Positions 1 to 64,000 of a DNA stretch of 64,000 nucleotides are shown here, piece after piece; the first letter of the stretch is position 1, and the number at the start of each line of letters is the position of its first letter. Origin of the DNA: Candidatus Nitrosotenuis chungbukensis (GTDB lineage Archaea > Thermoproteota > Nitrososphaeria > Nitrososphaerales > Nitrosopumilaceae). Under the pieces are notes generated by a model that was given only the letters and a program-made list of their open reading frames with translations, did not search any database and was not told the DNA's origin. The DNA is taken from positions 125,396-189,395 of the forward strand of contig NZ_AVSQ01000020.1 of assembly GCF_000685395.1 (NCBI RefSeq). The letters run 5' to 3'. The translations under genes and the position numbers were made by a program.

Positions 1-1
1 T

Positions 2-448
2 CAGCTACTAACTGAAATGGAGGAGAGCGGCTCCGCAAGAGTTGTGGTAATCGGGATAACAAACAGGCCTGACTTGCTTGATCACTCCTTGCTAAGGCCA
101 GGAAGGCTAGAGCCGGTACTTTTCGTGCAGCAGCCAGACGAGAAGGGAAGGTTGGAGATAATCAAAATACTGACAGAAAAAATGCCGCTATCAGACGATG
201 TCAACTTGGAGGAAATTTCAGTGTCCACGCAAAATTACACTGGCGCGGATTTAGTAGCCCTCTGCAGAGAGGCAGGAGTGCATGCAATGCAGAACAACTC
301 TGCCAAGATTGGAAGCTCTGACTTTTCAGCGGCATTAAAGAAGATCAAGCCATCAATCACAAAGGAGGTAGACCAATGGTACACCGCAATAAGGGAAACT
401 ATTTCTAACGTAGTTCCCAAACCAATAGACAAGACCTTTTACGGTTAA
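2..448 (+). CDS. CDC48/VCP-type AAA ATPase, C-terminal fragment
   Basis: The gene enters from the left edge, so only the last 148 codons are present. The visible part starts in QLLTEMEE, the stretch that follows Walker B in CDC48 D2 domains. It continues through the sensor-1 segment ITNRPD, the arginine-finger segment LRPGRLE, and the alpha-helical lid with GADLVALCREAG. The ending, KIKPSITKEVDQWY and a short tail, is typical of archaeal CDC48 unfoldases, which extract and unfold proteins for the proteasome. Walker A lies outside the window, so intactness cannot be judged. A small gene follows 5 bp downstream and is probably co-transcribed. A Vps4/CdvC assignment is less likely because of the tail. 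Confidence 0.85.
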   Translation, partial: QLLTEMEESGSARVVVIGITNRPDLLDHSLLRPGRLEPVLFVQQPDEKGRLEIIKILTEKMPLSDDVNLEEISVSTQNYTGADLVALCREAGVHAMQNNSAKIGSSDFSAALKKIKPSITKEVDQWYTAIRETISNVVPKPIDKTFYG

Positions 449-453
449 CAAAC

Positions 454-759
454 ATGACAGAACTTCCATTAAGAAACGTAGTATATGAAAAAATCAAGAG
501 TGCGACCTCCATGACAGACGAGGCCTTAAACAAGAGCCTCATAAAATCAGGCCTCACCTTGCCAGAGGACAGATTCAACAAAATCCTGCTCGACTTGGAG
601 ATAATGGGGCTAGTCAAAGTGTCGTGGCTTACAAAAGACACCAGGCGAGTCGAGGTCGCAGTCCAGGAAGCAGAAGAGGACGAGTACGAAAAGCAGAACA
701 GGGAGACTATGGAAAAAGACTACGAGGCTTCATTTCCAGGCGTCGAAGAAGAGAACTAG
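454..759 (+). CDS. Conserved small protein, possible winged-helix fold
   Basis: This 101-residue protein starts with ATG 5 bp after the AAA ATPase stop, so the two probably form one transcript. I do not recognise a named family. Residues 1-65 alternate helix-like stretches with a segment (DLEIMGLVKVSW) that resembles the recognition helix and wing of a winged-helix domain. The last 30 residues are very acidic (EAEEDEYEKQ and onward). It may bind DNA or act as an adaptor for the ATPase, but that is inferred from position only. Its stop overlaps the 3' end of the convergent haem O synthase gene by 4 bp. Confidence 0.7.
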   Translation: MTELPLRNVVYEKIKSATSMTDEALNKSLIKSGLTLPEDRFNKILLDLEIMGLVKVSWLTKDTRRVEVAVQEAEEDEYEKQNRETMEKDYEASFPGVEEEN

Positions 760-1718
760 AACCTAAAGTGAAACGCGGCGTCAAGCGCAATAGCTACGAA
801 AATTATTGTCAGGTACGGGGCAGTTACCTTGTATGCCTTCCATGCAAAATCCGAAGTCGGATTCTTGGTAAGCTTGTAATGATACACCAGCATCAGGCCT
901 CCGCTTGCTGCGGCAATTACGAAATATACTATTCCAAGCCCGTTTGGAATAAAGGATAGCGCCAGAGAGTACGGGAGTAAAATTGCAGTGTTCACCAAGA
1001 TGTATTTTGACGTCTTGTGCATTCCTACCAATACTGGTAGCATCGGGACCTTTGCCTCTGCATAGTCGTCCCGTATCTTCATTGCAAGGCACCAAAAGTG
1101 CGAAGGGGTCCAGACAAACACCAAAAATCCCACAAGAAAGCCCAGCAGGTCAATCCCGTATGGCGGCACAAAGCCGGTGGCGGCAGTCCAGCCTGCCATC
1201 GATGCGGCACTTCCTGCAAATCCGCCAATTACTATGTTTGAAGAATTGTTTCGCTTGAGCCACACGGTGTAGATTATGACATAAAAAAATATTCCAAGTC
1301 CTATGAAGAACGTAGAAGTCCAGTTCAGCGTGAGTGCCGCATACACCACAGATGCGACGCTTACTGCGATTCCATAAAATAGAACATGGCTTGCCTTCAT
1401 TCGTCCTGACGGTATAGGCCTGGTGCTTGTTCTTTTCATGAGCGGATCGATGTCCTTGTCATAATAATGATTAAGCGCGCTTGATCCTGCAGACGCCAGT
1501 GCTCCTGCTATTATGATGTGGAACAGCCCAGTCAAGCTAAGCTCAGGGCCGACTAGCTTGCTTGCGGCATACATTGACGTGACTGCAGTAATGACAAGCA
1601 GTACTACTATACGCGGCTTTGATATTTCTAATACTTCTTTTAATCCCAAACTCTTTGAAAGTGGCCTAATTAGGCATATATTTCTAGTTGGCTCTGTTAC
1701 CTCTTCGGTTGCCGCCAA
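756..1718 (-). CDS. ctaB: Protoheme IX farnesyltransferase (haem O synthase)
   Basis: A 320-residue UbiA-family integral membrane prenyltransferase that transfers a farnesyl group to haem B to make haem O, the precursor for haem-copper terminal oxidases. The first Asp-rich motif (NHYYDKDIDP, followed by TRPIPSG) is at about residues 83-106. The second (RDDYAEAKVPMLP) is at about 216-228, and HFWCLAM just before it matches haem O synthases rather than ubiquinone prenyltransferases. About nine membrane segments are visible. The start is TTG at 1718, since the next internal Met is too far into the protein. The first 25 residues before the KPRIVV segment are polar and of uncertain role. Confidence 0.9.
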   Translation of the reverse strand: MAATEEVTEPTRNICLIRPLSKSLGLKEVLEISKPRIVVLLVITAVTSMYAASKLVGPELSLTGLFHIIIAGALASAGSSALNHYYDKDIDPLMKRTSTRPIPSGRMKASHVLFYGIAVSVASVVYAALTLNWTSTFFIGLGIFFYVIIYTVWLKRNNSSNIVIGGFAGSAASMAGWTAATGFVPPYGIDLLGFLVGFLVFVWTPSHFWCLAMKIRDDYAEAKVPMLPVLVGMHKTSKYILVNTAILLPYSLALSFIPNGLGIVYFVIAAASGGLMLVYHYKLTKNPTSDFAWKAYKVTAPYLTIIFVAIALDAAFHFRF

Positions 1719-1908
1719 TGTTTTCCAGTGTCAGCACACCTCAGATAGCTGTGACACACCGACTCTGAGGATTACTGGCCATTTCAGGTTCCCCCTGAGT
1801 ACAGGATTAGCACTTCTGTTTTTTCCAGTTTGGAATTAAAAAGCCGCCTAAAATTCCAGAGTTCCTATATGGCATCTTGTTTTAGAATATGAAAATGAGT
1901 CTTAGAAT

Positions 1909-2799
1909 TTGGATGGGGCGTATTTGAGCACCAATCCCATACACATTGCAGCTGTCATGTCAGTCTTGATTTTGTTTAGCGCAGGCTCGATTTCACATGC
2001 CAAGGCAGAGACAGTTCACGTGTACGTGCAAAGTATGCCGCAGCACTGGCAAGACAAATTCGTGGATGTCATGACAAACGCCACACGGTATTGGGAGGAC
2101 AAGACTCCCAATCTCAAGTTTGAGACGGTTCAGTATGTAGACAAGTCAGACTTTGTAGTAGAGTGGGCAAGCCAATACGGGGAAGGAAAGCTCGGATACT
2201 ATTCGACTAACACAGAAAACGCGTACGGCAAGCCGACAATGGCAATCACGCTTGGATTTTTCAAGGACAGGGAATGGCACCTTGCATCTCCAGAGTACGT
2301 ACTGCAAATAACAAAACATGAGCTAGGACATGCGTTGGGTTTACCGCACAGTGTAGATCCAAATGACATAATGTATCCAACAATTGAAGACTATGAGTCA
2401 TGGCTGCAGGATTCAGAGCAGGTCAATCAGGTCTCAGGCAGTGTCGCAAACTGGCAGATCAGATCAGAAAAATACCAAGAGATGGCAAGTGAAAAAATTC
2501 TTCCACTTGAATCAAAAATAGTTGAGACCCAGACATTGTTAAACACCAGAACCTACGAGGGTAACGCATCAAACGAGTCATTTGATGATGCTTGGACTTC
2601 GTTCTGGTGGGCAAAAAAATATCTAAACAGCGCAGAAAAAATGCAGGCTGATGGCGGTGCATTCGTTTTGGAGTTAGACTACTATGAATCATACATCAAA
2701 TTCAAATCATCGTATGATTACGCAAAAAAAGCAGAACAAAAGATATCACAGATAATAGAACTTGTTGAAAAGGCAGACAGTTTGGAGTACGACAACTAA
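1909..2799 (+). CDS. Secreted matrixin-like zinc metallopeptidase
   Basis: A 296-residue exported protein. Residues about 12-33 form a hydrophobic signal segment ending HAKAE. The metzincin zinc motif HExxHxxGxxH is complete (H137, E138, H141, H147), and a Met-turn follows (DIMYP, M155), so this is a matrixin/M10-type protease acting outside the membrane. The C-terminal 130 residues are charged and helical with no recognised domain. The start chosen is TTG at 1909; an alternative is the internal ATG at 1957. The N-terminus has no positive charges before the hydrophobic core, which is odd and is discussed as a possible frameshift. It stands alone between convergent or divergent neighbours. Confidence 0.8.
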   Translation: MDGAYLSTNPIHIAAVMSVLILFSAGSISHAKAETVHVYVQSMPQHWQDKFVDVMTNATRYWEDKTPNLKFETVQYVDKSDFVVEWASQYGEGKLGYYSTNTENAYGKPTMAITLGFFKDREWHLASPEYVLQITKHELGHALGLPHSVDPNDIMYPTIEDYESWLQDSEQVNQVSGSVANWQIRSEKYQEMASEKILPLESKIVETQTLLNTRTYEGNASNESFDDAWTSFWWAKKYLNSAEKMQADGGAFVLELDYYESYIKFKSSYDYAKKAEQKISQIIELVEKADSLEYDN

Positions 2800-2847
2800 C
2801 AGATATTGGAATAATCCAACAAGCCAAGCATAGAAAACAAAATCATG

Positions 2848-3078
2848 TTATGGAATCTTGATTTTTCCGCCAATTTTGGATTCTAACTCTGTTTTTTCCT
2901 GTACGGCAAAACCAATGATTTTTCTTTCAGAAGATTCAAGCTTTTTGAGGGTTTCATGAGAAACTTTTTCCACTGAGGATTGCGAGTTCATGAAAGGCAG
3001 TGTGATTAGGGACGCAACGGAAATAATAAGGCCGATTCCAACTATCAAGGCGATTCTGGTTTTATTGGCAGGCTGCAT
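2848..3078 (-). CDS. Small single-pass membrane protein
   Basis: A 76-residue protein with an N-terminal positive patch (NKTR), one membrane helix at about residues 8-28, and an extracytoplasmic helical region rich in Ser, Glu and Lys. No family is recognised. The layout (basic N-terminus, hydrophobic helix, charged tail) and an ATG start at 3078 favour a real gene over a chance frame, but there is no operon partner: the upstream neighbour is convergent and the next gene is divergent. Role unknown. Confidence 0.5.
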   Translation of the reverse strand: MQPANKTRIALIVGIGLIISVASLITLPFMNSQSSVEKVSHETLKKLESSERKIIGFAVQEKTELESKIGGKIKIP

Positions 3079-3390
3079 TTGACAGCAATGCGCATACGAT
3101 CAAGATTAATTATTTGATGATCGTTTTAAACAAAATATTTGCCCCGACTAAACACATGCATTTTGTCGCAGCACAAAATCACGATTAACTCACATATCCA
3201 AAAAACCCACCATCTGGGCCAAACGGCAAACCAGATGTATGCAAAACGGAAAGAACCCGGGGGTCACTCCAAGGTCAATTGCAGCAAAATTCCGCAGGAT
3301 TGTACCACAATCCAATTACAGGCATTTAGTTTCTTCGAGTCGATCGCGGTGCAAAAGGAATAAGTACCTCACATTAGGCATCAAGCACAA
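3079..3390. other. Intergenic region without a recognised gene
   Basis: About 310 bp between the small membrane protein and the double cupredoxin gene. An open frame of 74 codons exists on the plus strand at 3139-3363, but its product is rich in His, Gln, Thr and Cys with no fold-like pattern, and I do not call it. The region must hold the promoter of the cupredoxin gene; no convincing TATA box could be fixed. Confidence 0.5.
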
Positions 3391-4665
3391 ATGAGTAATT
3401 GGGACCTCATGATGCCTGGGATGGGTCTTACCGCCATAGGCATAACAGGTGTTACTATTGCATATTCAGGAATAGCTCACACGTTTATCGATGGAATGCA
3501 TGCGTTAACAGGGCTTACACTTTTCTTGGGTTTGATCTTTTTGGCTGCAGGAATTTTAGAGGGAGGAGTATCGACGAGCAACAAAGCAAAGGCGACTACT
3601 TTGGTAATTTTGGGAATTTCCTTTTCGTTTGGGCTTGCAGCGCTTAATTTTAACTCGGTAACAACAATTCCGACATTTGCAGGAGTCATGCTGATAATAG
3701 CGGTGCCGGCAATCGTAATTGCATATGTAACCATGAAGATGCCCCAATATGCAAAACCCGTATCAATAATTTTCATACTAGCAGTTGGAGCAGCAATTGC
3801 ATCTTATGTCGCCTTTGGCCTAATGGGTCCGTCCCAGTACCTTGTACCACCGCCAGTTGAGGAAGAGATCGTACCAGAAGTGCCAGTATCGACTGCGCCA
3901 GTGTTCAAGATTTCAATTCTCAAGGACTCTTCCATGCAGGGAAATCCAGACTATGATCCAGACATGGCACAGGTGCCAATGGGCAACGTCATCGAATGGA
4001 CAAACGACGACATGGCGGCACACACAGTAACCAGTGCTGCAGATGCCGGAGCCACGTTTGACTCAAGCCTCATCAGTCCAGGCGACGCATTCAGACTGGA
4101 CACTGCGCCGTTGGAGCTTGCCAAGTACGATTATTTCTGCATAGTCCACCCATGGATGACAGCATCATTTGAGTTGGTAGGAGAAGAGTCAGGAGAAAGG
4201 CTTGCAGAAGGAGCAACGGCAACTGATCCAAACTCAGTAATTCCAGAACAGATGCCAATCGAGACTCCAGTGATTCCAGATGAGACCCAAGTGCCAGAAG
4301 TGCCGACTGAAACGCCAGTAGAGCAGGCGCCAATCATTCCAGAAGAACAGGTAGAAGAGCCAGTCGAAACTGAGACAATAGTTTCAATTCCAGCAGGCTC
4401 GTCTCTCCCAGGATGTGAGGCAACCGATGAATGCTTCATACCAAGTTCCGTAACAATAACGACTGGAAACACAGTAACATGGACAAATGACGATACAGCT
4501 GCACACACAGTAACTAGCGGCATAGATGTAACTCCAGACGGAGTATTTGACAGCAGTTTACTTCCAGCAGGAAAAGCATTTTCATTCAAGTTTGAATCAA
4601 GCGGCGAGTATCCGTATTATTGCATGGTTCACCCATGGATGACTGGAAAAGTCATCGCAGAATAA
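3391..4665 (+). CDS. Membrane-anchored protein with two cupredoxin domains
   Basis: A 424-residue protein: four or five membrane helices (about residues 10-145), a Pro/Glu/Val linker, a plastocyanin-like domain (about 168-265), a second Pro-rich linker (280-330), and a second plastocyanin-like domain (330-424). Both domains keep the full type 1 copper set: H211, C250, H253, M256, and H372, C411, H414, M417 (each CxxHPWM). It should carry electrons on the outer face of the membrane. Such blue copper proteins are thought to replace cytochrome c in ammonia-oxidising archaea; donor and acceptor are unknown. The two domains are clearly related to each other. ATG start. Confidence 0.88.
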   Translation: MSNWDLMMPGMGLTAIGITGVTIAYSGIAHTFIDGMHALTGLTLFLGLIFLAAGILEGGVSTSNKAKATTLVILGISFSFGLAALNFNSVTTIPTFAGVMLIIAVPAIVIAYVTMKMPQYAKPVSIIFILAVGAAIASYVAFGLMGPSQYLVPPPVEEEIVPEVPVSTAPVFKISILKDSSMQGNPDYDPDMAQVPMGNVIEWTNDDMAAHTVTSAADAGATFDSSLISPGDAFRLDTAPLELAKYDYFCIVHPWMTASFELVGEESGERLAEGATATDPNSVIPEQMPIETPVIPDETQVPEVPTETPVEQAPIIPEEQVEEPVETETIVSIPAGSSLPGCEATDECFIPSSVTITTGNTVTWTNDDTAAHTVTSGIDVTPDGVFDSSLLPAGKAFSFKFESSGEYPYYCMVHPWMTGKVIAE

Positions 4666-4667
4666 GT

Positions 4668-5069
4668 TTGGAAATAGTTCTTACAAAAAATCAAAAAAAA
4701 GTTCTTGTAAATCACGCACAGAGTAATTTTCCAAACGAGTCATGTGCGCTTTTGTTTGGGACTGACGATTCCAGAACATGCACAGTAAAGGACATCTTTT
4801 TGGCAGAAAACATGGAGAAATCCCCAATAAACTTTACAATTTCAAACGAGGAATTACTCAAAGGATACAAAGAGGCAGAGCAAAAAAAACTAGATGTCAT
4901 CGGAATATTTCATTCCCATCCGCATTCGGAGGCAGTTCCCTCTTTGACAGACAAGGAATTCATGGTTGGAAATCCAGTTGTGTGGATGATATTTTCAAAC
5001 AAGCGCGATGAGTTAAAGGCATACATCTTAGAATCAAGCCTAGCACATGTTTCTATAAAAATAATCTAA
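4668..5069 (+). CDS. JAMM/MPN-domain metallopeptidase
   Basis: A 133-residue Mov34/MPN protein. The JAMM zinc set is complete: E24 in the N-terminal PNESCALLFG, then H82, H84 and D95 in HSHPHSEAVPSLTD. This is the small stand-alone M67 type, whose known archaeal members cleave isopeptide or C-terminal bonds of ubiquitin-like modifiers or sulfur-carrier proteins. The start chosen is TTG at 4668, 2 bp after the cupredoxin stop; an ATG at 4620 would overlap that gene by 46 bp and add non-homologous residues. Substrate unknown; the adjacent cupredoxin gives no clear functional link. Confidence 0.82.
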   Translation: MEIVLTKNQKKVLVNHAQSNFPNESCALLFGTDDSRTCTVKDIFLAENMEKSPINFTISNEELLKGYKEAEQKKLDVIGIFHSHPHSEAVPSLTDKEFMVGNPVVWMIFSNKRDELKAYILESSLAHVSIKII

Positions 5070-5136
5070 GTCATTTTAAGGAAAGTTAGAAATCGCAGGA
5101 CCGATACCACTAGATTGAGCCCAATGTTCGTAAAGT

Positions 5137-7053
5137 CTAGGCTTGTGGTTTTGCCCAGCCGCGTTCAATTAGGATTATTTTAGTTGCAGGCTTGACACAT
5201 GCAGGAGCTCCATTACTTGCCTTGATTACGAACTGAAGGCCTTCTTTGCACTCCACGTCGTCAACAACAGTTCCAGACTGGATTTGTTTTAGGGGGGACT
5301 TGATGATTTTAACAGGAGTGGGAACAACTGGTACCACAGTTCCACCAACTATAGTAATGTCAACAGACTTGTGATCTCCTATGACACCAACCTGTCCAAT
5401 GTAATCAGGATCTGCCCAGACATCAAGCTTGTATTTTCCTTCCTTGATGCCTTCTGGAACAACCATGTTTACACTGTAGGTACTAGAAGATGACAGAAAA
5501 TCAGACTGGAAGAAAGGACAGTCGCTGTCGTTTGCCAACGGGCTTTTAGGCGTGACTAGGACATAGCGGGGCTTGACGGCAGATACTTCGCAAATTCCAA
5601 CATCAGGAGTAACCCATGGGATGGTGTTTCCGGCATCATCTTTTACCTTGAATGACACGCGCACTGTTTCGCCCACCATCACGTTTGATTTTGTAAGTGT
5701 CAGATCAGAAATCACTACTTTCATTCCAGCAGGAATTACTGGGAGTATTGGCTCATCAGTCGGTACAATTGCAGACTCGCTGACGACCCTGATGCCAGGG
5801 GAGAAGTAGTTTTGCCATGCGTTTCTATGCTCGTCCCACACGTTTGTTGCAATGATGTTAAAGTCAAGCGGTGCTGCAAATGTGTGATAAATAGTTACAA
5901 CCAGACAGTCATCTGTGATAACGGCTTCGGCCTTACATGCACCTTTTGACGTTTCTACTTTAACGTCTTTCAGGGAATTTTCAGGGTCTATGACTTTGAT
6001 GGTGTTAATTCCGTCCCACGATCTGTCTAGTTCAATCCTAGCCTTGCTATCGCCAAGTATCTGTCCTTTAGCCAAACCAAAGATCAACTCAAAATGCCTT
6101 ACTTCGTCAGGTCCGCCTTTTTCATATATCTTGAAAACTGCCTTGTTTACATCCCCAACCTTGGTTGTTGCCAATTGAATCGGCGTTAAGAATAATTCTG
6201 CATTTGATGACTTGCCATTATATGAAAAGCCCTGATCCACTCGGCGTACGCTGTCACGTGTCAATCCTAATGTCGGAGGAACACAGTCAACACAGTCACT
6301 GCTCTGTACTTCATCGACAACTATTGGCGGCGCAATTGTAACCAATGAAGGTGTAATTGTGCTAGAAGGTCCGGTGGTAGTAACTGCGCCACTAGACAAG
6401 ATTCTTCCATCCATCACCACGGTATTAAGTAGTGTAGTAGCTGCATGTGTCAGTATGATGCCTGCAAACCTGCTGTCATCAGCGATTGTTGTTCCGCCAG
6501 TTGGTACCCAGAATACATTGTCAGATTGTGCACCGTCTAGTGTAACCGTTGAAAACTGGGCTGTGCCAAGCGTGCCAGCTATTCTAAATATGTAAATGCC
6601 ATCACCACTAAGAGTGATGCTAGTGAGAATATCAACGGCACCAGTAATACAATAGATTCCGGGTGGTATAGTTCCAGGAGGATTTGCCCCGACTACAAGA
6701 TTATCCAGGGTAGTTTGTACTCCAATTGTTGTGGTACAAGATCCAGATTGTCCCGGAGTGTTTACGAATGTATAGAGATTATTGACAGATGTCAGTGCAG
6801 TAGTATATGCAGGATTACTAGATGTGATTGTCACTCCCGAAACTATCGGAAATTCTGCAGGTGCTACATTGTAGCCAAGATCACCGTTAAGATGAGTCCC
6901 CCCGTTGGTATCGGTGTAGGTATCAGAGAAAAGGGCAAAGTTATCGACTCCAGCAAGGCTTGGATCTGCTGCAGTGGCAGTCGGGATGGAGAAAAACATG
7001 ATAGAAATTACAGTTAGTACTGGAAGTATGAGAATTTTCTTTATAGTTATCAC
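5137..7053 (-). CDS. Secreted DUF3494 (ice-binding-like) protein, copy 1
   Basis: A 638-residue exported protein. Signal peptide residues 1-28 end TATAADP. Residues about 33-245 are a DUF3494 ice-binding-like domain (PPGIYCITGAV, LSGDGIYIFRI, NVFWVPTGG, MDGRILSSGAV). Residues about 255-430 form a secreted module common in this phylum (RRVDQGFSYNGKS, FGLAKGQILGDSKA, HTFAAPLDFNIIATNVWDEH). Then come an Ig-like region and a C-terminal module (CKEGL, PACVKPAT, IERGW). It is a paralogue of the gene at 10169-12088. The start is GTG at 7053; the paralogue uses the ATG that aligns with codon 4, which is ATA here. Probably surface adhesion or cold/desiccation related, by family only. Confidence 0.85.
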   Translation of the reverse strand: MITIKKILILPVLTVISIMFFSIPTATAADPSLAGVDNFALFSDTYTDTNGGTHLNGDLGYNVAPAEFPIVSGVTITSSNPAYTTALTSVNNLYTFVNTPGQSGSCTTTIGVQTTLDNLVVGANPPGTIPPGIYCITGAVDILTSITLSGDGIYIFRIAGTLGTAQFSTVTLDGAQSDNVFWVPTGGTTIADDSRFAGIILTHAATTLLNTVVMDGRILSSGAVTTTGPSSTITPSLVTIAPPIVVDEVQSSDCVDCVPPTLGLTRDSVRRVDQGFSYNGKSSNAELFLTPIQLATTKVGDVNKAVFKIYEKGGPDEVRHFELIFGLAKGQILGDSKARIELDRSWDGINTIKVIDPENSLKDVKVETSKGACKAEAVITDDCLVVTIYHTFAAPLDFNIIATNVWDEHRNAWQNYFSPGIRVVSESAIVPTDEPILPVIPAGMKVVISDLTLTKSNVMVGETVRVSFKVKDDAGNTIPWVTPDVGICEVSAVKPRYVLVTPKSPLANDSDCPFFQSDFLSSSSTYSVNMVVPEGIKEGKYKLDVWADPDYIGQVGVIGDHKSVDITIVGGTVVPVVPTPVKIIKSPLKQIQSGTVVDDVECKEGLQFVIKASNGAPACVKPATKIILIERGWAKPQA

Positions 7054-7074
7054 TAATGCATTTTTGCAATCATC

Positions 7075-7083
7075 ATTATTAAG
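7075..7083 (-). promoter_or_regulatory. A/T box of DUF3494 copy 1 promoter
   Basis: CTTAATAAT on the minus strand, centred about 26 nt before the GTG start at 7053, fits an archaeal TATA box for a leaderless mRNA. The identical 9-mer occurs at the same relative place before the paralogue (12115-12123). Confidence 0.55.
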
Positions 7084-7110
7084 TCACGCTTACATTTGTG
7101 TTAGTTTTAT

Positions 7111-7124
7111 TGACAAGTTTGTCA
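7111..7124 (-). promoter_or_regulatory. Palindromic putative operator, DUF3494 copy 1
   Basis: TGACAAGTTTGTCA has perfect 6-bp half-sites around a 2-bp centre. It lies exactly 27 bp upstream of the A/T box, and its last bases form the stop codon of the upstream gene. The paralogue has a related palindrome at the same 27-bp distance. Confidence 0.4.
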
Positions 7125-7775
7125 GTATGCCCAGCCGCGTTCAATGAGTTTTGCCTTTGTTGCAGGCGTCACACATGCTGGGCTGTCATCACTTGCGCGG
7201 ATTACAAGCTGAAGGCTTTCTTTGCACTGTATTTTATCAATGGAAACCCCAGACTTGAATTGCTGTAGCGGAGATAGGATTTTGTTAATTTTTGTAATTG
7301 CCAGTGTTGCGACGTATTCGTCTTGTTGTATTTGATGCGTACTTTGAGGGTACGGCTCTACTTTTAACAGCCTAATGAAATACTTGCCAAAAACAGGAAT
7401 CACGTCATCAGTTCCAAGAACGATGCTTTCAAAGGCAGTGTTTTCTTTTTTTACATCAACTTGTATGCGTATTTCGCCCTGCCAGATGCACGTGACATCA
7501 GATGGACACCTAGAATCGCTTGTGACGTTTGAAAATCTCATCATGATGTCGTCGGTTACCACCACATCTTGATTTAATTTTAAAACAAATTCCGAAATCA
7601 CATCATACGTATATTTTGAAGAGAGGTTAGAATCAGACGCATCGGAGGATTGCGCGCTTGCTGATCCTGCACCAAACACCACAAATAACGCAAGTACGGT
7701 AAAAATCAATAATTTCAATACAGATACATCGTTGGAATGAACTCTTAAAGCATTCCACGGGTTCTTACTTGACAT
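7122..7775 (-). CDS. Exported protein with thaumarchaeal C-terminal module
   Basis: About 217 residues from ATG at 7775 (a TTG nine bases upstream is possible). A hydrophobic signal or anchor lies at about residues 20-40 (ending ASAQ). A beta-rich domain carries RFSNVTSDSRCPSDVTCIWQ, a Cys-containing pattern also seen in bacterial lipoproteins of unknown role. The last 50 residues repeat the C-terminal module of the neighbouring DUF3494 proteins (CKESL, PACVTPAT, LIERGW). The start overlaps the end of the beta-propeller gene by 11 bp, so both are likely one transcript. Function unknown; the shared module suggests the same export or surface-attachment route as its neighbours. Confidence 0.75.
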   Translation of the reverse strand: MSSKNPWNALRVHSNDVSVLKLLIFTVLALFVVFGAGSASAQSSDASDSNLSSKYTYDVISEFVLKLNQDVVVTDDIMMRFSNVTSDSRCPSDVTCIWQGEIRIQVDVKKENTAFESIVLGTDDVIPVFGKYFIRLLKVEPYPQSTHQIQQDEYVATLAITKINKILSPLQQFKSGVSIDKIQCKESLQLVIRASDDSPACVTPATKAKLIERGWAY

Positions 7776-9960
7776 ATTGCACAATCTTTGCCGTATCCCT
7801 TAGTTTCAATTCATTGATTTCGTGCAAATCCGATAAATCATTCATCTTTATCAGATTAGAGCTCACAGTGTACAGGGTATCGCCGATGTAAAACGATCTT
7901 GACGGCATGGAATAGTCGTATCCTGTGCCATTAGAGTGACTGATCATTCCCTTTAGCGTAATGCCATCAGATGGATTAATCCCAAACACATAGAATCCTC
8001 TCCACACTCGGGTCTCGTAATATCTTGCATCCATAGTGTACATTTCTCCCTGCTCAGTAATTGGGATGGATAGGATGTTTTTCTCCTTGTCAAACAGTAG
8101 CGCCTTGTGATCAGACAGCACCTCAGAGTCTGCACCCTGTTTCCCTATTGTCTTGACATCAATTACTTTTGGATTTGACACGTTAGTTACATCAAACAGT
8201 GCCACCTTGACTCCCAGTATCTCTGTTCCGCCATACTGGTTGTCCTTTGTCTCTTTTCCTATTCCAATGATATGGTTTGCATCATACGGGTGCAGATAGT
8301 TAGAGTATCCTGGGATTTTCAGTTCGCCAAGTACTTTTGGCGTATCATTGGATAGATCAATTACAAAGAATGGATCAATTCTCTTGAACGTGACAAGATA
8401 CAGCCTATCGTCCATGAATCTTGCCGAATAAATTGTCTCATCTTCGGCAATTTTTTCGAGTTTACCGACTTGGTTTAGGGATTCGTCTAAGACATAGACA
8501 TTGTTGAATTGAACTGTCTTGTACTGATTATAGTATTCAGATGTCGTGGCAATTCGGAATCTGTCCCCAGACTCATCCATTGAAAACTGGTTGAGCAGCC
8601 TGCCTGGCACCTCGCCTTTTGCCACATACTTTAGCGAGATGTCACTTATGGAAATTTTGTGCACCACTGTTTTGAGCATCTGCTGTTGCAATTTGGTGTC
8701 ATAGTCATATATGGCGTCTTGGATTTTTTGGAACATCTTTGACCTGTCAGATGATGACAGTCCGTTGTATGCATCCTGCAATAGATCAGAGACGCGGTTC
8801 CATTTTTCCTGCTGAGGTATTGTAACATCAGAAATCACCGCTTTGATTTTTTCCTGGATGTCTTGCGGGAGTGAAGGGAGTATGGCGTTGAAAAATCTGT
8901 CTTTTTCCATATCCTGGTAGTAGTGGTACGGCGTGTTTTTCTGATACGTGATGTAGATGTTGTCATTTGACACATAGACTGTTCCTGCACTGCTCATCAG
9001 AAAAGTTTCTGCGTTTATCTTGTTGTTGAAGATATCAATTGCAGTTACGGTGTTGAAATTATAGTATTGATCAGGATTGTCAAAATAGTATATTGGCGGG
9101 CTGATAAGAACGGTGTCTTGCTCGCGCACCATTGGGATGATCGGTCGTGGGATGTTTGCGTCATTTACAGTGACAATGTAGACCACGCCTCCAATCATTC
9201 TTGCGCTGGTATAGTATCCATTAACGGAATAATCCTTGACTATCTCCGGGTTTTCCTTGTCAGACACATCAAGTATTGTGATGTGTGTAAGTGGCGTGTA
9301 AATCTTGGACGGCGCAAAACCATATTCCTGGATATAGTCCATTTCCTGACTGCCATGGTAGAATATAGTAAGCAGATTCTTGTTTAGGAAAATGTTTTGA
9401 AGTGATTGCCCCTGAGGTATGTCAAGGCCGACTTTGAGTACGATTTTTGCAGTTTCCGCAGGATATGCATCTATAATTGTGAGTTTGTCGCCAGATACGA
9501 TATAGGCATATTTTTCATCGTTTTTGATATAGTCAGGCTCGTCCACATCTTTGACCTGAACGTTTGTAGTAGAGTGGGTTGGCATTTCAGCATCATAACC
9601 AGATGGCGGAGATTCCATTGGTATGTCTGGTCTTGGTGCAAATTGATCAGAGGTTGCCACATTTTTGCCAGAATTCCAAGGGGATGGAAATACAGTTCCA
9701 TCTTGAAATCCCCCTTCACGCATAGTATACTGCTGTATGCCTGTCATCTGCGCATCCTGCAGGAATTTGCTGATTTCATCGTATGAGGAAAATTTCTTTA
9801 TTTCCTGTGAATCGTCAAGTGAGATGGGTTTGGTATCAAAAATTGTCGGCGGCACAGCATACGGTGTGTCGGTGGTACCTAAAGTGGACAATGCAAAATA
9901 AAGTCCCAAAGATCCTACAACAGAAAGCGCAGCTATAACACTAATAATTTTAAAATTCAA
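7765..9960 (-). CDS. Secreted beta-propeller protein
   Basis: A 731-residue protein with an N-terminal membrane helix (about residues 5-25) and a large extracytoplasmic part matching the secreted C-terminal beta-propeller family (PF09826 type). It has the characteristic DEPDYIKNDEKYAYIVSG, repeated blade strands (LTIIDAYP, YIVTVND, YLVTFKRIDPFFVIDL) and the late segment YHPYDANHIIGIGKET-like (here LHPYDANHIIGIGK). A helical insert at about residues 350-435 (LPQDIQEKIKAVI and following) interrupts the propeller. Family members are exported and mostly uncharacterised; a role in binding or surface structure is inferred. ATG at 9960, first gene of a two-gene unit with the overlapping small secreted protein. 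Confidence 0.83.
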   Translation of the reverse strand: MNFKIISVIAALSVVGSLGLYFALSTLGTTDTPYAVPPTIFDTKPISLDDSQEIKKFSSYDEISKFLQDAQMTGIQQYTMREGGFQDGTVFPSPWNSGKNVATSDQFAPRPDIPMESPPSGYDAEMPTHSTTNVQVKDVDEPDYIKNDEKYAYIVSGDKLTIIDAYPAETAKIVLKVGLDIPQGQSLQNIFLNKNLLTIFYHGSQEMDYIQEYGFAPSKIYTPLTHITILDVSDKENPEIVKDYSVNGYYTSARMIGGVVYIVTVNDANIPRPIIPMVREQDTVLISPPIYYFDNPDQYYNFNTVTAIDIFNNKINAETFLMSSAGTVYVSNDNIYITYQKNTPYHYYQDMEKDRFFNAILPSLPQDIQEKIKAVISDVTIPQQEKWNRVSDLLQDAYNGLSSSDRSKMFQKIQDAIYDYDTKLQQQMLKTVVHKISISDISLKYVAKGEVPGRLLNQFSMDESGDRFRIATTSEYYNQYKTVQFNNVYVLDESLNQVGKLEKIAEDETIYSARFMDDRLYLVTFKRIDPFFVIDLSNDTPKVLGELKIPGYSNYLHPYDANHIIGIGKETKDNQYGGTEILGVKVALFDVTNVSNPKVIDVKTIGKQGADSEVLSDHKALLFDKEKNILSIPITEQGEMYTMDARYYETRVWRGFYVFGINPSDGITLKGMISHSNGTGYDYSMPSRSFYIGDTLYTVSSNLIKMNDLSDLHEINELKLRDTAKIVQYVK

Positions 9961-9963
9961 TAC

Positions 9964-10021
9964 TGATCAGATCCCGGATCAACGGTTAAGGCTTGCGCAG
10001 ACATCGTATGATCAGTGATCA
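9964..10021. promoter_or_regulatory. Cluster of TGATCA palindromes
   Basis: Within 60 bp upstream of the beta-propeller start, TGATCA occurs at 9964-9969, 10009-10014 and 10016-10021, with a related GGATCAA at about 9976. The last two form a direct repeat with a 1-bp gap. A TATA-like CTTATAG lies just beyond at about 10027-10033 on the minus strand, so the sites would fall in the leader or around the transcription start and could bind a repressor. Confidence 0.35.
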
Positions 10022-10168
10022 AAAAACTATAAGAGGTTTGATTAAATTTGAATTGAACCAAAACATTCCAAGTTATCAAATGTATTTTCAAATTCACGAT
10101 AACATTTTAGAATTATTCAGCATCATACCTTTGAATGTTTGATTGATACTAGTCCAATGTACGCAAGT

Positions 10169-12088
10169 CTAGGCTTGTGGTTTTGCCCAGCCTCGTTCAA
10201 TTAGGATTATTTTAGTTGCAGGCTTGACACATGCAGGAGCTCCATTACTTGCCTTGATTACGAATTGAAGACCTTCTTTGCACTCCACGTCGTCAACAAC
10301 AGTTCCAGACTGGACTTGTTTTAGTGGGGACTTGATGATTTTAACAGGAGTGGGAACAACTGGTACAACAGTTCCACCAACGATAGTAATGTCAACAGAT
10401 TTGTGAGCTCCTATGACGCCATACGGTCCAATGTAATCAGGATCTGCCCAGACATCGAGTTTGTATTTTCCTTCCTTGATGCCTTGCGGGATAATCATGT
10501 TTATGCTGTAGGCATTAGAAGACGATAGAAAGTCAGACTGGAAGAAAGGACAGTCGCTGTCGTTTGCCAGCGGGCTTTTAGGCGTAACCAAAACATAGTG
10601 TGGCTTTACTGCAGATACTTTGCAAATGCCAACATCTGGGGTAACCCAGGGGATGAAATTTCCATTGTCATCTGTAACTTTGAACGACACCCGTACAGTA
10701 TCCCCTATCTTTACTTGAGATTTTGTGATGGTTAAATCAGAAATCAATACTTTCATTCCAGTAGGAATTATTGGAATCGGCACTGGCTCAGTTGTCAATG
10801 AATCTACTGCCTTGACTCCAGGAGTAAAGTAGTTATTCCATGAGTTTAGGTGTTCGTCCCATACTTTAGTTGCAATGATGTTAAAGTCAAGCGGTGCTGC
10901 AAATGTGTGATAAACAGTTACAATCAGACAATCCTCTGTGAAAACTGCCGCTGCCTTACATGCCCCTTTTGATGTTTCCACCTTGACATCTTTTAAGGAA
11001 TGTTCCGGGTCTATGACTTTGACGGTATCAATTCCATCCCATGATCTGTCTAGTTCAATCCTAACCTTGCTATCGCCAAGTATTTGTCCTTGAGCCAGAC
11101 CGAAGATCATTTCAAAATGTCTTACTTCGTTTGGTCCGCCGGCTTCGTATATCTTGAAAACGGCCTTGTTTACATCTCCGATTTTGGTTGTTGATAATTG
11201 GAGAGGCGTTAAGAATAATTCCACATTTGATGACTTGCCATTATATGAAAAGCCTTGATCTACTCTGCGTACACTATTACTATCCAAGCCTAATGTAGGT
11301 GGGATACAATCAACACAGTCTTCTGATTCTACGATAGGAATAGGGGGTGCAATTGTAACTAGTGGAGCTGTAATTGCATCATTGGATGTAGTAACTGCTG
11401 CGTTTGGTCCACCAGACAAGATTCTTCCATTCATGGTTACATCGACGAATAATGTAGTAGGTCCAAGAGTCACTATGTTACCGGCAAAAGTAGTGACAGT
11501 TGCAAGCGATGTTCCATGTGCTGATGTTGATGGCACCCAGAATACCTTGTCAGGATTTGCACCGTCTAGCGTAACTACTGATCCTGTTACGGTACTAATT
11601 GCTCCATCTATTCTGAAGATGTAAACTCCGTCGCCTTTAAGAATAATTCCTGGTGAGAGTATAGAGACAGCACCACTGATGCAATATATTCCAGGTGTCA
11701 GGGTTCCAACAGCAGGCATTCCTGGAATTACAACGTGGGCCAAGTCAGTTGCGCCGGCAAGGTTTGTTGTACAAACTCCCGTATCAGATTCAGTGTTTAA
11801 GGAAAGAAAGAGTTCACCTTGTTTTGTTATTGCCGTGCTATAGGCAGTACTAGGAGACGCAATCACCACACCATTAGATAATGTTGGAGTAGTCGTAATA
11901 GGATCAGGCGGTATACGATACCCAAGATCCCCAGTTAGTGTGGTCGGATTGGTGTTAGTGTAGGTATCAGAAAGAATGGCAAAATTGTCAAGCCCTGCAA
12001 GGTCGGGATCCGCCGCATTGGCAGTAGGGATAGAGAAAAACAGAATAGAAATTACAGCAAGTACTGGAAGTATGAGAATTTTCTTCAT
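10169..12088 (-). CDS. Secreted DUF3494 (ice-binding-like) protein, copy 2
   Basis: A 639-residue paralogue of the gene at 5137-7053, with the same order: signal peptide (1-25, ending NANAADP), DUF3494 domain (about 30-245), the phylum-typical secreted module (about 250-425), an Ig-like region (about 440-590) and the C-terminal CKEGL/PACVKPAT/IERGW module. The DUF3494 part is the most diverged between copies, while the C-terminal 200 residues are nearly identical, and DNA identity continues a few tens of bases past the stop. This points to duplication followed by diversification or gene conversion of the tail. ATG start at 12088. A role in surface adhesion or ice/surface binding is inferred from family only. 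Confidence 0.85.
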   Translation of the reverse strand: MKKILILPVLAVISILFFSIPTANAADPDLAGLDNFAILSDTYTNTNPTTLTGDLGYRIPPDPITTTPTLSNGVVIASPSTAYSTAITKQGELFLSLNTESDTGVCTTNLAGATDLAHVVIPGMPAVGTLTPGIYCISGAVSILSPGIILKGDGVYIFRIDGAISTVTGSVVTLDGANPDKVFWVPSTSAHGTSLATVTTFAGNIVTLGPTTLFVDVTMNGRILSGGPNAAVTTSNDAITAPLVTIAPPIPIVESEDCVDCIPPTLGLDSNSVRRVDQGFSYNGKSSNVELFLTPLQLSTTKIGDVNKAVFKIYEAGGPNEVRHFEMIFGLAQGQILGDSKVRIELDRSWDGIDTVKVIDPEHSLKDVKVETSKGACKAAAVFTEDCLIVTVYHTFAAPLDFNIIATKVWDEHLNSWNNYFTPGVKAVDSLTTEPVPIPIIPTGMKVLISDLTITKSQVKIGDTVRVSFKVTDDNGNFIPWVTPDVGICKVSAVKPHYVLVTPKSPLANDSDCPFFQSDFLSSSNAYSINMIIPQGIKEGKYKLDVWADPDYIGPYGVIGAHKSVDITIVGGTVVPVVPTPVKIIKSPLKQVQSGTVVDDVECKEGLQFVIKASNGAPACVKPATKIILIERGWAKPQA

Positions 12089-12114
12089 AATGATACCAAT
12101 TGTTTGTTCTTAGC

Positions 12115-12123
12115 ATTATTAAG
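12115..12123 (-). promoter_or_regulatory. A/T box of DUF3494 copy 2 promoter
   Basis: CTTAATAAT on the minus strand, about 31 nt before the ATG at 12088 (box centre to start codon), identical to the box of copy 1. Confidence 0.55.
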
Positions 12124-12150
12124 CAGTGCGGACATTTTTGTCAGTGTTAT

Positions 12151-12164
12151 CGACAGGCTTGTCA
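12151..12164 (-). promoter_or_regulatory. Palindromic putative operator, DUF3494 copy 2
   Basis: CGACAGGCTTGTCA, an imperfect version of the palindrome at 7111-7124 and, like it, 27 bp upstream of the A/T box. The sequence between box and palindrome has diverged more than the palindrome ends. Confidence 0.35.
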
Positions 12165-12288
12165 ACATAATGGGCTACATCCTTTGAAATCACATGTAGA
12201 TTTTCTGCCAACCAAAATAACGGCAATATCACAATCCAAGTCTAGACACTTAAGATTGATTCAAGTTCCCATTTTGATAAGCCACGAA

Positions 12289-13296
12289 TCATCTGTATTC
12301 ACTCCCGCAGTCGCCAATAGAAGAAAACAAGTCTTTGGATTTAGACGTCACAAACTTTATCTTTTCATTGTCTTCTTTGTCCAAGTTTAACGAGAATACT
12401 CTTGCGTTCTCTGATCTGTGCTCTGCTATGCCAAGCCTTGCGCCGATTATCACACCTGCGACAGCAGGCCTGTCCAAGATGTATTTTGTAGCAACGTTTG
12501 CGATTCCGACATGGTGCTTTTTTGCCACAGAGTCAAGCGCTGCCAGCAGATCCTGGAACAGTGTCCACCCACCCCATGCATCAATCATGTTCTTGTATTT
12601 TTGCAAACTAAACGTGTACAGGTCAGATCTTGTGGGCTCTGATTTTCCCAGATAACCCTCAGACATGAATCCACCAAGTAGTGTTCCATATGTGAGCAGT
12701 TTGATGCCGTGTTTTTTACAAAACGAAGCCATCAGCGTATCAGGCCTCTGGTCCAATATGGAATACTGCACCTGGTTTGACACCAGATTGAATCCATTTT
12801 CCACCATGGTTTTGATTCGTTCGGTATCAAAGTTTGTCAGTCCTATATGCCGTATCTTCCCATCATCTCTAATCTTTGAGAGATGGTGCAGTGCGTCAAG
12901 GTAGCTTGTGTCAGAGTAATCCCACCAGTGAAACTGCACCACGTCGATTGTTTTCACATTCATTCTGCGAATGGACTTGTCGATGTAATGCTCCACGATC
13001 GACCTAGTCATAGGACCGGAGCTTGGGACAAATTTTGTAAGGGCCTGAATTTTGTCAAGTTCTGATTCGCCCTTTTTCTTTGCAAGTCTTTTTCTAAATT
13101 CTCCCAAGTATTCTTCGGCAGGCCCGTAAATGTCTGCCATGTCCCATGTGGTAAAACCAGAGTCATGATACAACATCATCTCAGAGACGGCAGACTCCCG
13201 ATCAATTTGTCCGTGGCCGCCGGCTACCTGCCACATACCGTTTAGGATTCGGCAGATTTGCAAGTCGGATGCTAATTGGTAGGTTTTTTGCGACAT
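12289..13296 (-). CDS. Aldo/keto reductase
   Basis: A 335-residue NAD(P)H-dependent oxidoreductase of the aldo/keto reductase superfamily, a cytoplasmic TIM barrel. The catalytic tetrad is visible: D52 and Y57 in WDMADIYGP, K88 in ALTKFVP, and H123 in VQFHWWD. The cofactor-binding end is present as GVIIGARLGIAEHRSEN. The substrate cannot be predicted. ATG start at 13296, divergent from the DUF2024 gene with about 110 bp between them. No operon partner. Confidence 0.88.
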   Translation of the reverse strand: MSQKTYQLASDLQICRILNGMWQVAGGHGQIDRESAVSEMMLYHDSGFTTWDMADIYGPAEEYLGEFRKRLAKKKGESELDKIQALTKFVPSSGPMTRSIVEHYIDKSIRRMNVKTIDVVQFHWWDYSDTSYLDALHHLSKIRDDGKIRHIGLTNFDTERIKTMVENGFNLVSNQVQYSILDQRPDTLMASFCKKHGIKLLTYGTLLGGFMSEGYLGKSEPTRSDLYTFSLQKYKNMIDAWGGWTLFQDLLAALDSVAKKHHVGIANVATKYILDRPAVAGVIIGARLGIAEHRSENARVFSLNLDKEDNEKIKFVTSKSKDLFSSIGDCGSEYR

Positions 13297-13410
13297 GTCA
13301 GATTATGGTTTTCTGAAAATTGATTGCAAGAACGTAGAATGAGATTTCATAAATAATTCCACAGTATGCTTCTTTCTTGAATTAAATATCCCTTTTTGTA
13401 AAGGACAAGT

Positions 13411-13671
13411 ATGATGGAAATACACGTGTACGACACATACGTAGAGGCCAAAGACGGTCATACGATGCATTTTGATGTCATAACAGACGTCAAAGACCAC
13501 GGCAAGGCAATCGAATATGCCAAGCAATGGCTAGAAACTGTTGGCGAAAAAGGAGCTAAAGTGACAACTGAAGAGTGTCAGTTCTGCCACTCACAGGGTG
13601 CCCCAAAGCCAGTAGAGGATGCAATCAAAACTAATGGGTTCTTCATCCAAAAAATGGAAGGCTGCCCATAG
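13411..13671 (+). CDS. DUF2024 family protein
   Basis: An 86-residue protein beginning MMEIHVYDTYVEAKDGHTMHFDVITD, the signature of DUF2024 (tail of that segment continues DVKDH). Two Cys flank a His (CQFCHSQG) near residue 50, and another Cys sits at the end, so metal binding is possible. The family has no established function. Start at 13411 or, equally, the second ATG at 13414. A T-rich terminator follows at once. Confidence 0.8.
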   Translation: MMEIHVYDTYVEAKDGHTMHFDVITDVKDHGKAIEYAKQWLETVGEKGAKVTTEECQFCHSQGAPKPVEDAIKTNGFFIQKMEGCP

Positions 13672-13672
13672 C

Positions 13673-13697
13673 TTTTTTTACTTTTTATTATTTTTAA
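13673..13697 (+). terminator. T-rich terminator after DUF2024 gene
   Basis: Runs of T (seven, five, and five) begin 2 bp after the stop codon, as expected for archaeal U-tract termination. Confidence 0.55.
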
Positions 13698-13773
13698 AAT
13701 TCCCAACACGCATTTTTGACCAGACACAAAACCATGAAATAGATTTTAATTGATTTGATTCCACACCATATCA

Positions 13774-13953
13774 TTGACAAACCCCCCGTACAACAAGCAA
13801 ACAGTAGAAGGGGACAAAAAGACGCAGTGGATTTGCGGCTGCTTTGAGACAATCGACGGCTATTTTTGGTTCTGCGACGAACACAAGAACACGCTTAGAA
13901 AGACAATCGAGGCCCAGATTGACGAGCTCGACATGACGCGGGTTTTGGAATAG
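13774..13953 (+). CDS. Small Cys-rich protein, probable zinc binding
   Basis: A 59-residue reading frame that starts with TTG at 13774 and ends with TAG at 13951-13953. It contains WICGCFETIDGYFWFCDEHK: a CxC, then a Cys and a His three residues apart, a plausible four-ligand zinc site, followed by a charged helix. Codon choice resembles neighbouring genes. It sits between two other small genes on the same strand. Likely a real phylum-specific small protein; no family recognised. Confidence 0.65.
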   Translation: MTNPPYNKQTVEGDKKTQWICGCFETIDGYFWFCDEHKNTLRKTIEAQIDELDMTRVLE

Positions 13954-14055
13954 GCTTTAAAGCGTAATCTTTTGTTTTGCAAAAAATGCCTTTTTGATTA
14001 AATCAGACAAACAATTTTTGATCAATTTTACATTAAGCGGGCTCCATTATACCCC

Positions 14056-14241
14056 ATGATGAAAGTAAGATTGAACCGAGAACAGTTGGAAAGGGTTCAC
14101 GCTGAAATTTATGGTGCAAGAGAGAGCGACTCTCCAATCTCCATACAATTGCAAAAACTCGACAGATACATCGAGGAGCGCAGAGGAAGAGTCAGCAAGC
14201 CCGACACGTTTGACAAGTTCGAATATGGCTTTTATGCCTGA
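14056..14241 (+). CDS. Small conserved-looking protein
   Basis: A 61-residue charged, soluble protein (MKVRLNREQLERVHAEI and onward) with predicted helices and no Cys. ATG at 14056 or 14059. It is third in a row of short plus-strand genes and convergent with the pyrophosphatase gene, whose stop lies 15 bp downstream. Composition and codon use look genuine; the function is unknown. Confidence 0.55.
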   Translation: MMKVRLNREQLERVHAEIYGARESDSPISIQLQKLDRYIEERRGRVSKPDTFDKFEYGFYA

Positions 14242-14256
14242 GTTTTAAAACTCGGA

Positions 14257-16296
14257 TTATAGAACCAGGATTGCCACAAAGGCACCTACGAACACGATTG
14301 CCACAGTGTTTAGGAGTTTGATTACTGTGTTCAGTGCAGGTCCTGCAGTGTCCTTGTATGGGTCACCTATGATGTCGCCGACTACTGCAACTTTGTGTTC
14401 TTCGCTTCCCTTTCGTCCCTGCATCTCGATTAGCTTCTTTGCGTTATCCCATGCGCCTCCGGTGTTTGCCAGATGATACGCCAAAAAGATTCCAGTAACA
14501 ACAGATCCCATCAGCAATCCTGCGACTGCGGGCGGGCCAAGAATTATTCCAAGAACAATCGGTGCGGCAATTGCAATTGATGCAGATTTCCAAAGTTCTC
14601 TTAGTGATGCAACGGTAGCAATGTCCACGCACTGGGCATAGTCAGGCTTTGACTTGCCAGTCAGGATTTCAGGGTCGGCCTTGAACTGGCGCCTTACCTC
14701 GTCTACCATCTTTGATGCGGCGCGTGATACGCCGCCGATTAGCTGTCCTGTTATGATAAATGGAATCAGTCCCCCGACAAGCAGGCCTACTACCATTGCA
14801 GGGTTTGAAAGGCTATAATCAAGAACCTTGCCTGTAAAAATTTTGGCAGCCTCGTACTGGAATGCCTGTATCATGGCAAGCGCAGCAAGTCCGGCACTTG
14901 CAATTGCAAATCCCTTTGTCACTGCCTTTGTGGTGTTTCCAACTGCGTCGATTTGGTCAGTCACCTTGCGGTTCTCCTCGCCCATGCCAGTCATCTCGAC
15001 TATTCCTCCTGCGTTATCTGCAATTGGTCCAAACGCGTCTATGCTGAGAACGATTCCTGCAAGACTTAGCATTGCCATTGCGGTAAGCGATGTTCCAAAG
15101 ATTCCATAGAGCAATGCCTGCGACGGGTCTGGTGCTGCAGAGGATGCAATTGCATATGACAGTATGATTGCTGCAACTAGTGCAATCATGAACGGTCCAG
15201 TTGACTGCATTCCCTTGATTATTCCCATTAATGTGAGTGATGCATAGCCCCATTTTGCAGAGTCTGCAATTTCGTTTACAGGCTTGTATCTGTAATTTGT
15301 GTAATAGTCAGTGATTCTTTGGATTACTGGAACGAGTATCACACCAATGATGGTGCTTCCAAACAAGGCGTATGCCATCTTGTCATTTCCGATAAATGTT
15401 GTGATGAGCGCATAGTTTAGTCCGATTGCAATTGCAGCTGAAATGTAAAACGATTTGTTGAGCGGCTTCATCACATCTGCGACATTTTTTGAGCCAATCG
15501 TCGCAGTTCCGATTATTGATGCAATCATTCCGGATGCGCCAATCAGTATTGGATAAAGGAAAATCTTTGGAGCGCCAATCAGCGCTGCAATCAAAAGCGA
15601 TGCAAGAACAGTAACCACGTATGACTCGTAGACGTCAGAGCCCATACCTGCCGCATCCCCTACGTTATCGCCCACGTTGTCTGCTATTGTGGCTGGGTTT
15701 CTCGGGTCATCCTCTGGAATGTTTGCCTCCACCTTCCCAACCAAGTCTGCACCCATGTCGGCTGCCTTGGTAAAGATGCCCCCGCCGATTCTGATGAATA
15801 GTGCGATTAGACTAGCTCCGATTCCGACGCCTGCAATTGTGATTGGGTCTGGATACACCAGATACAATAATGATAATGCAAGTAGCGCCATTGCGGGAAC
15901 CGCAAGTCCCACAGTTGCACCGCCCCTAAATGCAAGTGCAAACGTCTTGCCGATTCCGCTGCCAGTTGCGTTTGCAGCCCTGACTGCTGCCTTTACGGTG
16001 ATTTTTAGCGATATCAGGCCGGCTACTGCAGAGAGTGCCGCGCCTACTGCAAATGCGATTCCGTTTGATAGACCGATAAAATATCCAATTACCACAGACA
16101 GTCCGATTGCAATTGGTATGATGATTTTCATTTCCCGCTTGATGAACGCAGATGCTCCGACCTTTACCGCGTCGGAGATGTCCATCATTTCTTTGGTTCC
16201 AGCTTTTTGTTTTGCTACCCATCCGGCATAAACGGCTGCAACAGCGAAAGAAGCGATCGCTGCACCCACTGGGATAATAATTTCTTGCAGCTCCAT
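14257..16296 (-). CDS. hppA: Membrane-bound proton-translocating pyrophosphatase, K+-independent type
   Basis: A 679-residue integral membrane enzyme with about 16 helices that couples pyrophosphate hydrolysis to proton export. The substrate-binding segments are complete: DMGADLVGKVE (about 180-190), DDPRNPATIADNVGDNVGD (about 196-214) and the C-terminal DIIGDPYKDTAGPALN. The diagnostic site reads GNTTKA with K457; Lys here marks K+-independent enzymes (K+-dependent ones have Ala), and such enzymes pump H+. A soluble pyrophosphatase lies 500 bp upstream. ATG at 16296, with a TATA-like box about 31 nt before it. Confidence 0.95.
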   Translation of the reverse strand: MELQEIIIPVGAAIASFAVAAVYAGWVAKQKAGTKEMMDISDAVKVGASAFIKREMKIIIPIAIGLSVVIGYFIGLSNGIAFAVGAALSAVAGLISLKITVKAAVRAANATGSGIGKTFALAFRGGATVGLAVPAMALLALSLLYLVYPDPITIAGVGIGASLIALFIRIGGGIFTKAADMGADLVGKVEANIPEDDPRNPATIADNVGDNVGDAAGMGSDVYESYVVTVLASLLIAALIGAPKIFLYPILIGASGMIASIIGTATIGSKNVADVMKPLNKSFYISAAIAIGLNYALITTFIGNDKMAYALFGSTIIGVILVPVIQRITDYYTNYRYKPVNEIADSAKWGYASLTLMGIIKGMQSTGPFMIALVAAIILSYAIASSAAPDPSQALLYGIFGTSLTAMAMLSLAGIVLSIDAFGPIADNAGGIVEMTGMGEENRKVTDQIDAVGNTTKAVTKGFAIASAGLAALAMIQAFQYEAAKIFTGKVLDYSLSNPAMVVGLLVGGLIPFIITGQLIGGVSRAASKMVDEVRRQFKADPEILTGKSKPDYAQCVDIATVASLRELWKSASIAIAAPIVLGIILGPPAVAGLLMGSVVTGIFLAYHLANTGGAWDNAKKLIEMQGRKGSEEHKVAVVGDIIGDPYKDTAGPALNTVIKLLNTVAIVFVGAFVAILVL

Positions 16297-16321
16297 TTTA
16301 TACTTGCATGCCTATTCCTAG

Positions 16322-16332
16322 GAAATATAAAC
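16322..16332 (-). promoter_or_regulatory. TATA-like box of hppA
   Basis: TTTATATTT on the minus strand, centred about 31 nt before the ATG at 16296, predicting a very short leader. Confidence 0.5.
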
Positions 16333-16712
16333 TATCTAGAAAAATTGGGCTGTTTTCTTTTTTGGTACGGACTAAATGTTTTGCCCCTTAGTACTTGGCG
16401 GGTCAATTTGTTAAACCGCTTTCCATGACTCAGATACGGAAACCTCAGGTGCACCAGTTCGTGCGATATGGTGTGATCCAGCGCCCTTTCGTCTGGGATC
16501 TTTTTGACGTTGATGAAAACCAAATTGTGCAAAAGGTACGACACCCCGTAATACTTGTATGCGGTGGTGCGCCTTCCGGACGTAATTTCCTTTGGCATTC
16601 CCAGCACTTCCTTTGTGCTCATGAGCACCCGCGGTTCTGATATGGCAAGTCTGCTCGAATAGATTCCGACTTTTTCTAGAATGCTCAGCCTCAGGTCAGG
16701 ATCCAACCTCAT
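16332..16712 (-). CDS. SprT-like putative metalloprotease
   Basis: A 126-residue protein with the zinc signature HELVH (H84, E85, H88) and a third candidate ligand H96 in LSHGKRF, matching the SprT/WLM-like layout in which a His follows about eight residues later. A conserved-looking basic C-terminus (RGKTFSPYQKRKQPNFSR) follows. SprT-like domains in eukaryotic Spartan cleave DNA-protein crosslinks; whether this small stand-alone domain does so is unknown. ATG at 16712. It lies between hppA and ppa on the same strand with short gaps, so co-transcription is possible. Confidence 0.75.
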   Translation of the reverse strand: MRLDPDLRLSILEKVGIYSSRLAISEPRVLMSTKEVLGMPKEITSGRRTTAYKYYGVSYLLHNLVFINVKKIPDERALDHTISHELVHLRFPYLSHGKRFNKLTRQVLRGKTFSPYQKRKQPNFSR

Positions 16713-16786
16713 GGAATGGGCTCATAAAATCATTCTATATCATGCGGTGTCAATTGTTGTACTGAGGTTTGTTCACTGGAATGACA

Positions 16787-17326
16787 CTAGTATTTTTTCA
16801 GTATTTTCTTGTAGTTTTTCACAGCGTCCATTATGACAGTTTTTGCAGTTTCTGCAGACTCCCATCCCAGCACCTCGACTTTTTTTCCCTCCAAGTCCTT
16901 GTACACTTGGAAAAAGTGCGCCATCTCCTTTAGGTTGTGGGACTCGATGTCTGTGATGTCCTTTGTGTTTAGGTATCTTGGGTCGTTTATTGAAACGCAG
17001 ATTATCTTGTCGTCTGCCTTGCCCTCGTCTGTGAGCCTGAGCAGCCCCAGCGGCCTGCACTCGATCAGTATTCCAGGATATGTCGGGTTTGTCACCAGGA
17101 CCAGTGCGTCAAGTGGATCCCCGTCATCAGACAGCGTCTGCGGGATTATCCCATAGTCGCCAGGATAGTGAAATGGCGAGAACAGTACGCGGTCCAGCTT
17201 CATCATGTTGTGCTTTTTGTCATACTCGTACTTGTTTTGCGACCCCTTTGGGATCTCAACTACCACATTGATTATCTCCGGAATGTCAAGTCCTGTTTCG
17301 ATGTCGTGCCAAAAGTTCTTGCTCAT
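16787..17326 (-). CDS. ppa: Soluble inorganic pyrophosphatase, family I
   Basis: A 179-residue cytoplasmic enzyme hydrolysing pyrophosphate to phosphate, pulling biosynthetic reactions forward. The family I signature D-G-D-P-L-D is at residues 68-73. Other active-site segments are present: EIPKGSQNKYEYD (about 24-36), HYPGDYGIIP (about 53-62), and EGKADDKI (about 101-108). Length is normal. ATG at 17326. It occurs close to the membrane pyrophosphatase, so the cell can either conserve or dissipate PPi energy. Confidence 0.95.
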   Translation of the reverse strand: MSKNFWHDIETGLDIPEIINVVVEIPKGSQNKYEYDKKHNMMKLDRVLFSPFHYPGDYGIIPQTLSDDGDPLDALVLVTNPTYPGILIECRPLGLLRLTDEGKADDKIICVSINDPRYLNTKDITDIESHNLKEMAHFFQVYKDLEGKKVEVLGWESAETAKTVIMDAVKNYKKILKKY

Positions 17327-17432
17327 GGTTTTTTCTCAGGTTTGGATTAATCTAATGTTTCGATCGTAACAAAAAGGGTCAGAGTTTAGTGTGTAATCAT
17401 AAGTCATACAGCCACCGTCTCATCACACCCCC

Positions 17433-17918
17433 TTAGTTCATTAGATTGAGTAATTGTTGCGTTTTATTTCTAATTTCTTGTGTTACTTTGACTATAACTA
17501 GTCCCTCGTTTGGCTGGCCGTACAGCACAACTGAGTTTTGCGGCGCATGCACGCAGACGGGAAGTACAAGCAGGTCTTCCTCGCCGCTTACCATAATCTG
17601 GACTGGAAGTTTTGACTTGAGGGCATTCCGTATGGTATCGATGCTTTGCGCGGTGATTTGACCTGCAGGATTGTCGCAGGACATCTTTGTCACGCCGCCA
17701 GATGGAATGTCCCTTTTTTGCCTTTTTTCAAATCCGTCAACAATTGAAAGCGACGGAATCATGCCAAATGATAATATTTTTTCCGTTGTCGCGTCCCCCA
17801 CTGTGATGATAAACGAGCCCTTTGGGATGTGATGCAAAATGTTTTCTTTTGATGTGTCGCGGAGCAAAACGCCAAGTGGAGTCTTTAGTTGTTCTCGGAG
17901 GGATTCGGGCAGTTTCAC
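17433..17918 (-). CDS. GTP-dependent dephospho-CoA kinase
   Basis: About 161 residues of the archaeal DUF359 family, which phosphorylates dephospho-CoA with GTP as the last step of CoA synthesis. Visible landmarks are the N-terminal KTPLGVLLRD, the GD and VDG segments (VGDATTEKI, LSIVDGFEKRQ), NPAGQIT, and the signature SGEEDLLVLP followed by VVLYGQPNEGLVIV. The start chosen is GTG at 17918, 2 bp after the apbC stop, giving MKLPESLREQLK as in family members. An ATG at 17978 would overlap apbC by 58 bp. Likely translated with apbC. Confidence 0.85.
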   Translation of the reverse strand: MKLPESLREQLKTPLGVLLRDTSKENILHHIPKGSFIITVGDATTEKILSFGMIPSLSIVDGFEKRQKRDIPSGGVTKMSCDNPAGQITAQSIDTIRNALKSKLPVQIMVSGEEDLLVLPVCVHAPQNSVVLYGQPNEGLVIVKVTQEIRNKTQQLLNLMN

Positions 17919-17920
17919 GT

Positions 17921-19003
17921 CTATGCGGCTATATTGCCCTGCATTTCTTCTTTTAGCTTTGCTGCAAGAATGCTGCACTGCGCTGCCACGTTTTTTGCAG
18001 CGGACCTTATTGCCTCAGCTGATGGAGATGTGGGGTCGGTAATTATTACAGGCTTGCCAATGTCTGAGCCAGTCATGATTCCAGAATTTAGCGGTATTTC
18101 GCCTACAAACGGAATGTTGTATTTTTCGCTGATTTTTCTGGCGCCGCCCTCTCCAAAGATGTAGTGCTTGTTTTTGCAATCAGGGCACAGAAAATAGCTC
18201 ATGTTCTCAATTACTCCAATTATGGGAACGTTTAGCTTGCTAAACATTCCAATTGCCTTTACTGCCACATTTGATGCAACGTCCTGTGGCGTAGTTACGA
18301 CTAGGATGCCAGTAATCGGAATGGTCTGTGCCAGAGTGAGCGGTATGTCCCCGGTCCCCGGAGGCAGGTCGACTATCAAATAATCCAGATTCGACCAATT
18401 CGTGTCAACTAGAAACTGTTTTAGTATTCCAGAAATGATTGGCCCTCGGTATATGGCGGCCTGATGTTCCTGCTCTGCAAAGAACCCAAATGATACCACT
18501 TGGATTCCGTGCGATGTCGCAGGCTGGAGCTTGTTGTTTTCAACTTCCATGAACGCCTTTTGCATTCCAAGCATCAGCGGGATGCTCGGCCCATAGATGT
18601 CTGCGTCAAGAAGCCCGACTTTAGCGCCAGACTGTGCAAGTGCAAGTGCCAGATTCAGTGAGACAGTCGACTTGCCGACGCCGCCCTTTCCGCTTGCAAC
18701 GCCAATTATGTTTTTTACAGTGGCCATCGCCTCGTCGGCATCAAGTGAGCGGCCCTCCATCACCTTCGCAGTCACGTTTAGATCAAACTTTTTGATTTCC
18801 GAAATTTCTCCAATTGCGTTTCGCACATCTTGTTCTATTTGATCATTAAACGGACATGCAGGAGTAGTAAGCTCAAGTGTAAATTTTAGATTACCTTCGT
18901 TTAACTCCAAATCTTTTATCATCCCCATCGACACGATGTCTTTTTTCAAATCAGGATCAATTACCGTTGCAAGCTTTGACAGCACTTGGTCTACGCCAAC
19001 CAT
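17921..19003 (-). CDS. Mrp/ApbC/NBP35-type Fe-S cluster carrier ATPase
   Basis: A 360-residue protein: N-terminal MIP18/DUF59 domain (about 1-85, with the TTPACPFNDQI segment and C50) and a P-loop NTPase domain. The deviant Walker A GKGGVGKS is at 105-112, DADIYGPSIP follows at 134-142, and the cluster-ligating CPDC is at C273 and C276. It is expected to hold and transfer [4Fe-4S] clusters in the cytoplasm. ATG at 19003. A TATA-like CTTTAAATATTG lies about 24 nt upstream, predicting a nearly leaderless transcript shared with the CoA kinase. Confidence 0.92.
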   Translation of the reverse strand: MVGVDQVLSKLATVIDPDLKKDIVSMGMIKDLELNEGNLKFTLELTTPACPFNDQIEQDVRNAIGEISEIKKFDLNVTAKVMEGRSLDADEAMATVKNIIGVASGKGGVGKSTVSLNLALALAQSGAKVGLLDADIYGPSIPLMLGMQKAFMEVENNKLQPATSHGIQVVSFGFFAEQEHQAAIYRGPIISGILKQFLVDTNWSNLDYLIVDLPPGTGDIPLTLAQTIPITGILVVTTPQDVASNVAVKAIGMFSKLNVPIIGVIENMSYFLCPDCKNKHYIFGEGGARKISEKYNIPFVGEIPLNSGIMTGSDIGKPVIITDPTSPSAEAIRSAAKNVAAQCSILAAKLKEEMQGNIAA

Positions 19004-19246
19004 GCAAAAAAATCCCCTTTTACAATATTTAAAGATAGGTTACTATACAAAACGGCAAATTTTGCAAAAATATTACAGATTAGGGATACCTAAGCAGAAA
19101 TTCTCGCAGGCAGATAAAAAACTAAAATTTGACAGGATGAATAGGTCATAGTTGCAAAATGTTATCTGGTAATTCGGCGCTTTTGTGTAAGAAATGCAGA
19201 AATTTGCCCAAAGATTCATAAATTCAGGTTTGGGAGTTTTGTACAG

Positions 19247-19873
19247 TTGTTTTCTATATCTACTCTAGAGGATGTCGTAAGAATTCCGCCAAGTATGTTT
19301 GGCACTTCGCTAAAAAAGGCCGGAATTAGCATTCTCAAGGAAAAATACGAAAGCATGATCAACGCCGAATTAGGATACATCATTATGATTTTAGAGGCCA
19401 AAGTGGACGAAATGGGAAAAATGATTGCCGGCGACGGCGGCACATACCACAGAGTAGAATTTGAGGCACTCACATTTACACCAAAACTCCAGGAAATCGT
19501 TTTGGGCGAAATTGTCGATATTACAGACTTTGGCGCATTTGTAAGAATCGGGCCGACTGACGCATTGCTGCACCTGTCCCAGGTAATGGACGACTATTTA
19601 CAAAGCGATGTAAAGTCCGGAATGATCATTGCAAAGCAGAGCAATCGCACGCTAAAAGTCGGCTCTACAATTCGCTCAAGAATCACCGCAGTATCGCTTG
19701 GAAAAGCCGCAACAATGGGCAAGATAGGAATCACGTGCAGACAGCCATTTCTTGGCGCAGAGGAGTGGATTGCAGAGGAGATTAAAAAGTCAGGCAAAGA
19801 CGGCAGCAGCACTAGCGATAAAAAAGAAGTAAAGGAAGTAAAAGTAGAGAAAAAAGAAAAGAAGGAGAAATAA
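19247..19873 (+). CDS. rpo7: RNA polymerase subunit Rpo7 (RpoE')
   Basis: A 208-residue homologue of eukaryotic Rpb7, part of the polymerase stalk. N-terminal RNP-like domain (about 1-80, DVVRIPPSMFG, EAKVDEMGKMIAGDGG), then an S1 domain (about 82-170, GEIVDITDFGAFVRIGPTDALLHLSQV). A Lys/Glu-rich tail of about 25 residues, with KEVK and KEKK repeats, extends beyond most archaeal Rpo7. Start TTG at 19247; an A/T box (cataaatt) about 25 nt upstream fits a leaderless start. Followed 3 bp later by spt4, then nadC, as one operon. Confidence 0.92.
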   Translation: MFSISTLEDVVRIPPSMFGTSLKKAGISILKEKYESMINAELGYIIMILEAKVDEMGKMIAGDGGTYHRVEFEALTFTPKLQEIVLGEIVDITDFGAFVRIGPTDALLHLSQVMDDYLQSDVKSGMIIAKQSNRTLKVGSTIRSRITAVSLGKAATMGKIGITCRQPFLGAEEWIAEEIKKSGKDGSSTSDKKEVKEVKVEKKEKKEK

Positions 19874-19876
19874 GAA

Positions 19877-20065
19877 ATGGTGCGAGAGATGGCATGCAGA
19901 AAATGCAAGCATGTTTTTGTTGGAAAGGTTTGTCCGTTATGCAAGTCATCTGATTTGACGCCAGACTGGACAGGAGTTGTCCTCGTTTCTGATCCTGAAA
20001 ATTCTCACGTCGCAAAGACGTTGGGAATTACCCAGAAAGGGAAATTTGCCTTAAAGGTAACGTAG
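19877..20065 (+). CDS. spt4: Transcription elongation factor Spt4 (RpoE'')
   Basis: A 62-residue zinc protein with CRKC (residues 7-10) and CPLC (19-22), followed by DWTGVVLVSDPENSHVAKTLG, the Spt4 core that pairs with Spt5 NGN to make the polymerase processive. Length is normal for archaea. ATG at 19877, 3 bp after rpo7. The rpo7-spt4 pairing is conserved in archaea. Confidence 0.93.
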   Translation: MVREMACRKCKHVFVGKVCPLCKSSDLTPDWTGVVLVSDPENSHVAKTLGITQKGKFALKVT

Positions 20066-20067
20066 GT

Positions 20068-20892
20068 TTGGGCTTTAGTCCAAAAAAAGAACTAGCCAGA
20101 TTTTTGCAAGAAGACATTGGGTCTGGCGATGTCACGTCTGGAATAATAACAAACAGGAAAATTGTCGCAAAAATAATCACGCGCCAAGCATGCGTTGTCG
20201 CAGGAGTACGGTTTGCAAAAGAAATTTTTACAATGAACGGATGCAGGGCGAGGATTCTAAGAAAAGACGGATCCCATGCAAGACCGAATCAGACAGTGTT
20301 GGAAATTTCAGGCCCCGCAAGATCAATTCTCAAATGCGAAAGGACTGCACTGAACCTGCTTTCGCGAATGAGCGGGATTGCCACATCGACAAACGAGATA
20401 GTCAGAATTGTAAAAAGTGCCAGCCCAAAAACAGACATCTACTCCACAAGGAAGACTGCGCCAGGCCTGCGATTCTTTGACAAAGAGGCAGTAATGATTG
20501 GCGGAGGAAAAAAGCACCGAGTAGCGCTGTCAGACATGATAATGATAAAGGACAACCACATTGCGGCGGAAGGCTCGATAATCGAATTGATCAGGCTGGC
20601 AAAGAAAAAATCAGACAGGTTTGAAGTTGAAGTTGACACTCAACATGACGCAATCCTAGCTGCAAGCCTTGGCACTCCGATAATAATGCTGGACAACTTT
20701 ACGCCGCAAAAAATCTCAAGTACTATTTTGGCCCTAAAGAAGCTCGGGCTGCGGAGCAGGGTGAGACTTGAGGCATCTGGCGGGATCAATGCAAAAAACA
20801 TAAGAAAATACGCAAAAACCAAAGTCGACATGATTTCAATTGGAAGCATTACAAATTCCGCAAAGGCAGTTGACTTTAGTCTAGAAGTTTAG
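20068..20892 (+). CDS. nadC: Nicotinate-nucleotide pyrophosphorylase (quinolinate phosphoribosyltransferase)
   Basis: A 274-residue enzyme converting quinolinate and PRPP to nicotinate mononucleotide, CO2 and PPi. Typical segments: EDIGSGDVTSG (N-terminus), RTALNLLSRMSGIAT, STRKTAPGLR, GGGKKHRVALSDMIMIKDNH and EVEVDTQ, then LEASGGIN near the end of the barrel. TTG start at 20068, 2 bp after spt4, so translation may be coupled. nadA and the aspartate dehydrogenase lie 1.6-3.5 kb away on the opposite strand; together they complete the de novo NAD route from aspartate. Confidence 0.94.
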   Translation: MGFSPKKELARFLQEDIGSGDVTSGIITNRKIVAKIITRQACVVAGVRFAKEIFTMNGCRARILRKDGSHARPNQTVLEISGPARSILKCERTALNLLSRMSGIATSTNEIVRIVKSASPKTDIYSTRKTAPGLRFFDKEAVMIGGGKKHRVALSDMIMIKDNHIAAEGSIIELIRLAKKKSDRFEVEVDTQHDAILAASLGTPIIMLDNFTPQKISSTILALKKLGLRSRVRLEASGGINAKNIRKYAKTKVDMISIGSITNSAKAVDFSLEV

Positions 20893-20928
20893 TTTTATTG
20901 TAAAGTCAGTTTGAGTTGCCGCTTTTGA

Positions 20929-21609
20929 TCAATTCTCAAAACTCTTTTCGACTTCCTGCGCCATAAGTTCTAGCTGGTCAGTGCTTCCAAATTTCCTATA
21001 CGTCAGCTTCTCCAAAGTTTTGATTATGCTAATAGCTGCCCTGTACTGGGGAATTTGCGGCTCGTTTAGCTCGCCGTACATCCCAATTCCCGAAATTCCG
21101 TTTTGCTTTGCAAATCCCAGAATCAGCCCGTTAAACCCAGTGATGACGGACTTTTGCGGAGTCGTCGTTATGTCCAGTCCCTGCATCTGCTTTGTTAGTT
21201 CAGCTGACGTGGTTGTGACAAAGGTCTTGGGATCTTTGTCCAGTATCCGGTTAGTGTGAAACCCACCAACGGTGTAGATGAACTTGGCGGAATATTTTCT
21301 TGAAATGTCTATAACGTCCTGGCAAAGCGAGTGCAGCTCGTCATTGCCTTGCGGCTGTCCAGTATCGCCTCCAAAAACAATCAGCCCGTCAGCATACCGA
21401 TATTCCCAGATTTCGTTTGGCAAGTCGATGTACCCCCCTTGGTCCAAGACATATGTGGGAAACGTGGTTTTTGCAATTCTGAATTTTTTTGTCCTCAGGC
21501 TGTTGTTGATAAAATTCACAACTATGCTGCCAACGTTGCCCATGTCCTGCATCGCCGCAATAATTATCGGTTTTTCAATTGCTGGCTCTTCTGTTTGAAA
21601 AAACTCCAC
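20929..21609 (-). CDS. PAC2 family protein (proteasome assembly chaperone-like)
   Basis: A 226-residue protein of the PAC2/DUF75 family. Landmarks: PIIIAAMQDMGNVGSI near the N-terminus, YADGLIVFGGDTGQP, FIYTVGGFHTNRI and GFNGLILGFAKQNGISGIGMYGE. PAC2 domains form eukaryotic proteasome assembly chaperones; archaeal ones are proposed to help proteasome assembly or ligand binding, without firm proof. GTG start at 21609. It is convergent with nadC and follows nadA on the minus strand by about 80 bp. Confidence 0.85.
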   Translation of the reverse strand: MEFFQTEEPAIEKPIIIAAMQDMGNVGSIVVNFINNSLRTKKFRIAKTTFPTYVLDQGGYIDLPNEIWEYRYADGLIVFGGDTGQPQGNDELHSLCQDVIDISRKYSAKFIYTVGGFHTNRILDKDPKTFVTTTSAELTKQMQGLDITTTPQKSVITGFNGLILGFAKQNGISGIGMYGELNEPQIPQYRAAISIIKTLEKLTYRKFGSTDQLELMAQEVEKSFEN

Positions 21610-21692
21610 ACCTTACCCCGTGACTACTCACTTAAAACTGGTGTTCAGAGACAGATGTTTGGCCTTTTTGAAAATGCAGTTAATGTAAAGAA

Positions 21693-22658
21693 TCAGCTAA
21701 TTGCAAGCATCCGTTCTATTGCAGTCCTTGCCTTGTCTGCGATGTTTTTTGAAACCCTCACTTCGTACTTGTCGTCCCTCAAAGATGCATAGACCTTCTC
21801 AGGTGTGATCATTTTCATGTACTGGCACACTGCACTATCTGATGCCGGGGCAAACGTCTTGCCAGGGTTTTGCTGCTGCATTCTGTACAGAATTCCAGTC
21901 TCGGTTGCGACTACGAATTGTTTTGCGCTTGACTGTTTTGCATAGTTCATCATCCCTTCAGTTGAAAGAATTTGGACCTGCCTGTTTTTGTAATCGCCAA
22001 CTGCCACCTCATACATTATTTGTGATGTGCAGCTGCATTCTGGATGAACCAGCAGTTCGGAATTTGCAAGTGAGTCTAGTTTTTTGTGTATGTCCTCTGA
22101 TCTGATTCCGGCATGCACGTGGCATTCGCCTGCCCAGATGTACATGTTTTTTCTTCCAGTCACCTTGGCAACATAAGAGCCCAAGAACATGTCAGGCAAA
22201 AACAAGACTTCTCTGTTTTCAGGAATCGACTTTACCACGTTTACGGCATTTGATGATGTGCAGCAGTAATCAAGCTCGGATTTTATTTCTGCAGTAGTAT
22301 TCACGTATCCTACCGCTATTGCATTAGGATGTTCTTTTTTCCAGTTTCTCAGTTGGTCAACTGTAATAGAGTCAGAAAGTGAGCATCCTGCGGCAAGGTC
22401 TGGTATGAGCACCTTTTTGTCAGGACAAATTATTGCGGCAGTCTCTGCCATAAAGTGAACCCCGCAGAACAGAATTGTCTTGTGCGGAGTCTTTGCAGCT
22501 TGCCTTGCCAAGCTAAGCGAATCGCCAACAAAGTCTGCCACATCCTGGATTGCAGGAAGCTGGTAGTTGTGGGCCAAGATGACCACGTCCTTTTCCCGCT
22601 TTAGTTTCAAGATTTGCTCAGATAACATACGACCATACTCATGAGCGGCATTATTCAT
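21693..22658 (-). CDS. nadA: Quinolinate synthase
   Basis: A 321-residue [4Fe-4S] enzyme that condenses iminoaspartate with dihydroxyacetone phosphate to quinolinate. The three cluster cysteines expected in the family are seen as C92 (AAGCSLSDS), C179 (WAGECHVH) and C278 (DSAVCQYMK). Other active-site segments are ILAHNYQLPAIQDVADFVGDS and FCGVHFMAETA. Length is normal. ATG at 22658. The aspartate dehydrogenase gene lies 65 bp upstream in the same direction and supplies the iminoaspartate, so the two probably form an operon. Confidence 0.95.
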   Translation of the reverse strand: MNNAAHEYGRMLSEQILKLKREKDVVILAHNYQLPAIQDVADFVGDSLSLARQAAKTPHKTILFCGVHFMAETAAIICPDKKVLIPDLAAGCSLSDSITVDQLRNWKKEHPNAIAVGYVNTTAEIKSELDYCCTSSNAVNVVKSIPENREVLFLPDMFLGSYVAKVTGRKNMYIWAGECHVHAGIRSEDIHKKLDSLANSELLVHPECSCTSQIMYEVAVGDYKNRQVQILSTEGMMNYAKQSSAKQFVVATETGILYRMQQQNPGKTFAPASDSAVCQYMKMITPEKVYASLRDDKYEVRVSKNIADKARTAIERMLAIS

Positions 22659-22723
22659 TTAAAGAATAAGATCAGAGTGTTAATTTTCTAAAATCTGGAC
22701 AATTACGGCAATTTTTGCCAACA

Positions 22724-23542
22724 TTATGTGCCTATCTGCATATCGTCAGAACAGATTCCCCGAAGGCACTCTATTGCAGACAGGATTGCAAGCCTGCTTG
22801 TCTTTGGGTTTCTTTGATCTGGTACGTTTTCCACAGTTATGGAGAGTCTGCCAAATTTCCCCTTTGCCTCTATGGCATGGGTGTTTTTGTCAGTGTTAGG
22901 GTCTGCAATTATCCTCACTTTCGTTTTTTCGCTTCCAATTCCTGCAAGGCTTAGAAGCGCCGCCACGTTGATGTTTGCAGGAAATAGTTTCACTGCATCT
23001 TTTGCGTTTCCGTCAAATAGCGTAACTGGGTTTTTGATAGAATCAACATCCATTGGATTGGCCTCAAAAAATTTTGCGCCCTTGAGCGATTTTGGGTTTT
23101 TTGTGGTGGTTATGGATATGGAGTCGATTTCGTTTTTCACAGACTTGATTGCGTCCAGTCCCGCAATTGCGCCAGACGGCAGGTAGATGCTTTTCTTAAA
23201 CTCAGAGCACGCCTCGACTAGCACGTCTAGGACGGATTCGTCAAGCAAAGCGCCCACGCTCATTACCATCAGGTCTCTTTTGTTCTGAAGTATGCTTAGC
23301 GCGTGATTCCTAACAGCGTCCTGGGACGCAGCTTCGACTACAATATCGACGGGGTTTGACGAGAGCATGTGGGGGTTTTCAACTATTGCCGGTTTTTTTG
23401 CCAGCTTTAACGCAAGTGCCTCTGATTTGTTTTTGTCAAAATCGTAAATGTGAGTTAGCATCGCATTGATTTTTCCAGAGTCGATTGCAAGTGCGATTTC
23501 TGTTCCAATGGCGCCACACCCCAAGAGTCCTACTTTTTTCAA
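22724..23542 (-). CDS. nadX: L-aspartate dehydrogenase
   Basis: A 272-residue NAD(P)-dependent enzyme making iminoaspartate for NadA, replacing L-aspartate oxidase. The Rossmann motif GLLGCGAIG is at residues 5-13, with the acidic residue after strand 2 in IYDFD. VVEAASQDAVRNH and the catalytic-domain segments SGAIAGLDAIK and FPANINVAALLSLAG, characteristic of aspartate dehydrogenases, follow. TTG start at 23542. It heads the nadX-nadA unit. Confidence 0.92.
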   Translation of the reverse strand: MKKVGLLGCGAIGTEIALAIDSGKINAMLTHIYDFDKNKSEALALKLAKKPAIVENPHMLSSNPVDIVVEAASQDAVRNHALSILQNKRDLMVMSVGALLDESVLDVLVEACSEFKKSIYLPSGAIAGLDAIKSVKNEIDSISITTTKNPKSLKGAKFFEANPMDVDSIKNPVTLFDGNAKDAVKLFPANINVAALLSLAGIGSEKTKVRIIADPNTDKNTHAIEAKGKFGRLSITVENVPDQRNPKTSRLAILSAIECLRGICSDDMQIGT

Positions 23543-23568
23543 CAGATATCGATGGATTATTGTCCTAA

Positions 23569-23742
23569 ATGAATTTAGTCGGTGCCAGACGAATCAAATG
23601 CGAAGACATAACTAGCCTAGATTTTCATCCTATTTCATGCCACTGCGAAAAAAAGGAAAGCACCAAAGATCAGCAGATCAGAAAGCGGCACGTAACTGGC
23701 GAAAAAAGTAGTCTTTTTGATCTTTTGAGTGTTCAATGCTAG
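23569..23742 (+). CDS. Possible small Cys-containing protein
   Basis: A 57-residue open frame from ATG to TAG in the 258-bp gap between nadX and nurA. It has a Cys/His group (CHC at about residues 24-26), two further Cys and many charged residues. Codon use is not unlike the neighbours, but a frame this short could arise by chance and no homologue is recognised. Low confidence. Confidence 0.25.
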   Translation: MNLVGARRIKCEDITSLDFHPISCHCEKKESTKDQQIRKRHVTGEKSSLFDLLSVQC

Positions 23743-23800
23743 TCTTGTGTAAAGGATATTTGCATCTCAAAGATTTTATTTTATGTAACAAACGTCATGT

Positions 23801-24640
23801 ATGCTAAACACGGTCTACAAGGAGGCAATCAAGAACAGGGATGCCACGCTGTCTATTCTGCGAGGACCCAAATTTGAGCAGATTGTCGATCGCGCAAGGC
23901 AGAACTGGGTAGAGTACAAGCCAAAAAAACAGGACTGCACCATGGCAGGAATCGACAGCAGTTTTAACAGCACCAAGTTCCAGGGAATGGAGCTCTGGGT
24001 AGTAACAGCAGTGTCCATAGGAACTGACGGCAAGATAATTTTCGACGACCACAAACAGGGGCTTGGCAGCGATGTTTCGGACTTGTCATCAATTGCAAGC
24101 AAGATGGAAATTGACGCATGCGGTAAGACAGTTGATCTCGTAGACATTACGCTGATGGACGGCTCGCTATACTCCCAGTTCATGACAAGGCAATCGGTGC
24201 TTACGCATACCATTTTGAGGATAATGGAAAAAAGAAACAATGTGGTTTTTGTCGCCAAGACGTCAAACACTAGAATGCAGTTTTTGGACCTAGAGTCACT
24301 TGCAGGAGACATATTTTACTACAACCATGCCACAAAGACGCCCGGGTTTAGCAAAGTCCATGTTGATAGGAAGTTTGGAAAGGACAAGGCAATATCGTCA
24401 ATCTATGCAAGGCTGAGCGACTCTACACCCCTGATCAAAATAGAAATGCTAGGCGACACCCACACAGAAGACGAGGTCAAATCATTACTTGACAAACTCT
24501 ACAAGAACAGCGTGGGAGGATACCCGTACGCCCTCAAGCTTGCGCACAAGAACTGCAAGATAAGCGGTGCAGACCTGGGCAAGCTTGTCAGCCTTTATGG
24601 AATCTCAAACGAGGTTGGCTCAAGGGAAGTATTGGAATAA
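23801..24640 (+). CDS. nurA: NurA 5'-3' nuclease
   Basis: A 279-residue NurA-domain protein, the nuclease that works with the HerA translocase in DNA end resection. The metal-binding aspartates fit AGIDSSFN (D52) near the N-terminus, LMDGSLY in the middle, and a C-terminal YPYALKLAHKNCKIS segment with the family His. ATG at 23801, with an A/T-rich box (ttttattttatg) about 23 nt upstream, so probably leaderless. herA-mre11-rad50 begins 2.8 kb downstream on the same strand, but other genes intervene. Confidence 0.85.
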   Translation: MLNTVYKEAIKNRDATLSILRGPKFEQIVDRARQNWVEYKPKKQDCTMAGIDSSFNSTKFQGMELWVVTAVSIGTDGKIIFDDHKQGLGSDVSDLSSIASKMEIDACGKTVDLVDITLMDGSLYSQFMTRQSVLTHTILRIMEKRNNVVFVAKTSNTRMQFLDLESLAGDIFYYNHATKTPGFSKVHVDRKFGKDKAISSIYARLSDSTPLIKIEMLGDTHTEDEVKSLLDKLYKNSVGGYPYALKLAHKNCKISGADLGKLVSLYGISNEVGSREVLE

Positions 24641-24889
24641 TTTTTTGAATTTGATTTGATCATGCAAATTTGCAATATTTCAAACTGGTTTTTCCAGACG
24701 AGGCAAATTTTTCTAGTCGCAAGTCAGGTTTCCCACATTATTTCAAAAATCATTCGTGATTAAAAATTATAATAATTTACAAAAAAATATCCAATTTTCA
24801 TAATAAAAAATCAAATATTTACATTTCTTATTTTTTTAAGATCGAAACAATGTAAAATGATTAATGTAAGTCATTGTGACGCATTGTAA
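24641..24889. other. A/T-rich intergenic region before ATPase subunit C
   Basis: No gene is seen in these 249 bp. The last 60 bp contain repeated TGTAA/CATTGT blocks, with ACAATG at about 24847 facing CATTGT at about 24872, a weak dyad close to the TTG start at 24890. The T-rich start of the region could terminate nurA transcription. Confidence 0.4.
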
Positions 24890-25939
24890 TTGGCCACAAG
24901 TTCACTGTCAGTTTATGCAGGTGTGAAATCGTACAGCCTAAAGGGAAAGCTACTCACAAGAAAGGATCTTCAAATGCTCTCAGAGTCAAGAGACTTGGAT
25001 GAGTTAATCACAAGAATAAAGGGAACGTCATATGGTGACGCAATTTCCAAAGTAACAAAACCGTATTCGTCTGCAAAAATCGAGATGGCGTTAAGGGACA
25101 GACAGGCAGACATGCACTACAAGATGATGCAGGCAGCTGGCGGCTCCAACGTATTGTTTGCATATTACTTGAAATTCGTCTTGCAGAATCTCAAAATCAT
25201 TCTAAAGGGCAAGATACTCGGGAGAAGCCAGGCCGAAATAGAGTCATCAGTAAACCTGCACGCGATGGAGTTGATCAGGGAGCGAGACATAGTAGTCAAG
25301 GCGCTCATCGCAAGGGATGTCGAAGAGGCAGTAACCACCCTAAAGGGAATAGGGATAGGCGAGGAGGTCGAAAGGGCGTTTTCTCTGTATCATGAGAAAA
25401 AACAGATTCAGATACTGGACCTGTATTTTGACAAGTTCTTCTATGAAAATCTAAACCATGTTGCAAAGACATCAACTGACTTTAATCTGCACACGCTGTG
25501 CGTGACAGAAATCGATTATTACAACATGCTGTGTGTTTTGAGGGGCAAGTTCTGGAATCTTGATGAAAACCAGATCCAGGACCTGATCATCCCGGGCGCA
25601 TCGGGCTCCTCAAAGGAAATCCTTACAAGAATGATTTCCTCAGATTCCATAAAAAGCGCGCTAAACGAGCTGGCAAGCACAAAATACAGAAGCCTAATAC
25701 CGCAGGAGGAAAGCGCGATTGACGCAATCAGCCAGTTTGAGCGCGCATTTGAGATGTATGTTTACAAAACAATGCAAAGCCAGTTTAGCAAAATGTTTGG
25801 CTTTTCGACGGTTGTCGCAATAGTGAGATTAATCGAATACGAGGTAAGAAATCTATCTGCAATCGCGTTTGCAGTAGAACAGAAAATTCCACCAGACACT
25901 ACGATGTCAAGACTGGTGGTTAAAGAAATTTCAGACTAG
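24890..25939 (+). CDS. atpC: A-type ATP synthase subunit C (V-ATPase subunit d-like)
   Basis: A 349-residue AC39-family protein, the central-stalk cap that links the rotor ring to the shaft. Characteristic features are the N-terminal YAGVKSYSLKGKLLT, three helical repeat-like units, and FEMYVYKTMQSQFSKMFGFS with VVAIVRLIEYEVRNLSAIAF near the C-terminus. TTG start at 24890. It stands alone: none of the other ATPase subunits is adjacent, unlike the usual single operon. The stop overlaps the convergent gene by 4 bp. Confidence 0.88.
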   Translation: MATSSLSVYAGVKSYSLKGKLLTRKDLQMLSESRDLDELITRIKGTSYGDAISKVTKPYSSAKIEMALRDRQADMHYKMMQAAGGSNVLFAYYLKFVLQNLKIILKGKILGRSQAEIESSVNLHAMELIRERDIVVKALIARDVEEAVTTLKGIGIGEEVERAFSLYHEKKQIQILDLYFDKFFYENLNHVAKTSTDFNLHTLCVTEIDYYNMLCVLRGKFWNLDENQIQDLIIPGASGSSKEILTRMISSDSIKSALNELASTKYRSLIPQEESAIDAISQFERAFEMYVYKTMQSQFSKMFGFSTVVAIVRLIEYEVRNLSAIAFAVEQKIPPDTTMSRLVVKEISD

Positions 25940-26745
25940 TTTGTCAGATGATACTTGAGCTTGTCCACGGTGCCCTTGATGTTTGCGGCAATTCTCTGAT
26001 ACATTTCAAGTGCCTCTTTGTCAATGAACAGGTCCTTTTGCGACTTCCAGTCAGTAGTTATGAGGATTTTTGCATATGACTCTTTTTTCGGCTTGTATTT
26101 GTACCAGTAGGAGTCGTCCTTTACTATTTTCAGGTATTCATAGCTGACCTTTGCCTTTGGAGTGTATACAGAGACTGTGATTATTCGCTCCTTTAGTAGC
26201 GACTTCATCATGAGGTCATGTAGCTTTTTGTCAGCGTTTAGTATTGCAATGATATCGTCCTGGATGAGTCCCGGCGGAAGAGTTGTAAGCTTGCCATATC
26301 CATCCCAGATGAAATCTTCGACCTTTGAGTTGAACCTGCCCTTTAGGACTTTTGTCAGGGTTCCTATGTTTAGCGGCCCAATTTGGACATCTGATGGAAA
26401 TGAAATGAAATACCTCATCTTCCACGTGGTGCCTTCTGCTATCCCCATCCCATACATGCCGCCCGGGGCAAATTCGCTTTTTGTAACGGTCTTTCTTTTT
26501 AGAATGTCGATGTAGTCTATGCTGTCATTTACCCTCATCACTCCCCGGCTTGCAGTTCCAGGGTTTGGGCCGTCAAGGGATGATCTTGGATAGTCATACT
26601 CAAAGTCCATTGTGCCATCAGGCAAGAGCTTGCAGTCAAGCCCAAGGGACATTAGGTGCTTGTGAACCTTTTTTGCAATCTTGTCTTCTACTGTCGACGA
26701 TATGATAGAGTCAGGATATTGTAACGTGCCTTTGCTTACGCGCAT
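25936..26745 (-). CDS. Uncharacterised conserved-looking protein
   Basis: A 269-residue soluble protein that I cannot assign. The N-terminal 75 residues are charged and include DCKLLPDGTMDFEYDYPR. The middle (MRYFISFPSDVQIGPLNIG, DFIWDGYGKL) is beta-rich, and the C-terminal part has aromatic and Lys-rich segments (SYWYKYKPKKESYAKILITTD) and a helix. No signal peptide or membrane segment. ATG at 26745. Tail-to-tail with atpC and possibly co-regulated with the DUF6659 gene only by strand. Lies within the DNA-repair neighbourhood; any link is speculative. Confidence 0.7.
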   Translation of the reverse strand: MRVSKGTLQYPDSIISSTVEDKIAKKVHKHLMSLGLDCKLLPDGTMDFEYDYPRSSLDGPNPGTASRGVMRVNDSIDYIDILKRKTVTKSEFAPGGMYGMGIAEGTTWKMRYFISFPSDVQIGPLNIGTLTKVLKGRFNSKVEDFIWDGYGKLTTLPPGLIQDDIIAILNADKKLHDLMMKSLLKERIITVSVYTPKAKVSYEYLKIVKDDSYWYKYKPKKESYAKILITTDWKSQKDLFIDKEALEMYQRIAANIKGTVDKLKYHLTN

Positions 26746-26811
26746 TATATTATTAAGAATATCTGTTTTTCAGAGAACAATTTGATTTGATTCCAAAAAC
26801 AATATAAAATT

Positions 26812-26855
26812 TATAAAAAATTTTTAAAAAAAGTAAAATTAATTGCATGTTTTTT
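26812..26855 (-). terminator. T-rich terminator after DUF6659 gene
   Basis: Read on the minus strand, the bases after the stop of the 26857-27213 gene contain runs of six and seven T separated by A-rich sequence, typical of U-tract termination. The same A/T-rich stretch also lies near the start of the 25936-26745 gene and may contribute promoter elements for it. Confidence 0.45.
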
Positions 26856-26856
26856 C

Positions 26857-27213
26857 CTACGCCTGAGAGATCAGTTTTAGGATGCTTTTGATTATTTTGT
26901 TGTGATCTGCGCCAACCTCAGTAGTCATGTAAATCACATGCTTTTCGTCAATAGGTATGGTCATGCGTTTGATTTTCTCATATTCGGCAAGCACGTATTT
27001 GCCCTTCCCTATGGAACCGGTAAAATGCATTCTCAATTTCCACGCCTCAATTGCATGTCGGATTGATTGGCGTTCTTCGTCAGGGCTAAGATAGTTGGAC
27101 AATCCCTCGCGCTGACCGCCTGCCATCAGCCTTCCTTCGATGTCAACAATTGTAACGAATCGGATGTCAGGATCTATTTCCATGATGTCCTTGTGCAGTT
27201 TGATGTAATCCAT
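26857..27213 (-). CDS. DUF6659-like small protein
   Basis: A 118-residue soluble protein with the pattern DPDIRFVTIVDIEGRLMAGG near the N-terminus, then a helix containing RHAIEAWKLRMHF, and the segment KIKRMTIPIDEKHVIYMTTE before a C-terminal helix. This roadblock-like alternation of helices and strands occurs in a family found many times per genome in ammonia-oxidising archaea (DUF6659). The function is unknown; resemblance to roadblock/LC7 domains, which regulate small GTPases, is my inference. ATG at 27213, divergent from herA with about 190 bp between them. Confidence 0.65.
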   Translation of the reverse strand: MDYIKLHKDIMEIDPDIRFVTIVDIEGRLMAGGQREGLSNYLSPDEERQSIRHAIEAWKLRMHFTGSIGKGKYVLAEYEKIKRMTIPIDEKHVIYMTTEVGADHNKIIKSILKLISQA

Positions 27214-27399
27214 GGGTAGTGATGGTAACTTTGCCTCTTAAAGCCTCGTTTTTGCAAAAGACTCACAGACACACATATCTTGTCAAGGGTCGGCAAATCT
27301 TTGAATTTATTTATCACTGACAGATAGTTTTCCTGTGATACATCGCAAGATACTAATTCAAAAATCAATCAACGCTCAGATGATATCAATGGGGAAGAC

Positions 27400-28926
27400 A
27401 TGACGCTTGGGGTCGTAATTGGCGAGTCAAAGCCAACGGCAGTAACTGCGCAAACATCAAGGCCGCTTTCAGTTGGCGAGTATGTCGTGATTGGTGCGCA
27501 GGATGGAAAGCTCCTCGGATTGGTGGAACGCTCGTTTGTCTCAAGTGCTGCGCTAAATGACATCCACAACTATGACGAGGCAGTAGAGAGCAAGGAGGTA
27601 GCAGACCTAAACTCCAGGGACAAGAGCTACACTGCAAAAATAACAATTTTAGGATACTTGACAGATTTACAAAAAAGCAGGATTGTTCTTCCTGCAATTC
27701 CGCCAATACCGGGAACCGCGGTCCTAAATGCGACAAAGGACGATCTTGGAACAATATTTGGCCCGCAAAAAGAAGAATGGGTAAGGATTGGAACGCTTTT
27801 GAGAAATTCGGAAATCGAGGCAAAGGTGAACCTCAACAAAATTGTTTCAAGGCACTTGGCGATTTTGGCAATGACTGGAATGGGAAAAAGCAACCTGGTA
27901 TCGTTACTTGCAAAACAGATTTCAGGACTTGACGGGACGCTGATAATTTTTGACTACCACAACGACTATCCAGACTTGCACATACCCGGGATTAACGTAA
28001 TTGACGCAAAGATAAACCCGAGGCTTTTGGATTCAAACACTCTGTCAGACGTGCTTGAGATTCGCGAAAACGCAGACATCCAGCACCGCATTCTCAGGCT
28101 AGCTTTTACACACGACGTAAAGGAGGCAAAAAACTTCTGGGACGCACTTGACCACAACGTGGCAATGATTGGCGCAAACCCCGAAAGAAAAGACGACAGG
28201 CATTCTGCAGACAGGGTGCAGGACAAAATCGATGATGCAAGACACAGGTTTGCAGACGTGCTAGACCCCGACATAATGGATCCTCTCGGACTGATAAAGG
28301 AGGGGAGGGTAAACGTGCTAAACGTGTCGGAGCTCTCAGAAAAGCAGGCAAACGTTGCACTTGCATATTATTTTCAGGAACTGCTCAACGACAGAAAGGC
28401 GGCACTTCTGGCAAAAAACTCCAAAAACAAAGAAGGCCGCCACTACAGGTTCGATTCGCCGATTTTTGTAATAATCGAGGAGGCGCACGTGTTCATCCCA
28501 AAGGGAGAGGACACTCACACAAAATACTGGGCTGCAAAAATTGCAAGGGAGGGGAGAAAGTTCGGGCTAGGCCTGTGCATCGTGTCGCAGAGGCCGCGAA
28601 ACATTGATCCAAACGTCCTAAGCCAGATGGGCTCACTTGCGGTAATGAAAATAGTCCAGGAGGACGACCAGCACCAGATATCGTCTGCTGCAGAGTCAAT
28701 CAGCAAGGACCTCATAACGCAGCTGACATCACTAAATGTCGGAGACGCGGTGTTTGTAGGGCAGTGGGTCAACCTTCCGGCCATCGTGCACATCGAAGAG
28801 GTAAAGGACAAGGTGGTGGGCTCTGACAAAAACGCAGTCTCAGAATGGAAGTACGCAAAAAAGTTCGACAAGGTTGCAGTCGAATCCACACAGGGACTGA
28901 TCCAAAAAGACCTTCTGCTTGATTGA
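27400..28926 (+). CDS. herA: HerA DNA translocase
   Basis: A 508-residue hexameric ATPase that pumps DNA during end resection with NurA, Mre11 and Rad50. An N-terminal HAS-barrel (about 1-130) precedes the RecA-like motor. Walker A is MTGMGKSN at about 158-165, Walker B FVIIEEAHVFIP at about 355-366, and the arginine-finger region IVSQRPRNIDPNVLSQMG follows. ATG at 27400. mre11 starts 1 bp after the stop and rad50 overlaps mre11, so the three form a tight operon. Confidence 0.94.
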   Translation: MTLGVVIGESKPTAVTAQTSRPLSVGEYVVIGAQDGKLLGLVERSFVSSAALNDIHNYDEAVESKEVADLNSRDKSYTAKITILGYLTDLQKSRIVLPAIPPIPGTAVLNATKDDLGTIFGPQKEEWVRIGTLLRNSEIEAKVNLNKIVSRHLAILAMTGMGKSNLVSLLAKQISGLDGTLIIFDYHNDYPDLHIPGINVIDAKINPRLLDSNTLSDVLEIRENADIQHRILRLAFTHDVKEAKNFWDALDHNVAMIGANPERKDDRHSADRVQDKIDDARHRFADVLDPDIMDPLGLIKEGRVNVLNVSELSEKQANVALAYYFQELLNDRKAALLAKNSKNKEGRHYRFDSPIFVIIEEAHVFIPKGEDTHTKYWAAKIAREGRKFGLGLCIVSQRPRNIDPNVLSQMGSLAVMKIVQEDDQHQISSAAESISKDLITQLTSLNVGDAVFVGQWVNLPAIVHIEEVKDKVVGSDKNAVSEWKYAKKFDKVAVESTQGLIQKDLLLD

Positions 28927-28927
28927 G

Positions 28928-30064
28928 ATGATATTTTCCCACATCTCCGACACTCACTTGGGCCTGATACAGTACGGCCTAGAAGAAAGGGAAAACGACA
29001 TGTACAGTGCGTTTAACGAGGCAGTCGATATCTCGATTAAGGATCATGTCGATTTTGTCATTTTTGCAGGCGACATATTCCATGTCCCAAACCCAAGCGG
29101 CATGGCAATAATACAGATGGCAAATGCGCTAAAGCGCCTAAAGCAAAGCCAGATAGAGTCGTTTTTTGTGCTAGGCGAGCACGACATCAGCAGGATTCGC
29201 TCAACGCCCATCCCGTACGTGTACCACAACTTGGAGTACGCAAGATACGTCGGGCATGGAAGGCCAGTAATCCACAAAGACGTCATGATTGCAGGATTTG
29301 ACAAGATTCGAAAAGGCGAGATGCCAGAGTATTACGAGAGGTTTTCCCAAGTAGACAGGGCGGCAAAAGATCACAGGGGCCACAAAATCCTCGTGATGCA
29401 CCAGGGAATATCTGAGATAAACAAGTTTGCCGGCGAGCTTGGCTCAGCTGATCTTCCAAAAAACTTTACCTACTATGCCATGGGGCACCTGCATGACCAC
29501 GCCCTAAAACAATTTTCACATCTCTCAGGGCCGGTAGCGTATCCAGGATCAACTGAAATGACGACAAGTGAGGGAATAAAAGAGTCGCAAAAAGGGTTTT
29601 ACGAGGTAGACATTTCAGGAAACGATGCAGTCCCAAACTGGGTAAGGCTTGACACCCGTCCGCAGATGTCACAAAAAACGGAATTTGATCACCTAGAGAA
29701 AACAGTCAGCGATGTCTTGGAAAAGATTTCAAAACTTTCAAAAAAGCCAATAGTAGAGATAAAAATTTCAGGCGACAACATAGAATCAGACATTGTTCAA
29801 AATCAGATGGCCCGCCTTGCACCGCACACGCTGCACTATGTTTGGAGGCTGACCCAGAACAGTGATGGAAACTCGTCAGTGCTTCTCGACAGGCCTGCAA
29901 GCATCGATGACGAATTGATCAGGCTTGCGGCAAACTGCCTTGGCAAGACAGACTTGGCGTCATTTGCAATAAGGGATCTTTTGCCGCTTCTATCGGCAAA
30001 CAGAACTGACGAGGCGGGGCAGATGATAATGGAAAGGTTCGAGCAGTTCAAGGGGACAAAATGA
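28928..30064 (+). CDS. mre11: Mre11 nuclease
   Basis: A 378-residue double-strand-break repair nuclease of the calcineurin-like phosphoesterase fold. Metal ligands are visible: D8 and H10 in ISDTHLG, D in FAGDIFH, H in LGEHD, and the later His in VMHQG and MGHLHDH. The C-terminal half would form the capping domain and the Rad50-binding region. I place the start at ATG 28928, 1 bp after the herA stop; a TTG at 28919 would overlap herA. The stop overlaps the rad50 ATG in an ATGA arrangement. Confidence 0.93.
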   Translation: MIFSHISDTHLGLIQYGLEERENDMYSAFNEAVDISIKDHVDFVIFAGDIFHVPNPSGMAIIQMANALKRLKQSQIESFFVLGEHDISRIRSTPIPYVYHNLEYARYVGHGRPVIHKDVMIAGFDKIRKGEMPEYYERFSQVDRAAKDHRGHKILVMHQGISEINKFAGELGSADLPKNFTYYAMGHLHDHALKQFSHLSGPVAYPGSTEMTTSEGIKESQKGFYEVDISGNDAVPNWVRLDTRPQMSQKTEFDHLEKTVSDVLEKISKLSKKPIVEIKISGDNIESDIVQNQMARLAPHTLHYVWRLTQNSDGNSSVLLDRPASIDDELIRLAANCLGKTDLASFAIRDLLPLLSANRTDEAGQMIMERFEQFKGTK

Positions 30065-32142
30065 TAACATCAGTTGAGCTCGGAAACTTCATTTCGCACT
30101 CTGAGACAAAGATTGACTTTGAAGAAGGTGTGACGGTGTTTGTAGGGCACAACGGTGCCGGAAAGTCAAGCATCATCGACGCGATAACATTTGCGTTGTT
30201 TGGAGAGCATACGCGCAAGTCAAACAAGAGCCTCATCAGGCGAGGCACAAGCCAGGCATATTCCAAGGTAAGTTTTACGCTAAACGGAAAACAGTACCAG
30301 GCCGAGCGAAAAATCGACTCAAAGGGAACGCTTGGCGCCCAGCTGTTTGAGATAAGAAACGGAGAGACGCTGCCGATTGCGTCAGGTGAGCGAAAGCAGT
30401 TTGGCGAGTCCATGACAGGCGAAATTGAATCCAGGATAGGCCTTGACTTTACCAAGCTCAAAGTCGCATCCATAGTCCAGCAGGGCGAGCTAAACTCCAT
30501 AATCAAGGCAAAACCAAAGGAGTTCAAGGAACTTCTCAACGCGATAATCGGGATAGACAAGCTGGACACTGCGGCAGGAAACCTAAAGATAGTTCAGAAA
30601 AACTTTCGCCAGGCAGTCCAGCAGAGACTAGGATATGACGACACCCACATCGACATTCTAAACAAGGAGATCACAACACTAAATGACGAGATAAAATCAG
30701 CCGAGCCACAAAAGGCAGATCTTCTGCAAAAAAAGGTCCTTGAGGAGGCAGAGCTGCAAAAGATAAAGCAGAAAATAGAAACAGAATCCCCAAAGAAGGC
30801 CATGCTGGCACAGATTGAGCAGCGAAAAAGCGAGCTTGTAAAATATGCAAAAGACGCAATACTGTTGATTCAGAAAAACATTTCAGAAAAGGAGAGAAAG
30901 ATTCAGGCCTGCCAGGGGTGCTTTGAGTATGCAGATTCAAAGGGAGCGCTGGAGTTGTCACTGCAGAAGACAGAATCCGAAATCGAGGGCGCCGGGAAAA
31001 AAATCCAGGAATTATCAAAGCAGGTGGCAGTTCTAAAGGAGCACGAGTCTCTGGCAAAAAAACTGCAGCTCCAAGACGGCAAGTGCCCAGTATGTGACTC
31101 TGCAGTGGACCGCCTAAAGCCGATTTTCCAAATAGAGCACCTAAGACAGGAGCAGCAAAGCGCAGAATCAGAAATTCACGCGCTTGAGCAGAAAAAACTA
31201 GCACTTTCAAAAGAAAAAAAAGAGACCTCCGAAAAGCTGCAAAAGGCAATTGCGGCAAGATCCACACTTGATGCCCATTCCATACAGAATGCGGGGCAAA
31301 TCGAGGCAGTGCGAAAAGAAGTGGATTCGCAGAAAGCGCAGATCAGTGCACTACCCACAGTCAGCACAGAAGGCGGGCTGCTGCAGTTCGCGTCAGTTGA
31401 CTCGCATGCCAGGACCATGTATGATACAATATCAGACTTGGAAAAACAGGTCTCCGGATTTAACCAGAAAGAATTCGAGGAACTAAAAACGGATTTGGAG
31501 CAAAAGCAAAAAGAACTAAGCCAGATTGATCAAAAATACGGCGCGATCACGGAGAAAATAAAAAGGGCAGACGAGCGAGTTGCAAAAATAAGTTCCATAC
31601 TATCAGAACTAAGTCTGGTCAGAAAATATCTGCTCCAAATCGACGACATCCAATCCAGCGTGTATGACCGCGACGGCCCAGTTGCAACAAGCCTCAGGTC
31701 ATGGGCGCTAATGACAATTTCTGCAAAAGCATCAGAGTACCTTGACATACTTAACACAAAGATTCACAGAGTAGAGCTATCAGAAAAAACGCGAGACATC
31801 ACGATTACATGTTATTCAAAGAACAGCCAGATTGACATTGATTCGTTGAGCGGGGGAGAGCAGGTCAGCGTTGCGCTGTCATTGAGACTTGGCATGGCAC
31901 ACCTGCTTGGCGCGTCGAATCTAAACTTCATAATACTTGACGAGCCGACAACCCACCTTGACGGGGAACGCAGGCGCGCCCTAGTAAGGGTGCTCTCGCA
32001 GCTATCAGACATAACAGGTGTTACTGGACCCCTCCAGTTCATCATAATAACGCACGATGCGGAAATCTTCGAGGACTCTAGTGTCGAGAAGATATACAAA
32101 TTTGAGTCAGGCGAGAACGGAACTAAGGTTGCGCTGCTCTAG
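30061..32142 (+). CDS. rad50: Rad50 ATPase
   Basis: A 693-residue SMC-like ATPase. Walker A GHNGAGKSS is at 29-37, the zinc hook CPVC is at C342-C345 between two coiled-coil arms, and the signature LSGGEQVSVALSLRLGM begins at 596. Walker B with D-loop FIILDEPTTHLD follows at about 623-634. The coiled coils are short: characterised archaeal Rad50 is near 880 residues. A second CxxC pair (C284, C287, in CQGC) sits in the first arm about 55 residues before the hook. ATG overlaps mre11. With Mre11, HerA and NurA it resects DNA ends for recombination. Confidence 0.94.
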   Translation: MITSVELGNFISHSETKIDFEEGVTVFVGHNGAGKSSIIDAITFALFGEHTRKSNKSLIRRGTSQAYSKVSFTLNGKQYQAERKIDSKGTLGAQLFEIRNGETLPIASGERKQFGESMTGEIESRIGLDFTKLKVASIVQQGELNSIIKAKPKEFKELLNAIIGIDKLDTAAGNLKIVQKNFRQAVQQRLGYDDTHIDILNKEITTLNDEIKSAEPQKADLLQKKVLEEAELQKIKQKIETESPKKAMLAQIEQRKSELVKYAKDAILLIQKNISEKERKIQACQGCFEYADSKGALELSLQKTESEIEGAGKKIQELSKQVAVLKEHESLAKKLQLQDGKCPVCDSAVDRLKPIFQIEHLRQEQQSAESEIHALEQKKLALSKEKKETSEKLQKAIAARSTLDAHSIQNAGQIEAVRKEVDSQKAQISALPTVSTEGGLLQFASVDSHARTMYDTISDLEKQVSGFNQKEFEELKTDLEQKQKELSQIDQKYGAITEKIKRADERVAKISSILSELSLVRKYLLQIDDIQSSVYDRDGPVATSLRSWALMTISAKASEYLDILNTKIHRVELSEKTRDITITCYSKNSQIDIDSLSGGEQVSVALSLRLGMAHLLGASNLNFIILDEPTTHLDGERRRALVRVLSQLSDITGVTGPLQFIIITHDAEIFEDSSVEKIYKFESGENGTKVALL

Positions 32143-32627
32143 CCGCCAGTAAGCTTGGCAAACTTTTCGTTCTTGCTAAGCTTTTCCATGAACTGAATGT
32201 TTGAGAGTGCAACTATGGCAGATTCCACCACCGGAACGCTCGGATCGTTGAGTGCTTGCTCCAGCACGTGTTTTGCGTCCTTTGCGCCCACCACACCTAG
32301 TGCAATGGCTGCCTCGTGTCGCACAAACATGCTTGGGTCGTGCAGTGTGGCGTCTTCAAGGTGTGGGATGGCGCTTCTGTACCCCATTTGCCCTAATGAG
32401 AACGCAGCCTCGTGTCGCACAAGCTCGTTTGGGTCGTGCTTTAGCACCTTTGCAATGTACGGGATCTTGTCCTCGCCTCCAAAGTCAACTAGTATGCATG
32501 TTGCCCGGGTTCGAACCACATAGTCCTCATGTGTGATGAGGCTGACAAAATAGTCGACATCTTTTTTTTCATACCTTTCTTCCATTTGCGCAAAAAGGGC
32601 GAGCCTTTTTTCCGGTACTGCATCCAT
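32139..32627 (-). CDS. HEAT-repeat protein with two His-Glu motifs
   Basis: A 162-residue protein made of PBS-lyase-type HEAT repeats. Two repeats carry VRHEAAFSLGQMG (H72, E73) and VRHEAAIALGVVG (H104, E105), almost identical to the iron-binding His-Glu motifs of deoxyhypusine hydroxylase, which hydroxylates eIF5A. The eukaryotic enzyme has four such motifs in two halves; this protein would be one half. Deoxyhypusine hydroxylase activity, a phycobilin-lyase-like role or plain scaffolding all remain possible. ATG at 32627. It is convergent with rad50 and overlaps it by 4 bp. Confidence 0.75.
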   Translation of the reverse strand: MDAVPEKRLALFAQMEERYEKKDVDYFVSLITHEDYVVRTRATCILVDFGGEDKIPYIAKVLKHDPNELVRHEAAFSLGQMGYRSAIPHLEDATLHDPSMFVRHEAAIALGVVGAKDAKHVLEQALNDPSVPVVESAIVALSNIQFMEKLSKNEKFAKLTGG

Positions 32628-32662
32628 GTATGATTTTGAAATTATTTGTGTACTATATTATC

Positions 32663-32851
32663 CTAGTTTTGAAAATCAAAGATAGTCGGTATATTTTTAA
32701 AGTGAACGACTATCGGACGAGTCAGATAGCATTTTCCTGTTTCCTTGACCGAGCGTATGATCTCCACAGGCGTTAATTCCCGCAGTTCCTGCGGTAATAT
32801 GTCTGAACCTAATCCAGTTTCGGCTTTACGTGGGGACTGGTAGGGGTTCAT
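32663..32851 (-). CDS. Possible small protein
   Basis: A 62-residue frame with ATG at 32851. The product (MNPYQSPRKAETGLG, then LPQELRELTPVEIIRS) has a plausible helix and a short strand region (CYLTRPIVVHFK), unlike random frames. It ends 35 bp before the HEAT-repeat gene in the same direction, so it could head that transcript. No family recognised. A TATA-like tattatta lies directly at the start, which leaves the start codon uncertain. Confidence 0.4.
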   Translation of the reverse strand: MNPYQSPRKAETGLGSDILPQELRELTPVEIIRSVKETGKCYLTRPIVVHFKNIPTIFDFQN

Positions 32852-33019
32852 ATTATTAGCACAACCGACTTACATTTTGCCTAGCTCAAACATTGGGAAT
32901 TTCTCGTATTGGTTTTATTTAGCAAGTTGGTTATTATGTAATTCCCGACAATTCATCCAAACTGTTTTACAAATCAGGTTCTCATAATAATGATAATATA
33001 CCAAACAGATTGATTTTCG

Positions 33020-33685
33020 TTGTTGATAGCACAGATAGGCCAAAAGGCGCCAAACTTGGGCGTTTCAAAATGGGTTCAGGGGATGCCGACTAACTTTGAT
33101 CAGGAAAAAGATCACATCGTACTAGTCGAGGTGTTCCAGGTAAACTGCCCTGGCTGCTTTCTGTACGGCATTCCAGAGGCAATCAACATTTACCAAAAAT
33201 ATCACTCAGAGGGAGTAACAGTTCTTGGCATTGCCACTGCGTTTGAGGATTTTGACAAAAACACATTAGAGAACCTAGAACTGTTGGCAAAGACAGGCGA
33301 GACAATCGGCGAGACAAAAAAGGCACTCTCCCAGTACGGCAGGGCAGTGGATGGAAGCAAGATCCCATACAAGATTCCGTTCCCGCTCGGGATGGACCTC
33401 TTGACAAAAGAGACGGGAGTCGTAAGCAATGAGAAGGTAACTGATTTCATAAAAAGCCAGCTTCCCGACTTTGACTCGCAGCCAGAAGACTACAAATCCC
33501 AGATAATACAGCGAGTCAAGGATTATTTCAAGTCAAAGGAGTATTCGGCATACACGTTTGATACGTTTTCCCTGCGCGGCACGCCATCAACTATCCTAGT
33601 TGACAGGAAGGGAATTTTGCGCGACGTCTCGTTTGGCCAGACAGGCCACATTGAACAAATGATTCAAGAACTGCTCAACGAGTAA
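33020..33685 (+). CDS. Thioredoxin-fold protein of the TlpA/AhpC-TSA type
   Basis: A 221-residue protein with the redox motif CPGC (C43, C46) after FDQEKDHIVLVEVFQVN, and the cis-Pro segment RGTPSTILVDRKG near the C-terminus. This fits a thiol-disulfide oxidoreductase of the TlpA/ResA type. An insert of about 70 residues (about 100-170) between the second strand and the cis-Pro loop is longer than in minimal thioredoxins. No signal peptide is visible, so it is probably cytoplasmic. Start is one of two consecutive TTG codons at 33020 and 33023. It overlaps the convergent membrane protein gene by 11 bp. Confidence 0.8.
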   Translation: MLIAQIGQKAPNLGVSKWVQGMPTNFDQEKDHIVLVEVFQVNCPGCFLYGIPEAINIYQKYHSEGVTVLGIATAFEDFDKNTLENLELLAKTGETIGETKKALSQYGRAVDGSKIPYKIPFPLGMDLLTKETGVVSNEKVTDFIKSQLPDFDSQPEDYKSQIIQRVKDYFKSKEYSAYTFDTFSLRGTPSTILVDRKGILRDVSFGQTGHIEQMIQELLNE

Positions 33686-34190
33686 CTGGCTTTCTTTTCT
33701 TGTACATCATCACGCTACCGGCAGCGATTGCAATGATTGCAACTGCCACAAATATTACCACCATATTCACGGGCTCGTCCTGAATTATCTCAGGTTCCGG
33801 AACAAGTGTAAAGTCGCTTTTTACTTTGAGTGTATGAGTCCCGTTTCCTGGAAACTCTAGCGTTACAAAAGAAATTTTCTGGTTTGCCAGTATTTTGGGG
33901 ACGACCTCCTGTTCGTTTAGGAACAGATGAATTTCTCCTTTTGTTATGTTTTGCGGAATTTGCAGCTCCAAGAGATTGTTCTGTAGCCCGCTTGAGATTT
34001 GAAACACAAGCGTGTCATTGTAAAACGCCACATCGTCGATGTTAAAGTTTGCAACAGTCTCAATCACATATGTTTTGTCACCGACGTCAACATCGAACTT
34101 GGTTTTGAGCCCGGTCTTATCAGAGAGAGGTACGGCAAACGCAGGAACTACTACAATCATTGATAAAATCAGAAATAAAATAAATTTCAA
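33675..34190 (-). CDS. Exported membrane-anchored protein, unknown
   Basis: A 171-residue protein with a signal peptide (about 1-18, ending AFA), an extracytoplasmic beta-rich domain (about 20-135), and a C-terminal membrane helix (about 143-163) followed by KKRKPVTR, so it is anchored with a short basic cytoplasmic tail. This layout resembles small archaeal S-layer or cell-surface accessory proteins. TTG start at 34190, 1 bp after the L15e stop (same strand), which suggests co-transcription with rpl15e. Confidence 0.7.
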   Translation of the reverse strand: MKFILFLILSMIVVVPAFAVPLSDKTGLKTKFDVDVGDKTYVIETVANFNIDDVAFYNDTLVFQISSGLQNNLLELQIPQNITKGEIHLFLNEQEVVPKILANQKISFVTLEFPGNGTHTLKVKSDFTLVPEPEIIQDEPVNMVVIFVAVAIIAIAAGSVMMYKKRKPVTR

Positions 34191-34191
34191 T

Positions 34192-34644
34192 TTAGGCCGG
34201 GATTACTCTTTTTCGTAGCTCTTTGTCTTTTGAGATTCTCGGATGTGAAGGATCAGCTAGGATTACTTCGAACCAGTAATGAAATCCGTCCTTGTACAAA
34301 AAGTACGAGCCAAGTAGTTTTAGATTCTTGTATTTTTGCGCAGTTCTGTTTTCTGCCACCTGCTTCATGCTAACGTCTGCCTTTATTCGAGTTACACCCA
34401 AGTGCTTTTGTCTTCTTCCGGCAACTGGCCTTTTTCGCCTCATTCCGCCGGTTCCGACACGAGCCCTAATCACCACGATTCCCTGCTTTGCCTTGTAGCC
34501 TAGGCTTCTTGCCTTTTGGATTCGGCTTGGCTTTTCAAGTCTGGTAAACGCGTTCTGTTTTCTCCAGATTACGGCTTTTTCTCGTATTTCCGGCGAGTTT
34601 TGTTGCCACATCTTAAGCCAGGTTTTGTCTTGGGAACTGAGCAT
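34192..34644 (-). CDS. rpl15e: Ribosomal protein L15e
   Basis: About 150 residues of the archaeal/eukaryotic large-subunit protein L15e. Conserved parts: RLEKPSRIQKARSLGYKAKQG, VIRARVGTGGMRRKRP, and the C-terminal GSYFLYKDGFHYWFEVILADPSHP (each trimmed here to its landmark). The start chosen is ATG at 34644 (MLSSQDKTWLKMW), which has a GGGGTGA Shine-Dalgarno-like sequence upstream. An ATG at 34722 would add 26 non-homologous residues. Confidence 0.93.
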   Translation of the reverse strand: MLSSQDKTWLKMWQQNSPEIREKAVIWRKQNAFTRLEKPSRIQKARSLGYKAKQGIVVIRARVGTGGMRRKRPVAGRRQKHLGVTRIKADVSMKQVAENRTAQKYKNLKLLGSYFLYKDGFHYWFEVILADPSHPRISKDKELRKRVIPA

Positions 34645-34746
34645 TATTCGCACTATTTCACCCCCCTTAATATCCGATACGGCGATATGGGATGGAAAAT
34701 TCGCATCCTCCACCAAAAGCACGTCACACCGGAGCGAGAAAACAAT

Positions 34747-35553
34747 CTATCTAAGGTCAGCTTGATCGTCAAATCTGTTATCCTGGTTTCGTTTCTTGAA
34801 TATTCTGACGTAATTACAAGATCCGGACAAAAAGAAGAGATATGCCCAAAGATACAAAATGTCAATTGGATGTCCAGTGCGATAGCTCTCGTCTAATGAT
34901 AAAAAGAAAAACCCGTAATCGGCAACCACAAAGCACAACATGCCAAACAACAAACAAGACCAAAGAAAGCTCACATCCCCTCTAAAGAACAAAATCAGAC
35001 CAATAATTATTGGCGCAAGAGAAAGCGTATCTGCTATCGGATAGACAAGACCGAGTAGAGTATCAAAGACAGGCAGATCTGATTCTTGAAGGCCAGAATA
35101 ATACGCCAAAAATCCGGCCATTGTGATGGTAAGACAGATTACAGACACAGTCAGCCTGATTGAAATTGAACTTTTGAATGTCCTCAGATAAAAAAATGCA
35201 AAAACAAAATAAATCGGATAGCCAGCCAGCCAAAAAAAATCTGCCGCGGATGGGAAAGGATTTTGGCGATAGACTAACTCGTCAACCATCCAAATTCGTT
35301 CTGCAACAAACCACAAAATAATAAACGAGGCAAAAAAAACCCACGCCTTGCCAAAACTCCCCTTGGTCCCATCTTTGATCAGCAATGCGACAGATACGAC
35401 GACTAGTGGGACTGTGATTGCAAGGTTCAGAAAGCTTGAAGTAAGAACAGCATGCTCTTCCCCAAAATAGTTGGCAGCCATCATGGCAAATGCCACAATG
35501 GCAAGTAAGGAGGCCAGAGGCTTTTTGCCAGACAAAAGCAGGCTAGTTTGCAA
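34747..35553 (-). CDS. Seven-helix membrane protein, possible sensor
   Basis: A 268-residue integral membrane protein with about seven or eight helices and loop motifs VAERIWMVDELVY, FPSAADFFWLAGYP and DYGFFFLS. The PSxADxFWLAGYP pattern occurs in membrane sensor regions fused to signalling enzymes in archaea and bacteria. No kinase domain follows: the protein ends with a short charged tail. TTG start directly after the stop of the upstream response-regulator gene (TAA then TTG, no gap), so the two are translationally coupled and probably act together. Confidence 0.72.
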   Translation of the reverse strand: MQTSLLLSGKKPLASLLAIVAFAMMAANYFGEEHAVLTSSFLNLAITVPLVVVSVALLIKDGTKGSFGKAWVFFASFIILWFVAERIWMVDELVYRQNPFPSAADFFWLAGYPIYFVFAFFYLRTFKSSISIRLTVSVICLTITMAGFLAYYSGLQESDLPVFDTLLGLVYPIADTLSLAPIIIGLILFFRGDVSFLWSCLLFGMLCFVVADYGFFFLSLDESYRTGHPIDILYLWAYLFFLSGSCNYVRIFKKRNQDNRFDDQADLR

Positions 35554-36213
35554 TTATCGTTCCAAGACAACTAGGAAGTCAGATATTGGCTGCTGATCTC
35601 CATATGCGGCAAGTTTTTCTTTGATCGTTTTTATTATTGCGTCAGAGCCATTTCCAAATATCTCCTGAAGAATGTCTTTAAGGTATTCTGGATGCCCAAG
35701 GCAGTCGGAAAAATAGCAATGATACTTTGCATACAAGCGGCTTCCAACCTCACTTGCTGCAGACTGGCTCATTTGGAGCAGTGCTTGCGTTATTGTAAAA
35801 CTCACAAGTGCCTTTTTCGCATCATCCACATGAGTAATGGCAGGATGATCTGTTTTTATCATTTTATCAAAAATCGCTTTTAATTTTTTCATATCAAAAG
35901 GCTTGAGGATGATCTCATTTGGCTTTAGTTTGTCCAGATTTTCTTCGTCCTCTGCAGTCAAATGTGTGGCAGTGATAATCACATTGGCCTGCGGGTCTAT
36001 GGCTCGAATTTCGTTCAGACAGGAAATTCCGTCACAATCAGGTGCCATCAAGTCCAGAAACAAAACGTCCGGCCTATGTTTTTTGTAAATCCCAACGGCT
36101 TGTTCTGCACTGTGCCCTATCAAAACAACTTTGACGCCAAGTAATTCCAAATACTCTGCAAAAACCTGTATGGTATCGTCATCATTGTCAATAATGGCTA
36201 CAGTTATCAACAA
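35554..36213 (-). CDS. Response regulator with unknown C-terminal domain
   Basis: A 219-residue protein. N-terminal receiver domain (about 1-118) with the acidic pocket (IDNDDD, 8-13), phospho-acceptor D54 in LFLDLMAPD, the conserved Thr in IITATH and Lys in LKPFDMKK. The C-terminal 90 residues are helical (SFTITQALLQMSQ, AKYHCYFSDCLGHPEYLKD) and match no output domain I know; the latter segment resembles small archaeal regulators. TTG start at 36213. Coupled to the membrane protein, with no histidine kinase next to it. Confidence 0.85.
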   Translation of the reverse strand: MLITVAIIDNDDDTIQVFAEYLELLGVKVVLIGHSAEQAVGIYKKHRPDVLFLDLMAPDCDGISCLNEIRAIDPQANVIITATHLTAEDEENLDKLKPNEIILKPFDMKKLKAIFDKMIKTDHPAITHVDDAKKALVSFTITQALLQMSQSAASEVGSRLYAKYHCYFSDCLGHPEYLKDILQEIFGNGSDAIIKTIKEKLAAYGDQQPISDFLVVLER

Positions 36214-36332
36214 CTTGGGATAAAAAAATCACTAAAAAATCTTATCGATCCATGCAGAGTCATCGCCAAGTGAAAAACCTGAATCGCCCACAATGACTAA
36301 AAACTTAAGATTTGTTTTTCCGTCTCAAGTAA

Positions 36333-37340
36333 TCAGTTAGCCAAAAAATTCAGCAGCAATATGGCAATGCCAAAATACGTCGAAATTGTCATAATGTCGC
36401 TAATAATGGTGGCAATCGGGCCTGCAGAGGTGGCAGGATCTATTCCAAACTTCTCAAAAAGAACAGAAATTATTGTAGAGAAAAACGCCTGAGATATCAT
36501 GCTTAGAAAAATCGAGGCGCCAATTACAATTCCGAGGTTAAATGTCCCCCATCCAAGGAATGCGGCTGCAAAAAGCGATGCCGCAAAAATAAATCCCAGA
36601 AACGAGCCAATGATTATTTCCCGAAACATGTAGCGCCTCAAGGAGAAATTCGGCTCCAATGCAAGCATCCTGACTACAAGTGTTTGAGACTGTGTCCCTA
36701 TGGCGTCGCTAAGATATACAATCACAGGGATAAACGAGGCAAGTATGAGGTATTCATTGAGAAAAGATTCAAAGTTGCTAATAATTGCAGCAGCTATCAA
36801 CCCCCCAAGAAGCCCAATGAATAAAGACGGGAGGCGTGCCCTCACCAATCTGGTTGCAGGCGTTTTAAGCGACTCGATCTCCTCTTTAATTTCATGATGT
36901 ATTCCTCCAAATCTCAGAAAGTCCTCTCTTGCCTCATGGTGAAATATTGAAAGTATGGCATTGTGCGGAATTACGCCCATGAGGTGTTTTTCATTATCCA
37001 CAACTGGTATTGTCATCAGGCCATGTTTTAGTGCCACATAGACAGCCCGCTCTTGATGAGAGTGTTGCGGAATGGAAACAACAGTCTTGTTCATTATTTC
37101 TTCAAGTCTTGTTGCAGGTGCGGCTTGAAGAACCTGTTTTAGTGAAGATACACCGACAAGTACGCCTTTTTCATCGACAGCATAGACGTATCCTATGGTC
37201 TCAAACTCCTTTGCCTTTACGTCCAAGATATCTTCAATTTCCCCAACTGTTTGAGAGGGCAAAAACGCCAGGAACTTTTTTGTCATCTTTGCGTCTACCA
37301 GATCTTCGCGAGAATTGTTTTTCTTTGTCTTAGACGACAC
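36333..37340 (-). CDS. mgtE: MgtE-type magnesium transporter
   Basis: A 335-residue protein. It has a short N-terminus, a pair of CBS domains (about 20-145, with AVDEKGVLVGVSSLKQ and TIPVVDNEKHLMGVIPHN), a linker helix, and five membrane helices (about 175-335) with the MgtE pore segments SDAIGTQSQTLVVRMLA and PATSAGPIATIISDIMT. The acidic N domain of bacterial MgtE is missing, as in other archaeal members. The CBS pair senses cytoplasmic Mg2+. GTG start at 37340. It stands alone. Confidence 0.92.
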   Translation of the reverse strand: MSSKTKKNNSREDLVDAKMTKKFLAFLPSQTVGEIEDILDVKAKEFETIGYVYAVDEKGVLVGVSSLKQVLQAAPATRLEEIMNKTVVSIPQHSHQERAVYVALKHGLMTIPVVDNEKHLMGVIPHNAILSIFHHEAREDFLRFGGIHHEIKEEIESLKTPATRLVRARLPSLFIGLLGGLIAAAIISNFESFLNEYLILASFIPVIVYLSDAIGTQSQTLVVRMLALEPNFSLRRYMFREIIIGSFLGFIFAASLFAAAFLGWGTFNLGIVIGASIFLSMISQAFFSTIISVLFEKFGIDPATSAGPIATIISDIMTISTYFGIAILLLNFLAN

Positions 37341-37681
37341 TAATCAAAAATGGTACTAGTCTGTTAAATTCTTATTTTATGCCAGCGCCAGGATTCTAAA
37401 GCACGAAATAGATACGATATGTGTTTCTCAAAACGCCCAGACGTCAGCTTTGATAGTTATGTGCCGTGTCACATGGTAGAAAATTCCAGAAGTCCCAAGT
37501 TTGACTTGCCTATAAAATACAAAATGTCTGCGAGTGTCAGATTCTCCAAGTTTTTTCACCCGCAGGAATTTCCGAAGAAACTCTACCTTCTTACGATGAA
37601 CCCATGATAAAGGTTGTGAAACTTGTTTGTTCTTTTTAGACGACTGCCAAATCATATCATAGAAAAAATACTAAAAAGCAG
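37341..37681. other. Intergenic region, one doubtful small frame
   Basis: This 341-bp gap holds a 62-codon plus-strand frame (37419-37607) and an overlapping 75-codon minus-strand frame. The plus-strand product has a Cys/Phe/Pro-rich, mildly plausible sequence (MCFSKRPDVSFDSYVPCH), with an A/T box (cttattttat) some 45 nt upstream; the minus product is basic and unconvincing. I do not call either firmly. The right end must hold the promoter of the coiled-coil gene. Confidence 0.35.
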
Positions 37682-38377
37682 ATGGCCGAGAAGCACCTAA
37701 ACAGAATTTCAGATGAAGAAAAAGAGCAGGCCAAGAAGGATTCAGACGATGATTGGTCTCACATCACCGGAGTCGGCTCACGAATAGAGGTAGTCGACCC
37801 GCTAGCGGTAACTGACAGGACGATTATTTTTGGAAAGGACATCATCCCATCAACAAAGGAAGAGGCAGTAAAAGAGAAAACAGACAAGTTCAAAGACCAG
37901 ATAGGCAACACAAACCAGTACCTGAAATTTGTCAATGCCCATCTTGCGGCAAAAAAGGAAAAACTGGACATGCTCAAAGAGCGGGACAGAAAATTCCAAG
38001 AAGAGATAGACTCGCTCAATGGAAACAACATCAAGCCCAGATCAGAGCTTGACAAGGTCAACTACAAGTACATAACAGAAAACGACACAAAGTCGCTAGT
38101 CATCCACATGGCATCAGAGATTGAGCAGATGAAGGAAAAACTCACACATCAGGAATCGCAGGTGCAAAAGACAAAAATGGAATTACACCAAAAAGAAGAG
38201 CAGCTAAAACACCTGCACGACGAAATTGCACAAAACAAGAAAAAAATTCCAGAAGATCCGCTCGCGGTAATACGGGAAGAACTTGCAAGACTTGGAATCG
38301 ACGGCAACTCAGGCAAATTAGCAGACGCGCTGAGCGCGCTTTCCAGCATAACGTCAAAAGACAAGTCACGCATCTAG
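37682..38377 (+). CDS. Coiled-coil protein
   Basis: A 231-residue soluble, charged protein. Residues 1-55 include a predicted small folded region (HITGVGSRIEVVDPLAVTD). Residues about 65-195 form long heptad-rich helices (KEKLDMLKERDRKFQEEID and EQMKEKLTHQESQVQKTK). The C-terminal 40 residues hold a separate helix (IREELARLGIDG). No enzyme motif. The layout suggests a structural or scaffolding role, unknown in detail. ATG at 37682. T-rich terminator downstream. Confidence 0.7.
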   Translation: MAEKHLNRISDEEKEQAKKDSDDDWSHITGVGSRIEVVDPLAVTDRTIIFGKDIIPSTKEEAVKEKTDKFKDQIGNTNQYLKFVNAHLAAKKEKLDMLKERDRKFQEEIDSLNGNNIKPRSELDKVNYKYITENDTKSLVIHMASEIEQMKEKLTHQESQVQKTKMELHQKEEQLKHLHDEIAQNKKKIPEDPLAVIREELARLGIDGNSGKLADALSALSSITSKDKSRI

Positions 38378-38404
38378 ACTATCACATGCACAATCGGATT
38401 GCAG

Positions 38405-38425
38405 TTTTTTTAGGAACATTTTTTT
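38405..38425 (+). terminator. T-rich terminator after coiled-coil gene
   Basis: Two runs of seven T, separated by six bases, starting 28 bp after the stop codon. Confidence 0.5.
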
Positions 38426-38448
38426 GTAGTACAGATTTGCCCTAAAAC

Positions 38449-39051
38449 GTGAAATACCACATCCTGATGTTTTGTGTTTTGATGATTTGCCTAGTCTCGC
38501 CTGGGATTGCCAGTGCCGAAATTCAAATCACGTCAAGTAAAAAGACTTACAGCTATGGAGACTACCTTAGCATAATCATCAGCGTGTCAGAGGTCACGGG
38601 GGACAATGCCATAATGCACATCATAGACTCAGACGGAGTAAAGAGCACGGCAATACAGATTCAGATAAAAAACGCAGTAACTACAATCACTTCTCCAAAT
38701 TCCTTTGACGTATCCATTTTCAAGGAAGGAGAGTACCAAATCGAAATAGAATACGCAGGGCAAAAAGGCACAACTGTATTTGAGATAGTCGATTCAGGAA
38801 ACACAGTAATGCCACTTGCAAGCAACGTGGTGGTGCCAGAATGGACGCATGGTACGATATCAGACTATACTTTCCTAAAGTTTCTTGCAGATAGCAGCAC
38901 CATTAGTCTTCAAGGAGGCGCCATTTTAGAAAACATCAAGATCCCACCATGGTACAAGACAAACGGACTTTGGTGGGCAGACAAAAAGATCTCAGATGCA
39001 GAGTTTGTAAACGGATTGCAGTATCTTTTAGATGAGAGAATTATCTCCTAG
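38449..39051 (+). CDS. Secreted Ig-like protein with C-terminal W-motif
   Basis: A 200-residue exported protein. Signal peptide (1-23, ending SAE), then an Ig-like beta domain (about 25-115) beginning with the KTYSYGDYLSI pattern. The C-terminal 45 residues have IPPWYKTNGLWWADKKI followed by FVNGLQYLLDERI, a tryptophan-rich helical module shared with proteins at 44918-45721 and 50245-51312. GTG start at 38449. Convergent with the next gene, with a 4-bp overlap. Probably located on the outer face of the membrane; role unknown. Confidence 0.75.
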   Translation: MKYHILMFCVLMICLVSPGIASAEIQITSSKKTYSYGDYLSIIISVSEVTGDNAIMHIIDSDGVKSTAIQIQIKNAVTTITSPNSFDVSIFKEGEYQIEIEYAGQKGTTVFEIVDSGNTVMPLASNVVVPEWTHGTISDYTFLKFLADSSTISLQGGAILENIKIPPWYKTNGLWWADKKISDAEFVNGLQYLLDERIIS

Positions 39052-39893
39052 TTTTTGCTTCTGCCTGCTTTGCCAATAGACCAGAGAATTATCATTATGA
39101 CAAAGGCAATCACAAATGCTGCAGCTATTGGCATGATAAGATCAAAGCCCATTCCCTGACTTCCAGAGGATTGCGGCACTTGGGATTGGTCCAATATGCA
39201 GACTCCATCAGACAGTATGGTTCCAGGTCCGCATGTCTTATCTAATACGCATGTCCCGTCCTTTATTGTGGTTCCAGGCCCGCACGTCATCTCTTCTGGG
39301 ACTTCAGGAACGGTTTCCTCCTCTGGTTCTGCTTGTTCCAGTACACATACTCCGTTATCAAGTACGGTTCCAGGCCCGCATGTCATCTCTTCTGGGACTT
39401 CAGGAACGGTTTCCTCTGGCACCTCTTCAGGTGTCACCTCTTCTGGTATCGCAGATACAGGTTCTAATCCAAAGCTTGCCGAGCCCAATGCTATGATATC
39501 AACTGAGTTTGTTCCCTCTGGCACATCGATTGTCAAAGTTCGCGATGCGTCGTCTTTGGATTCTTCAAATGCTGCCTCAAACCCGTCTGTCAGTACCAAA
39601 AAGTCGTCGTCTTCCCCGCCGGTCCTAGAGTCAAAAAAAGTCCTATCAAGTGTAATCTGCAAAGTGCTAGAGATGTCCGATGTAGTGACAAAAACTGTGA
39701 CAGTTGAAGACTCGGTGTCAGTGTCAATTCCTGTCACATCAAGTCCGGTCGCATCATATGTCACATCAAATGTTGAATCGTTAACAGTTGCCTGTATAGT
39801 TCCAGCGTCTGCAAAGGCAAGGCTTGGCAAAAACAGACTTGTGGTCAACAATACAAAAACAAGACTTGAATTCAATCTCAAATTACGCCACAC
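39048..39893 (-). CDS. Surface protein with CGPGT repeats and C-terminal anchor
   Basis: A 281-residue exported protein. Signal peptide (1-28, ending AFA), a beta-rich domain (about 30-150), then a Pro/Glu/Val linker containing three CGPGT-x4-G-x-C-V/I-L repeats, a C-terminal membrane helix (about 250-272) and a basic end (KAGRSKN). Each repeat has two Cys, which may form a disulfide outside the cell. The linker shows tandem duplication in the DNA, with a stretch of about 47 bp nearly identical at a 99-bp period. GTG start at 39893. Typical of archaeal envelope proteins. Confidence 0.75.
   Translation of the reverse strand: MWRNLRLNSSLVFVLLTTSLFLPSLAFADAGTIQATVNDSTFDVTYDATGLDVTGIDTDTESSTVTVFVTTSDISSTLQITLDRTFFDSRTGGEDDDFLVLTDGFEAAFEESKDDASRTLTIDVPEGTNSVDIIALGSASFGLEPVSAIPEEVTPEEVPEETVPEVPEEMTCGPGTVLDNGVCVLEQAEPEEETVPEVPEEMTCGPGTTIKDGTCVLDKTCGPGTILSDGVCILDQSQVPQSSGSQGMGFDLIMPIAAAFVIAFVIMIILWSIGKAGRSKN
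39269..39415. repeat. Imperfect tandem duplication, 99-bp period
   Basis: The sequence ggttccaggcccgca or gcatg and the following VPEVPEEMT-coding bases occur twice, about 99 bp apart, inside the CGPGT-repeat gene (near 39269 and 39368). Only one base differs over nearly 50 bp, so the duplication is recent or kept uniform by conversion. Confidence 0.6.
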
Positions 39894-40088
39894 CTAGTCT
39901 GTATTTTATGCTTACTTTTTGTTAAACTAATTATCGCACAAGTAGCCATGCCCAACTCGATATAGACTTTGCAGGATTTTTGATAAATTGCAGGATAACT
40001 TTATTGTGATTGTTTAGTCAAAAATATCACCAGAGACATCATTTTCCGTCGGGCAAATCACAATCATAAAAGATGGCCAATGCCAAGC

Positions 40089-40460
40089 CTATTGCCTTTT
40101 GTTTACAGTTAGAACAAGTTCTTTTTTCAACATTGGTTTGTCATTATTTCTGACATACACCCCCACAGTTATCTTGAAGGACATTTTGCTAACGGGGATG
40201 TTGTACGGCGTGATCACAATCTCGTGATCTCCCGTATTGCTATTAGGAAAATCCAAGTTAGGTAAACTAAGTGATGATGCGCTAATTGTCAGGTACTGAT
40301 TTCCCTCATCCTCGATGTTTGTTTTTACTACGATGTTGTCAAATTTTTCTTTAAAATTTTTTACGTTGACTTTTAGCGAGGTAACCTCGTCTGACATTAT
40401 TTGTGACTTGTCAAGCTTTATCTTCTCAAATGCGAGTCCTTTTTTGCTAAATAATCCCAT
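40089..40460 (-). CDS. Uncharacterised protein, beta-rich
   Basis: A 123-residue protein from ATG at 40460 (MGLFSKKGLAFEK); an upstream TTG at 40472 is less likely. The predicted fold is a beta sandwich: alternating strands with VTSLKVNVKNF, VVKTNIEDEG, HEIVITPYNI and FKITVGVYVRN. It resembles CARDB-like or Ig-like adhesion modules but has no signal peptide, so it may be cytoplasmic. No family assigned. Confidence 0.6.
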   Translation of the reverse strand: MGLFSKKGLAFEKIKLDKSQIMSDEVTSLKVNVKNFKEKFDNIVVKTNIEDEGNQYLTISASSLSLPNLDFPNSNTGDHEIVITPYNIPVSKMSFKITVGVYVRNNDKPMLKKELVLTVNKRQ

Positions 40461-40542
40461 TATCGATATCAACTATTATGATCATGTCATTAATAAGAGT
40501 CGCGTAACTTTGTACAAAAAAACTACCATGGCAGACGTGCAA

Positions 40543-40761
40543 TTAGGCTCTTGCAGACGTCCCAAATCCAAAACGAGTTTTCGCCAGCACCGTTATGCTT
40601 GCCATGCTTGCGACAAGCGGTGGCAATAGGATATCTGGAACTATATTCAAAAGAAAAACATTGGCGCCACTATGCTTTGCAAGCATCACTGCACTTTCTA
40701 GCGCTCTATCAGATGGTTTTGAGCCAGCATAAGGAACAAGGATTTTTTTGTACACGGACAA
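40543..40761 (-). pseudogene. Truncated universal stress protein (UspA family)
   Basis: The 72-residue frame begins as a normal Usp domain: YKKILVPYAGSKPSDRALES, then AVMLAKHSGANVFLLNIVPD. Usp domains are about 140 residues and end with a nucleotide-binding GxxG motif; this frame departs from the family after about residue 45 and stops at 72. The downstream 60 bp show no recognisable remainder in any frame. Most likely a deletion remnant. It lies just downstream of the cation antiporter gene on the same strand (15 bp). Confidence 0.65.
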
Positions 40762-40775
40762 AATTTGTTTTATAC

Positions 40776-41756
40776 CTAATTAAACCAATTTACAAAACTC
40801 AATTGTAACATAGGATCGATTTGATGTAGCTCAAACGACATCAGTAAAAACGACGCATATATTGCAAGCAAGATGACACTCTGAATCTTTTTAATCTTGC
40901 CTCTCCTCAATAAAATCAACAATACCGTTGGAGACAGGAGTGCAAATCCAATTAGCGTCGACAGTACAATGAAATTCGTGTGTATTTCAGATAATACCAG
41001 CACCAAGCCCAAAACCAATGTGATGTTTGTAATGCAAGAGCCGATAATATCGCCTAGTGCTAAACTCAGGTGTCTCTTTCTTACGGCAGCAATATCCACT
41101 GTAAGCTCAGGTAACGATGTGCCAAGTGCGACTATCGTGCTCCCAATTATCGCCTCACGTATACCAGAAGACAATGCAATCGCAGATGCGCTATCCACTA
41201 TCATCCTTGCGCTGAAAATAACTAGCCCAATTCCAATGAAAAAGTAAATCAGCGGTTTGTAGATAGAGCCTGTTCTTTCTATTTGTTCATGATCACCTTT
41301 TGGATTGCTTTTGAAGATATAATATATGAAAAATCCAAATACAGCCAACAAGCTGATTCCAATAAATTTACTTCCAGCCTGAACCAACAGTAAAAGAGCA
41401 GGTATTGCAGATGCTGATAAAAGCAACGGCATAAAGTTTCTGAGTGTCTTTTTTTCAATCATCTTTATTGGGGAAAGCAGTAGGAATATCGCAGTTATCA
41501 ATGCAATGTTGGTAACATTTGAGCCAAAGATGTCACCTAGCGTTATCCCCACGTTTTCAGTATGGACTGAAAATATTGCCACGCTGAGTTCTGGCGTCGA
41601 TGTAGAAATTGCAACTATGATAAATCCTGCTGCAAGCTCGCCAATTCCAGTTCTTTTTGAGAATTTACTTATGGAGTCTATGGCAAAATTTGCGCTCTTC
41701 ACAAGAATTGCAAGAAATACAATCAACAATACCAGATCAATGATTAATTCAGACAA
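40776..41756 (-). CDS. Ca2+/cation antiporter (CaCA family, YrbG-like)
   Basis: A 326-residue membrane protein with about ten helices and the two inverted alpha-repeats of the family: AISTSTPELSVAIFS with GDIFGSNVTNI, and ALGTSLPELTVDIAA with GDIIGSCITNI. The paired Glu residues and Asn/Ser ligands are kept, so it should exchange Ca2+ or Na+ for H+ or Na+. TTG start immediately follows the TAG stop of the DASS transporter gene, without a gap, implying coupled translation. Confidence 0.9.
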   Translation of the reverse strand: MSELIIDLVLLIVFLAILVKSANFAIDSISKFSKRTGIGELAAGFIIVAISTSTPELSVAIFSVHTENVGITLGDIFGSNVTNIALITAIFLLLSPIKMIEKKTLRNFMPLLLSASAIPALLLLVQAGSKFIGISLLAVFGFFIYYIFKSNPKGDHEQIERTGSIYKPLIYFFIGIGLVIFSARMIVDSASAIALSSGIREAIIGSTIVALGTSLPELTVDIAAVRKRHLSLALGDIIGSCITNITLVLGLVLVLSEIHTNFIVLSTLIGFALLSPTVLLILLRRGKIKKIQSVILLAIYASFLLMSFELHQIDPMLQLSFVNWFN

Positions 41757-43178
41757 CTATTGTCCCCACACCAATGGAATCAGTAGCGTAGTCAGAATCG
41801 CAGTTGAAATTATCGTAATTATGTTCAGAGGCAGTCCAATCTTCGCCATTGTTTTTGTTCTCACAAGGCCGCTTGATATCGCAATAGCGTTTGGCGGAGT
41901 GCTTGTAGGCAGGACAAACCCAAAGCTTGCGCCAACTGCAATTGGCATCATGAGCAGTATGGGATTGATATCCATTGCATGTGCAAGCGATGCTGCAATT
42001 GGGATCATAAGCGCACTAGTTGCAGTATTACTAAGAAACTCGAGAAATACCACGATTGTCAATAGGATCACAATTATGATAAAAAAAGGCAGTTCAACTA
42101 GAAAGGTCAGCTTTGACACAATCCAAGTGTCTAATCCAGTGGCAACAAACCCACCTGCCAATGCCAACCCGCCGCCAATCAAAAACAGAATGCCCCACGG
42201 TATTTTCGATGCGGATTTCCAGTCAAGCATTCTTTTACTTTTATAAGAAATTAAAAACAAGGCAAGCGATGAGCCAAGCGCTATTGCAGAGTCATCAACC
42301 ATTGGAAGTAGTGTAGACCAGAACAGCCCGCGCGTGATCCAAGCAATGACAGTTACTGTAAAAACCGCAAGCACTATTTTTTCTTCTGGAGTAATTCTGC
42401 CCAGTTCCTCTAGTTTCTTTTCAATGAAATTATTTTCTTCAAACAACGACTCCTTGCCAACCCTTACGGCAGAGACAAGATACCACCATAAAATAAAAAG
42501 TGATATTATGCTAACCGGCAGACCTACTAACATCCATTGAACAAAGCTTACATCTACACCAACTAATGATTTTGCCAAAGATGCAAAAATCACATTTGGT
42601 GTAGTTCCAATTAAGGTGGCAATGCCTCCAATACTTGCAGCATAAGCGATTCCAAGAATTAGACAGATGGAAAACTTGTCCTTTGTTTTAGGATTCACCG
42701 ATGCAAGTAATGCAGTGGCAATTGGCATCATAAGCAATGCAGTAGCAGTGTTACTCATCCATGCGGAAAGCGAACCGGTGATTATGATGAATGATCCTAT
42801 TACATACTTGGGTCTTGAACCAAATATTTTGAGTATGTGCATGGCAAATCTTTTGTGAAGCCCACATCTTTCAACTGCACTTGCAAGAAAAAAACCTCCC
42901 AAAAGAAGGAAAATTATTCTATCGGCATAGGATGTAGATGTCTTTACAACATCTCCTACGTTTAGCATCGGAAACAGAATCAGGGGAATAAGAGCAGTAA
43001 TGTAGATTGGTATTGTCTCTGTAATCCACCAAGTTCCCATCAGAGACGCAGTTGCAAGGACTGCCTTTGCTTCAAAAGACAGCCCGTCAATTGGCAGAAA
43101 TATAACCAGTAAAAATACAGCAATGCCTACAAAAAATCCCGTTTTATTTATCGATATAATCGAGTTTGCAGCATCCAC
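41757..43178 (-). CDS. DASS/SLC13-type anion symporter
   Basis: A 473-residue membrane protein of the divalent anion/sodium symporter family. Both Ser-Asn-Thr signature motifs are present: MSNTATALLMMPIA (N-terminal half) and LSNTATSALMIPIA (C-terminal half). FVLPTSTPPNAIAISSG near the end is also typical. Substrates in the family are C4-dicarboxylates, citrate, sulfate or phosphate; the sequence alone does not decide. GTG start at 43178 is supported by a strong GGGAGG ribosome binding site about 8 nt upstream. First gene of a two-gene operon with the cation antiporter. Confidence 0.9.
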   Translation of the reverse strand: MDAANSIISINKTGFFVGIAVFLLVIFLPIDGLSFEAKAVLATASLMGTWWITETIPIYITALIPLILFPMLNVGDVVKTSTSYADRIIFLLLGGFFLASAVERCGLHKRFAMHILKIFGSRPKYVIGSFIIITGSLSAWMSNTATALLMMPIATALLASVNPKTKDKFSICLILGIAYAASIGGIATLIGTTPNVIFASLAKSLVGVDVSFVQWMLVGLPVSIISLFILWWYLVSAVRVGKESLFEENNFIEKKLEELGRITPEEKIVLAVFTVTVIAWITRGLFWSTLLPMVDDSAIALGSSLALFLISYKSKRMLDWKSASKIPWGILFLIGGGLALAGGFVATGLDTWIVSKLTFLVELPFFIIIVILLTIVVFLEFLSNTATSALMIPIAASLAHAMDINPILLMMPIAVGASFGFVLPTSTPPNAIAISSGLVRTKTMAKIGLPLNIITIISTAILTTLLIPLVWGQ

Positions 43179-43186
43179 AGACTAGT

Positions 43187-43224
43187 CCTCCCAGATATCC
43201 TTATGGTATTTTTTATAAAAATCA
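43187..43224 (-). promoter_or_regulatory. Promoter and ribosome binding site of DASS gene
   Basis: On the minus strand, TTTTTATAAAAAATA (about 43208-43222) is followed by GGGAGGA (about 43187-43193) just before the GTG start. Unlike many genes here, this one has a leader with a clear Shine-Dalgarno sequence, which decides the GTG start. Confidence 0.55.
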
Positions 43225-43382
43225 CAGTTGATAATGAACATATCCGGATTTTTATCCAATATGCAAGTCATGACATAGTTTTTGCTTCCAAACAACATAA
43301 AATCAAACAGGTGAATTTAACGTGAAAAATCCGCAGAACGCCTCACAAAATCCAGATTTATACCAGACCAACTATTGAAAAT

Positions 43383-43402
43383 GAAAATAAAAATAAAAAA
43401 AG
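43383..43402 (-). terminator. T-rich terminator after small secreted protein gene
   Basis: On the minus strand TTCTTTTTTTATTTTTATTT follows the stop at 43410. Confidence 0.5.
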
Positions 43403-43409
43403 AATGGGT

Positions 43410-43697
43410 TTAGATCTTGTATGTCTTCTTGACAAACTCTAATGCTTTTTGCGCCTCAATGAGTTTGAGTTTTGCCTTTAGTTGTTCAGCTTTGAGCCCC
43501 ATCATCTTTTTCGAGTCAGATTTATCGTCGTATGTCTTTTCAATGTTAATCTTTTGAATTGATTTAGCCCCAAAGCTTTTCGGAGCCAGCCTATCGTCAA
43601 CGCTTGCTTTCTTTGCTTCCGCAGATGACATGCTAGCAGATACCAAGGCAACAGATAGAATTGCAATCAGACTCATGACCTTAATTGTCCTCACCAT
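43410..43697 (-). CDS. Small secreted helical protein
   Basis: A 95-residue protein with a clear signal peptide (1-28, ending SSAEA), then a Lys/Asp-rich segment and a long charged helix (GLKAEQLKAKLKLIEAQKALEF). ATG at 43697 is preceded by a near-perfect GGAGGTGA ribosome binding site. No family recognised. It may be a periplasmic-side small structural protein. A 45-codon frame beginning in element E1 (43829) ends at this start codon, so a leader peptide with translational coupling is conceivable but unproven. Confidence 0.65.
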   Translation of the reverse strand: MVRTIKVMSLIAILSVALVSASMSSAEAKKASVDDRLAPKSFGAKSIQKINIEKTYDDKSDSKKMMGLKAEQLKAKLKLIEAQKALEFVKKTYKI

Positions 43698-43796
43698 TTC
43701 ACCTCCTCTTGAGACCCTGCAAAGACTAGACGATCAGAGTTTTTCAAATCGCCTGCGTTTTGTTGTTTTGTCCGCATGAGGATGGTTCCACAAAAT

Positions 43797-43833
43797 AATA
43801 TTAGTAAATATTCAACTGCTGGCGGCATGCCTT
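43797..43833 (+). promoter_or_regulatory. Repeated bipartite element, copy E1
   Basis: TATTAGT ending at 43805, exactly 16 nt, then GCGGCATGCCTT (43822-43833). The ATG in the palindrome GGCATGCC opens an 8-residue frame (MPYYSKTV). One of five copies with the same geometry between 43.8 and 50.0 kb; it points toward the 3' end of the oppositely oriented gene. Confidence 0.6.
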
Positions 43834-43885
43834 ACTACAGTAAAACCGTGTAAATTCAAGAAAAGTTTTCAGAATGACAGTAGGA

Positions 43886-44470
43886 TCAGATCATTTTAGA
43901 TTTGATGTTTTTGTATTTTGATAGATCTGGAATGTATTCTATTTGAATGCTGGATGTCTGTTTTGCATTTATTTGAACGTTGTAATCGTTACATTTTCCC
44001 GTTTGCAGAGTTTTGCTCGATAGCACAACATACTGCTCAATTGGGGATTTGATCAAAAACGACGGCTGCAGAATTGCGGATTTTTCCATGCATGCCCTGA
44101 ACTTGACTAGGAATTTTTCTTTGCCCAGAGACACGGATGACAGTATTTTTACATCGATCTTCTTTTCTTTCGCACCTTGCATCAGCATGCCGATCTCTTC
44201 GTAATTTTTGTCAATTTTGCTTTTTCCTACGAAATACCAGCCTGAGCTTTTGTACAATTTTATGCATTCACTTGTAAAGACTTTATGCCCATATTTTTCA
44301 CGGAATTTTTTCTCGCCTAACTCTTTGTATCTTTCGTACATCAATTTACACATATTATCATCAAATTTAGCTTCAGCGGAAATAATTGAAGCACCAGAAA
44401 TTGTCATGGCAAGTACTAGAACTCCTGCAAACATTCCCAAACAGTTTATTTTCAGAGTTTTCAATAGCAT
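43886..44470 (-). CDS. Secreted protein of unknown function
   Basis: A 194-residue exported protein: signal peptide (about 1-34, ending SAEAKF), then a soluble domain with four Cys spread over the chain (CKLMYERYKEL, SECIKLYKSSGWYFVG, FRACMEKSA, GKCNDY). The Cys may pair as disulfides outside the cell. No known family. ATG at 44470 is preceded by AGGGGA at a good distance. A 13-bp inverted repeat lies immediately upstream. Confidence 0.65.
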   Translation of the reverse strand: MLLKTLKINCLGMFAGVLVLAMTISGASIISAEAKFDDNMCKLMYERYKELGEKKFREKYGHKVFTSECIKLYKSSGWYFVGKSKIDKNYEEIGMLMQGAKEKKIDVKILSSVSLGKEKFLVKFRACMEKSAILQPSFLIKSPIEQYVVLSSKTLQTGKCNDYNVQINAKQTSSIQIEYIPDLSKYKNIKSKMI

Positions 44471-44492
44471 CTAAATCCCCTGGAAAAAATAT

Positions 44493-44586
44493 TGAACACA
44501 AACTATCGACATATTGGGGGTTGGTTGAAAACACCTATACACACCATCTCGTAACGCTGGGTATGGAACGCCGTAGTTTGTGTTCA
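44493..44586. repeat. 13-bp perfect inverted repeat flanking 68 bp
   Basis: TGAACACAAACTA at 44493-44505 and its exact reverse complement at 44574-44586. The 68 bp between hold no frame of note. It lies between the start of the 43886-44470 gene and element E2. It may be a MITE-like remnant, an RNA stem in the leader or an operator pair. Confidence 0.55.
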
Positions 44587-44603
44587 TGACTAAACAATCA
44601 AAT

Positions 44604-44645
44604 CATATTATTAGTGCATAATCGTGGTTTTGCGGTGTGCCTTCT
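44604..44645 (+). promoter_or_regulatory. Repeated bipartite element, copy E2
   Basis: ATATTATTAGT ending at 44615, 16 nt, then GCGGTGTGCCTT (44632-44643). The start codon of the palindrome is GTG (44637-44639) and opens a 21-residue frame ending at 44702, antisense to the zinc-finger gene 44645-44845. Confidence 0.6.
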
Positions 44646-44845
44646 TACACCACACATTCAATCTTTCGCGAGCCGACAATCTGCAGGCATTCCAATTCAT
44701 AAAAACAGTTTAGGTGGAACTGCTCCACAGTCTTTTGTCCGCACACGATGCAGATTTTCTGAATGCTCTTCTTACATTTTGCACAAAGCGCGCTAGTCAC
44801 CTGAATATTTCCACACTGCCTACAATGTTCATCGGGAATTTCCAA
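44645..44845 (-). CDS. Mini zinc-finger protein, paralogue 1
   Basis: A 66-residue protein with the pattern CxxC-x9-CxxC-x7-CxxC-x8-HxxC (CRQC, CAKC, CIVC, HLNC). Eight ligands in this spacing would bind two zinc ions. Paralogues with the same pattern lie at 45770-45979 and 49198-49548. A treble-clef or cross-brace (RING/B-box-like) fold is inferred from spacing. TTG start at 44845 (MEIPDEHCRQC). It is the middle one of small minus-strand genes here; role unknown, perhaps protein-protein or nucleic-acid contact. Confidence 0.7.
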   Translation of the reverse strand: MEIPDEHCRQCGNIQVTSALCAKCKKSIQKICIVCGQKTVEQFHLNCFYELECLQIVGSRKIECVV

Positions 44846-44917
44846 GATGTGTGATTATTTTTGATATAAAGAAATAGTCACTGTGCCGCGGCGTGCTTTA
44901 GTTTCTGTTTTTTGTTT

Positions 44918-45721
44918 CTACTCCACTAGAACAAAAGTTGGCTTCCATCGCAACGGATCAGATGTGATGGTGTATGCTTTTTCAAAATATTTCAAAGCCT
45001 CGTCATATAGTTCCATCTCCTGTAGAGCGTTTGCCTTGTTGACTATGGCGCCAAGACGTCCAGGATTGATTTCCAAGGCCTTATCATACTGCCCTATGGC
45101 ATCTGCATACCTTCCTTGCTCATAGTAGGTGATTCCCTTGTTGACATATGCGGCATACAGTGTATTTGCGTCCACCTTGTCTGCATTTGTAATCACCCTA
45201 TCAAAGTACGGCACTGCATCAGTTTGATTTCCATATATTGAGATCGCTATGCCGGCATTAATTACTGCCCTATAGTCTAAGCTCTTTTTCATTTCCCCCA
45301 CTCGGATTGCCTGGTCAAAGATGTATTTTGCGCCGTCCAGGTCACCGGTCCTTGCCATCGCAATGCCCTTATCCACAAGAGCTTTGACGTTATCTGGTTC
45401 TCGTTTTAACGCCTCGTTGAAATAAAGAAGCGCCACTTCATTGTCTTCTTCTTTGAGGTTTTGCACTGCAGCCTCCAGTAGTTTTGTGGTGCTTGTTGTA
45501 GACAGCACTATGTTTTCATTGTTTTTTTGACCGTCCAGTACAATGTATCCTTTCTCTACTAGGTACTCTATTGCGTTTAGGAATTCTTTTTCTGTGATCT
45601 TGCCTTCAACCCACCATTTGGCAGTCTCTTTTACCCATGAAGGAATGTTCGGGGCAGCATAAACATTCTGAGACAGTAAAACCACAACAAAAAAGAAAAA
45701 AATGACAAAAATGACTTTCAT
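44918..45721 (-). CDS. Exported TPR protein with N-terminal W-motif
   Basis: A 267-residue protein. Signal peptide or anchor (1-22, ending NVYA), then the Trp module IPSWVKETAKWWVEGKI followed by FLNAIEYLVEKGYI (about 25-60). Next come about four TPR repeats (about 78-255; examples ALLYFNEALKREPDNVKALVDKG, here only its start ALLYFNEALKREPDN, and AIGQYDKALEINPGRLGAIV). It likely acts as a scaffold outside the membrane. ATG at 45721. Follows the zinc-finger gene 45770-45979 by 48 bp on the same strand. Confidence 0.82.
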   Translation of the reverse strand: MKVIFVIFFFFVVVLLSQNVYAAPNIPSWVKETAKWWVEGKITEKEFLNAIEYLVEKGYIVLDGQKNNENIVLSTTSTTKLLEAAVQNLKEEDNEVALLYFNEALKREPDNVKALVDKGIAMARTGDLDGAKYIFDQAIRVGEMKKSLDYRAVINAGIAISIYGNQTDAVPYFDRVITNADKVDANTLYAAYVNKGITYYEQGRYADAIGQYDKALEINPGRLGAIVNKANALQEMELYDEALKYFEKAYTITSDPLRWKPTFVLVE

Positions 45722-45769
45722 GGTAGATCATCAGTTCTCATCATTTAAAAAAATATTGCCGTGAGCGAG

Positions 45770-45979
45770 TTATGTGCCAAATAGTTCCAATTGGCAATAA
45801 CAAAACTCATGCAAATCCACCAGTTCTTTGTAATTGCAGCCAATACATTGTGCAAAAACAGGATGCCTGCATTCAGTACAATAGTTACGTTCAGTCATGA
45901 CGTTTTGGCATTTTTTGCATTGCTTTCTTGCTTCGCCCACCAGATCTTCCTTTGTCATACAGACAGTTAGTTGGTTCAT
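45770..45979 (-). CDS. Mini zinc-finger protein, paralogue 2
   Basis: A 69-residue protein with CKKC-x9-CTEC-x7-CIGC-x8-HEFC, the same spacing as paralogue 1. The N-terminal 20 residues differ and add another Cys (C7). ATG at 45979 or 45958. Divergent from the 46029 gene; element E3 lies between. Probably co-transcribed with the TPR gene. Confidence 0.7.
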   Translation of the reverse strand: MNQLTVCMTKEDLVGEARKQCKKCQNVMTERNYCTECRHPVFAQCIGCNYKELVDLHEFCYCQLELFGT

Positions 45980-45996
45980 GAGTTTGTTATGAGAAA

Positions 45997-46035
45997 ATAT
46001 TATTAGTAATTAGCCCCTACATTGCGGTATGCCTT
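45997..46035 (+). promoter_or_regulatory. Repeated bipartite element, copy E3 (promoter of 46029 gene)
   Basis: ATATTATTAGT ending at 46007, 16 nt, then GCGGTATGCCTT (46024-46035). The ATG in the element is the start codon of the 280-residue gene at 46029, and the A/T box lies about 25 nt upstream, so this copy looks like a leaderless promoter. Confidence 0.65.
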
Positions 46036-46871
46036 CTGAGATAGGAGTTTACGGAAACCTTCATTCATACAAACTGTATGTACTTCCAACGGCAAAGCGA
46101 CTTTTTGGAAGCTATTCATTCCGAAGAAAAACGGCCATAAAGCATCATGCTAATGTGCAAAAAATGCTGGAGATCCTAGCACTCCACGGCCCACTCACCA
46201 CGTGGGGAATGGCAAAGGTGGTCCTGCATGACGAGAAGTCTGGAATAAGAACGAAAGAAAAAGAATACAGAAGGTTGCTAAAAGGAAGAAAGGACCGCGG
46301 CAAGCATTCCCCTGGCGTCCTAGACGTTGGGCTAGTAGTAGCAGATGGTAAAAATTATGATCGTGCGCCTGCAGACATTTACAGATTATCATTACACGGG
46401 ATACTGTACTGTCTAGATGTTCTTGACTTTACAAATAAGGAAATCGATACGCTAGCAAAACACTACTCGCATGTTCTGCCATGGGTTTTTGGAAAATGGG
46501 AGTACCTAAAATCGATCATCGGAGGCGACACATATAGGCTAAAAACTCTAGCAAATGGAATTTTTCTTGACAACATACAGGTAACAAAAATGTCAAAATT
46601 CCCAGTGTTTGAGCTCCTCACATACCTATCAATAAAGTACCAAGAATATTTCGAGTACATTGATGAAAAGAAATTGGCCGATCAGATCTCATGCTGGTTT
46701 TACACACATCTGCTAATTTCATCGGGCTCAAAATCATCCATCGATGACGCGAAATGGAAAAAGATCACATCGGATCAAGAGATCAAAAAATGGTATTATG
46801 GCTTTGCCGACGAGGCGATAAGGTTCTACCAAGAAAGGTTCACCACAATCAAGAAACTGGGTAGAAAGTAG
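46029..46871 (+). CDS. Putative winged-helix protein
   Basis: A 280-residue soluble protein. Residues about 40-100 have a winged-helix pattern (MLEILALHGPLTTWGMAKVV, then a basic wing RTKEKEYRRLLKGRKDRG and YRLSLHGILYCLDVL), resembling DNA-binding domains with a restriction-like or helical C-terminal part. The C-terminal 150 residues are helical with aromatic clusters (WYYGFADEAIRFYQERF). No named family. ATG lies inside element E3, predicting a leaderless mRNA. Possibly a regulator for this island; unproven. Confidence 0.65.
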   Translation: MPSEIGVYGNLHSYKLYVLPTAKRLFGSYSFRRKTAIKHHANVQKMLEILALHGPLTTWGMAKVVLHDEKSGIRTKEKEYRRLLKGRKDRGKHSPGVLDVGLVVADGKNYDRAPADIYRLSLHGILYCLDVLDFTNKEIDTLAKHYSHVLPWVFGKWEYLKSIIGGDTYRLKTLANGIFLDNIQVTKMSKFPVFELLTYLSIKYQEYFEYIDEKKLADQISCWFYTHLLISSGSKSSIDDAKWKKITSDQEIKKWYYGFADEAIRFYQERFTTIKKLGRK

Positions 46872-46873
46872 CA

Positions 46874-47239
46874 CTAGGCGTACTTGTTGATTATGCCCTC
46901 TAACGTTTCAAAAGAATAAGGCTTCGATATAGAGTCAAGCAAAGACATGCTCTTGGCCTTGAGGTATTTTTTTTCGTCCTGGTTGTATGCGGTGATAAGA
47001 ATGACTTTGGCAGCAGGATCAATCTGCTTTATCTTAAAAAACGCGTCATAACCGTCCATTTTTGGCATCCTAATATCCATAAACGTCAGGTTCGGTTTGA
47101 CATCCTTGTATTTTGATATCCCGTCCTCACCATCACGTGCTGTGAAAACGTCATGGCCCATGCCCTTAATCATAAAAGCAGTATTTTCCAACAAATCAAC
47201 ATCATCATCCACCAGCAGGATGATTTTTCTATAGTCCAC
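46874..47239 (-). CDS. CheY-like response regulator
   Basis: A 121-residue stand-alone receiver domain. Acidic pocket VDDDVD (10-15), phospho-acceptor D55 in LTFMDIRMPKMDG, Thr/Ala switch region LITAYN and Lys in ISKPYSFE. No output domain, so it must act by protein contact. It follows the histidine kinase gene by 50 bp on the same strand and is the natural partner. GTG or ATG start region at 47239; convergent with the 46029 gene. Confidence 0.9.
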   Translation of the reverse strand: MDYRKIILLVDDDVDLLENTAFMIKGMGHDVFTARDGEDGISKYKDVKPNLTFMDIRMPKMDGYDAFFKIKQIDPAAKVILITAYNQDEKKYLKAKSMSLLDSISKPYSFETLEGIINKYA

Positions 47240-47289
47240 TTAATTTAGAACCTAACAACTTGATAAAAGACTTGCTGACAAATCCTCCA

Positions 47290-49164
47290 TCAGTTGGCAG
47301 GTATTGGAATTGTGACTGTAAAAATCGTCGGGTTGTTCTGAAATTTGATCGAGCCGCCGTGCTGCTCAATAATGTTTTTGCAACTTGCAAGTCCCAGGCC
47401 GGTTCCCTTTTGCTTAGTAGTTACGAGCGGTTTGAAGATGTCTGAAATAACGCTCTGCGGCACGCCAGAGCCAGTGTCTTCTATTTCGATCACAGCGTTT
47501 CCGTTTGCTTTGCTGATTCTAATTGTGATTTTGCCTTGGCCTGCAATGGATTGTATGGAGTTCAGTATCAAATTGATAAATACAATTTCCATTTTTTTCT
47601 CATCGCATGTTATTGTGATGTCATCGCCCTGAACGACAACTTGAATTGCTTTGGGTGTTTCGACTGATTTTATCGCAGAATTGATCATGGTGTTTAGCGA
47701 GACAGGCCTTAGGGAAAGCGGCGTTATCCTTACAAAGTTCAGAACGTCTTCTACCTGATGAGACATGCGAGATACTGCCCTCTCCATCCTTTGAATGACT
47801 TCGCCAATCTGAGGATCAATTGTAGTGTTTCTCTTTATGATGTCCATCCCGCTTTGAATCGTGCCAAGGGGGTTTTTCATGTCGTGTGCCATGCTCGCCG
47901 CGAGCTCACCAATGGCAGTCAGTCTTTCATTTTTTATGCGCGCATTTGCCTCTGCTAGGCTTTTTTCTGTTTTGAATAGTTTTTTCAAAGACACTTCCAT
48001 CTCGTTAAATGAGTCAATTATCGAGTTAATCTCTGCAATTCTGCTTTTTGGCGTTTTTGCCTCAAAATCTCCCTTCCCCAGACGCATTGTAAGTTTTGAC
48101 AGTTTGGCAAGAGGACTTGTAACAAAATACGACAGCGTGACACCCAAAATAGCGGCAGATGTTATTCCAATTAGCGTCGACGTCAGGAAGTTTTTTTCAA
48201 GTTCTTCAAACTCATCAACCACGGAAGATTCCTGTTCAATGACAACAGTCCAGCCAGAACCGCTAAAATCCTTGTACCCTATAGATGAGGCATAAGAGAC
48301 GAATGTCGGGCTTGCCAGAGTATATTCAAAGCTTCCATTATCGGATGTGATGCTGGAGAAATATTCTTTGGGCGTCTCAGTTGGGAAAAAGTTTCCGTTT
48401 TCAAATAACACGTTTCCGTTTTCATCTAGTAGTACGACTGTTTTTTTGGCAGCGTTTACAACGTCGGCATCATTTACAAACTCTTGTAGCAGAACGCGTA
48501 AGCTCACAGAAACACTAAGAGTGCCGATATAATCGGAAGAGTCATCCAAGATAGGATAGGCAAATGTCATCACATGATCGTTGTAATTACTATCAAATTT
48601 CATCGGCCCCACGTAGATTTGTTTGTTTTTTGTGGCCTGCCACCACTCCTCATCTGCCTGTACATAATCAGATTTGCCACTTGCCAACGCGATGTTTGCA
48701 CCGTATTGATTCGTTACAAATAATTCCTTAATCACGTCATAGTTGTATTCATTGTTGTACGCAGTTGCAAAATCACGCAGCTCGTCAGATATTTCGTTTT
48801 TCAGGACATCCTTCAAAAACGGAGTCGTTTTACCGTCGGCCGCAGCGTCAATTTGTGAGTCCAGTTCGGTAAGATCGGAATCAGGATCAAAGTTTCGGTT
48901 TGATTCGGCCACTCTTGTTTGAATTTGTCTTATTTGTGTAAGATCATGAAAATCCGCAATTTTCTGATCTATGTACTTGTCAAGATCTTGCATGATATTG
49001 TTTGCCTGTGCCTGATTCCTAAGCAGTGTTGTCTTTTTTGCTTCGTTGACCGTAAAATCATAGGTAAAGTAGCTATGAATCGCATAGGTCAGAAAGAGTA
49101 CCGTGATTGACGCTATCAGCAAATATGAAATTCTCAATGGTGTCTTGTGTCGTCCTTTTTGCAT
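47290..49164 (-). CDS. Membrane sensor histidine kinase with CACHE domain
   Basis: A 624-residue protein: helix 1 (about 10-30), a large extracytoplasmic double-CACHE sensor (about 35-325, with WWQATKNKQIYVGPMKFDS and VMTFAYPILDDSSDYIGTLSVSV, each here abridged), helix 2 (about 330-352), HAMP (about 353-405) and HisKA with H427 in MAHDMKNPLG. HATPase_c follows with N box NLILNSIQ, G1 EDTGSGVP and G2 GTGLGLASCKNI. CACHE domains usually bind small metabolites. ATG at 49164, 30 nt behind element E4; partner CheY-like gene downstream. Confidence 0.92.
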   Translation of the reverse strand: MQKGRHKTPLRISYLLIASITVLFLTYAIHSYFTYDFTVNEAKKTTLLRNQAQANNIMQDLDKYIDQKIADFHDLTQIRQIQTRVAESNRNFDPDSDLTELDSQIDAAADGKTTPFLKDVLKNEISDELRDFATAYNNEYNYDVIKELFVTNQYGANIALASGKSDYVQADEEWWQATKNKQIYVGPMKFDSNYNDHVMTFAYPILDDSSDYIGTLSVSVSLRVLLQEFVNDADVVNAAKKTVVLLDENGNVLFENGNFFPTETPKEYFSSITSDNGSFEYTLASPTFVSYASSIGYKDFSGSGWTVVIEQESSVVDEFEELEKNFLTSTLIGITSAAILGVTLSYFVTSPLAKLSKLTMRLGKGDFEAKTPKSRIAEINSIIDSFNEMEVSLKKLFKTEKSLAEANARIKNERLTAIGELAASMAHDMKNPLGTIQSGMDIIKRNTTIDPQIGEVIQRMERAVSRMSHQVEDVLNFVRITPLSLRPVSLNTMINSAIKSVETPKAIQVVVQGDDITITCDEKKMEIVFINLILNSIQSIAGQGKITIRISKANGNAVIEIEDTGSGVPQSVISDIFKPLVTTKQKGTGLGLASCKNIIEQHGGSIKFQNNPTIFTVTIPIPAN

Positions 49165-49192
49165 TTAAACTCTAGTTTTTCAACTTATGAAA

Positions 49193-49230
49193 AAGGCATG
49201 CCGCAAGATGTCAGGTATCGACTAATAACA
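49193..49230 (-). promoter_or_regulatory. Repeated bipartite element, copy E4
   Basis: Reading on the minus strand: TGTTATTAGT (49230-49221), 16 nt, then GCGGCATGCCTT (49204-49193). Downstream, after a four-residue frame (MPFS), the histidine kinase ATG follows within 40 nt. On the plus strand the same palindrome supplies the ATG of the zinc-finger gene at 49198. Confidence 0.6.
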
Positions 49231-49548
49231 TTTTGTGAAACTTGTTTCATGAATCAGCAAATAAGAAAAATCAATGATTGGGCTTCAGAAATAAAGTCAG
49301 ACCAATTAGATTCGGAGAGAGAAAGGCTTGCACATTATGACAGTGTGATTAAAAAATTATTTTATGCATGCGAATACTGCGATGGTGCACTCATACATTT
49401 GGCAAATTGCATTGCTTGCAAAAGAGCAACTATCAGAAAGTGCACGCACTGCAACACCGAATTAAGAATCACACATACGACGTGTGAAACATCAGGCAAA
49501 TTTGAGAGTCAAGGTGCCAGTTCTGCATCGGGGGCAGTAAAGCAATGA
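49198..49548 (+). CDS. Mini zinc-finger protein, paralogue 3, with N-terminal extension
   Basis: A 116-residue protein from ATG at 49198 (MPQDVRYRL). The C-terminal half carries CEYC-x9-CIAC-x7-CTHC-x7-HTTC, matching the spacing of the two shorter paralogues. The N-terminal 55 residues add another CETC and a charged helix (DQLDSERERLAHYDSVIKKL). A longer frame from 49147 would overlap the divergent kinase gene. The stop overlaps the next ATG (ATGA), so it is coupled to the secreted-protein gene. Confidence 0.7.
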   Translation: MPQDVRYRLITFCETCFMNQQIRKINDWASEIKSDQLDSERERLAHYDSVIKKLFYACEYCDGALIHLANCIACKRATIRKCTHCNTELRITHTTCETSGKFESQGASSASGAVKQ

Positions 49549-49991
49549 TAAAGCTACTCGGCATCTCTTTAATGGTAGCACTAGTAATTTTGGCCAACAC
49601 GTCTTTGCATTCTGACGCTGCAGTCACGTATGAGAAACAGGAAAACTCAAAATATGTCAAGGATAGAATTGCAGAGCCGCTAAAAGGAAAGTCCGGCTGG
49701 TGGAAGTACATTCTAAGGGTATGTGCAGACGACCATAGCTTGGGCATAACAGAGGTTGTTTTGAGCTCAGACATAGAGACCATCTATCAGGGCGTAAACA
49801 AGGTAATTCCAAAAGGAGATTGTAGTATCTACGGTGCAGTGATGAAGGCAAAAAACGGCAACACTCTAGGATACAAGATAACCCAGAGTCATGAGGCCGT
49901 GCAGAAAGTAATAGACTCAAAACAGGGAAAGATCACAGGCAGTAGTTGGTCCGAGATAGGAAGGTACAAGTTCATTTTAGGATACTTCTAA
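49545..49991 (+). CDS. Secreted protein of unknown function
   Basis: A 148-residue exported protein: signal peptide (about 1-25, ending SDAAV), then a soluble domain with two Cys (LRVCADDHSLG and GDCSIYGAVMKAKNG) that may pair. No family recognised; weak resemblance in style to the 43886-44470 protein. ATG overlaps the zinc-finger stop by 4 bp, so the pair is co-translated. Element E5 lies at and beyond its 3' end, pointing against it. Confidence 0.65.
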   Translation: MIKLLGISLMVALVILANTSLHSDAAVTYEKQENSKYVKDRIAEPLKGKSGWWKYILRVCADDHSLGITEVVLSSDIETIYQGVNKVIPKGDCSIYGAVMKAKNGNTLGYKITQSHEAVQKVIDSKQGKITGSSWSEIGRYKFILGYF

Positions 49992-49995
49992 AATG

Positions 49996-50034
49996 AAAGG
50001 CATGCCGCAACTAATGGACAAGTGATAATAATTA
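49996..50034 (-). promoter_or_regulatory. Repeated bipartite element, copy E5
   Basis: Reading on the minus strand: AATTATTAT (about 50033-50025, one change from the others), 16 nt, then GCGGCATGCCTT (50008-49997). The ATG at 50003 opens an 8-residue frame (MPFILEVS) antisense to the end of the secreted-protein gene. Confidence 0.55.
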
Positions 50035-50087
50035 AATGAAAAAATATTCATCATGCGTGTCGGATATACAACGAAGCGCTGTCATAT

Positions 50088-50119
50088 CAGATGGGGTGGA
50101 AGTGCAACCACCCCATCTG
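50088..50119 (+). other. Perfect 12-bp hairpin with 8-nt loop
   Basis: CAGATGGGGTGG (50088-50099), loop AAGTGCAA, and CCACCCCATCTG (50108-50119). A flanking T/G adds a wobble pair in RNA. It lies 34 nt before the 28-residue zinc microprotein. It has no T-tract, so it is not a simple intrinsic terminator; an RNA control structure, attenuator or transposon-end remnant are the options. Confidence 0.65.
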
Positions 50120-50153
50120 GTTCACATGTGCTGAAAACAGATTTGTGATCATC

Positions 50154-50240
50154 ATGAAATGTAAAAAATGTGGAAAAGAATTTGAAAACAGGAGATCGGA
50201 ATTTTGCTCCCTTGATTGTGCGAGCAATTATTCAAGCTAA
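50154..50240 (+). CDS. 28-residue zinc-binding microprotein
   Basis: The frame from ATG at 50154 to TAA at 50238-50240 encodes MKCKKCGKEFENRRSEF followed by CSLDC and six more residues. CxxC-x11-CxxxC is a compact zinc knuckle of the kind seen in small archaeal zinc ribbons. It ends 4 bp before the ATG of the Ig/W-motif gene on the same strand. The density of ligands in so short a frame makes chance unlikely, but nothing proves translation. Confidence 0.55.
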   Translation: MKCKKCGKEFENRRSEFCSLDCASNYSS

Positions 50241-50244
50241 AGTT

Positions 50245-51312
50245 ATGCAAAAACGACAACGTACTGCAACATTCCAAGAATGTAGAAACCATCATGTATC
50301 ATATGAACAACACATCAGAGTCATTTTTAAAATTTGTAAAAACTGTCTGAAATTCACAATGCCTTTGCTCATGATTGCGATGATGTCATTTTCAGCTGCT
50401 TTCGCAGATCCCGTCATCTTGCTTGACAAATCGACGTACAAATATGGTGACACAATCAAGATTTCTGGAAATGTAGAGTATCAGCAGGAAATGTTTGTCA
50501 TAATTCAGATTAGAAGCACAACAGACATTGTTGCAATAGATCAAATGTTCCCATCACGTTCAGGCAAGTTTTCAGCTACGTTTGACATAGAAGGTCCAAA
50601 ATGGCAAGAGTCTGGAACATATACGGTTCTGGCATCATATGCAGGAGAAAAAGTAGAAAAATCATTCCAGTTTTCAAAGCCAGTGGAAAAACCACTTGAA
50701 GAGAAAAAAACAGAACCCAGATTACAAGTGCCAGAGGAGCCAAAACCAAAGATTGTGATCAGGGGCTTTCCAGATCCTGCCAAATCCCCGCAGCATTACT
50801 ATGACAGATACGCCAATGAGCCAGAATTCAAGCACTGGTTTGACTCGATATTTGCAGAATATACAATACATGAGGTCGTAGGATACAAACCGACACACGT
50901 ACCCGGATTTCCTGACCCTAGTTATTCGCCACAGTATTACATCGACAGATACAATGACGAGGATTTATTCAAAGCATGGTTTGACAGACAGTTTTCGGAA
51001 AAAACAATCCACGATGTTGTCGGCATGACAGAACAAACGAGAATGATTATTCCAAGATGGGTAAAACAATACGCACAGATGTGGTCAGATGACGAAATTG
51101 GAGATAAACGCTTTATCGACGGAATTGCAGATTTGATAAGGCAAAACATCATCGTAGTTAACTACAACACAGTACTGCAGAACGATCAAGAGGAGGCCAT
51201 CCCTTCTTGGTTCAAAAACACGGCCAGGTGGTACGGTCAAAACCTCATAACAGATGATGATTTTTTATCAGGACTTCAATATCTGATTGAAAAAAAGATC
51301 ATAGTTATCTGA
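50245..51312 (+). CDS. Exported Ig-like protein with internal repeats and two W-motifs
   Basis: About 355 residues from ATG 50245; an alternative start is ATG 50359, which directly precedes the hydrophobic signal segment (MPLLMIAMMSFSAAFA) and has an A/T box about 23 nt upstream. After the signal comes an Ig-like domain (STYKYGDTIKISG). A 45-residue tandem repeat follows: GFPDPAKSPQHYYDRY and GFPDPSYSPQYYIDRY, each ending TIHEVVG or TIHDVVG. At the C-terminus are two Trp modules (IPRWVKQYAQMW and IPSWFKNTARWY, each with a following FxxGxxxLIxxxII helix). Same architecture as the 38449 protein, with more repeats. Confidence 0.75.
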   Translation: MQKRQRTATFQECRNHHVSYEQHIRVIFKICKNCLKFTMPLLMIAMMSFSAAFADPVILLDKSTYKYGDTIKISGNVEYQQEMFVIIQIRSTTDIVAIDQMFPSRSGKFSATFDIEGPKWQESGTYTVLASYAGEKVEKSFQFSKPVEKPLEEKKTEPRLQVPEEPKPKIVIRGFPDPAKSPQHYYDRYANEPEFKHWFDSIFAEYTIHEVVGYKPTHVPGFPDPSYSPQYYIDRYNDEDLFKAWFDRQFSEKTIHDVVGMTEQTRMIIPRWVKQYAQMWSDDEIGDKRFIDGIADLIRQNIIVVNYNTVLQNDQEEAIPSWFKNTARWYGQNLITDDDFLSGLQYLIEKKIIVI

Positions 51313-51343
51313 GTACACGCAAAATATCACACGCAGCATAATC

Positions 51344-52276
51344 TTACAGAACGCCGCGCAGAATCTGGATTATCTTTTCTGCTATCACATTTGCGGCAAG
51401 CGACTGGGCCTCTTTTGTCTGCGCCCCAATGTGAGGCGTGGCAATAAAGTTTGGCAGGCTCACAAGCTTGTTTCCAATTGCAGGCTCTTTTTCAAATACA
51501 TCAAGCGCTGCGCCCCCAAGGTTTCCCGCCTTTAGTGCCTCATACAGGGCATCTTCATCCACGGTGCCGCCCCGCGAGGTGTTAATTATCCTGGCAGTCT
51601 TTTTCATCGTGCTAATTTTTTGCGCGTTAATTAGATTTTTTGTACTATCCAGTAATGGCACGTGCAACGAGACATAGTCGGCGCTTTGCAGCAAGGTGTC
51701 CAAGTCCGCCTTCATGAGCCCGACCTCTTTTGCAAACTCTGGATCAATTGGAATAACGTCAAATCCAATTACATTCATGTTAAGCGCCCTAGCTAGTCTT
51801 GCCAGTCTTTTCCCAATGTTTCCCAGTCCGACTATTCCAAGGTATTTTCCTGCAAGCTCAGTTCCCATCAGCTCTTTTTTTATCCACTTGTCATTTCGCA
51901 GCTCCCTGTCTGCCCTTGGGATGTCGCGGGCCATTGCAAGCATCAGTCCTATCACCAGCTCGGCTACTGCGTTCATGGCCCCTTCCACTGCGTTTATCAC
52001 CCGGATGTTTTTTGCCTTGGCAGCTTCCGTGTCAATATTGTCAAGGCCGACGCCAACTCGCGCCATTATTTTGCACTTGGTAGCCTTTTCCACCAGTTCT
52101 TTTGTGATGGTAGTCCTGCTCCTGACTACTATAATCTCATAGTCCCCGATTTTTTTTGCCAAATCCTCCGGGGTAATTTGCGGCTCGTATGTTACAGCCA
52201 GCCCGTTTTTCTGCAAGACATTATTGAGAACTGCGTCAACCTGATCACAAATCAAAACTTTCTCGCTAAAACTCAT
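51344..52276 (-). CDS. serA: D-3-phosphoglycerate dehydrogenase (short form)
   Basis: A 310-residue NAD-dependent 2-hydroxyacid dehydrogenase. Nucleotide-binding GIVGLGNIGKRLA is at about 146-158. The catalytic trio fits R in NTSRGGTVDE, E in FEKEPA and H in TPHIGAQT. Residues 1-90 (VVRSRTTIT, ARVGVGLDNID) match phosphoglycerate dehydrogenases, the first step of serine synthesis. The C-terminal ACT regulatory domain of long forms is absent. ATG at 52276; an A/T box (AATTATATT) about 29 nt upstream predicts a nearly leaderless mRNA. Confidence 0.9.
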   Translation of the reverse strand: MSFSEKVLICDQVDAVLNNVLQKNGLAVTYEPQITPEDLAKKIGDYEIIVVRSRTTITKELVEKATKCKIMARVGVGLDNIDTEAAKAKNIRVINAVEGAMNAVAELVIGLMLAMARDIPRADRELRNDKWIKKELMGTELAGKYLGIVGLGNIGKRLARLARALNMNVIGFDVIPIDPEFAKEVGLMKADLDTLLQSADYVSLHVPLLDSTKNLINAQKISTMKKTARIINTSRGGTVDEDALYEALKAGNLGGAALDVFEKEPAIGNKLVSLPNFIATPHIGAQTKEAQSLAANVIAEKIIQILRGVL

Positions 52277-52315
52277 GTGAAGTGATTTTTTTTAAATCAG
52301 AATATAATTGTGTGG

Positions 52316-52336
52316 AAAATAATAAAAATAAGAAAA
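52316..52336 (-). terminator. T-rich terminator after nirK
   Basis: On the minus strand TTTTCTTATTTTTATTATTTT begins 9 bp after the nirK stop and precedes the serA promoter. (21 bases in total; key feature is four T runs.). Confidence 0.5.
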
Positions 52337-52344
52337 TGGGGAAT

Positions 52345-53694
52345 TTAAATTCCTAGTTCACTTGCTATTTCAGCAGCACGTGCATCTGTGTACAGTCCGT
52401 GGAGGTTAACCTTTGGATGTTCGATGCTGTTTTTGCCCATTGGTGGGATTGCATCGCTTGGGTTACCCAATAGATGTGCATATGACGGTACGTTTGTGCC
52501 CAATTGATCGTTTAGACCGAATGGATCACCTACAACCATTACTGTTGCTGCACCTGTGAAGATTGCGGCATAGTCGTGGTTTACTGCGACATATACTCCT
52601 GGTTCGTCAAAGACCACATCGGCAATCATGCCTTGTGAGCCGCCAACTAGCCAAGTTTCTGTACCTTTTGCTTGCACTACACTTGCTTGCACTACACGGT
52701 CGATTATCTCACCGACAATGTGGAAGAACACTGGTTCGTTTCCTTGGTTTTCAACAAAGAATCGTACGTGTTGTCCCTGCTCGATGAACAATAACTGTGA
52801 TTGGTATTGTTTCAGATTAGGAGAGTTCCATGGCTGTGCAACAAAGATGTTCTTGTTTGCATTGCCTAAAATCAACTCGTTGTGAGCTGCGTTTGGAACA
52901 TAGCCAAATGAGAAACCGTTAACCACATTTAGTGTTGCATGGTGTTGGAACATTGCACTTTGATCATAGCCACCGTCTTCAGTTAGGTATAACTGGTTGT
53001 ACTGTAGCTGGAATTCAAGTGCATCAGCTGACACCATTTCTCGTGCTTTGACAGTCTTGCCGTCTTGGACTTTTGTTTTCTCCAATAGCAATTGCTTGTA
53101 GCCATTGATTGGGTCAACAATTGTGATACCGTACATGCCAGCTAAGACATGTTGGTCCATTGCAGCTACGTCGACGCCGGAGCAGTGGTACTTGAAGGTA
53201 CCAGGTACTTCAGCAACATAGCAAAAAGTCTTTGACTCACCTGGCAAAACTTTGCCAAAGTTTCCTGCACTCATCTGAGATGCATGCATGTCGTTTCCGT
53301 GTGGTGTTGGCTCTGAGTCCGGAACAGTTAGTGTCATCATTACCACATCGCCTTGTGTTACTCTAAGGGTTGGTCCTGGGACCTGGCCGCTAAAGGTCAT
53401 GGCTTTGTATGTGCTGCCGCCCATGATTGGGAGGTCTGCACTTTCTGCAGTAAGATCAAAGCTAACTACATTTCTTCCTTCTTCGATATTTGCGCAGTCT
53501 ACTGCTGCAAATGCCTGTGGCATGACAAATTTCAATCCGCCCATGTCGTGGACTTTTTGAACCAGGTCATCGTTTCCTTTGGAAACTGCCATAGTAGAGC
53601 CTACTTGTGTTTGTGTGTATGTGCTTCCAAATAGCGTTGCTGCTAGAACCGCTACTGCTGTAACGGAAAATAGCATACTGTAACGCTTATTCAT
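52345..53694 (-). CDS. nirK: Copper nitrite reductase (archaeal NirK, two-domain multicopper oxidase)
   Basis: About 449 residues from ATG 53694; an ATG at 53718 overlaps the promoter. Signal segment about 1-25. Numbered from 53694, type 1 copper ligands are H132, C171, H182 and M187, and type 2 ligands H137 and H170 plus a His in FFHIVGE of the second domain. D135 fits the catalytic Asp. The HGNDMH and FKYHCSGVD motifs are NirK-like. The C171-x10-H182-x4-M187 loop is long. It reduces nitrite to NO, a proposed intermediate of archaeal ammonia oxidation. Usually among the most highly expressed genes of such organisms. Confidence 0.92.
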   Translation of the reverse strand: MNKRYSMLFSVTAVAVLAATLFGSTYTQTQVGSTMAVSKGNDDLVQKVHDMGGLKFVMPQAFAAVDCANIEEGRNVVSFDLTAESADLPIMGGSTYKAMTFSGQVPGPTLRVTQGDVVMMTLTVPDSEPTPHGNDMHASQMSAGNFGKVLPGESKTFCYVAEVPGTFKYHCSGVDVAAMDQHVLAGMYGITIVDPINGYKQLLLEKTKVQDGKTVKAREMVSADALEFQLQYNQLYLTEDGGYDQSAMFQHHATLNVVNGFSFGYVPNAAHNELILGNANKNIFVAQPWNSPNLKQYQSQLLFIEQGQHVRFFVENQGNEPVFFHIVGEIIDRVVQASVVQAKGTETWLVGGSQGMIADVVFDEPGVYVAVNHDYAAIFTGAATVMVVGDPFGLNDQLGTNVPSYAHLLGNPSDAIPPMGKNSIEHPKVNLHGLYTDARAAEIASELGI

Positions 53695-53715
53695 CGAGTT
53701 TGTGACTTGTACCAG

Positions 53716-53730
53716 CATATATAATAATTC
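53716..53730 (-). promoter_or_regulatory. TATA box of nirK
   Basis: ATTATTATATATGC on the minus strand, with its centre about 28 nt upstream of ATG 53694. This predicts transcription starting within a few bases of that ATG, which is the reason for choosing it over 53718. Confidence 0.6.
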
Positions 53731-53813
53731 CCATTATTTTTATGCAGATTTTCAGGAATATTATTTAATTTTTGATAATTTTTGCGCATTTTCCCAGCTG
53801 AGAATTTATTTTA

Positions 53814-55196
53814 GTGACAATGAGTGGAGTTGATTTGGAATACAGAACTGATCGCGACTCGCTAGGAGAGGTCAAAATACCAAAGGACGCATACTATGGC
53901 GCATTCACGGGCCGCGCGATAAAGCAGTACCATGTGACTGGAAAAAAATCCCACCCCCATTTGATATCTGCATTTGTCATGATAAAGCGCTCAGCTGCGG
54001 TGGCAAACATCCAGACTGGCGCAATTGACAAAAGACTTGGAAGTGCAATCATCAAGGCATGCGATGTCATCCTGTCAGGAAAGCACCGGGACCAGTTTGT
54101 AATTGAGGAAATCAACTCCGGTGCCGGAACTGCGTTTAACATGAACGCAAACGAGGTGATATGTAATGTCGCACTTGAAATTTTGGGAAAGAAAAAGGGG
54201 CAGGACCAGTTCCTGCATCCAAATGATCACGTCAACATGTCGCAGTCAAGTAACGACACGTATCCCACTGCCATGCACGTGGCAATTTTGCTAAACCTAA
54301 AAGAAACAATTCCGGCAATCGACTTGCTGATAAAGTCAATTTCAAAAAAGGCAAAAGAGTTTTCATCGTTTAAAAAAATTGGAAGGACACATCTGATGGA
54401 CGCACTCCCAGTTACACTTGGGAGCGAGTTTGCAGCATATGCCACGTCTCTCTCAAAGGCAAAAAGCGCAATTGCCACATCTGCAAGGGAACTAGAGTTA
54501 GTAGGACTTGGCGGAACGGCAGTAGGAAACGGTGCAAACACCCCAAAGGGATACAGGAAAATTGTAATAACAGAGCTGGGCAAAATTTCAAAGCTAAACT
54601 TGAAGGCAGAAAAAGACATGCAGTATTCTCTCCAGTCAAAGTTTGCAGTTGCAAACTTTTCATCGGCCGTTAGAAACTTGGCACTTGAGCTAAACAAGAT
54701 TGCAAACGACATCAGGCTGATGGCATCAGGCCCGATTGCGGGGCTCTCAGAGATTGGAATTCCGGCAGTCCATGCAGGCTCGTCCATAATGCCAGGAAAG
54801 GTGAACCCGTCTTTGGCAGAATGCATGAACATGGTCTGCTATTCTATAATAGGAAACGACACGGCGGTCGCAAACGCGGCGCAGGCAGGCCAGTTTGAGC
54901 TAAACGTGATGCTGCCGGGCATGCTAAAGGCAGTCCTGGACTCGACTGACATGCTCAAGAACTTTGTTCCGATTTTTTCTGCCAACCTAATTGACGGCCT
55001 GAGCGCAAACGAAAAAAGGCTGCAGCAAAACATAGAGAAAAGCCCCGTAATAGTGACGCTGCTTGCTCCAAAGATAGGGTACCAAAAGTCAGCAGACCTC
55101 TTCAAGGAATCACTAAAGACAGGAAAGACAATCCGCGAACTGGTCACGTCACAGAAAATTCTAACTGACAAGGAAATAGATTCCTTATTCAAGTGA
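53814..55196 (+). CDS. Class II fumarase (fumarase/aspartase superfamily)
   Basis: A 460-residue homotetrameric lyase. The superfamily signature is GSSIMPGKVNP. Segments HPNDHVNMSQSSNDTYPTAMHVA and GRTHLMDALPVTLG are fumarase-like, whereas SGAGTAFNMNANEVI has the GAGT variant found in aspartate ammonia-lyases. The Gly in MPGKVNP favours fumarase over aspartase (MPAKVNP). It should hydrate fumarate to malate in the cytoplasm; aspartase activity is not excluded. ATG at 53814 or 53820. The methylthiotransferase gene follows after 1 bp, so they share a transcript. Confidence 0.87.
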   Translation: MTMSGVDLEYRTDRDSLGEVKIPKDAYYGAFTGRAIKQYHVTGKKSHPHLISAFVMIKRSAAVANIQTGAIDKRLGSAIIKACDVILSGKHRDQFVIEEINSGAGTAFNMNANEVICNVALEILGKKKGQDQFLHPNDHVNMSQSSNDTYPTAMHVAILLNLKETIPAIDLLIKSISKKAKEFSSFKKIGRTHLMDALPVTLGSEFAAYATSLSKAKSAIATSARELELVGLGGTAVGNGANTPKGYRKIVITELGKISKLNLKAEKDMQYSLQSKFAVANFSSAVRNLALELNKIANDIRLMASGPIAGLSEIGIPAVHAGSSIMPGKVNPSLAECMNMVCYSIIGNDTAVANAAQAGQFELNVMLPGMLKAVLDSTDMLKNFVPIFSANLIDGLSANEKRLQQNIEKSPVIVTLLAPKIGYQKSADLFKESLKTGKTIRELVTSQKILTDKEIDSLFK

Positions 55197-55197
55197 T

Positions 55198-56466
55198 ATG
55201 GCAAGAATCTGGGTAGAATCATACGGCTGCTCTGCAAGCTTTGCAGATGCCGAGATGATCTCAGGCATGATAGTAAACGGAGGCCACACGCTGGCTGCAA
55301 ATGCAAAGGATTCTGACCTGAACCTGATTGTGACGTGCTCTGTCAAGGATGCCACTGCAAACAAGATGGTAAACAGGATAAAGCGATTAAAGTCAAAGCC
55401 GCTCATCGTAGCTGGGTGCCTTGCAAAGGCAGAGCCAAAGACAGTAGAAAAATTCTCGTCTGGCGCAAGCATGATGGGCCCAAACTCGATTGGCAAGACG
55501 CTCCAGATCATAGACCACGCGCTTGTGGGAAAAAGGGACGTGGAGCTATCAGACACGGACATCACAAAGACTGGGCTTCCAAAGGTAAGGCTAAACCCGG
55601 TTGTAGGAATAGTTGAGATAGCAAGCGGGTGCATGAGTGACTGTACTTTTTGCCAGACCAAATTAGCAAGGGGCGACCTCAAGTCATACCGGATAGGCGA
55701 CATCGTGCGACAGGTAACAGAGGAGGTAAAAGACGGATGCAAGGAAATATGGCTCACGTCAACTGACAACGGCTGCTACGGCCTTGACATAGGAACGACT
55801 CTTCCCAGATTGGTAGAGGCGGTATCCAGCATACCAAGCGACTTTATGGTACGGGTAGGAATGATGAACCCCATGTACATGCCCAAAATCAAAGACGATC
55901 TGCTAAAGTCGTTCGAGTCAGACAAGGTGTACAAGTTTCTCCACGTGCCCGTGCAGAGCGGAAGCGACCAAGTACTCCACGACATGAAGCGAGGCCATAC
56001 AGAGGCCACGTTTAGGGACTTGGTAAAAAAGTTCAGGAAGAAATTTGAAAAATTCACAGTGTCAACTGATGTAATAGTAGGGTTTCCGACAGAGACCGAG
56101 TCGGACTTTGAAAAGACCCTAAGTCTCATCAAGGAGACAAGGCCAGACGTCGTGAACCTGTCCAGGTACAGCCAGAGGCCCGGAACAAAGGCCTCAGAGA
56201 TGACCCAAATCGACGTCTCGGAGGTAAAGCGCAGAAGCAAGATTGTGTTTGACCTGATGAACCACATAGCAACGGAGAACAACGAAAAGTGGGTCGGCTG
56301 GCAGGGAGATGTGTTATTCAACGAGCAGACAGACGAGCAGGTCCGCGGCAGGAACTTTGCGTACAAGTCAGTCTTTGTAGAAGACGCAGTAAAGGTCGGG
56401 CAGAAAAAGCAGGTCAGAATAACTCGCGTGACAAACCACGGCCTGTACGGCGTGATCGCAAGCTAA
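55198..56466 (+). CDS. tRNA N6-threonylcarbamoyladenosine methylthiotransferase (e-MtaB type)
   Basis: A 422-residue radical SAM enzyme with two Fe-S clusters. N-terminal UPF0004 domain with C11, C47 and C74. Radical SAM domain with C145, C149 and C152 (GCMSDCTFC). The C-terminal TRAM domain ends VRITRVTNHGLYGVI. Archaeal and eukaryotic members (CDKAL1-like) add a methylthio group to t6A37 of tRNAs reading ANN codons. ATG 1 bp after the fumarase stop. Confidence 0.93.
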   Translation: MARIWVESYGCSASFADAEMISGMIVNGGHTLAANAKDSDLNLIVTCSVKDATANKMVNRIKRLKSKPLIVAGCLAKAEPKTVEKFSSGASMMGPNSIGKTLQIIDHALVGKRDVELSDTDITKTGLPKVRLNPVVGIVEIASGCMSDCTFCQTKLARGDLKSYRIGDIVRQVTEEVKDGCKEIWLTSTDNGCYGLDIGTTLPRLVEAVSSIPSDFMVRVGMMNPMYMPKIKDDLLKSFESDKVYKFLHVPVQSGSDQVLHDMKRGHTEATFRDLVKKFRKKFEKFTVSTDVIVGFPTETESDFEKTLSLIKETRPDVVNLSRYSQRPGTKASEMTQIDVSEVKRRSKIVFDLMNHIATENNEKWVGWQGDVLFNEQTDEQVRGRNFAYKSVFVEDAVKVGQKKQVRITRVTNHGLYGVIAS

Positions 56467-56536
56467 AACTTTTAGATCGAAGCTTGGATCAAAATTAAGT
56501 AAGAAGGTTTTTTATCATATTTTGTAACCATACCAC

Positions 56537-57481
56537 ATGGAATTTCAAGAGCCAGTTTTATTGATCGGAATAGGCGGAGCGGGCGCAAAACTGGCCACCA
56601 GGGCAAGCAGCCTTACTGGCGCGGACTGCGTCATAATAAGCCACGACAGCAACGACTTGAATTCCGAAAACGACATCAAAATCCACACTGAATCATACGT
56701 AAACCCGTCATCATATTTGATAAGAGCACAGGCCCAAAAAGCAATGGACAAGATAAGGGGCAAGATTTTCGATTATTCAAGCGTAATTATTTTTGCAAAT
56801 CTGGCAGGAAGGGCAGGGTGCGCAATTTCCCCGCTGGTCGCGTCTGCCGCAAAAGAAGAGGGTAAAAAGGTGCTGTCGTTTGCAATAATGCCGTTTGGGT
56901 TTGAAAAGGAGAGGGTGTTCCTGTCAGGTGTTTCATTAAAAAGGCTGCGCGCAAGCTGCGATTCCACAGTAGTAATAGACAACGACGCACTGCTTGAGAG
57001 CAATCCCGACCTTACCATGAGCAAGTGCTACGAGATTACGCACCATGCAGTAATGTATGTCGCAACATCCCTGCAAAAGTCATCAATATCAAATGAGCTA
57101 AACATTTTATCGACAAGCAAGGACGTAAGCGACGTCGAGGTATCGCTTAGAGATTCAATCAAGATGCTCTACGAGGACGCGCCTCCTGCCAGCGTCAGAA
57201 AGACAATGCTGTACGTGTTTGGCTCTGACAACGTCTCAGTTGGAAAGATAAACGCAATCGCAAAGACAGTAAGCGGCATATTCAACGAGAACAACACCAG
57301 CGTAAGTCTTGCAACCACGCAGGGGAACAAGGCGCAGGTAGTAATGATAACATCAGTCGAGGGGCTCGGCAAGTTCGAGTCATATGACCCGCTCGGAATG
57401 ATTCCGCAGGAGAGCACGCTTGACTGGGACACGCCAGAATCCAGCATAAAGACTGGAATCGAGTTATACCAGCTAGAATAA
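56537..57481 (+). CDS. Divergent FtsZ/tubulin-like protein
   Basis: A 314-residue protein with the start of a tubulin/FtsZ fold: LLIGIGGAGAKLA (8-20), INTD-like strand IISHDSND, a strand-loop FANLAGRAGCAISPLVASA (about 87-105) and VLSFAIMPFGFE. In FtsZ the loop at about 90 is GGGTGTG and binds GTP phosphates; here it is AGRAGCA, so GTP binding may be weak or lost. The catalytic T7 NxDFAD motif is also not evident. Ammonia-oxidising archaea divide by Cdv proteins and carry such a divergent FtsZ of unknown role. ATG at 56537. Confidence 0.75.
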   Translation: MEFQEPVLLIGIGGAGAKLATRASSLTGADCVIISHDSNDLNSENDIKIHTESYVNPSSYLIRAQAQKAMDKIRGKIFDYSSVIIFANLAGRAGCAISPLVASAAKEEGKKVLSFAIMPFGFEKERVFLSGVSLKRLRASCDSTVVIDNDALLESNPDLTMSKCYEITHHAVMYVATSLQKSSISNELNILSTSKDVSDVEVSLRDSIKMLYEDAPPASVRKTMLYVFGSDNVSVGKINAIAKTVSGIFNENNTSVSLATTQGNKAQVVMITSVEGLGKFESYDPLGMIPQESTLDWDTPESSIKTGIELYQLE

Positions 57482-57621
57482 GTACAAATCCAAAACTCGC
57501 GTTTAATTTCGCATTTTAATTTGCAGTTTGCTTTTTGTGCCACAGGTAGTAGATTGTGATTTCAACACAGACGCGTCATCTTTCAGTCAACCTTAAACTC
57601 CATAGCACGATATAGTATGCC

Positions 57622-57849
57622 ATGGTAACTAGCATCCAATTGGAAAACAAGACAAAGGCAAGGCTTGACAAAATGAAGGCATTTCCAAAAGAATCCTATA
57701 ATGAGGTAGTAAACAGGCTGATCAACATAGCAGAGGACGACGGAGTGCTAAGCGAGCAGACGATAAAGGATTTGGAAAAGGCACTATCTGAAGTCAAAAA
57801 CGGCAAATTGCTTTCCCACAACCAGGTAAAGCAAAAGCATGGTTTATGA
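57622..57849 (+). CDS. Antitoxin-like protein (RHH/DUF7557-like)
   Basis: A 75-residue protein. N-terminal TSIQLENKTKARLDKMK and SYNEVVNRLINIAE form the strand-helix-helix pattern of ribbon-helix-helix antitoxins, followed by a charged helix and the tail LLSHNQVKQKHGL. Such proteins repress their own operon and neutralise RelE/ParE toxins. ATG at 57622. The toxin frame that should follow starts at 57839, overlapping by 11 bp, but is broken. Confidence 0.72.
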   Translation: MVTSIQLENKTKARLDKMKAFPKESYNEVVNRLINIAEDDGVLSEQTIKDLEKALSEVKNGKLLSHNQVKQKHGL

Positions 57850-58054
57850 AATTAAATGGACTGTAATTGCATCCAAGCAGTTTAACAGACGATAAAACAA
57901 TTCAAAAAAGAATCACCAAAAGATGGATTCGATAAGAGTCAATCCATTTTTCTATGCTACAAAGATCGTAGGATTTGATGCTGGATATGATCAAGAAATT
58001 TTAAGGAAACAAAAAACAGCAACTATGAGATTATATTTCAGAATAATTATTTAG
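57839..58054 (+). pseudogene. Decayed RelE/ParE-type toxin
   Basis: A typical RelE start overlaps the antitoxin: ATG at 57839 gives MVYEIKWTVIASKQFN and stops at 57893-57895. Family-like pieces continue in other frames: TIQKRITK in a second frame, then MDSIRVNPFFYATKIVGFD from ATG 57923 in a third, and RLYFRIII before the stop at 58052-58054. Together they cover the order expected of a RelE-fold toxin (KWT, KRI, NPxxYAxKIVGF). At least two frameshifts are needed, so the toxin is inactive unless the assembly has errors. Its end overlaps the convergent L31e stop. Confidence 0.6.
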
Positions 58055-58499
58055 ATTTCTTTGATGACTTTTTTGCGGCAGGCTTTTTGGCGTCTGCTTT
58101 CTTTTCCTTTGGCGCTGTTTTTTCTGCCTTTGGTTCTGGCTTTTCTGCCTTTGCTTCAGGCTTTGCCGCCGGCTCTTCTTTTGATTCAGATTTCTTGTCA
58201 GACTTTTTTGGCTTTTCCTCTGCCTTTGGCTTTGCAGACTCTTCCTCGTATGGGGACACCATGACATAACCGTCCTCAGTCTTTGCCATCTTTACTCTGA
58301 TTTTTCTAGGTGGGCTCCGAATTCCGCGCTTCCAGACCTGCTGGCTTAGCTCCTGGTCTATTTTGATCTGCTCTGTCTTCATGTGGTGCTCTGCAAACTC
58401 TTTAATCATGTTGATTGCGCGCTTTGCCCTTTGGTTATCTGGGGAAAGCCAGACCTTTCCAAGGTTGATAGTGTAAACTCGTTCTGCTTCCTGCGACAA
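58047..58499 (-). CDS. rpl31e: Ribosomal protein L31e with Lys/Ala/Glu-rich tail
   Basis: A 150-residue protein whose first 85 residues are L31e (RVYTINLGKVW, RAKRAINMIKEFAEHHM, WKRGIRSPPRKIRVKMAKT). L31e is normally about 80-95 residues, so the remaining 65 residues are an extension of Lys, Ala, Glu and Pro repeats (KPEAKAEKPEPKAEK), likely disordered and perhaps RNA-binding. TTG start at 58499, 1 bp after the L39e stop, as in the usual archaeal L39e-L31e order. Confidence 0.92.
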   Translation of the reverse strand: MSQEAERVYTINLGKVWLSPDNQRAKRAINMIKEFAEHHMKTEQIKIDQELSQQVWKRGIRSPPRKIRVKMAKTEDGYVMVSPYEEESAKPKAEEKPKKSDKKSESKEEPAAKPEAKAEKPEPKAEKTAPKEKKADAKKPAAKKSSKKSK

Positions 58500-58500
58500 C

Positions 58501-58659
58501 TTATCCTACCTCTACGTCAGTCTGTCTCCAAGCTCTGCGCTTTGGGTTTGTCCTGACTGCCCTTTTGGTTTTTAGAATAATCCATGCCGGAACTGGAGAA
58601 TTTTGCCTTGTCTTTTTGAGAAGACGTATCTTTCGTCCGGAATGTTTTCTTGCCGCCAT
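58501..58659 (-). CDS. rpl39e: Ribosomal protein L39e
   Basis: A 52-residue, very basic protein from ATG at 58659 to TAA at 58501-58503. The product begins MAARKHSGRKIRLLKKT, continues with RQNSPVPAWIILKT and ends PKRRAWRQTDVEVG, matching L39e (QNRxVPxWV, PKRRxWRR) in length and order. L39e lines the peptide exit tunnel. The rpl31e TTG follows after 1 bp. Confidence 0.92.
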   Translation of the reverse strand: MAARKHSGRKIRLLKKTRQNSPVPAWIILKTKRAVRTNPKRRAWRQTDVEVG

Positions 58660-58719
58660 AAAAATTCAGGCGCTTTACCCTCTTTTTAAATGAATCTCGG
58701 TATGTTTTGCCATCATGCC

Positions 58720-59277
58720 CTAGATCAGTTTGTTTTGCATAAAAATATCAGTCATTTGTTTTAGTATTCTGGCAGACGCGCCCCAGACAGTTTTTGAATG
58801 ATACGAAAAGACGTACATTTCAGAAAGTGAGTGATGGTGCGGATCGGTATCAGGTGACATGGTCTTGAGAAAAGGCACTACAGGAATGTGCAGTATTTCC
58901 TGCACCTCATCGTTTGGCTTCAGCCCAGACACCTCATCGAGCACTGCGACAAATGGCAAAATGGAAAATCCGGAATTTAGCGTAGTGACAGGCTTTAGCT
59001 GGCCAATTACATCGTCCCGGGACAGATGCAGTGAGATTTCCTCCGCAGTTTCGCGAATCGCAGTGTCAAGCAGGTCAGAGTCAGACGGCGACATCTTTCC
59101 ACCTGGAAACGATATTTCGCCTGCATGCAGTGCCAATGTTTTTGGCTTTTCAGTCATCACCATACGATATTCTGGTCCGTACAGGATTATCATCACTGCA
59201 GAATGCTTTGTGGTGTAATCATCAATGTTTGGATAAATGTCAGTTGCCAGCAGTTTGCGAATCACATCTAGTCCCAT
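58720..59277 (-). CDS. NUDIX hydrolase (CoA pyrophosphatase-like)
   Basis: About 185 residues from ATG 59277 (MGLDVIRKLL); an upstream GTG/ATG frame to 59349 is less likely. The NUDIX box is present as GGKMSPSDSDLLDTAIRETA followed by EEISL, with the REtaEE metal-binding core. The preceding LALHAGEISFPGGK matches the CoA-pyrophosphatase subgroup (NudL-like), which uses LxxHxGxxxFPGG. Substrate is inferred. It lies 60 bp upstream of rpl39e on the same strand and could share its transcript. Confidence 0.85.
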   Translation of the reverse strand: MGLDVIRKLLATDIYPNIDDYTTKHSAVMIILYGPEYRMVMTEKPKTLALHAGEISFPGGKMSPSDSDLLDTAIRETAEEISLHLSRDDVIGQLKPVTTLNSGFSILPFVAVLDEVSGLKPNDEVQEILHIPVVPFLKTMSPDTDPHHHSLSEMYVFSYHSKTVWGASARILKQMTDIFMQNKLI

Positions 59278-59387
59278 GGTATGAGTCTGGTTTGTTATCG
59301 ATTTATTGTTTTTTGATGATTCCAAAACAAGACCGCATTTCAAAACCATTCAAAGAATATAATCAAGTAAAATAAAGATGTCAGATA

Positions 59388-60155
59388 TTGATACGCTACG
59401 AGATTAATCCCCCAAGAGTAATCCAGGAAAAGGTGCTCTCCCATAAGGAGGTGCAAAGCTCACTTGACAAGCTCAAAAAAAGAATCTTTGAGATCAGCAA
59501 GTACTGCAACGGCATACACCTAACGGATTCTGTCTTGGGAGTTCCAAGGATTTCCCCGATTACTACAGGTGCTCTAATCCGAAACGACGGGCTGAAGATA
59601 AACATCACTGCGAGTCTCCGAGTCCGCGACAGGAACCTGATTTCGCTCACCCAGTCAGTGTATGATGCAGTATTGTTGGGGCTGGACGGCCTGCTCATAC
59701 TAAAGGGGGACGAGCCCCCGGAGGGGCCAAAAGACTCCAAGCTTGCGCCAAGCGAGGTTGTAAAATACTTCAAGGACTTGGGGTTTGGGGAGAACTTGGA
59801 CTTTTACCTGTCAATTCCCGCAAGCCCAAATTTCGATAAAATACAAAAGAAAATCGACGTTGCCCCGACAGGGTTTGTGACCCAGGTGATACAGGCACCT
59901 GAGCAGGTCTTTAGAATAGTCGACAGGCTAAAGCCGCAGGGCTTTAGAATAATACCGGTGATAATGGTGCCGTCTGAGAAGAACGCAAAGTCGTTTGCAA
60001 TGCTTGGAGTCGACCAGGCAAAATTCAAGGACAGATTCGTCGACTTTGTCACAGAGATTCACAAATCCACCGGGGACGTCCTGATAACGTCGCCAAACGA
60101 CTTTAGGGCAGCATCCGAAGTACTGGAACAGTTAAAAGAATTAAAAAGAAATTAG
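59388..60155 (+). CDS. Methylenetetrahydrofolate reductase-like protein (MetF family)
   Basis: A 255-residue TIM-barrel protein of the MTHFR family: IRYEINPPR at the start (the E of the family motif), HLTDSVLGVPRISP, LLILKGDEPPEGPKD and VTQVIQAPEQVFRIVDRLK (trimmed). Such archaeal proteins are thought to reduce a methylene-C1 carrier to the methyl level for methionine synthesis. TTG start at 59388. The homocysteine methyltransferase gene follows after 16 bp, so the pair likely supplies and uses the methyl group. Confidence 0.82.
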   Translation: MIRYEINPPRVIQEKVLSHKEVQSSLDKLKKRIFEISKYCNGIHLTDSVLGVPRISPITTGALIRNDGLKINITASLRVRDRNLISLTQSVYDAVLLGLDGLLILKGDEPPEGPKDSKLAPSEVVKYFKDLGFGENLDFYLSIPASPNFDKIQKKIDVAPTGFVTQVIQAPEQVFRIVDRLKPQGFRIIPVIMVPSEKNAKSFAMLGVDQAKFKDRFVDFVTEIHKSTGDVLITSPNDFRAASEVLEQLKELKRN

Positions 60156-60171
60156 CCAGTACCAGGTTATA

Positions 60172-61119
60172 ATGAAACAAAACATTTTGGATGCCATGAG
60201 CCAGAGGATTTTGCTTTTTGACGGCGCGATGGGAACTGAAATACAAAAGTTCAACCCAGAGCCAAAAGACTTTCCCGACGGAAAGGACGGCTTCAACGAC
60301 GGGCTGATACTCACGCATCCCGAATGGATAAGGCAGATTCACAGGGAATACCTAAAGGCAGGTGCCGACTGCATCGAGACAAACTCGTTTGGCTCCAACA
60401 AGCTAAAGCTAGACGAGTACGGGTTTGGCGAAAAAACAGTTGAGATGAATCAGAAAATTGCGGCGCTGGCATCAGAGGTATCATCAGAGTTTTCAGACAA
60501 GCCAAGGTATGTCATAGGAAGCATGGGCCCCACAGGATTTTTGCCAAGCTCAAATGATCCCGACTTGGGGCAGATATCACTATCAGAAATTAAAGACGCG
60601 TATGCATTGCAGGCAGAGGGCCTGATACTTGGCGGAGTGGATGCGCTGCTCATAGAAACAAGCCAGGACATACTTGAGGTGAAAATGGCAATAGAGGGCG
60701 CGCAGGAGGCAATGAAAAAGATAGGCAAGAAGGTTCCACTCATTGCAAATGTCACGCTGGACCAGTATGGCAAGATGCTGCTTGGTACAAACGTCCAGGC
60801 AGCATACACCACCATATCTGACATGGGAATAGACGTGTTTGGTCTAAACTGCTCGACTGGCCCAATAGAGATGACGCCAAGCGTGAGGTGGCTAGACGAG
60901 CAGGACGATCTCAAATTGCTGGTCGTGCCAAATGCAGGGATGCCAGAAAACGAGGGAGGCCACGCCGTATACAAGATGACGCCGGAGAAAATGGCAGACG
61001 CGCTAAAGGACTTTATCACAAAGTACAAGCAGGTGCGCATAATCGGGGGCTGCTGCGGGACCAATCCAGCACACATTGCAGCACTGCGAAAAGTAATTGA
61101 TGAGGCAGACAGGAAATAA
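60172..61119 (+). CDS. Homocysteine S-methyltransferase domain protein (split MetH/BHMT type)
   Basis: A 315-residue TIM-barrel zinc enzyme. The three zinc cysteines are C227 (GLNCSTGP), C294 and C295 (GGCCGT). N-terminal FDGAMGTEIQ and DCIETNSFGSNK are typical of MetH module 1. The cobalamin and reactivation modules of full MetH are absent, so a separate cobalamin protein is expected elsewhere, as in other archaea of this phylum. It transfers a methyl group to homocysteine. ATG at 60172, second gene of the MetF-like operon. Confidence 0.87.
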   Translation: MKQNILDAMSQRILLFDGAMGTEIQKFNPEPKDFPDGKDGFNDGLILTHPEWIRQIHREYLKAGADCIETNSFGSNKLKLDEYGFGEKTVEMNQKIAALASEVSSEFSDKPRYVIGSMGPTGFLPSSNDPDLGQISLSEIKDAYALQAEGLILGGVDALLIETSQDILEVKMAIEGAQEAMKKIGKKVPLIANVTLDQYGKMLLGTNVQAAYTTISDMGIDVFGLNCSTGPIEMTPSVRWLDEQDDLKLLVVPNAGMPENEGGHAVYKMTPEKMADALKDFITKYKQVRIIGGCCGTNPAHIAALRKVIDEADRK

Positions 61120-61184
61120 AAGTCAAACTCGTTGTTTCAAAATTTTTAACTAGCAAAAACTTTTGACTTCTGCAGAGATTTCAC

Positions 61185-62435
61185 ATGAGCATCAAACATC
61201 CAAGTACAAAGAAACCAGGCGTTGTAACGTGGATTGTTTTTTTGATTTCGATTGGAGTAGTCATCATCACGATAGCTTCTGCCATATTTCCTGCCATGGT
61301 TTTGGGATCAATGAACGGATTTCCAAAATATCCAATGAGTATCGATGTTTACGAGACAGGGATTTTGGCATATCCCATCACAGTAACAGGTGCCATCACG
61401 GGCATTCTGATCATTTTGCACGCAATGAAAAAACTTCCATCCGCATTTTCCAAATCAATCAAATCCATATCGAATTTAGAAGTATCCTCAAGGACTGCGA
61501 CAGTTGCCATGATAGTTATTTTAGGCGCATACGTCGGCTTTACTGCAGGCGAGATTTTTCAGGGCGAGCAGTGGGAAGACTATAAGCGGATGGTAGAGCC
61601 AAAACTTCAGACGTGGAGTGTCGATCAGTTTTTTCAAATTAGAGGAAACCCGCTTTCCTATTTTCTACTAACCACATCGATGAGTGTTTTTGGAAACTAC
61701 AAAGTTCTCGCATTCGTATCAAGTATCGCATTGTCAATTCTTGTATATTTTATCACGTACGCAATGTCAGGAAAAAGACTTGCAGGACTTGTATCCCTAG
61801 GAATAGTTCTTTCAAGTACGATATTTTTGACATATGACACGTCAATCACATATCCAAGCTTTTGGGTTTTGTTTTATTTGCTGTCACTGTTTACAGTTTA
61901 CAGAGCGTGGCCGCTATCTCCGTTCTTTTTCATGCTTGCCATATTATCAAAACCGCTCTCCGTTCTTTTTATTCCAATGACCTTGTTTTACATATACAGG
62001 TCCGAGATTTCACAAAAAAAGAAGATCATGATCACGATACCTTACGGAATAATTTTGGCATCGGTGGTACTGATGCCGTATTTTTCCAACGTAAGCTTTA
62101 CCAACAACATAACTTTTGATTCTCACCAATTCTGGAGCGGCTTTACCGCAGTAGCGTCACAGTTTCGCTTTGACTGGTTCATCCTTGTCTTTCTTCTGCC
62201 GCTAGTCGTTGGCTTGTTCATGCTTGCAAGAAATGGTATCAGGCATGCCGAGTCAGCGATGGCACTTATTTTAGGAATGCTTCTGCTGGCACCGATCATA
62301 TCAGGCCTTTCAACGTACACGAACAACCCATACAGGTTTGTTCCGCTGGTGGTTTTCTTTGCGATGGGCGTAGGAATGGTATTTTCAAGCAGGGTTAATC
62401 AAGCGGGCGTATCACAGTCCAGCGAACAGTCGTAG
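61185..62435 (+). CDS. Polytopic membrane protein, GT-C glycosyltransferase-like
   Basis: A 416-residue protein with about ten membrane helices. After two N-terminal helices comes an extracytoplasmic loop containing GEIFQGEQWEDYKRM, then helix clusters with SITYPSFWVLFYLLSLFTVY and LSKPLSVLFIPMTLFYIY (abridged). The arrangement resembles GT-C enzymes that use dolichyl-phosphate sugars, with an acidic first loop (E/D-rich) as possible active site. The identity of donor and acceptor is unknown. ATG at 61185. Its 3' end overlaps the convergent gene by 41 bp. Confidence 0.65.
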   Translation: MSIKHPSTKKPGVVTWIVFLISIGVVIITIASAIFPAMVLGSMNGFPKYPMSIDVYETGILAYPITVTGAITGILIILHAMKKLPSAFSKSIKSISNLEVSSRTATVAMIVILGAYVGFTAGEIFQGEQWEDYKRMVEPKLQTWSVDQFFQIRGNPLSYFLLTTSMSVFGNYKVLAFVSSIALSILVYFITYAMSGKRLAGLVSLGIVLSSTIFLTYDTSITYPSFWVLFYLLSLFTVYRAWPLSPFFFMLAILSKPLSVLFIPMTLFYIYRSEISQKKKIMITIPYGIILASVVLMPYFSNVSFTNNITFDSHQFWSGFTAVASQFRFDWFILVFLLPLVVGLFMLARNGIRHAESAMALILGMLLLAPIISGLSTYTNNPYRFVPLVVFFAMGVGMVFSSRVNQAGVSQSSEQS

Positions 62436-62847
62436 TGTCCCCAGGCGCCGTCTGGTATGCATCGTATAAAACCATCATCACCGTCTGATATTGCTCGTTG
62501 ACAGGCAGCACCCTCAGCTGATAGCCAGAGTAGGAATGGGTTTTGTCAGATTTTTCACTAGGGCCCATCCACTGAAACAACTCAAATCTTTTGCCGTCCC
62601 TTTGAATTATTTTTTTGTTGGGCAGCATGTCTAAAAATTCATCAAGTTTGTCAGGATTGAGAAACACGATTTTTTTTCCCTCAACATAAGAGACCAGATT
62701 ACCGTCCGAGTCACGGTGCTGCAGCTGCAGCAGGACTTGGTGCATGTTGTCATTTGTCAGGTCAGCAGATGCAAAATAAGAAGAGCCAACAAGTCCATAA
62801 AAAACAGCACAGGCAACCACAATGACTAGGACATTTGCCGTCTTCAT
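62395..62847 (-). CDS. Exported or anchored protein, unknown
   Basis: A 150-residue protein with an N-terminal hydrophobic segment (about 5-25, ending YFASADL) that serves as signal or anchor, then a compact soluble domain (LLQLQHRDSDGNLVSYVEG, KRFELFQWMG and the C-terminal TTTVRWTVIRPLD). Similar small exported proteins occur in related archaea, but I cannot assign a family. ATG at 62847. The unusually long 41-bp convergent overlap with the membrane protein gene is odd but both frames look real. Confidence 0.65.
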   Translation of the reverse strand: MKTANVLVIVVACAVFYGLVGSSYFASADLTNDNMHQVLLQLQHRDSDGNLVSYVEGKKIVFLNPDKLDEFLDMLPNKKIIQRDGKRFELFQWMGPSEKSDKTHSYSGYQLRVLPVNEQYQTVMMVLYDAYQTAPGDTTTVRWTVIRPLD

Positions 62848-62984
62848 TTGTTAACAGAGCGCTGATTCTCTTTTAAAACTTTGGTAGAGGGTGTGAACTT
62901 GTCAGGAAAATCCCATGTGAGCCAAGTTTCAGATCTGTAAAACTCTATTTTGAGAAAACAGAAAGTTTGGATGTGACACCCAAG

Positions 62985-63377
62985 TTATGGTGTTTGTACG
63001 CATGACGCGTCTGCATCAGACATGGTTTGCAATGTAAGCCATCCAGTTACTAATCCTGTTCTTGTTATTATCACGGTTTGATCAGATTGGCCTCCGATGG
63101 TAAACGCCTGCATTTTTCCATGGTCAAGAGCATAGAGGGACTGGGCTCCAAGATTAGGAATTGAGATTGATATCTCAGTGCCTTCTAATCCGCGCAACGC
63201 CCCATAAACAAGAAAGTCCTTGTTTGATGTGCACGACCAGGTATCTGACGTCCAGATTGGACCAGCTGTAATTATTTTGCTAAACGTTCCTTCATCCTTT
63301 TGCATCGAGAGTAATATTGCGACTGCAGAGACAATTACTACAATTGTGACTGCTGCCAGAATTGCTTGAATGTTCAT
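62985..63377 (-). CDS. Membrane-anchored extracytoplasmic protein, unknown
   Basis: A 130-residue protein: one N-terminal membrane helix (about 5-25) followed by a beta-rich domain (TSDTWSCTSNKDFLVYG, LGAQSLYALDHGKMQ, and a C-terminal DADASCVQTP). Two Cys, one at each end of the domain, could form a disulfide. ATG at 63377, with an A/T box (TATTAATAC) about 20 nt upstream, fitting a leaderless start. Not assigned to a family. Confidence 0.65.
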   Translation of the reverse strand: MNIQAILAAVTIVVIVSAVAILLSMQKDEGTFSKIITAGPIWTSDTWSCTSNKDFLVYGALRGLEGTEISISIPNLGAQSLYALDHGKMQAFTIGGQSDQTVIITRTGLVTGWLTLQTMSDADASCVQTP

Positions 63378-63615
63378 CTATATTGTTGTACGGGACGTCG
63401 TATTAATACATGCCTGATTTGTAAGAGGTGTCATAAAATTCACATTAATAAGACGAACAAAATATCAATCCAAAAACAGAACCGATGTGATGTTTTGGCT
63501 AATTTAGATAAACACAGTTATTTTACTTGAGGTTAGAAAAGTATGAGTTTTTTGTATTGTGAAATGGTTGTTCGGTTCAAACATAGATTGAGAATTAAAA
63601 TAGATGAGTGTGCGT

Positions 63616-64000
63616 CTAGTTAAAATTTCCCACTGCGACTGATTGTGGACTTGTTCCGGTGCCAAAGGGGGTCGCTGTGCCAAATGAGCCCGTACCTGTG
63701 CCGAGGAGTACTGAGACGGTGTTGGTAACACGATTTGCCACTGCCAGATCAAGATTTGTGTCGCCGTTAAGGTAACCAACTGCTACTGACCATGATCCTG
63801 TCCCTGAGGGAAAGTTGCTTGCGGGGCCAAATGAGCCCGTACCTGTGCCGAGGAGTACGGATACATCGTTGCTAACACGATTTGCTACTGCCAGATCAAG
63901 ATTTGTGTCACCGTCAAAGTCACCAACTGCTACTGACCATGATCCTGTCCCTGTGTTAAAATTGGTCGCGGGGCCAAATGAGCCCGTGGCGGTGCCGAGG
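63616..64000 (-). CDS. FG-GAP/VCBS repeat protein, C-terminal part
   Basis: The last 128 codons of a gene that continues beyond the right edge. The stop is TAG at 63616-63618. The product repeats a 49-residue unit: SWSVAVGDFDGDTNLDLAVA, then NRVSNDVSVLLGTGTGSFGP, and so on. DFDGDTNLDLAVAN is the FG-GAP/VCBS Ca2+-binding loop (DxDxDxxxD) of beta-propeller surface proteins; the last full unit has degenerated to YLNGDTNLD. The final unit is cut short at VAVGNFN, which is unusual for a closed propeller. Probably secreted. Confidence 0.85.
   Translation of the reverse strand, partial: LGTATGSFGPATNFNTGTGSWSVAVGDFDGDTNLDLAVANRVSNDVSVLLGTGTGSFGPASNFPSGTGSWSVAVGYLNGDTNLDLAVANRVTNTVSVLLGTGTGSFGTATPFGTGTSPQSVAVGNFN
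63681..64000. repeat. 147-bp tandem repeat
   Basis: The block starting caaatgagcccgt recurs at 63681, 63828 and 63975, exactly 147 bp (49 codons) apart, with very few base changes. It encodes the FG-GAP units and continues beyond the window. Confidence 0.8.

Follow-up and report, generated by a model that had tools for sequence, protein, structure and literature searches.

The window analysed here, a stretch of 64 kb, contains a cluster of genes grouped around a two-component system (Table 1). The kinase gene is followed by the gene of a response regulator, and the latter is convergent with the gene that starts at position 46029 (g46029), an order that is conserved in relatives. The kinase carries an H-box and an ATPase domain, and the receiver retains the phospho-acceptor Asp. 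The response regulator consists of a 121-aa receiver only, with no output DNA-binding domain fused to it, which rules out a classical DNA-binding response regulator. The effector genes are situated outside this HK-RR-g46029 block or at remote loci.

Table 1. Genes and predicted promoter elements of the cluster, in window coordinates
Feature	Position	Strand	Remarks
95-aa predicted secreted protein	43410..43697	-	element retained in relatives
28-codon leader ORF, predicted leaderless	43691..43777	-	ATG at operator +56; stop overlaps start of 43410..43697 gene
Site 1 TATA-like box ACTAATAT	43798..43805	-	16 nt from operator
Site 1 predicted operator AAGGCATGCCGC	43822..43833	-	
194-aa predicted secreted protein, conserved member of the putative regulon	43886..44470	-	
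38-codon leader ORF	44471..44587	-	ATG at +56; stop abuts start of 43886..44470 gene
Site 2 TATA-like box ACTAATAA	44608..44615	-	
Site 2 predicted operator AAGGCACACCGC	44632..44643	-	
66-aa Cys-rich (zinc-ribbon-like) protein	44645..44845	-	TTG start at +54
Sixth predicted operator, diverged AAAGCACGCCGC	44888..44899	-	CTTTATAT 16 nt on
Predicted secreted TPR protein	44918..45721	-	
69-aa zinc-ribbon-like protein, predicted leaderless	45770..45979	-	
Site 3 TATA-like box	46000..46007	.	~25 nt from 45979(-) and 46029(+) start codons
Site 3 predicted operator AAGGCATACCGC	46024..46035	-	complement holds 46029 gene start codon
g46029, candidate regulator: predicted winged-helix domain + helical C-terminal part	46029..46871	+	uncharacterized family
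Receiver-only response regulator	46874..47239	-	D11-D13, D55, T83, K106
Histidine kinase dCache-HAMP-HisKA-HATPase	47290..49164	-	phospho-acceptor H427
Site 4 predicted operator AAGGCATGCCGC	49193..49204	+	29 nt upstream of divergent kinase gene
Site 4 TATA-like box ACTAATAA	49221..49228	+	
99-aa double zinc-ribbon-like protein, predicted leaderless	49249..49548	+	ATG at +56
148-aa predicted secreted protein	49545..49991	+	4-nt overlap with zinc-ribbon ORF
Site 5 predicted operator AAGGCATGCCGC	49997..50008	+	
Site 5 TATA-like box ATAATAAT	50025..50032	+	
31-codon leader ORF	50053..50148	+	ATG at +56
Predicted secreted protein, conserved member of the putative regulon	50359..51312	+	

Five copies of a bipartite element are distributed over 6.2 kb of this cluster. 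An initial reading of the DNA, made from the sequence alone, had listed them as an A/T box and a GC-rich box separated by 16 nt, and all five are present with these boxes and this gap. The pattern TTATTAGT-N16-GCGGYRTGCCTT, allowing up to three mismatches, matches the window 4 times against 0.01 expected, and the fifth site carries the TTATTAT variant of the A/T box. The 12-mer AAGGCATGCCGC is exact at 43822, 49193 and 49997. A sixth, diverged copy, AAAGCACGCCGC-N16-CTTTATAT at 44888-44899(-), is missing from the earlier list; it has the same geometry, lies ahead of the 66-aa Cys-rich ORF and is kept in three related loci (L068, L069, L070). This ORF has only 31 codons in the nearest relative of the window genome, G076 (L070:6232).

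When the sites are read on the opposite strand, each of the five shows the order AAGGCAYRCCGC, 16 nt, a TATA-like box (ACTAATAA or a variant), 20 nt, and an ATG, which puts the ATG exactly 56 nt away from the motif start in all cases. Similarity among the five sites is 0.92 in box 1, 0.72 in box 2 and 1.00 for the ATG at +56; elsewhere it is 0.39 in the spacer, 0.48 at positions 36-55 and 0.23-0.25 in the outer flanks. The whole 1.76-Mb genome was scanned for the 12-mer family, which is restricted to the five places in the window. Five similar copies in so short a stretch and no others in the genome are what a mobile or recently duplicated repeat might leave behind, and a mobile element had been among the first suggestions. 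However, the likeness is confined to the boxes and the ATG and does not extend across the unit, the positions of the sites are orthologous between genomes, and the sites regularly stand ahead of a start codon. A mobile or duplicated repeat, including a MITE, was therefore rejected and is regarded as extremely improbable.

The consensus of 71 non-redundant sites consists of AAGGCATRCCRCAAA, a weak TAT(T/G)G, and an AC(T/A)AATA-like box. This TATA box is degenerate and unusual (ACTAATAA, ACAAATA, TGATATA). A pyrimidine-purine step occurs at positions 55/56, and is found at the ATG/GTG of the motif itself as well. The centre of the TATA-like box and the ATG at +56 are ~25 nt apart, which is the distance expected for a leaderless archaeal transcript.

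The sequence-only reading had placed the transcript on the other strand, starting at the GC-rich box. Among 85 non-redundant sites, 70 of which have a start codon at +56, the frames at +56 have a median length of 53.5 codons, compared with 12 codons for those opening at the ATG/GTG of the motif. Long frames of the latter kind are restricted to the 10 copies at g46029 homologues, and no conserved long frame follows the motif outside this gene. These lengths rule out the initial orientation as a general rule, and the TATA box serves the opposite strand at most sites. The variable base does preserve an ATG or GTG, as had been noted, but without a long conserved frame other than that of the 46029 gene. 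The suggestion of microprotein 5' ends is half borne out: the element does precede genes for short ORFs, but on its other side. Judged from sequence, the GCGGYRTGCC box would at most sites function as an operator rather than mark where a transcript begins, and the sites are best read as putative leaderless promoters with this operator upstream, on the strand opposite to that of the initial reading. The idea of a co-regulated set of leaderless promoters, which came from the same reading, is supported by the motif-TATA-ATG geometry, which all five window sites show and which recurs in the 71 non-redundant sites.

The motif overlaps the start codon of g46029, and the notion of a built-in start codon applies to this gene alone. 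The start codon is strictly inside G(C/T)GG(C/T)ATG in 24 of 29 full-length homologues and nearly so in 3 more, and paralogues at 45–55% identity often retain the motif over their start codon. The second copy that had been tied to a large gene, 30-40 nt before the kinase, was also placed correctly: this site of the block is conserved in relatives, and about 18 distinct loci have it 17–48 nt ahead of the start of the kinase gene. These two positions agree with a bidirectional leaderless promoter in which the motif is the 5' end of a transcript at every site and not mainly an operator: g46029 starts at the motif and the kinase shortly after it, at conserved distances, the TATA-like box is flanked on both sides by an ATG at a distance of ~25 nt, and the pyrimidine-purine step recurs at the motif ATG/GTG. 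The geometry allows the TATA box to fire in the other direction at sites away from the regulator. Nevertheless, we consider this explanation unlikely as a general account, since the motif-ATG frames outside g46029 (median ~12 codons) are not conserved, the conservation of 12-15 bp including RCAAA far exceeds that of an initiator, and the motif tracks the presence of g46029.

The frames at +56 encode small Cys-rich proteins or are short ORFs, and genes of predicted secreted proteins follow them immediately, frequently with stop/start overlaps. In the window, the element of the predicted secreted protein family of the 43410 gene belongs to the cluster; in two relatives, G050 (L072) and G034 (L067), it is found at a locus apart from it. 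To compare selection on these ORFs, dN/dS was computed between the window genome and G076. The Cys-rich ORFs show selection, with values of 0.06 (44645..44845), 0.26 (45770..45979) and 0.18 (49249..49548), and the secreted protein 49545..49991 has a value of 0.04. For the leader ORFs the values are 0.48 (43691..43777), 1.9 (44471..44587) and 0.72 (50053..50148), so that clear selection at the peptide level against G076 is missing in three of the six. Leader ORFs at window position 44587 and at L067:5739(-), L077:9443 and L079:2456(-) open with ATGRACACAAAC (MNTN/MDTN), and the rest of their sequence has diverged; the shared opening is possibly a feature of the mRNA of leaderless starts rather than of the peptide. 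The long ORF at 50170-51312(+) is called from a GTG at 50170, but probably starts, with a signal peptide, at the ATG at 50359, and a 28-codon Cys-rich ORF (50155) overlaps its upstream extension.

The sequence-only reading had proposed a search of the genome and of relatives for further copies; although the genome itself offers only the five places, relatives contain many. A stricter pattern was used for counting, as a loose family-wide pattern (3 mismatches) was too noisy. With it, 205 matches were found in 200 Nitrosopumilaceae genomes, compared with 17 for a reversed-pattern control. The 50 genomes with a g46029 homologue contain 184 of the 205 matches (3.7 per genome), whereas the 150 genomes without it have 0.14 per genome, near the control value of 0.085. 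Among genomes with at least two sites, 31 of 32 carry g46029 (Fisher p=4e-22, relatedness ignored). The exception, G120, is 78% complete and has two sites and no g46029 match; the contig that was fetched stops inside the kinase gene. Conversely, G046, G065 and G101 have close g46029 homologues yet fewer than two sites. In the genus of the window, element and g46029 coincide in a split of 5/5 versus 0/12 (p=1.6e-4, relatedness ignored). Kinship among the genomes inflates the p-value of the co-occurrence, but presence and absence nonetheless vary within genera.

A scan for the core motif alone, in loci fetched by the g46029 protein sequence, avoids the bias towards fixed spacing that the pattern introduces. 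It revealed 41 sites against 0.41 in column-shuffled controls, with a WWATA/TATA-like box at +30 in 31 and an ATG at +56/57 in 26 of the 41. The sites thus have the arrangement of an activator-type promoter, a specific site upstream of BRE/TATA at a conserved distance from the start.

Remote sites in relatives precede a family of ~55-aa microproteins (~48-60 aa), which are followed by secreted proteins. The C terminus of the family reads (A/C)MDxxGLSWIF plus acidic residues (for instance L168:381-548, L174:2410-2577 and L173:2708-2869). The family occurs in 35 of the 200 genomes, with up to 5 copies per genome, and is absent from the genome of the window. A profile search on the protein, which takes no account of the DNA upstream, yielded 28 copies whose upstream sequence was long enough. 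The element is at -56 to -60 of 21 of the 23 microprotein genes in genomes with g46029, two copies being without it, and of 0 of 5 in genomes lacking g46029. Of all the evidence linking the operator to the regulator, this split is the cleanest. At L118:5544-5591(-) there is a headless remnant of the microprotein (MDVMGLSWIFQEDDYS), which lacks both the element and the usual start. In L204, L205 and L208, from genomes with a diverged paralogue of g46029, the site upstream of the microprotein genes resembles a larger palindrome, GGCATACCGTAATACGGTAT, between the divergent microprotein and paralogue genes, and is perhaps a second type of operator.

The protein encoded by g46029 matches no Pfam or NCBIfam family, and no consistent Pfam match was found across its 29 homologues. 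A sequence search of the PDB gave only marginal, unrelated matches (E 0.08 and above), a search with the winged-helix part gave none, and curated family profiles of MarR, PadR, ArsR and TrmB did not match. AlphaFold models have a pLDDT of 87 for the whole protein and 84 for the domain, although four of five domain models are poor. The model contains helices 38–53, 58–66 and 73–85, a beta wing at 103–120, and a helical C-terminal part that is large and has no significant structural match. With the whole model, Foldseek yielded mixed weak matches headed by MukBEF subunits. The isolated domain gave a cleaner result, with mostly winged-helix folds (PadR, MarR, LmrR, TFE), none of which is significant singly (best E about 0.07). 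The assignment is thus based on the topology and the nature of the matches, and the domain is predicted to be a winged helix, a three-helix bundle with a beta wing. Within the family, which among 250 genomes of the class is found in Nitrosopumilaceae only, 28 of 87 residues are invariant in the winged-helix region, compared with 30 of 193 in the rest.

We infer that g46029 binds the element. The element might instead be a true operator of another factor, either a DNA-binding protein or a specialised TFB/TBP pair, with g46029 as a conserved target only. The lack of a recognised DNA-binding profile in g46029 would fit such a factor, as would the closeness of the box to BRE/TATA and the unusual TATA box. 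Against this, the element at the shared microprotein targets comes and goes with g46029, conservation within the protein is highest in its winged-helix region, and the other genes of the conserved block lack a DNA-binding domain. Another factor is therefore given only a small chance.

Taking together the element, its fixed spacing to the TATA-like box and the start, its distribution, its overlap with the start of the regulator and the gene order, the element is probably an operator that is bound by g46029 in leaderless promoters, and part of a system of a histidine kinase, a stand-alone receiver and a separate winged-helix factor. The operator would occupy -56 to -42 from the start, a fixed 16 nt upstream of the BRE/TATA region, and transcription would begin at or beside the ATG, at the conserved pyrimidine-purine step (position 56). 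Since the receiver retains the phospho-acceptor residues and lacks a domain for DNA binding, it would most likely control the g46029 factor by protein-protein contact.

The sign of the regulation is suggested by the location of the sites. Known archaeal activators bind just upstream of BRE/TATA, and a factor in that place would activate the zinc-ribbon, leader-ORF/microprotein and secreted-protein genes. Where the site covers the start codon of the regulator itself, and where it lies ~30 nt before the kinase start, the factor would repress its own locus. This combination of effector activation with autorepression is slightly favoured. A factor that represses all its targets until signal reception lifts the repression is a less likely but serious alternative: winged-helix regulators such as MarR and PadR, the relatives of g46029 by predicted fold, are often repressors, and binding over the own start codon would itself repress. 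The effector sites, however, are placed upstream of BRE/TATA with fixed spacing as for known archaeal activators (PMC5937170, PMC5512572), and a repressor would have no need of the fixed helical spacing there. The fuller proposal, in which kinase, stand-alone receiver and a factor of a new family form a split response regulator that is both activator and autorepressor, with the leader microproteins as partners of the secreted products or feedback elements, is tentative, and we would rate it at somewhat below even.

The logic of an operator combined with an activator is known in archaea. The TFB-RF1 protein (PF1088) of Pyrococcus likewise has a palindromic operator at a conserved distance to BRE/TATA, near its own gene, and a small regulon; its footprint covers -47 to -70, upstream of BRE/TATA (PMC5937170). 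It differs from the system described here in its motif, TCTGAANTTCAGA, for which no overlap with the start codon of the regulator is described, in a differently defined protein and in having no tie to a histidine kinase (PMC5937170). EarA and Ptr2 similarly bind immediately upstream of BRE/TATA, where they aid the recruitment of TBP or TFB, but these are other proteins with no kinase/receiver partner, and the EarA sites are short and multiple (PMC5512572). The response regulator of the cluster belongs to the receiver-only (CheY-like) class, which makes up about 75% of thaumarchaeal response regulators and whose outputs are unknown (PMC5847659). Most members of this class have no conserved gene neighbourhood, whereas here the neighbourhood contains a kinase, a predicted winged-helix protein and its cognate predicted operator; the REC-only/ArsR-family pairs that have been reported belong to a different family and are transcribed divergently (PMC5847659). 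With MarR and PadR, g46029 shares the predicted fold and an operator over its own promoter, but it has no detected sequence relation to them and has the large helical C-terminal part.

The sequence-only reading knew of no described element of this kind, and none was encountered in the literature searched. There was no archaeal paper among the matches listed for the motif string, and the search found neither a promoter or regulon study for these genes nor an operator worked out for any transcription factor of an ammonia-oxidizing archaeon. The literature searched likewise contained neither this operator and its factor family, nor their tie to a kinase and a bare receiver, nor the microprotein family. 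Two undescribed protein families, the g46029 regulator and the ~55-aa microprotein, are added. Ammonia-oxidizing archaea are among the most abundant archaea. The locus brings together a kinase, a bare receiver, a candidate DNA-binding protein, a predicted operator and targets, which opens the route from a signal to its genes to direct tests. A gene for a DASS-family sodium/anion symporter (41757-43178(-)) adjoins the cluster and is found beside sites in G034, G050 and G088 too, which may hint at a carboxylate or other anion as the signal for the dCache kinase.
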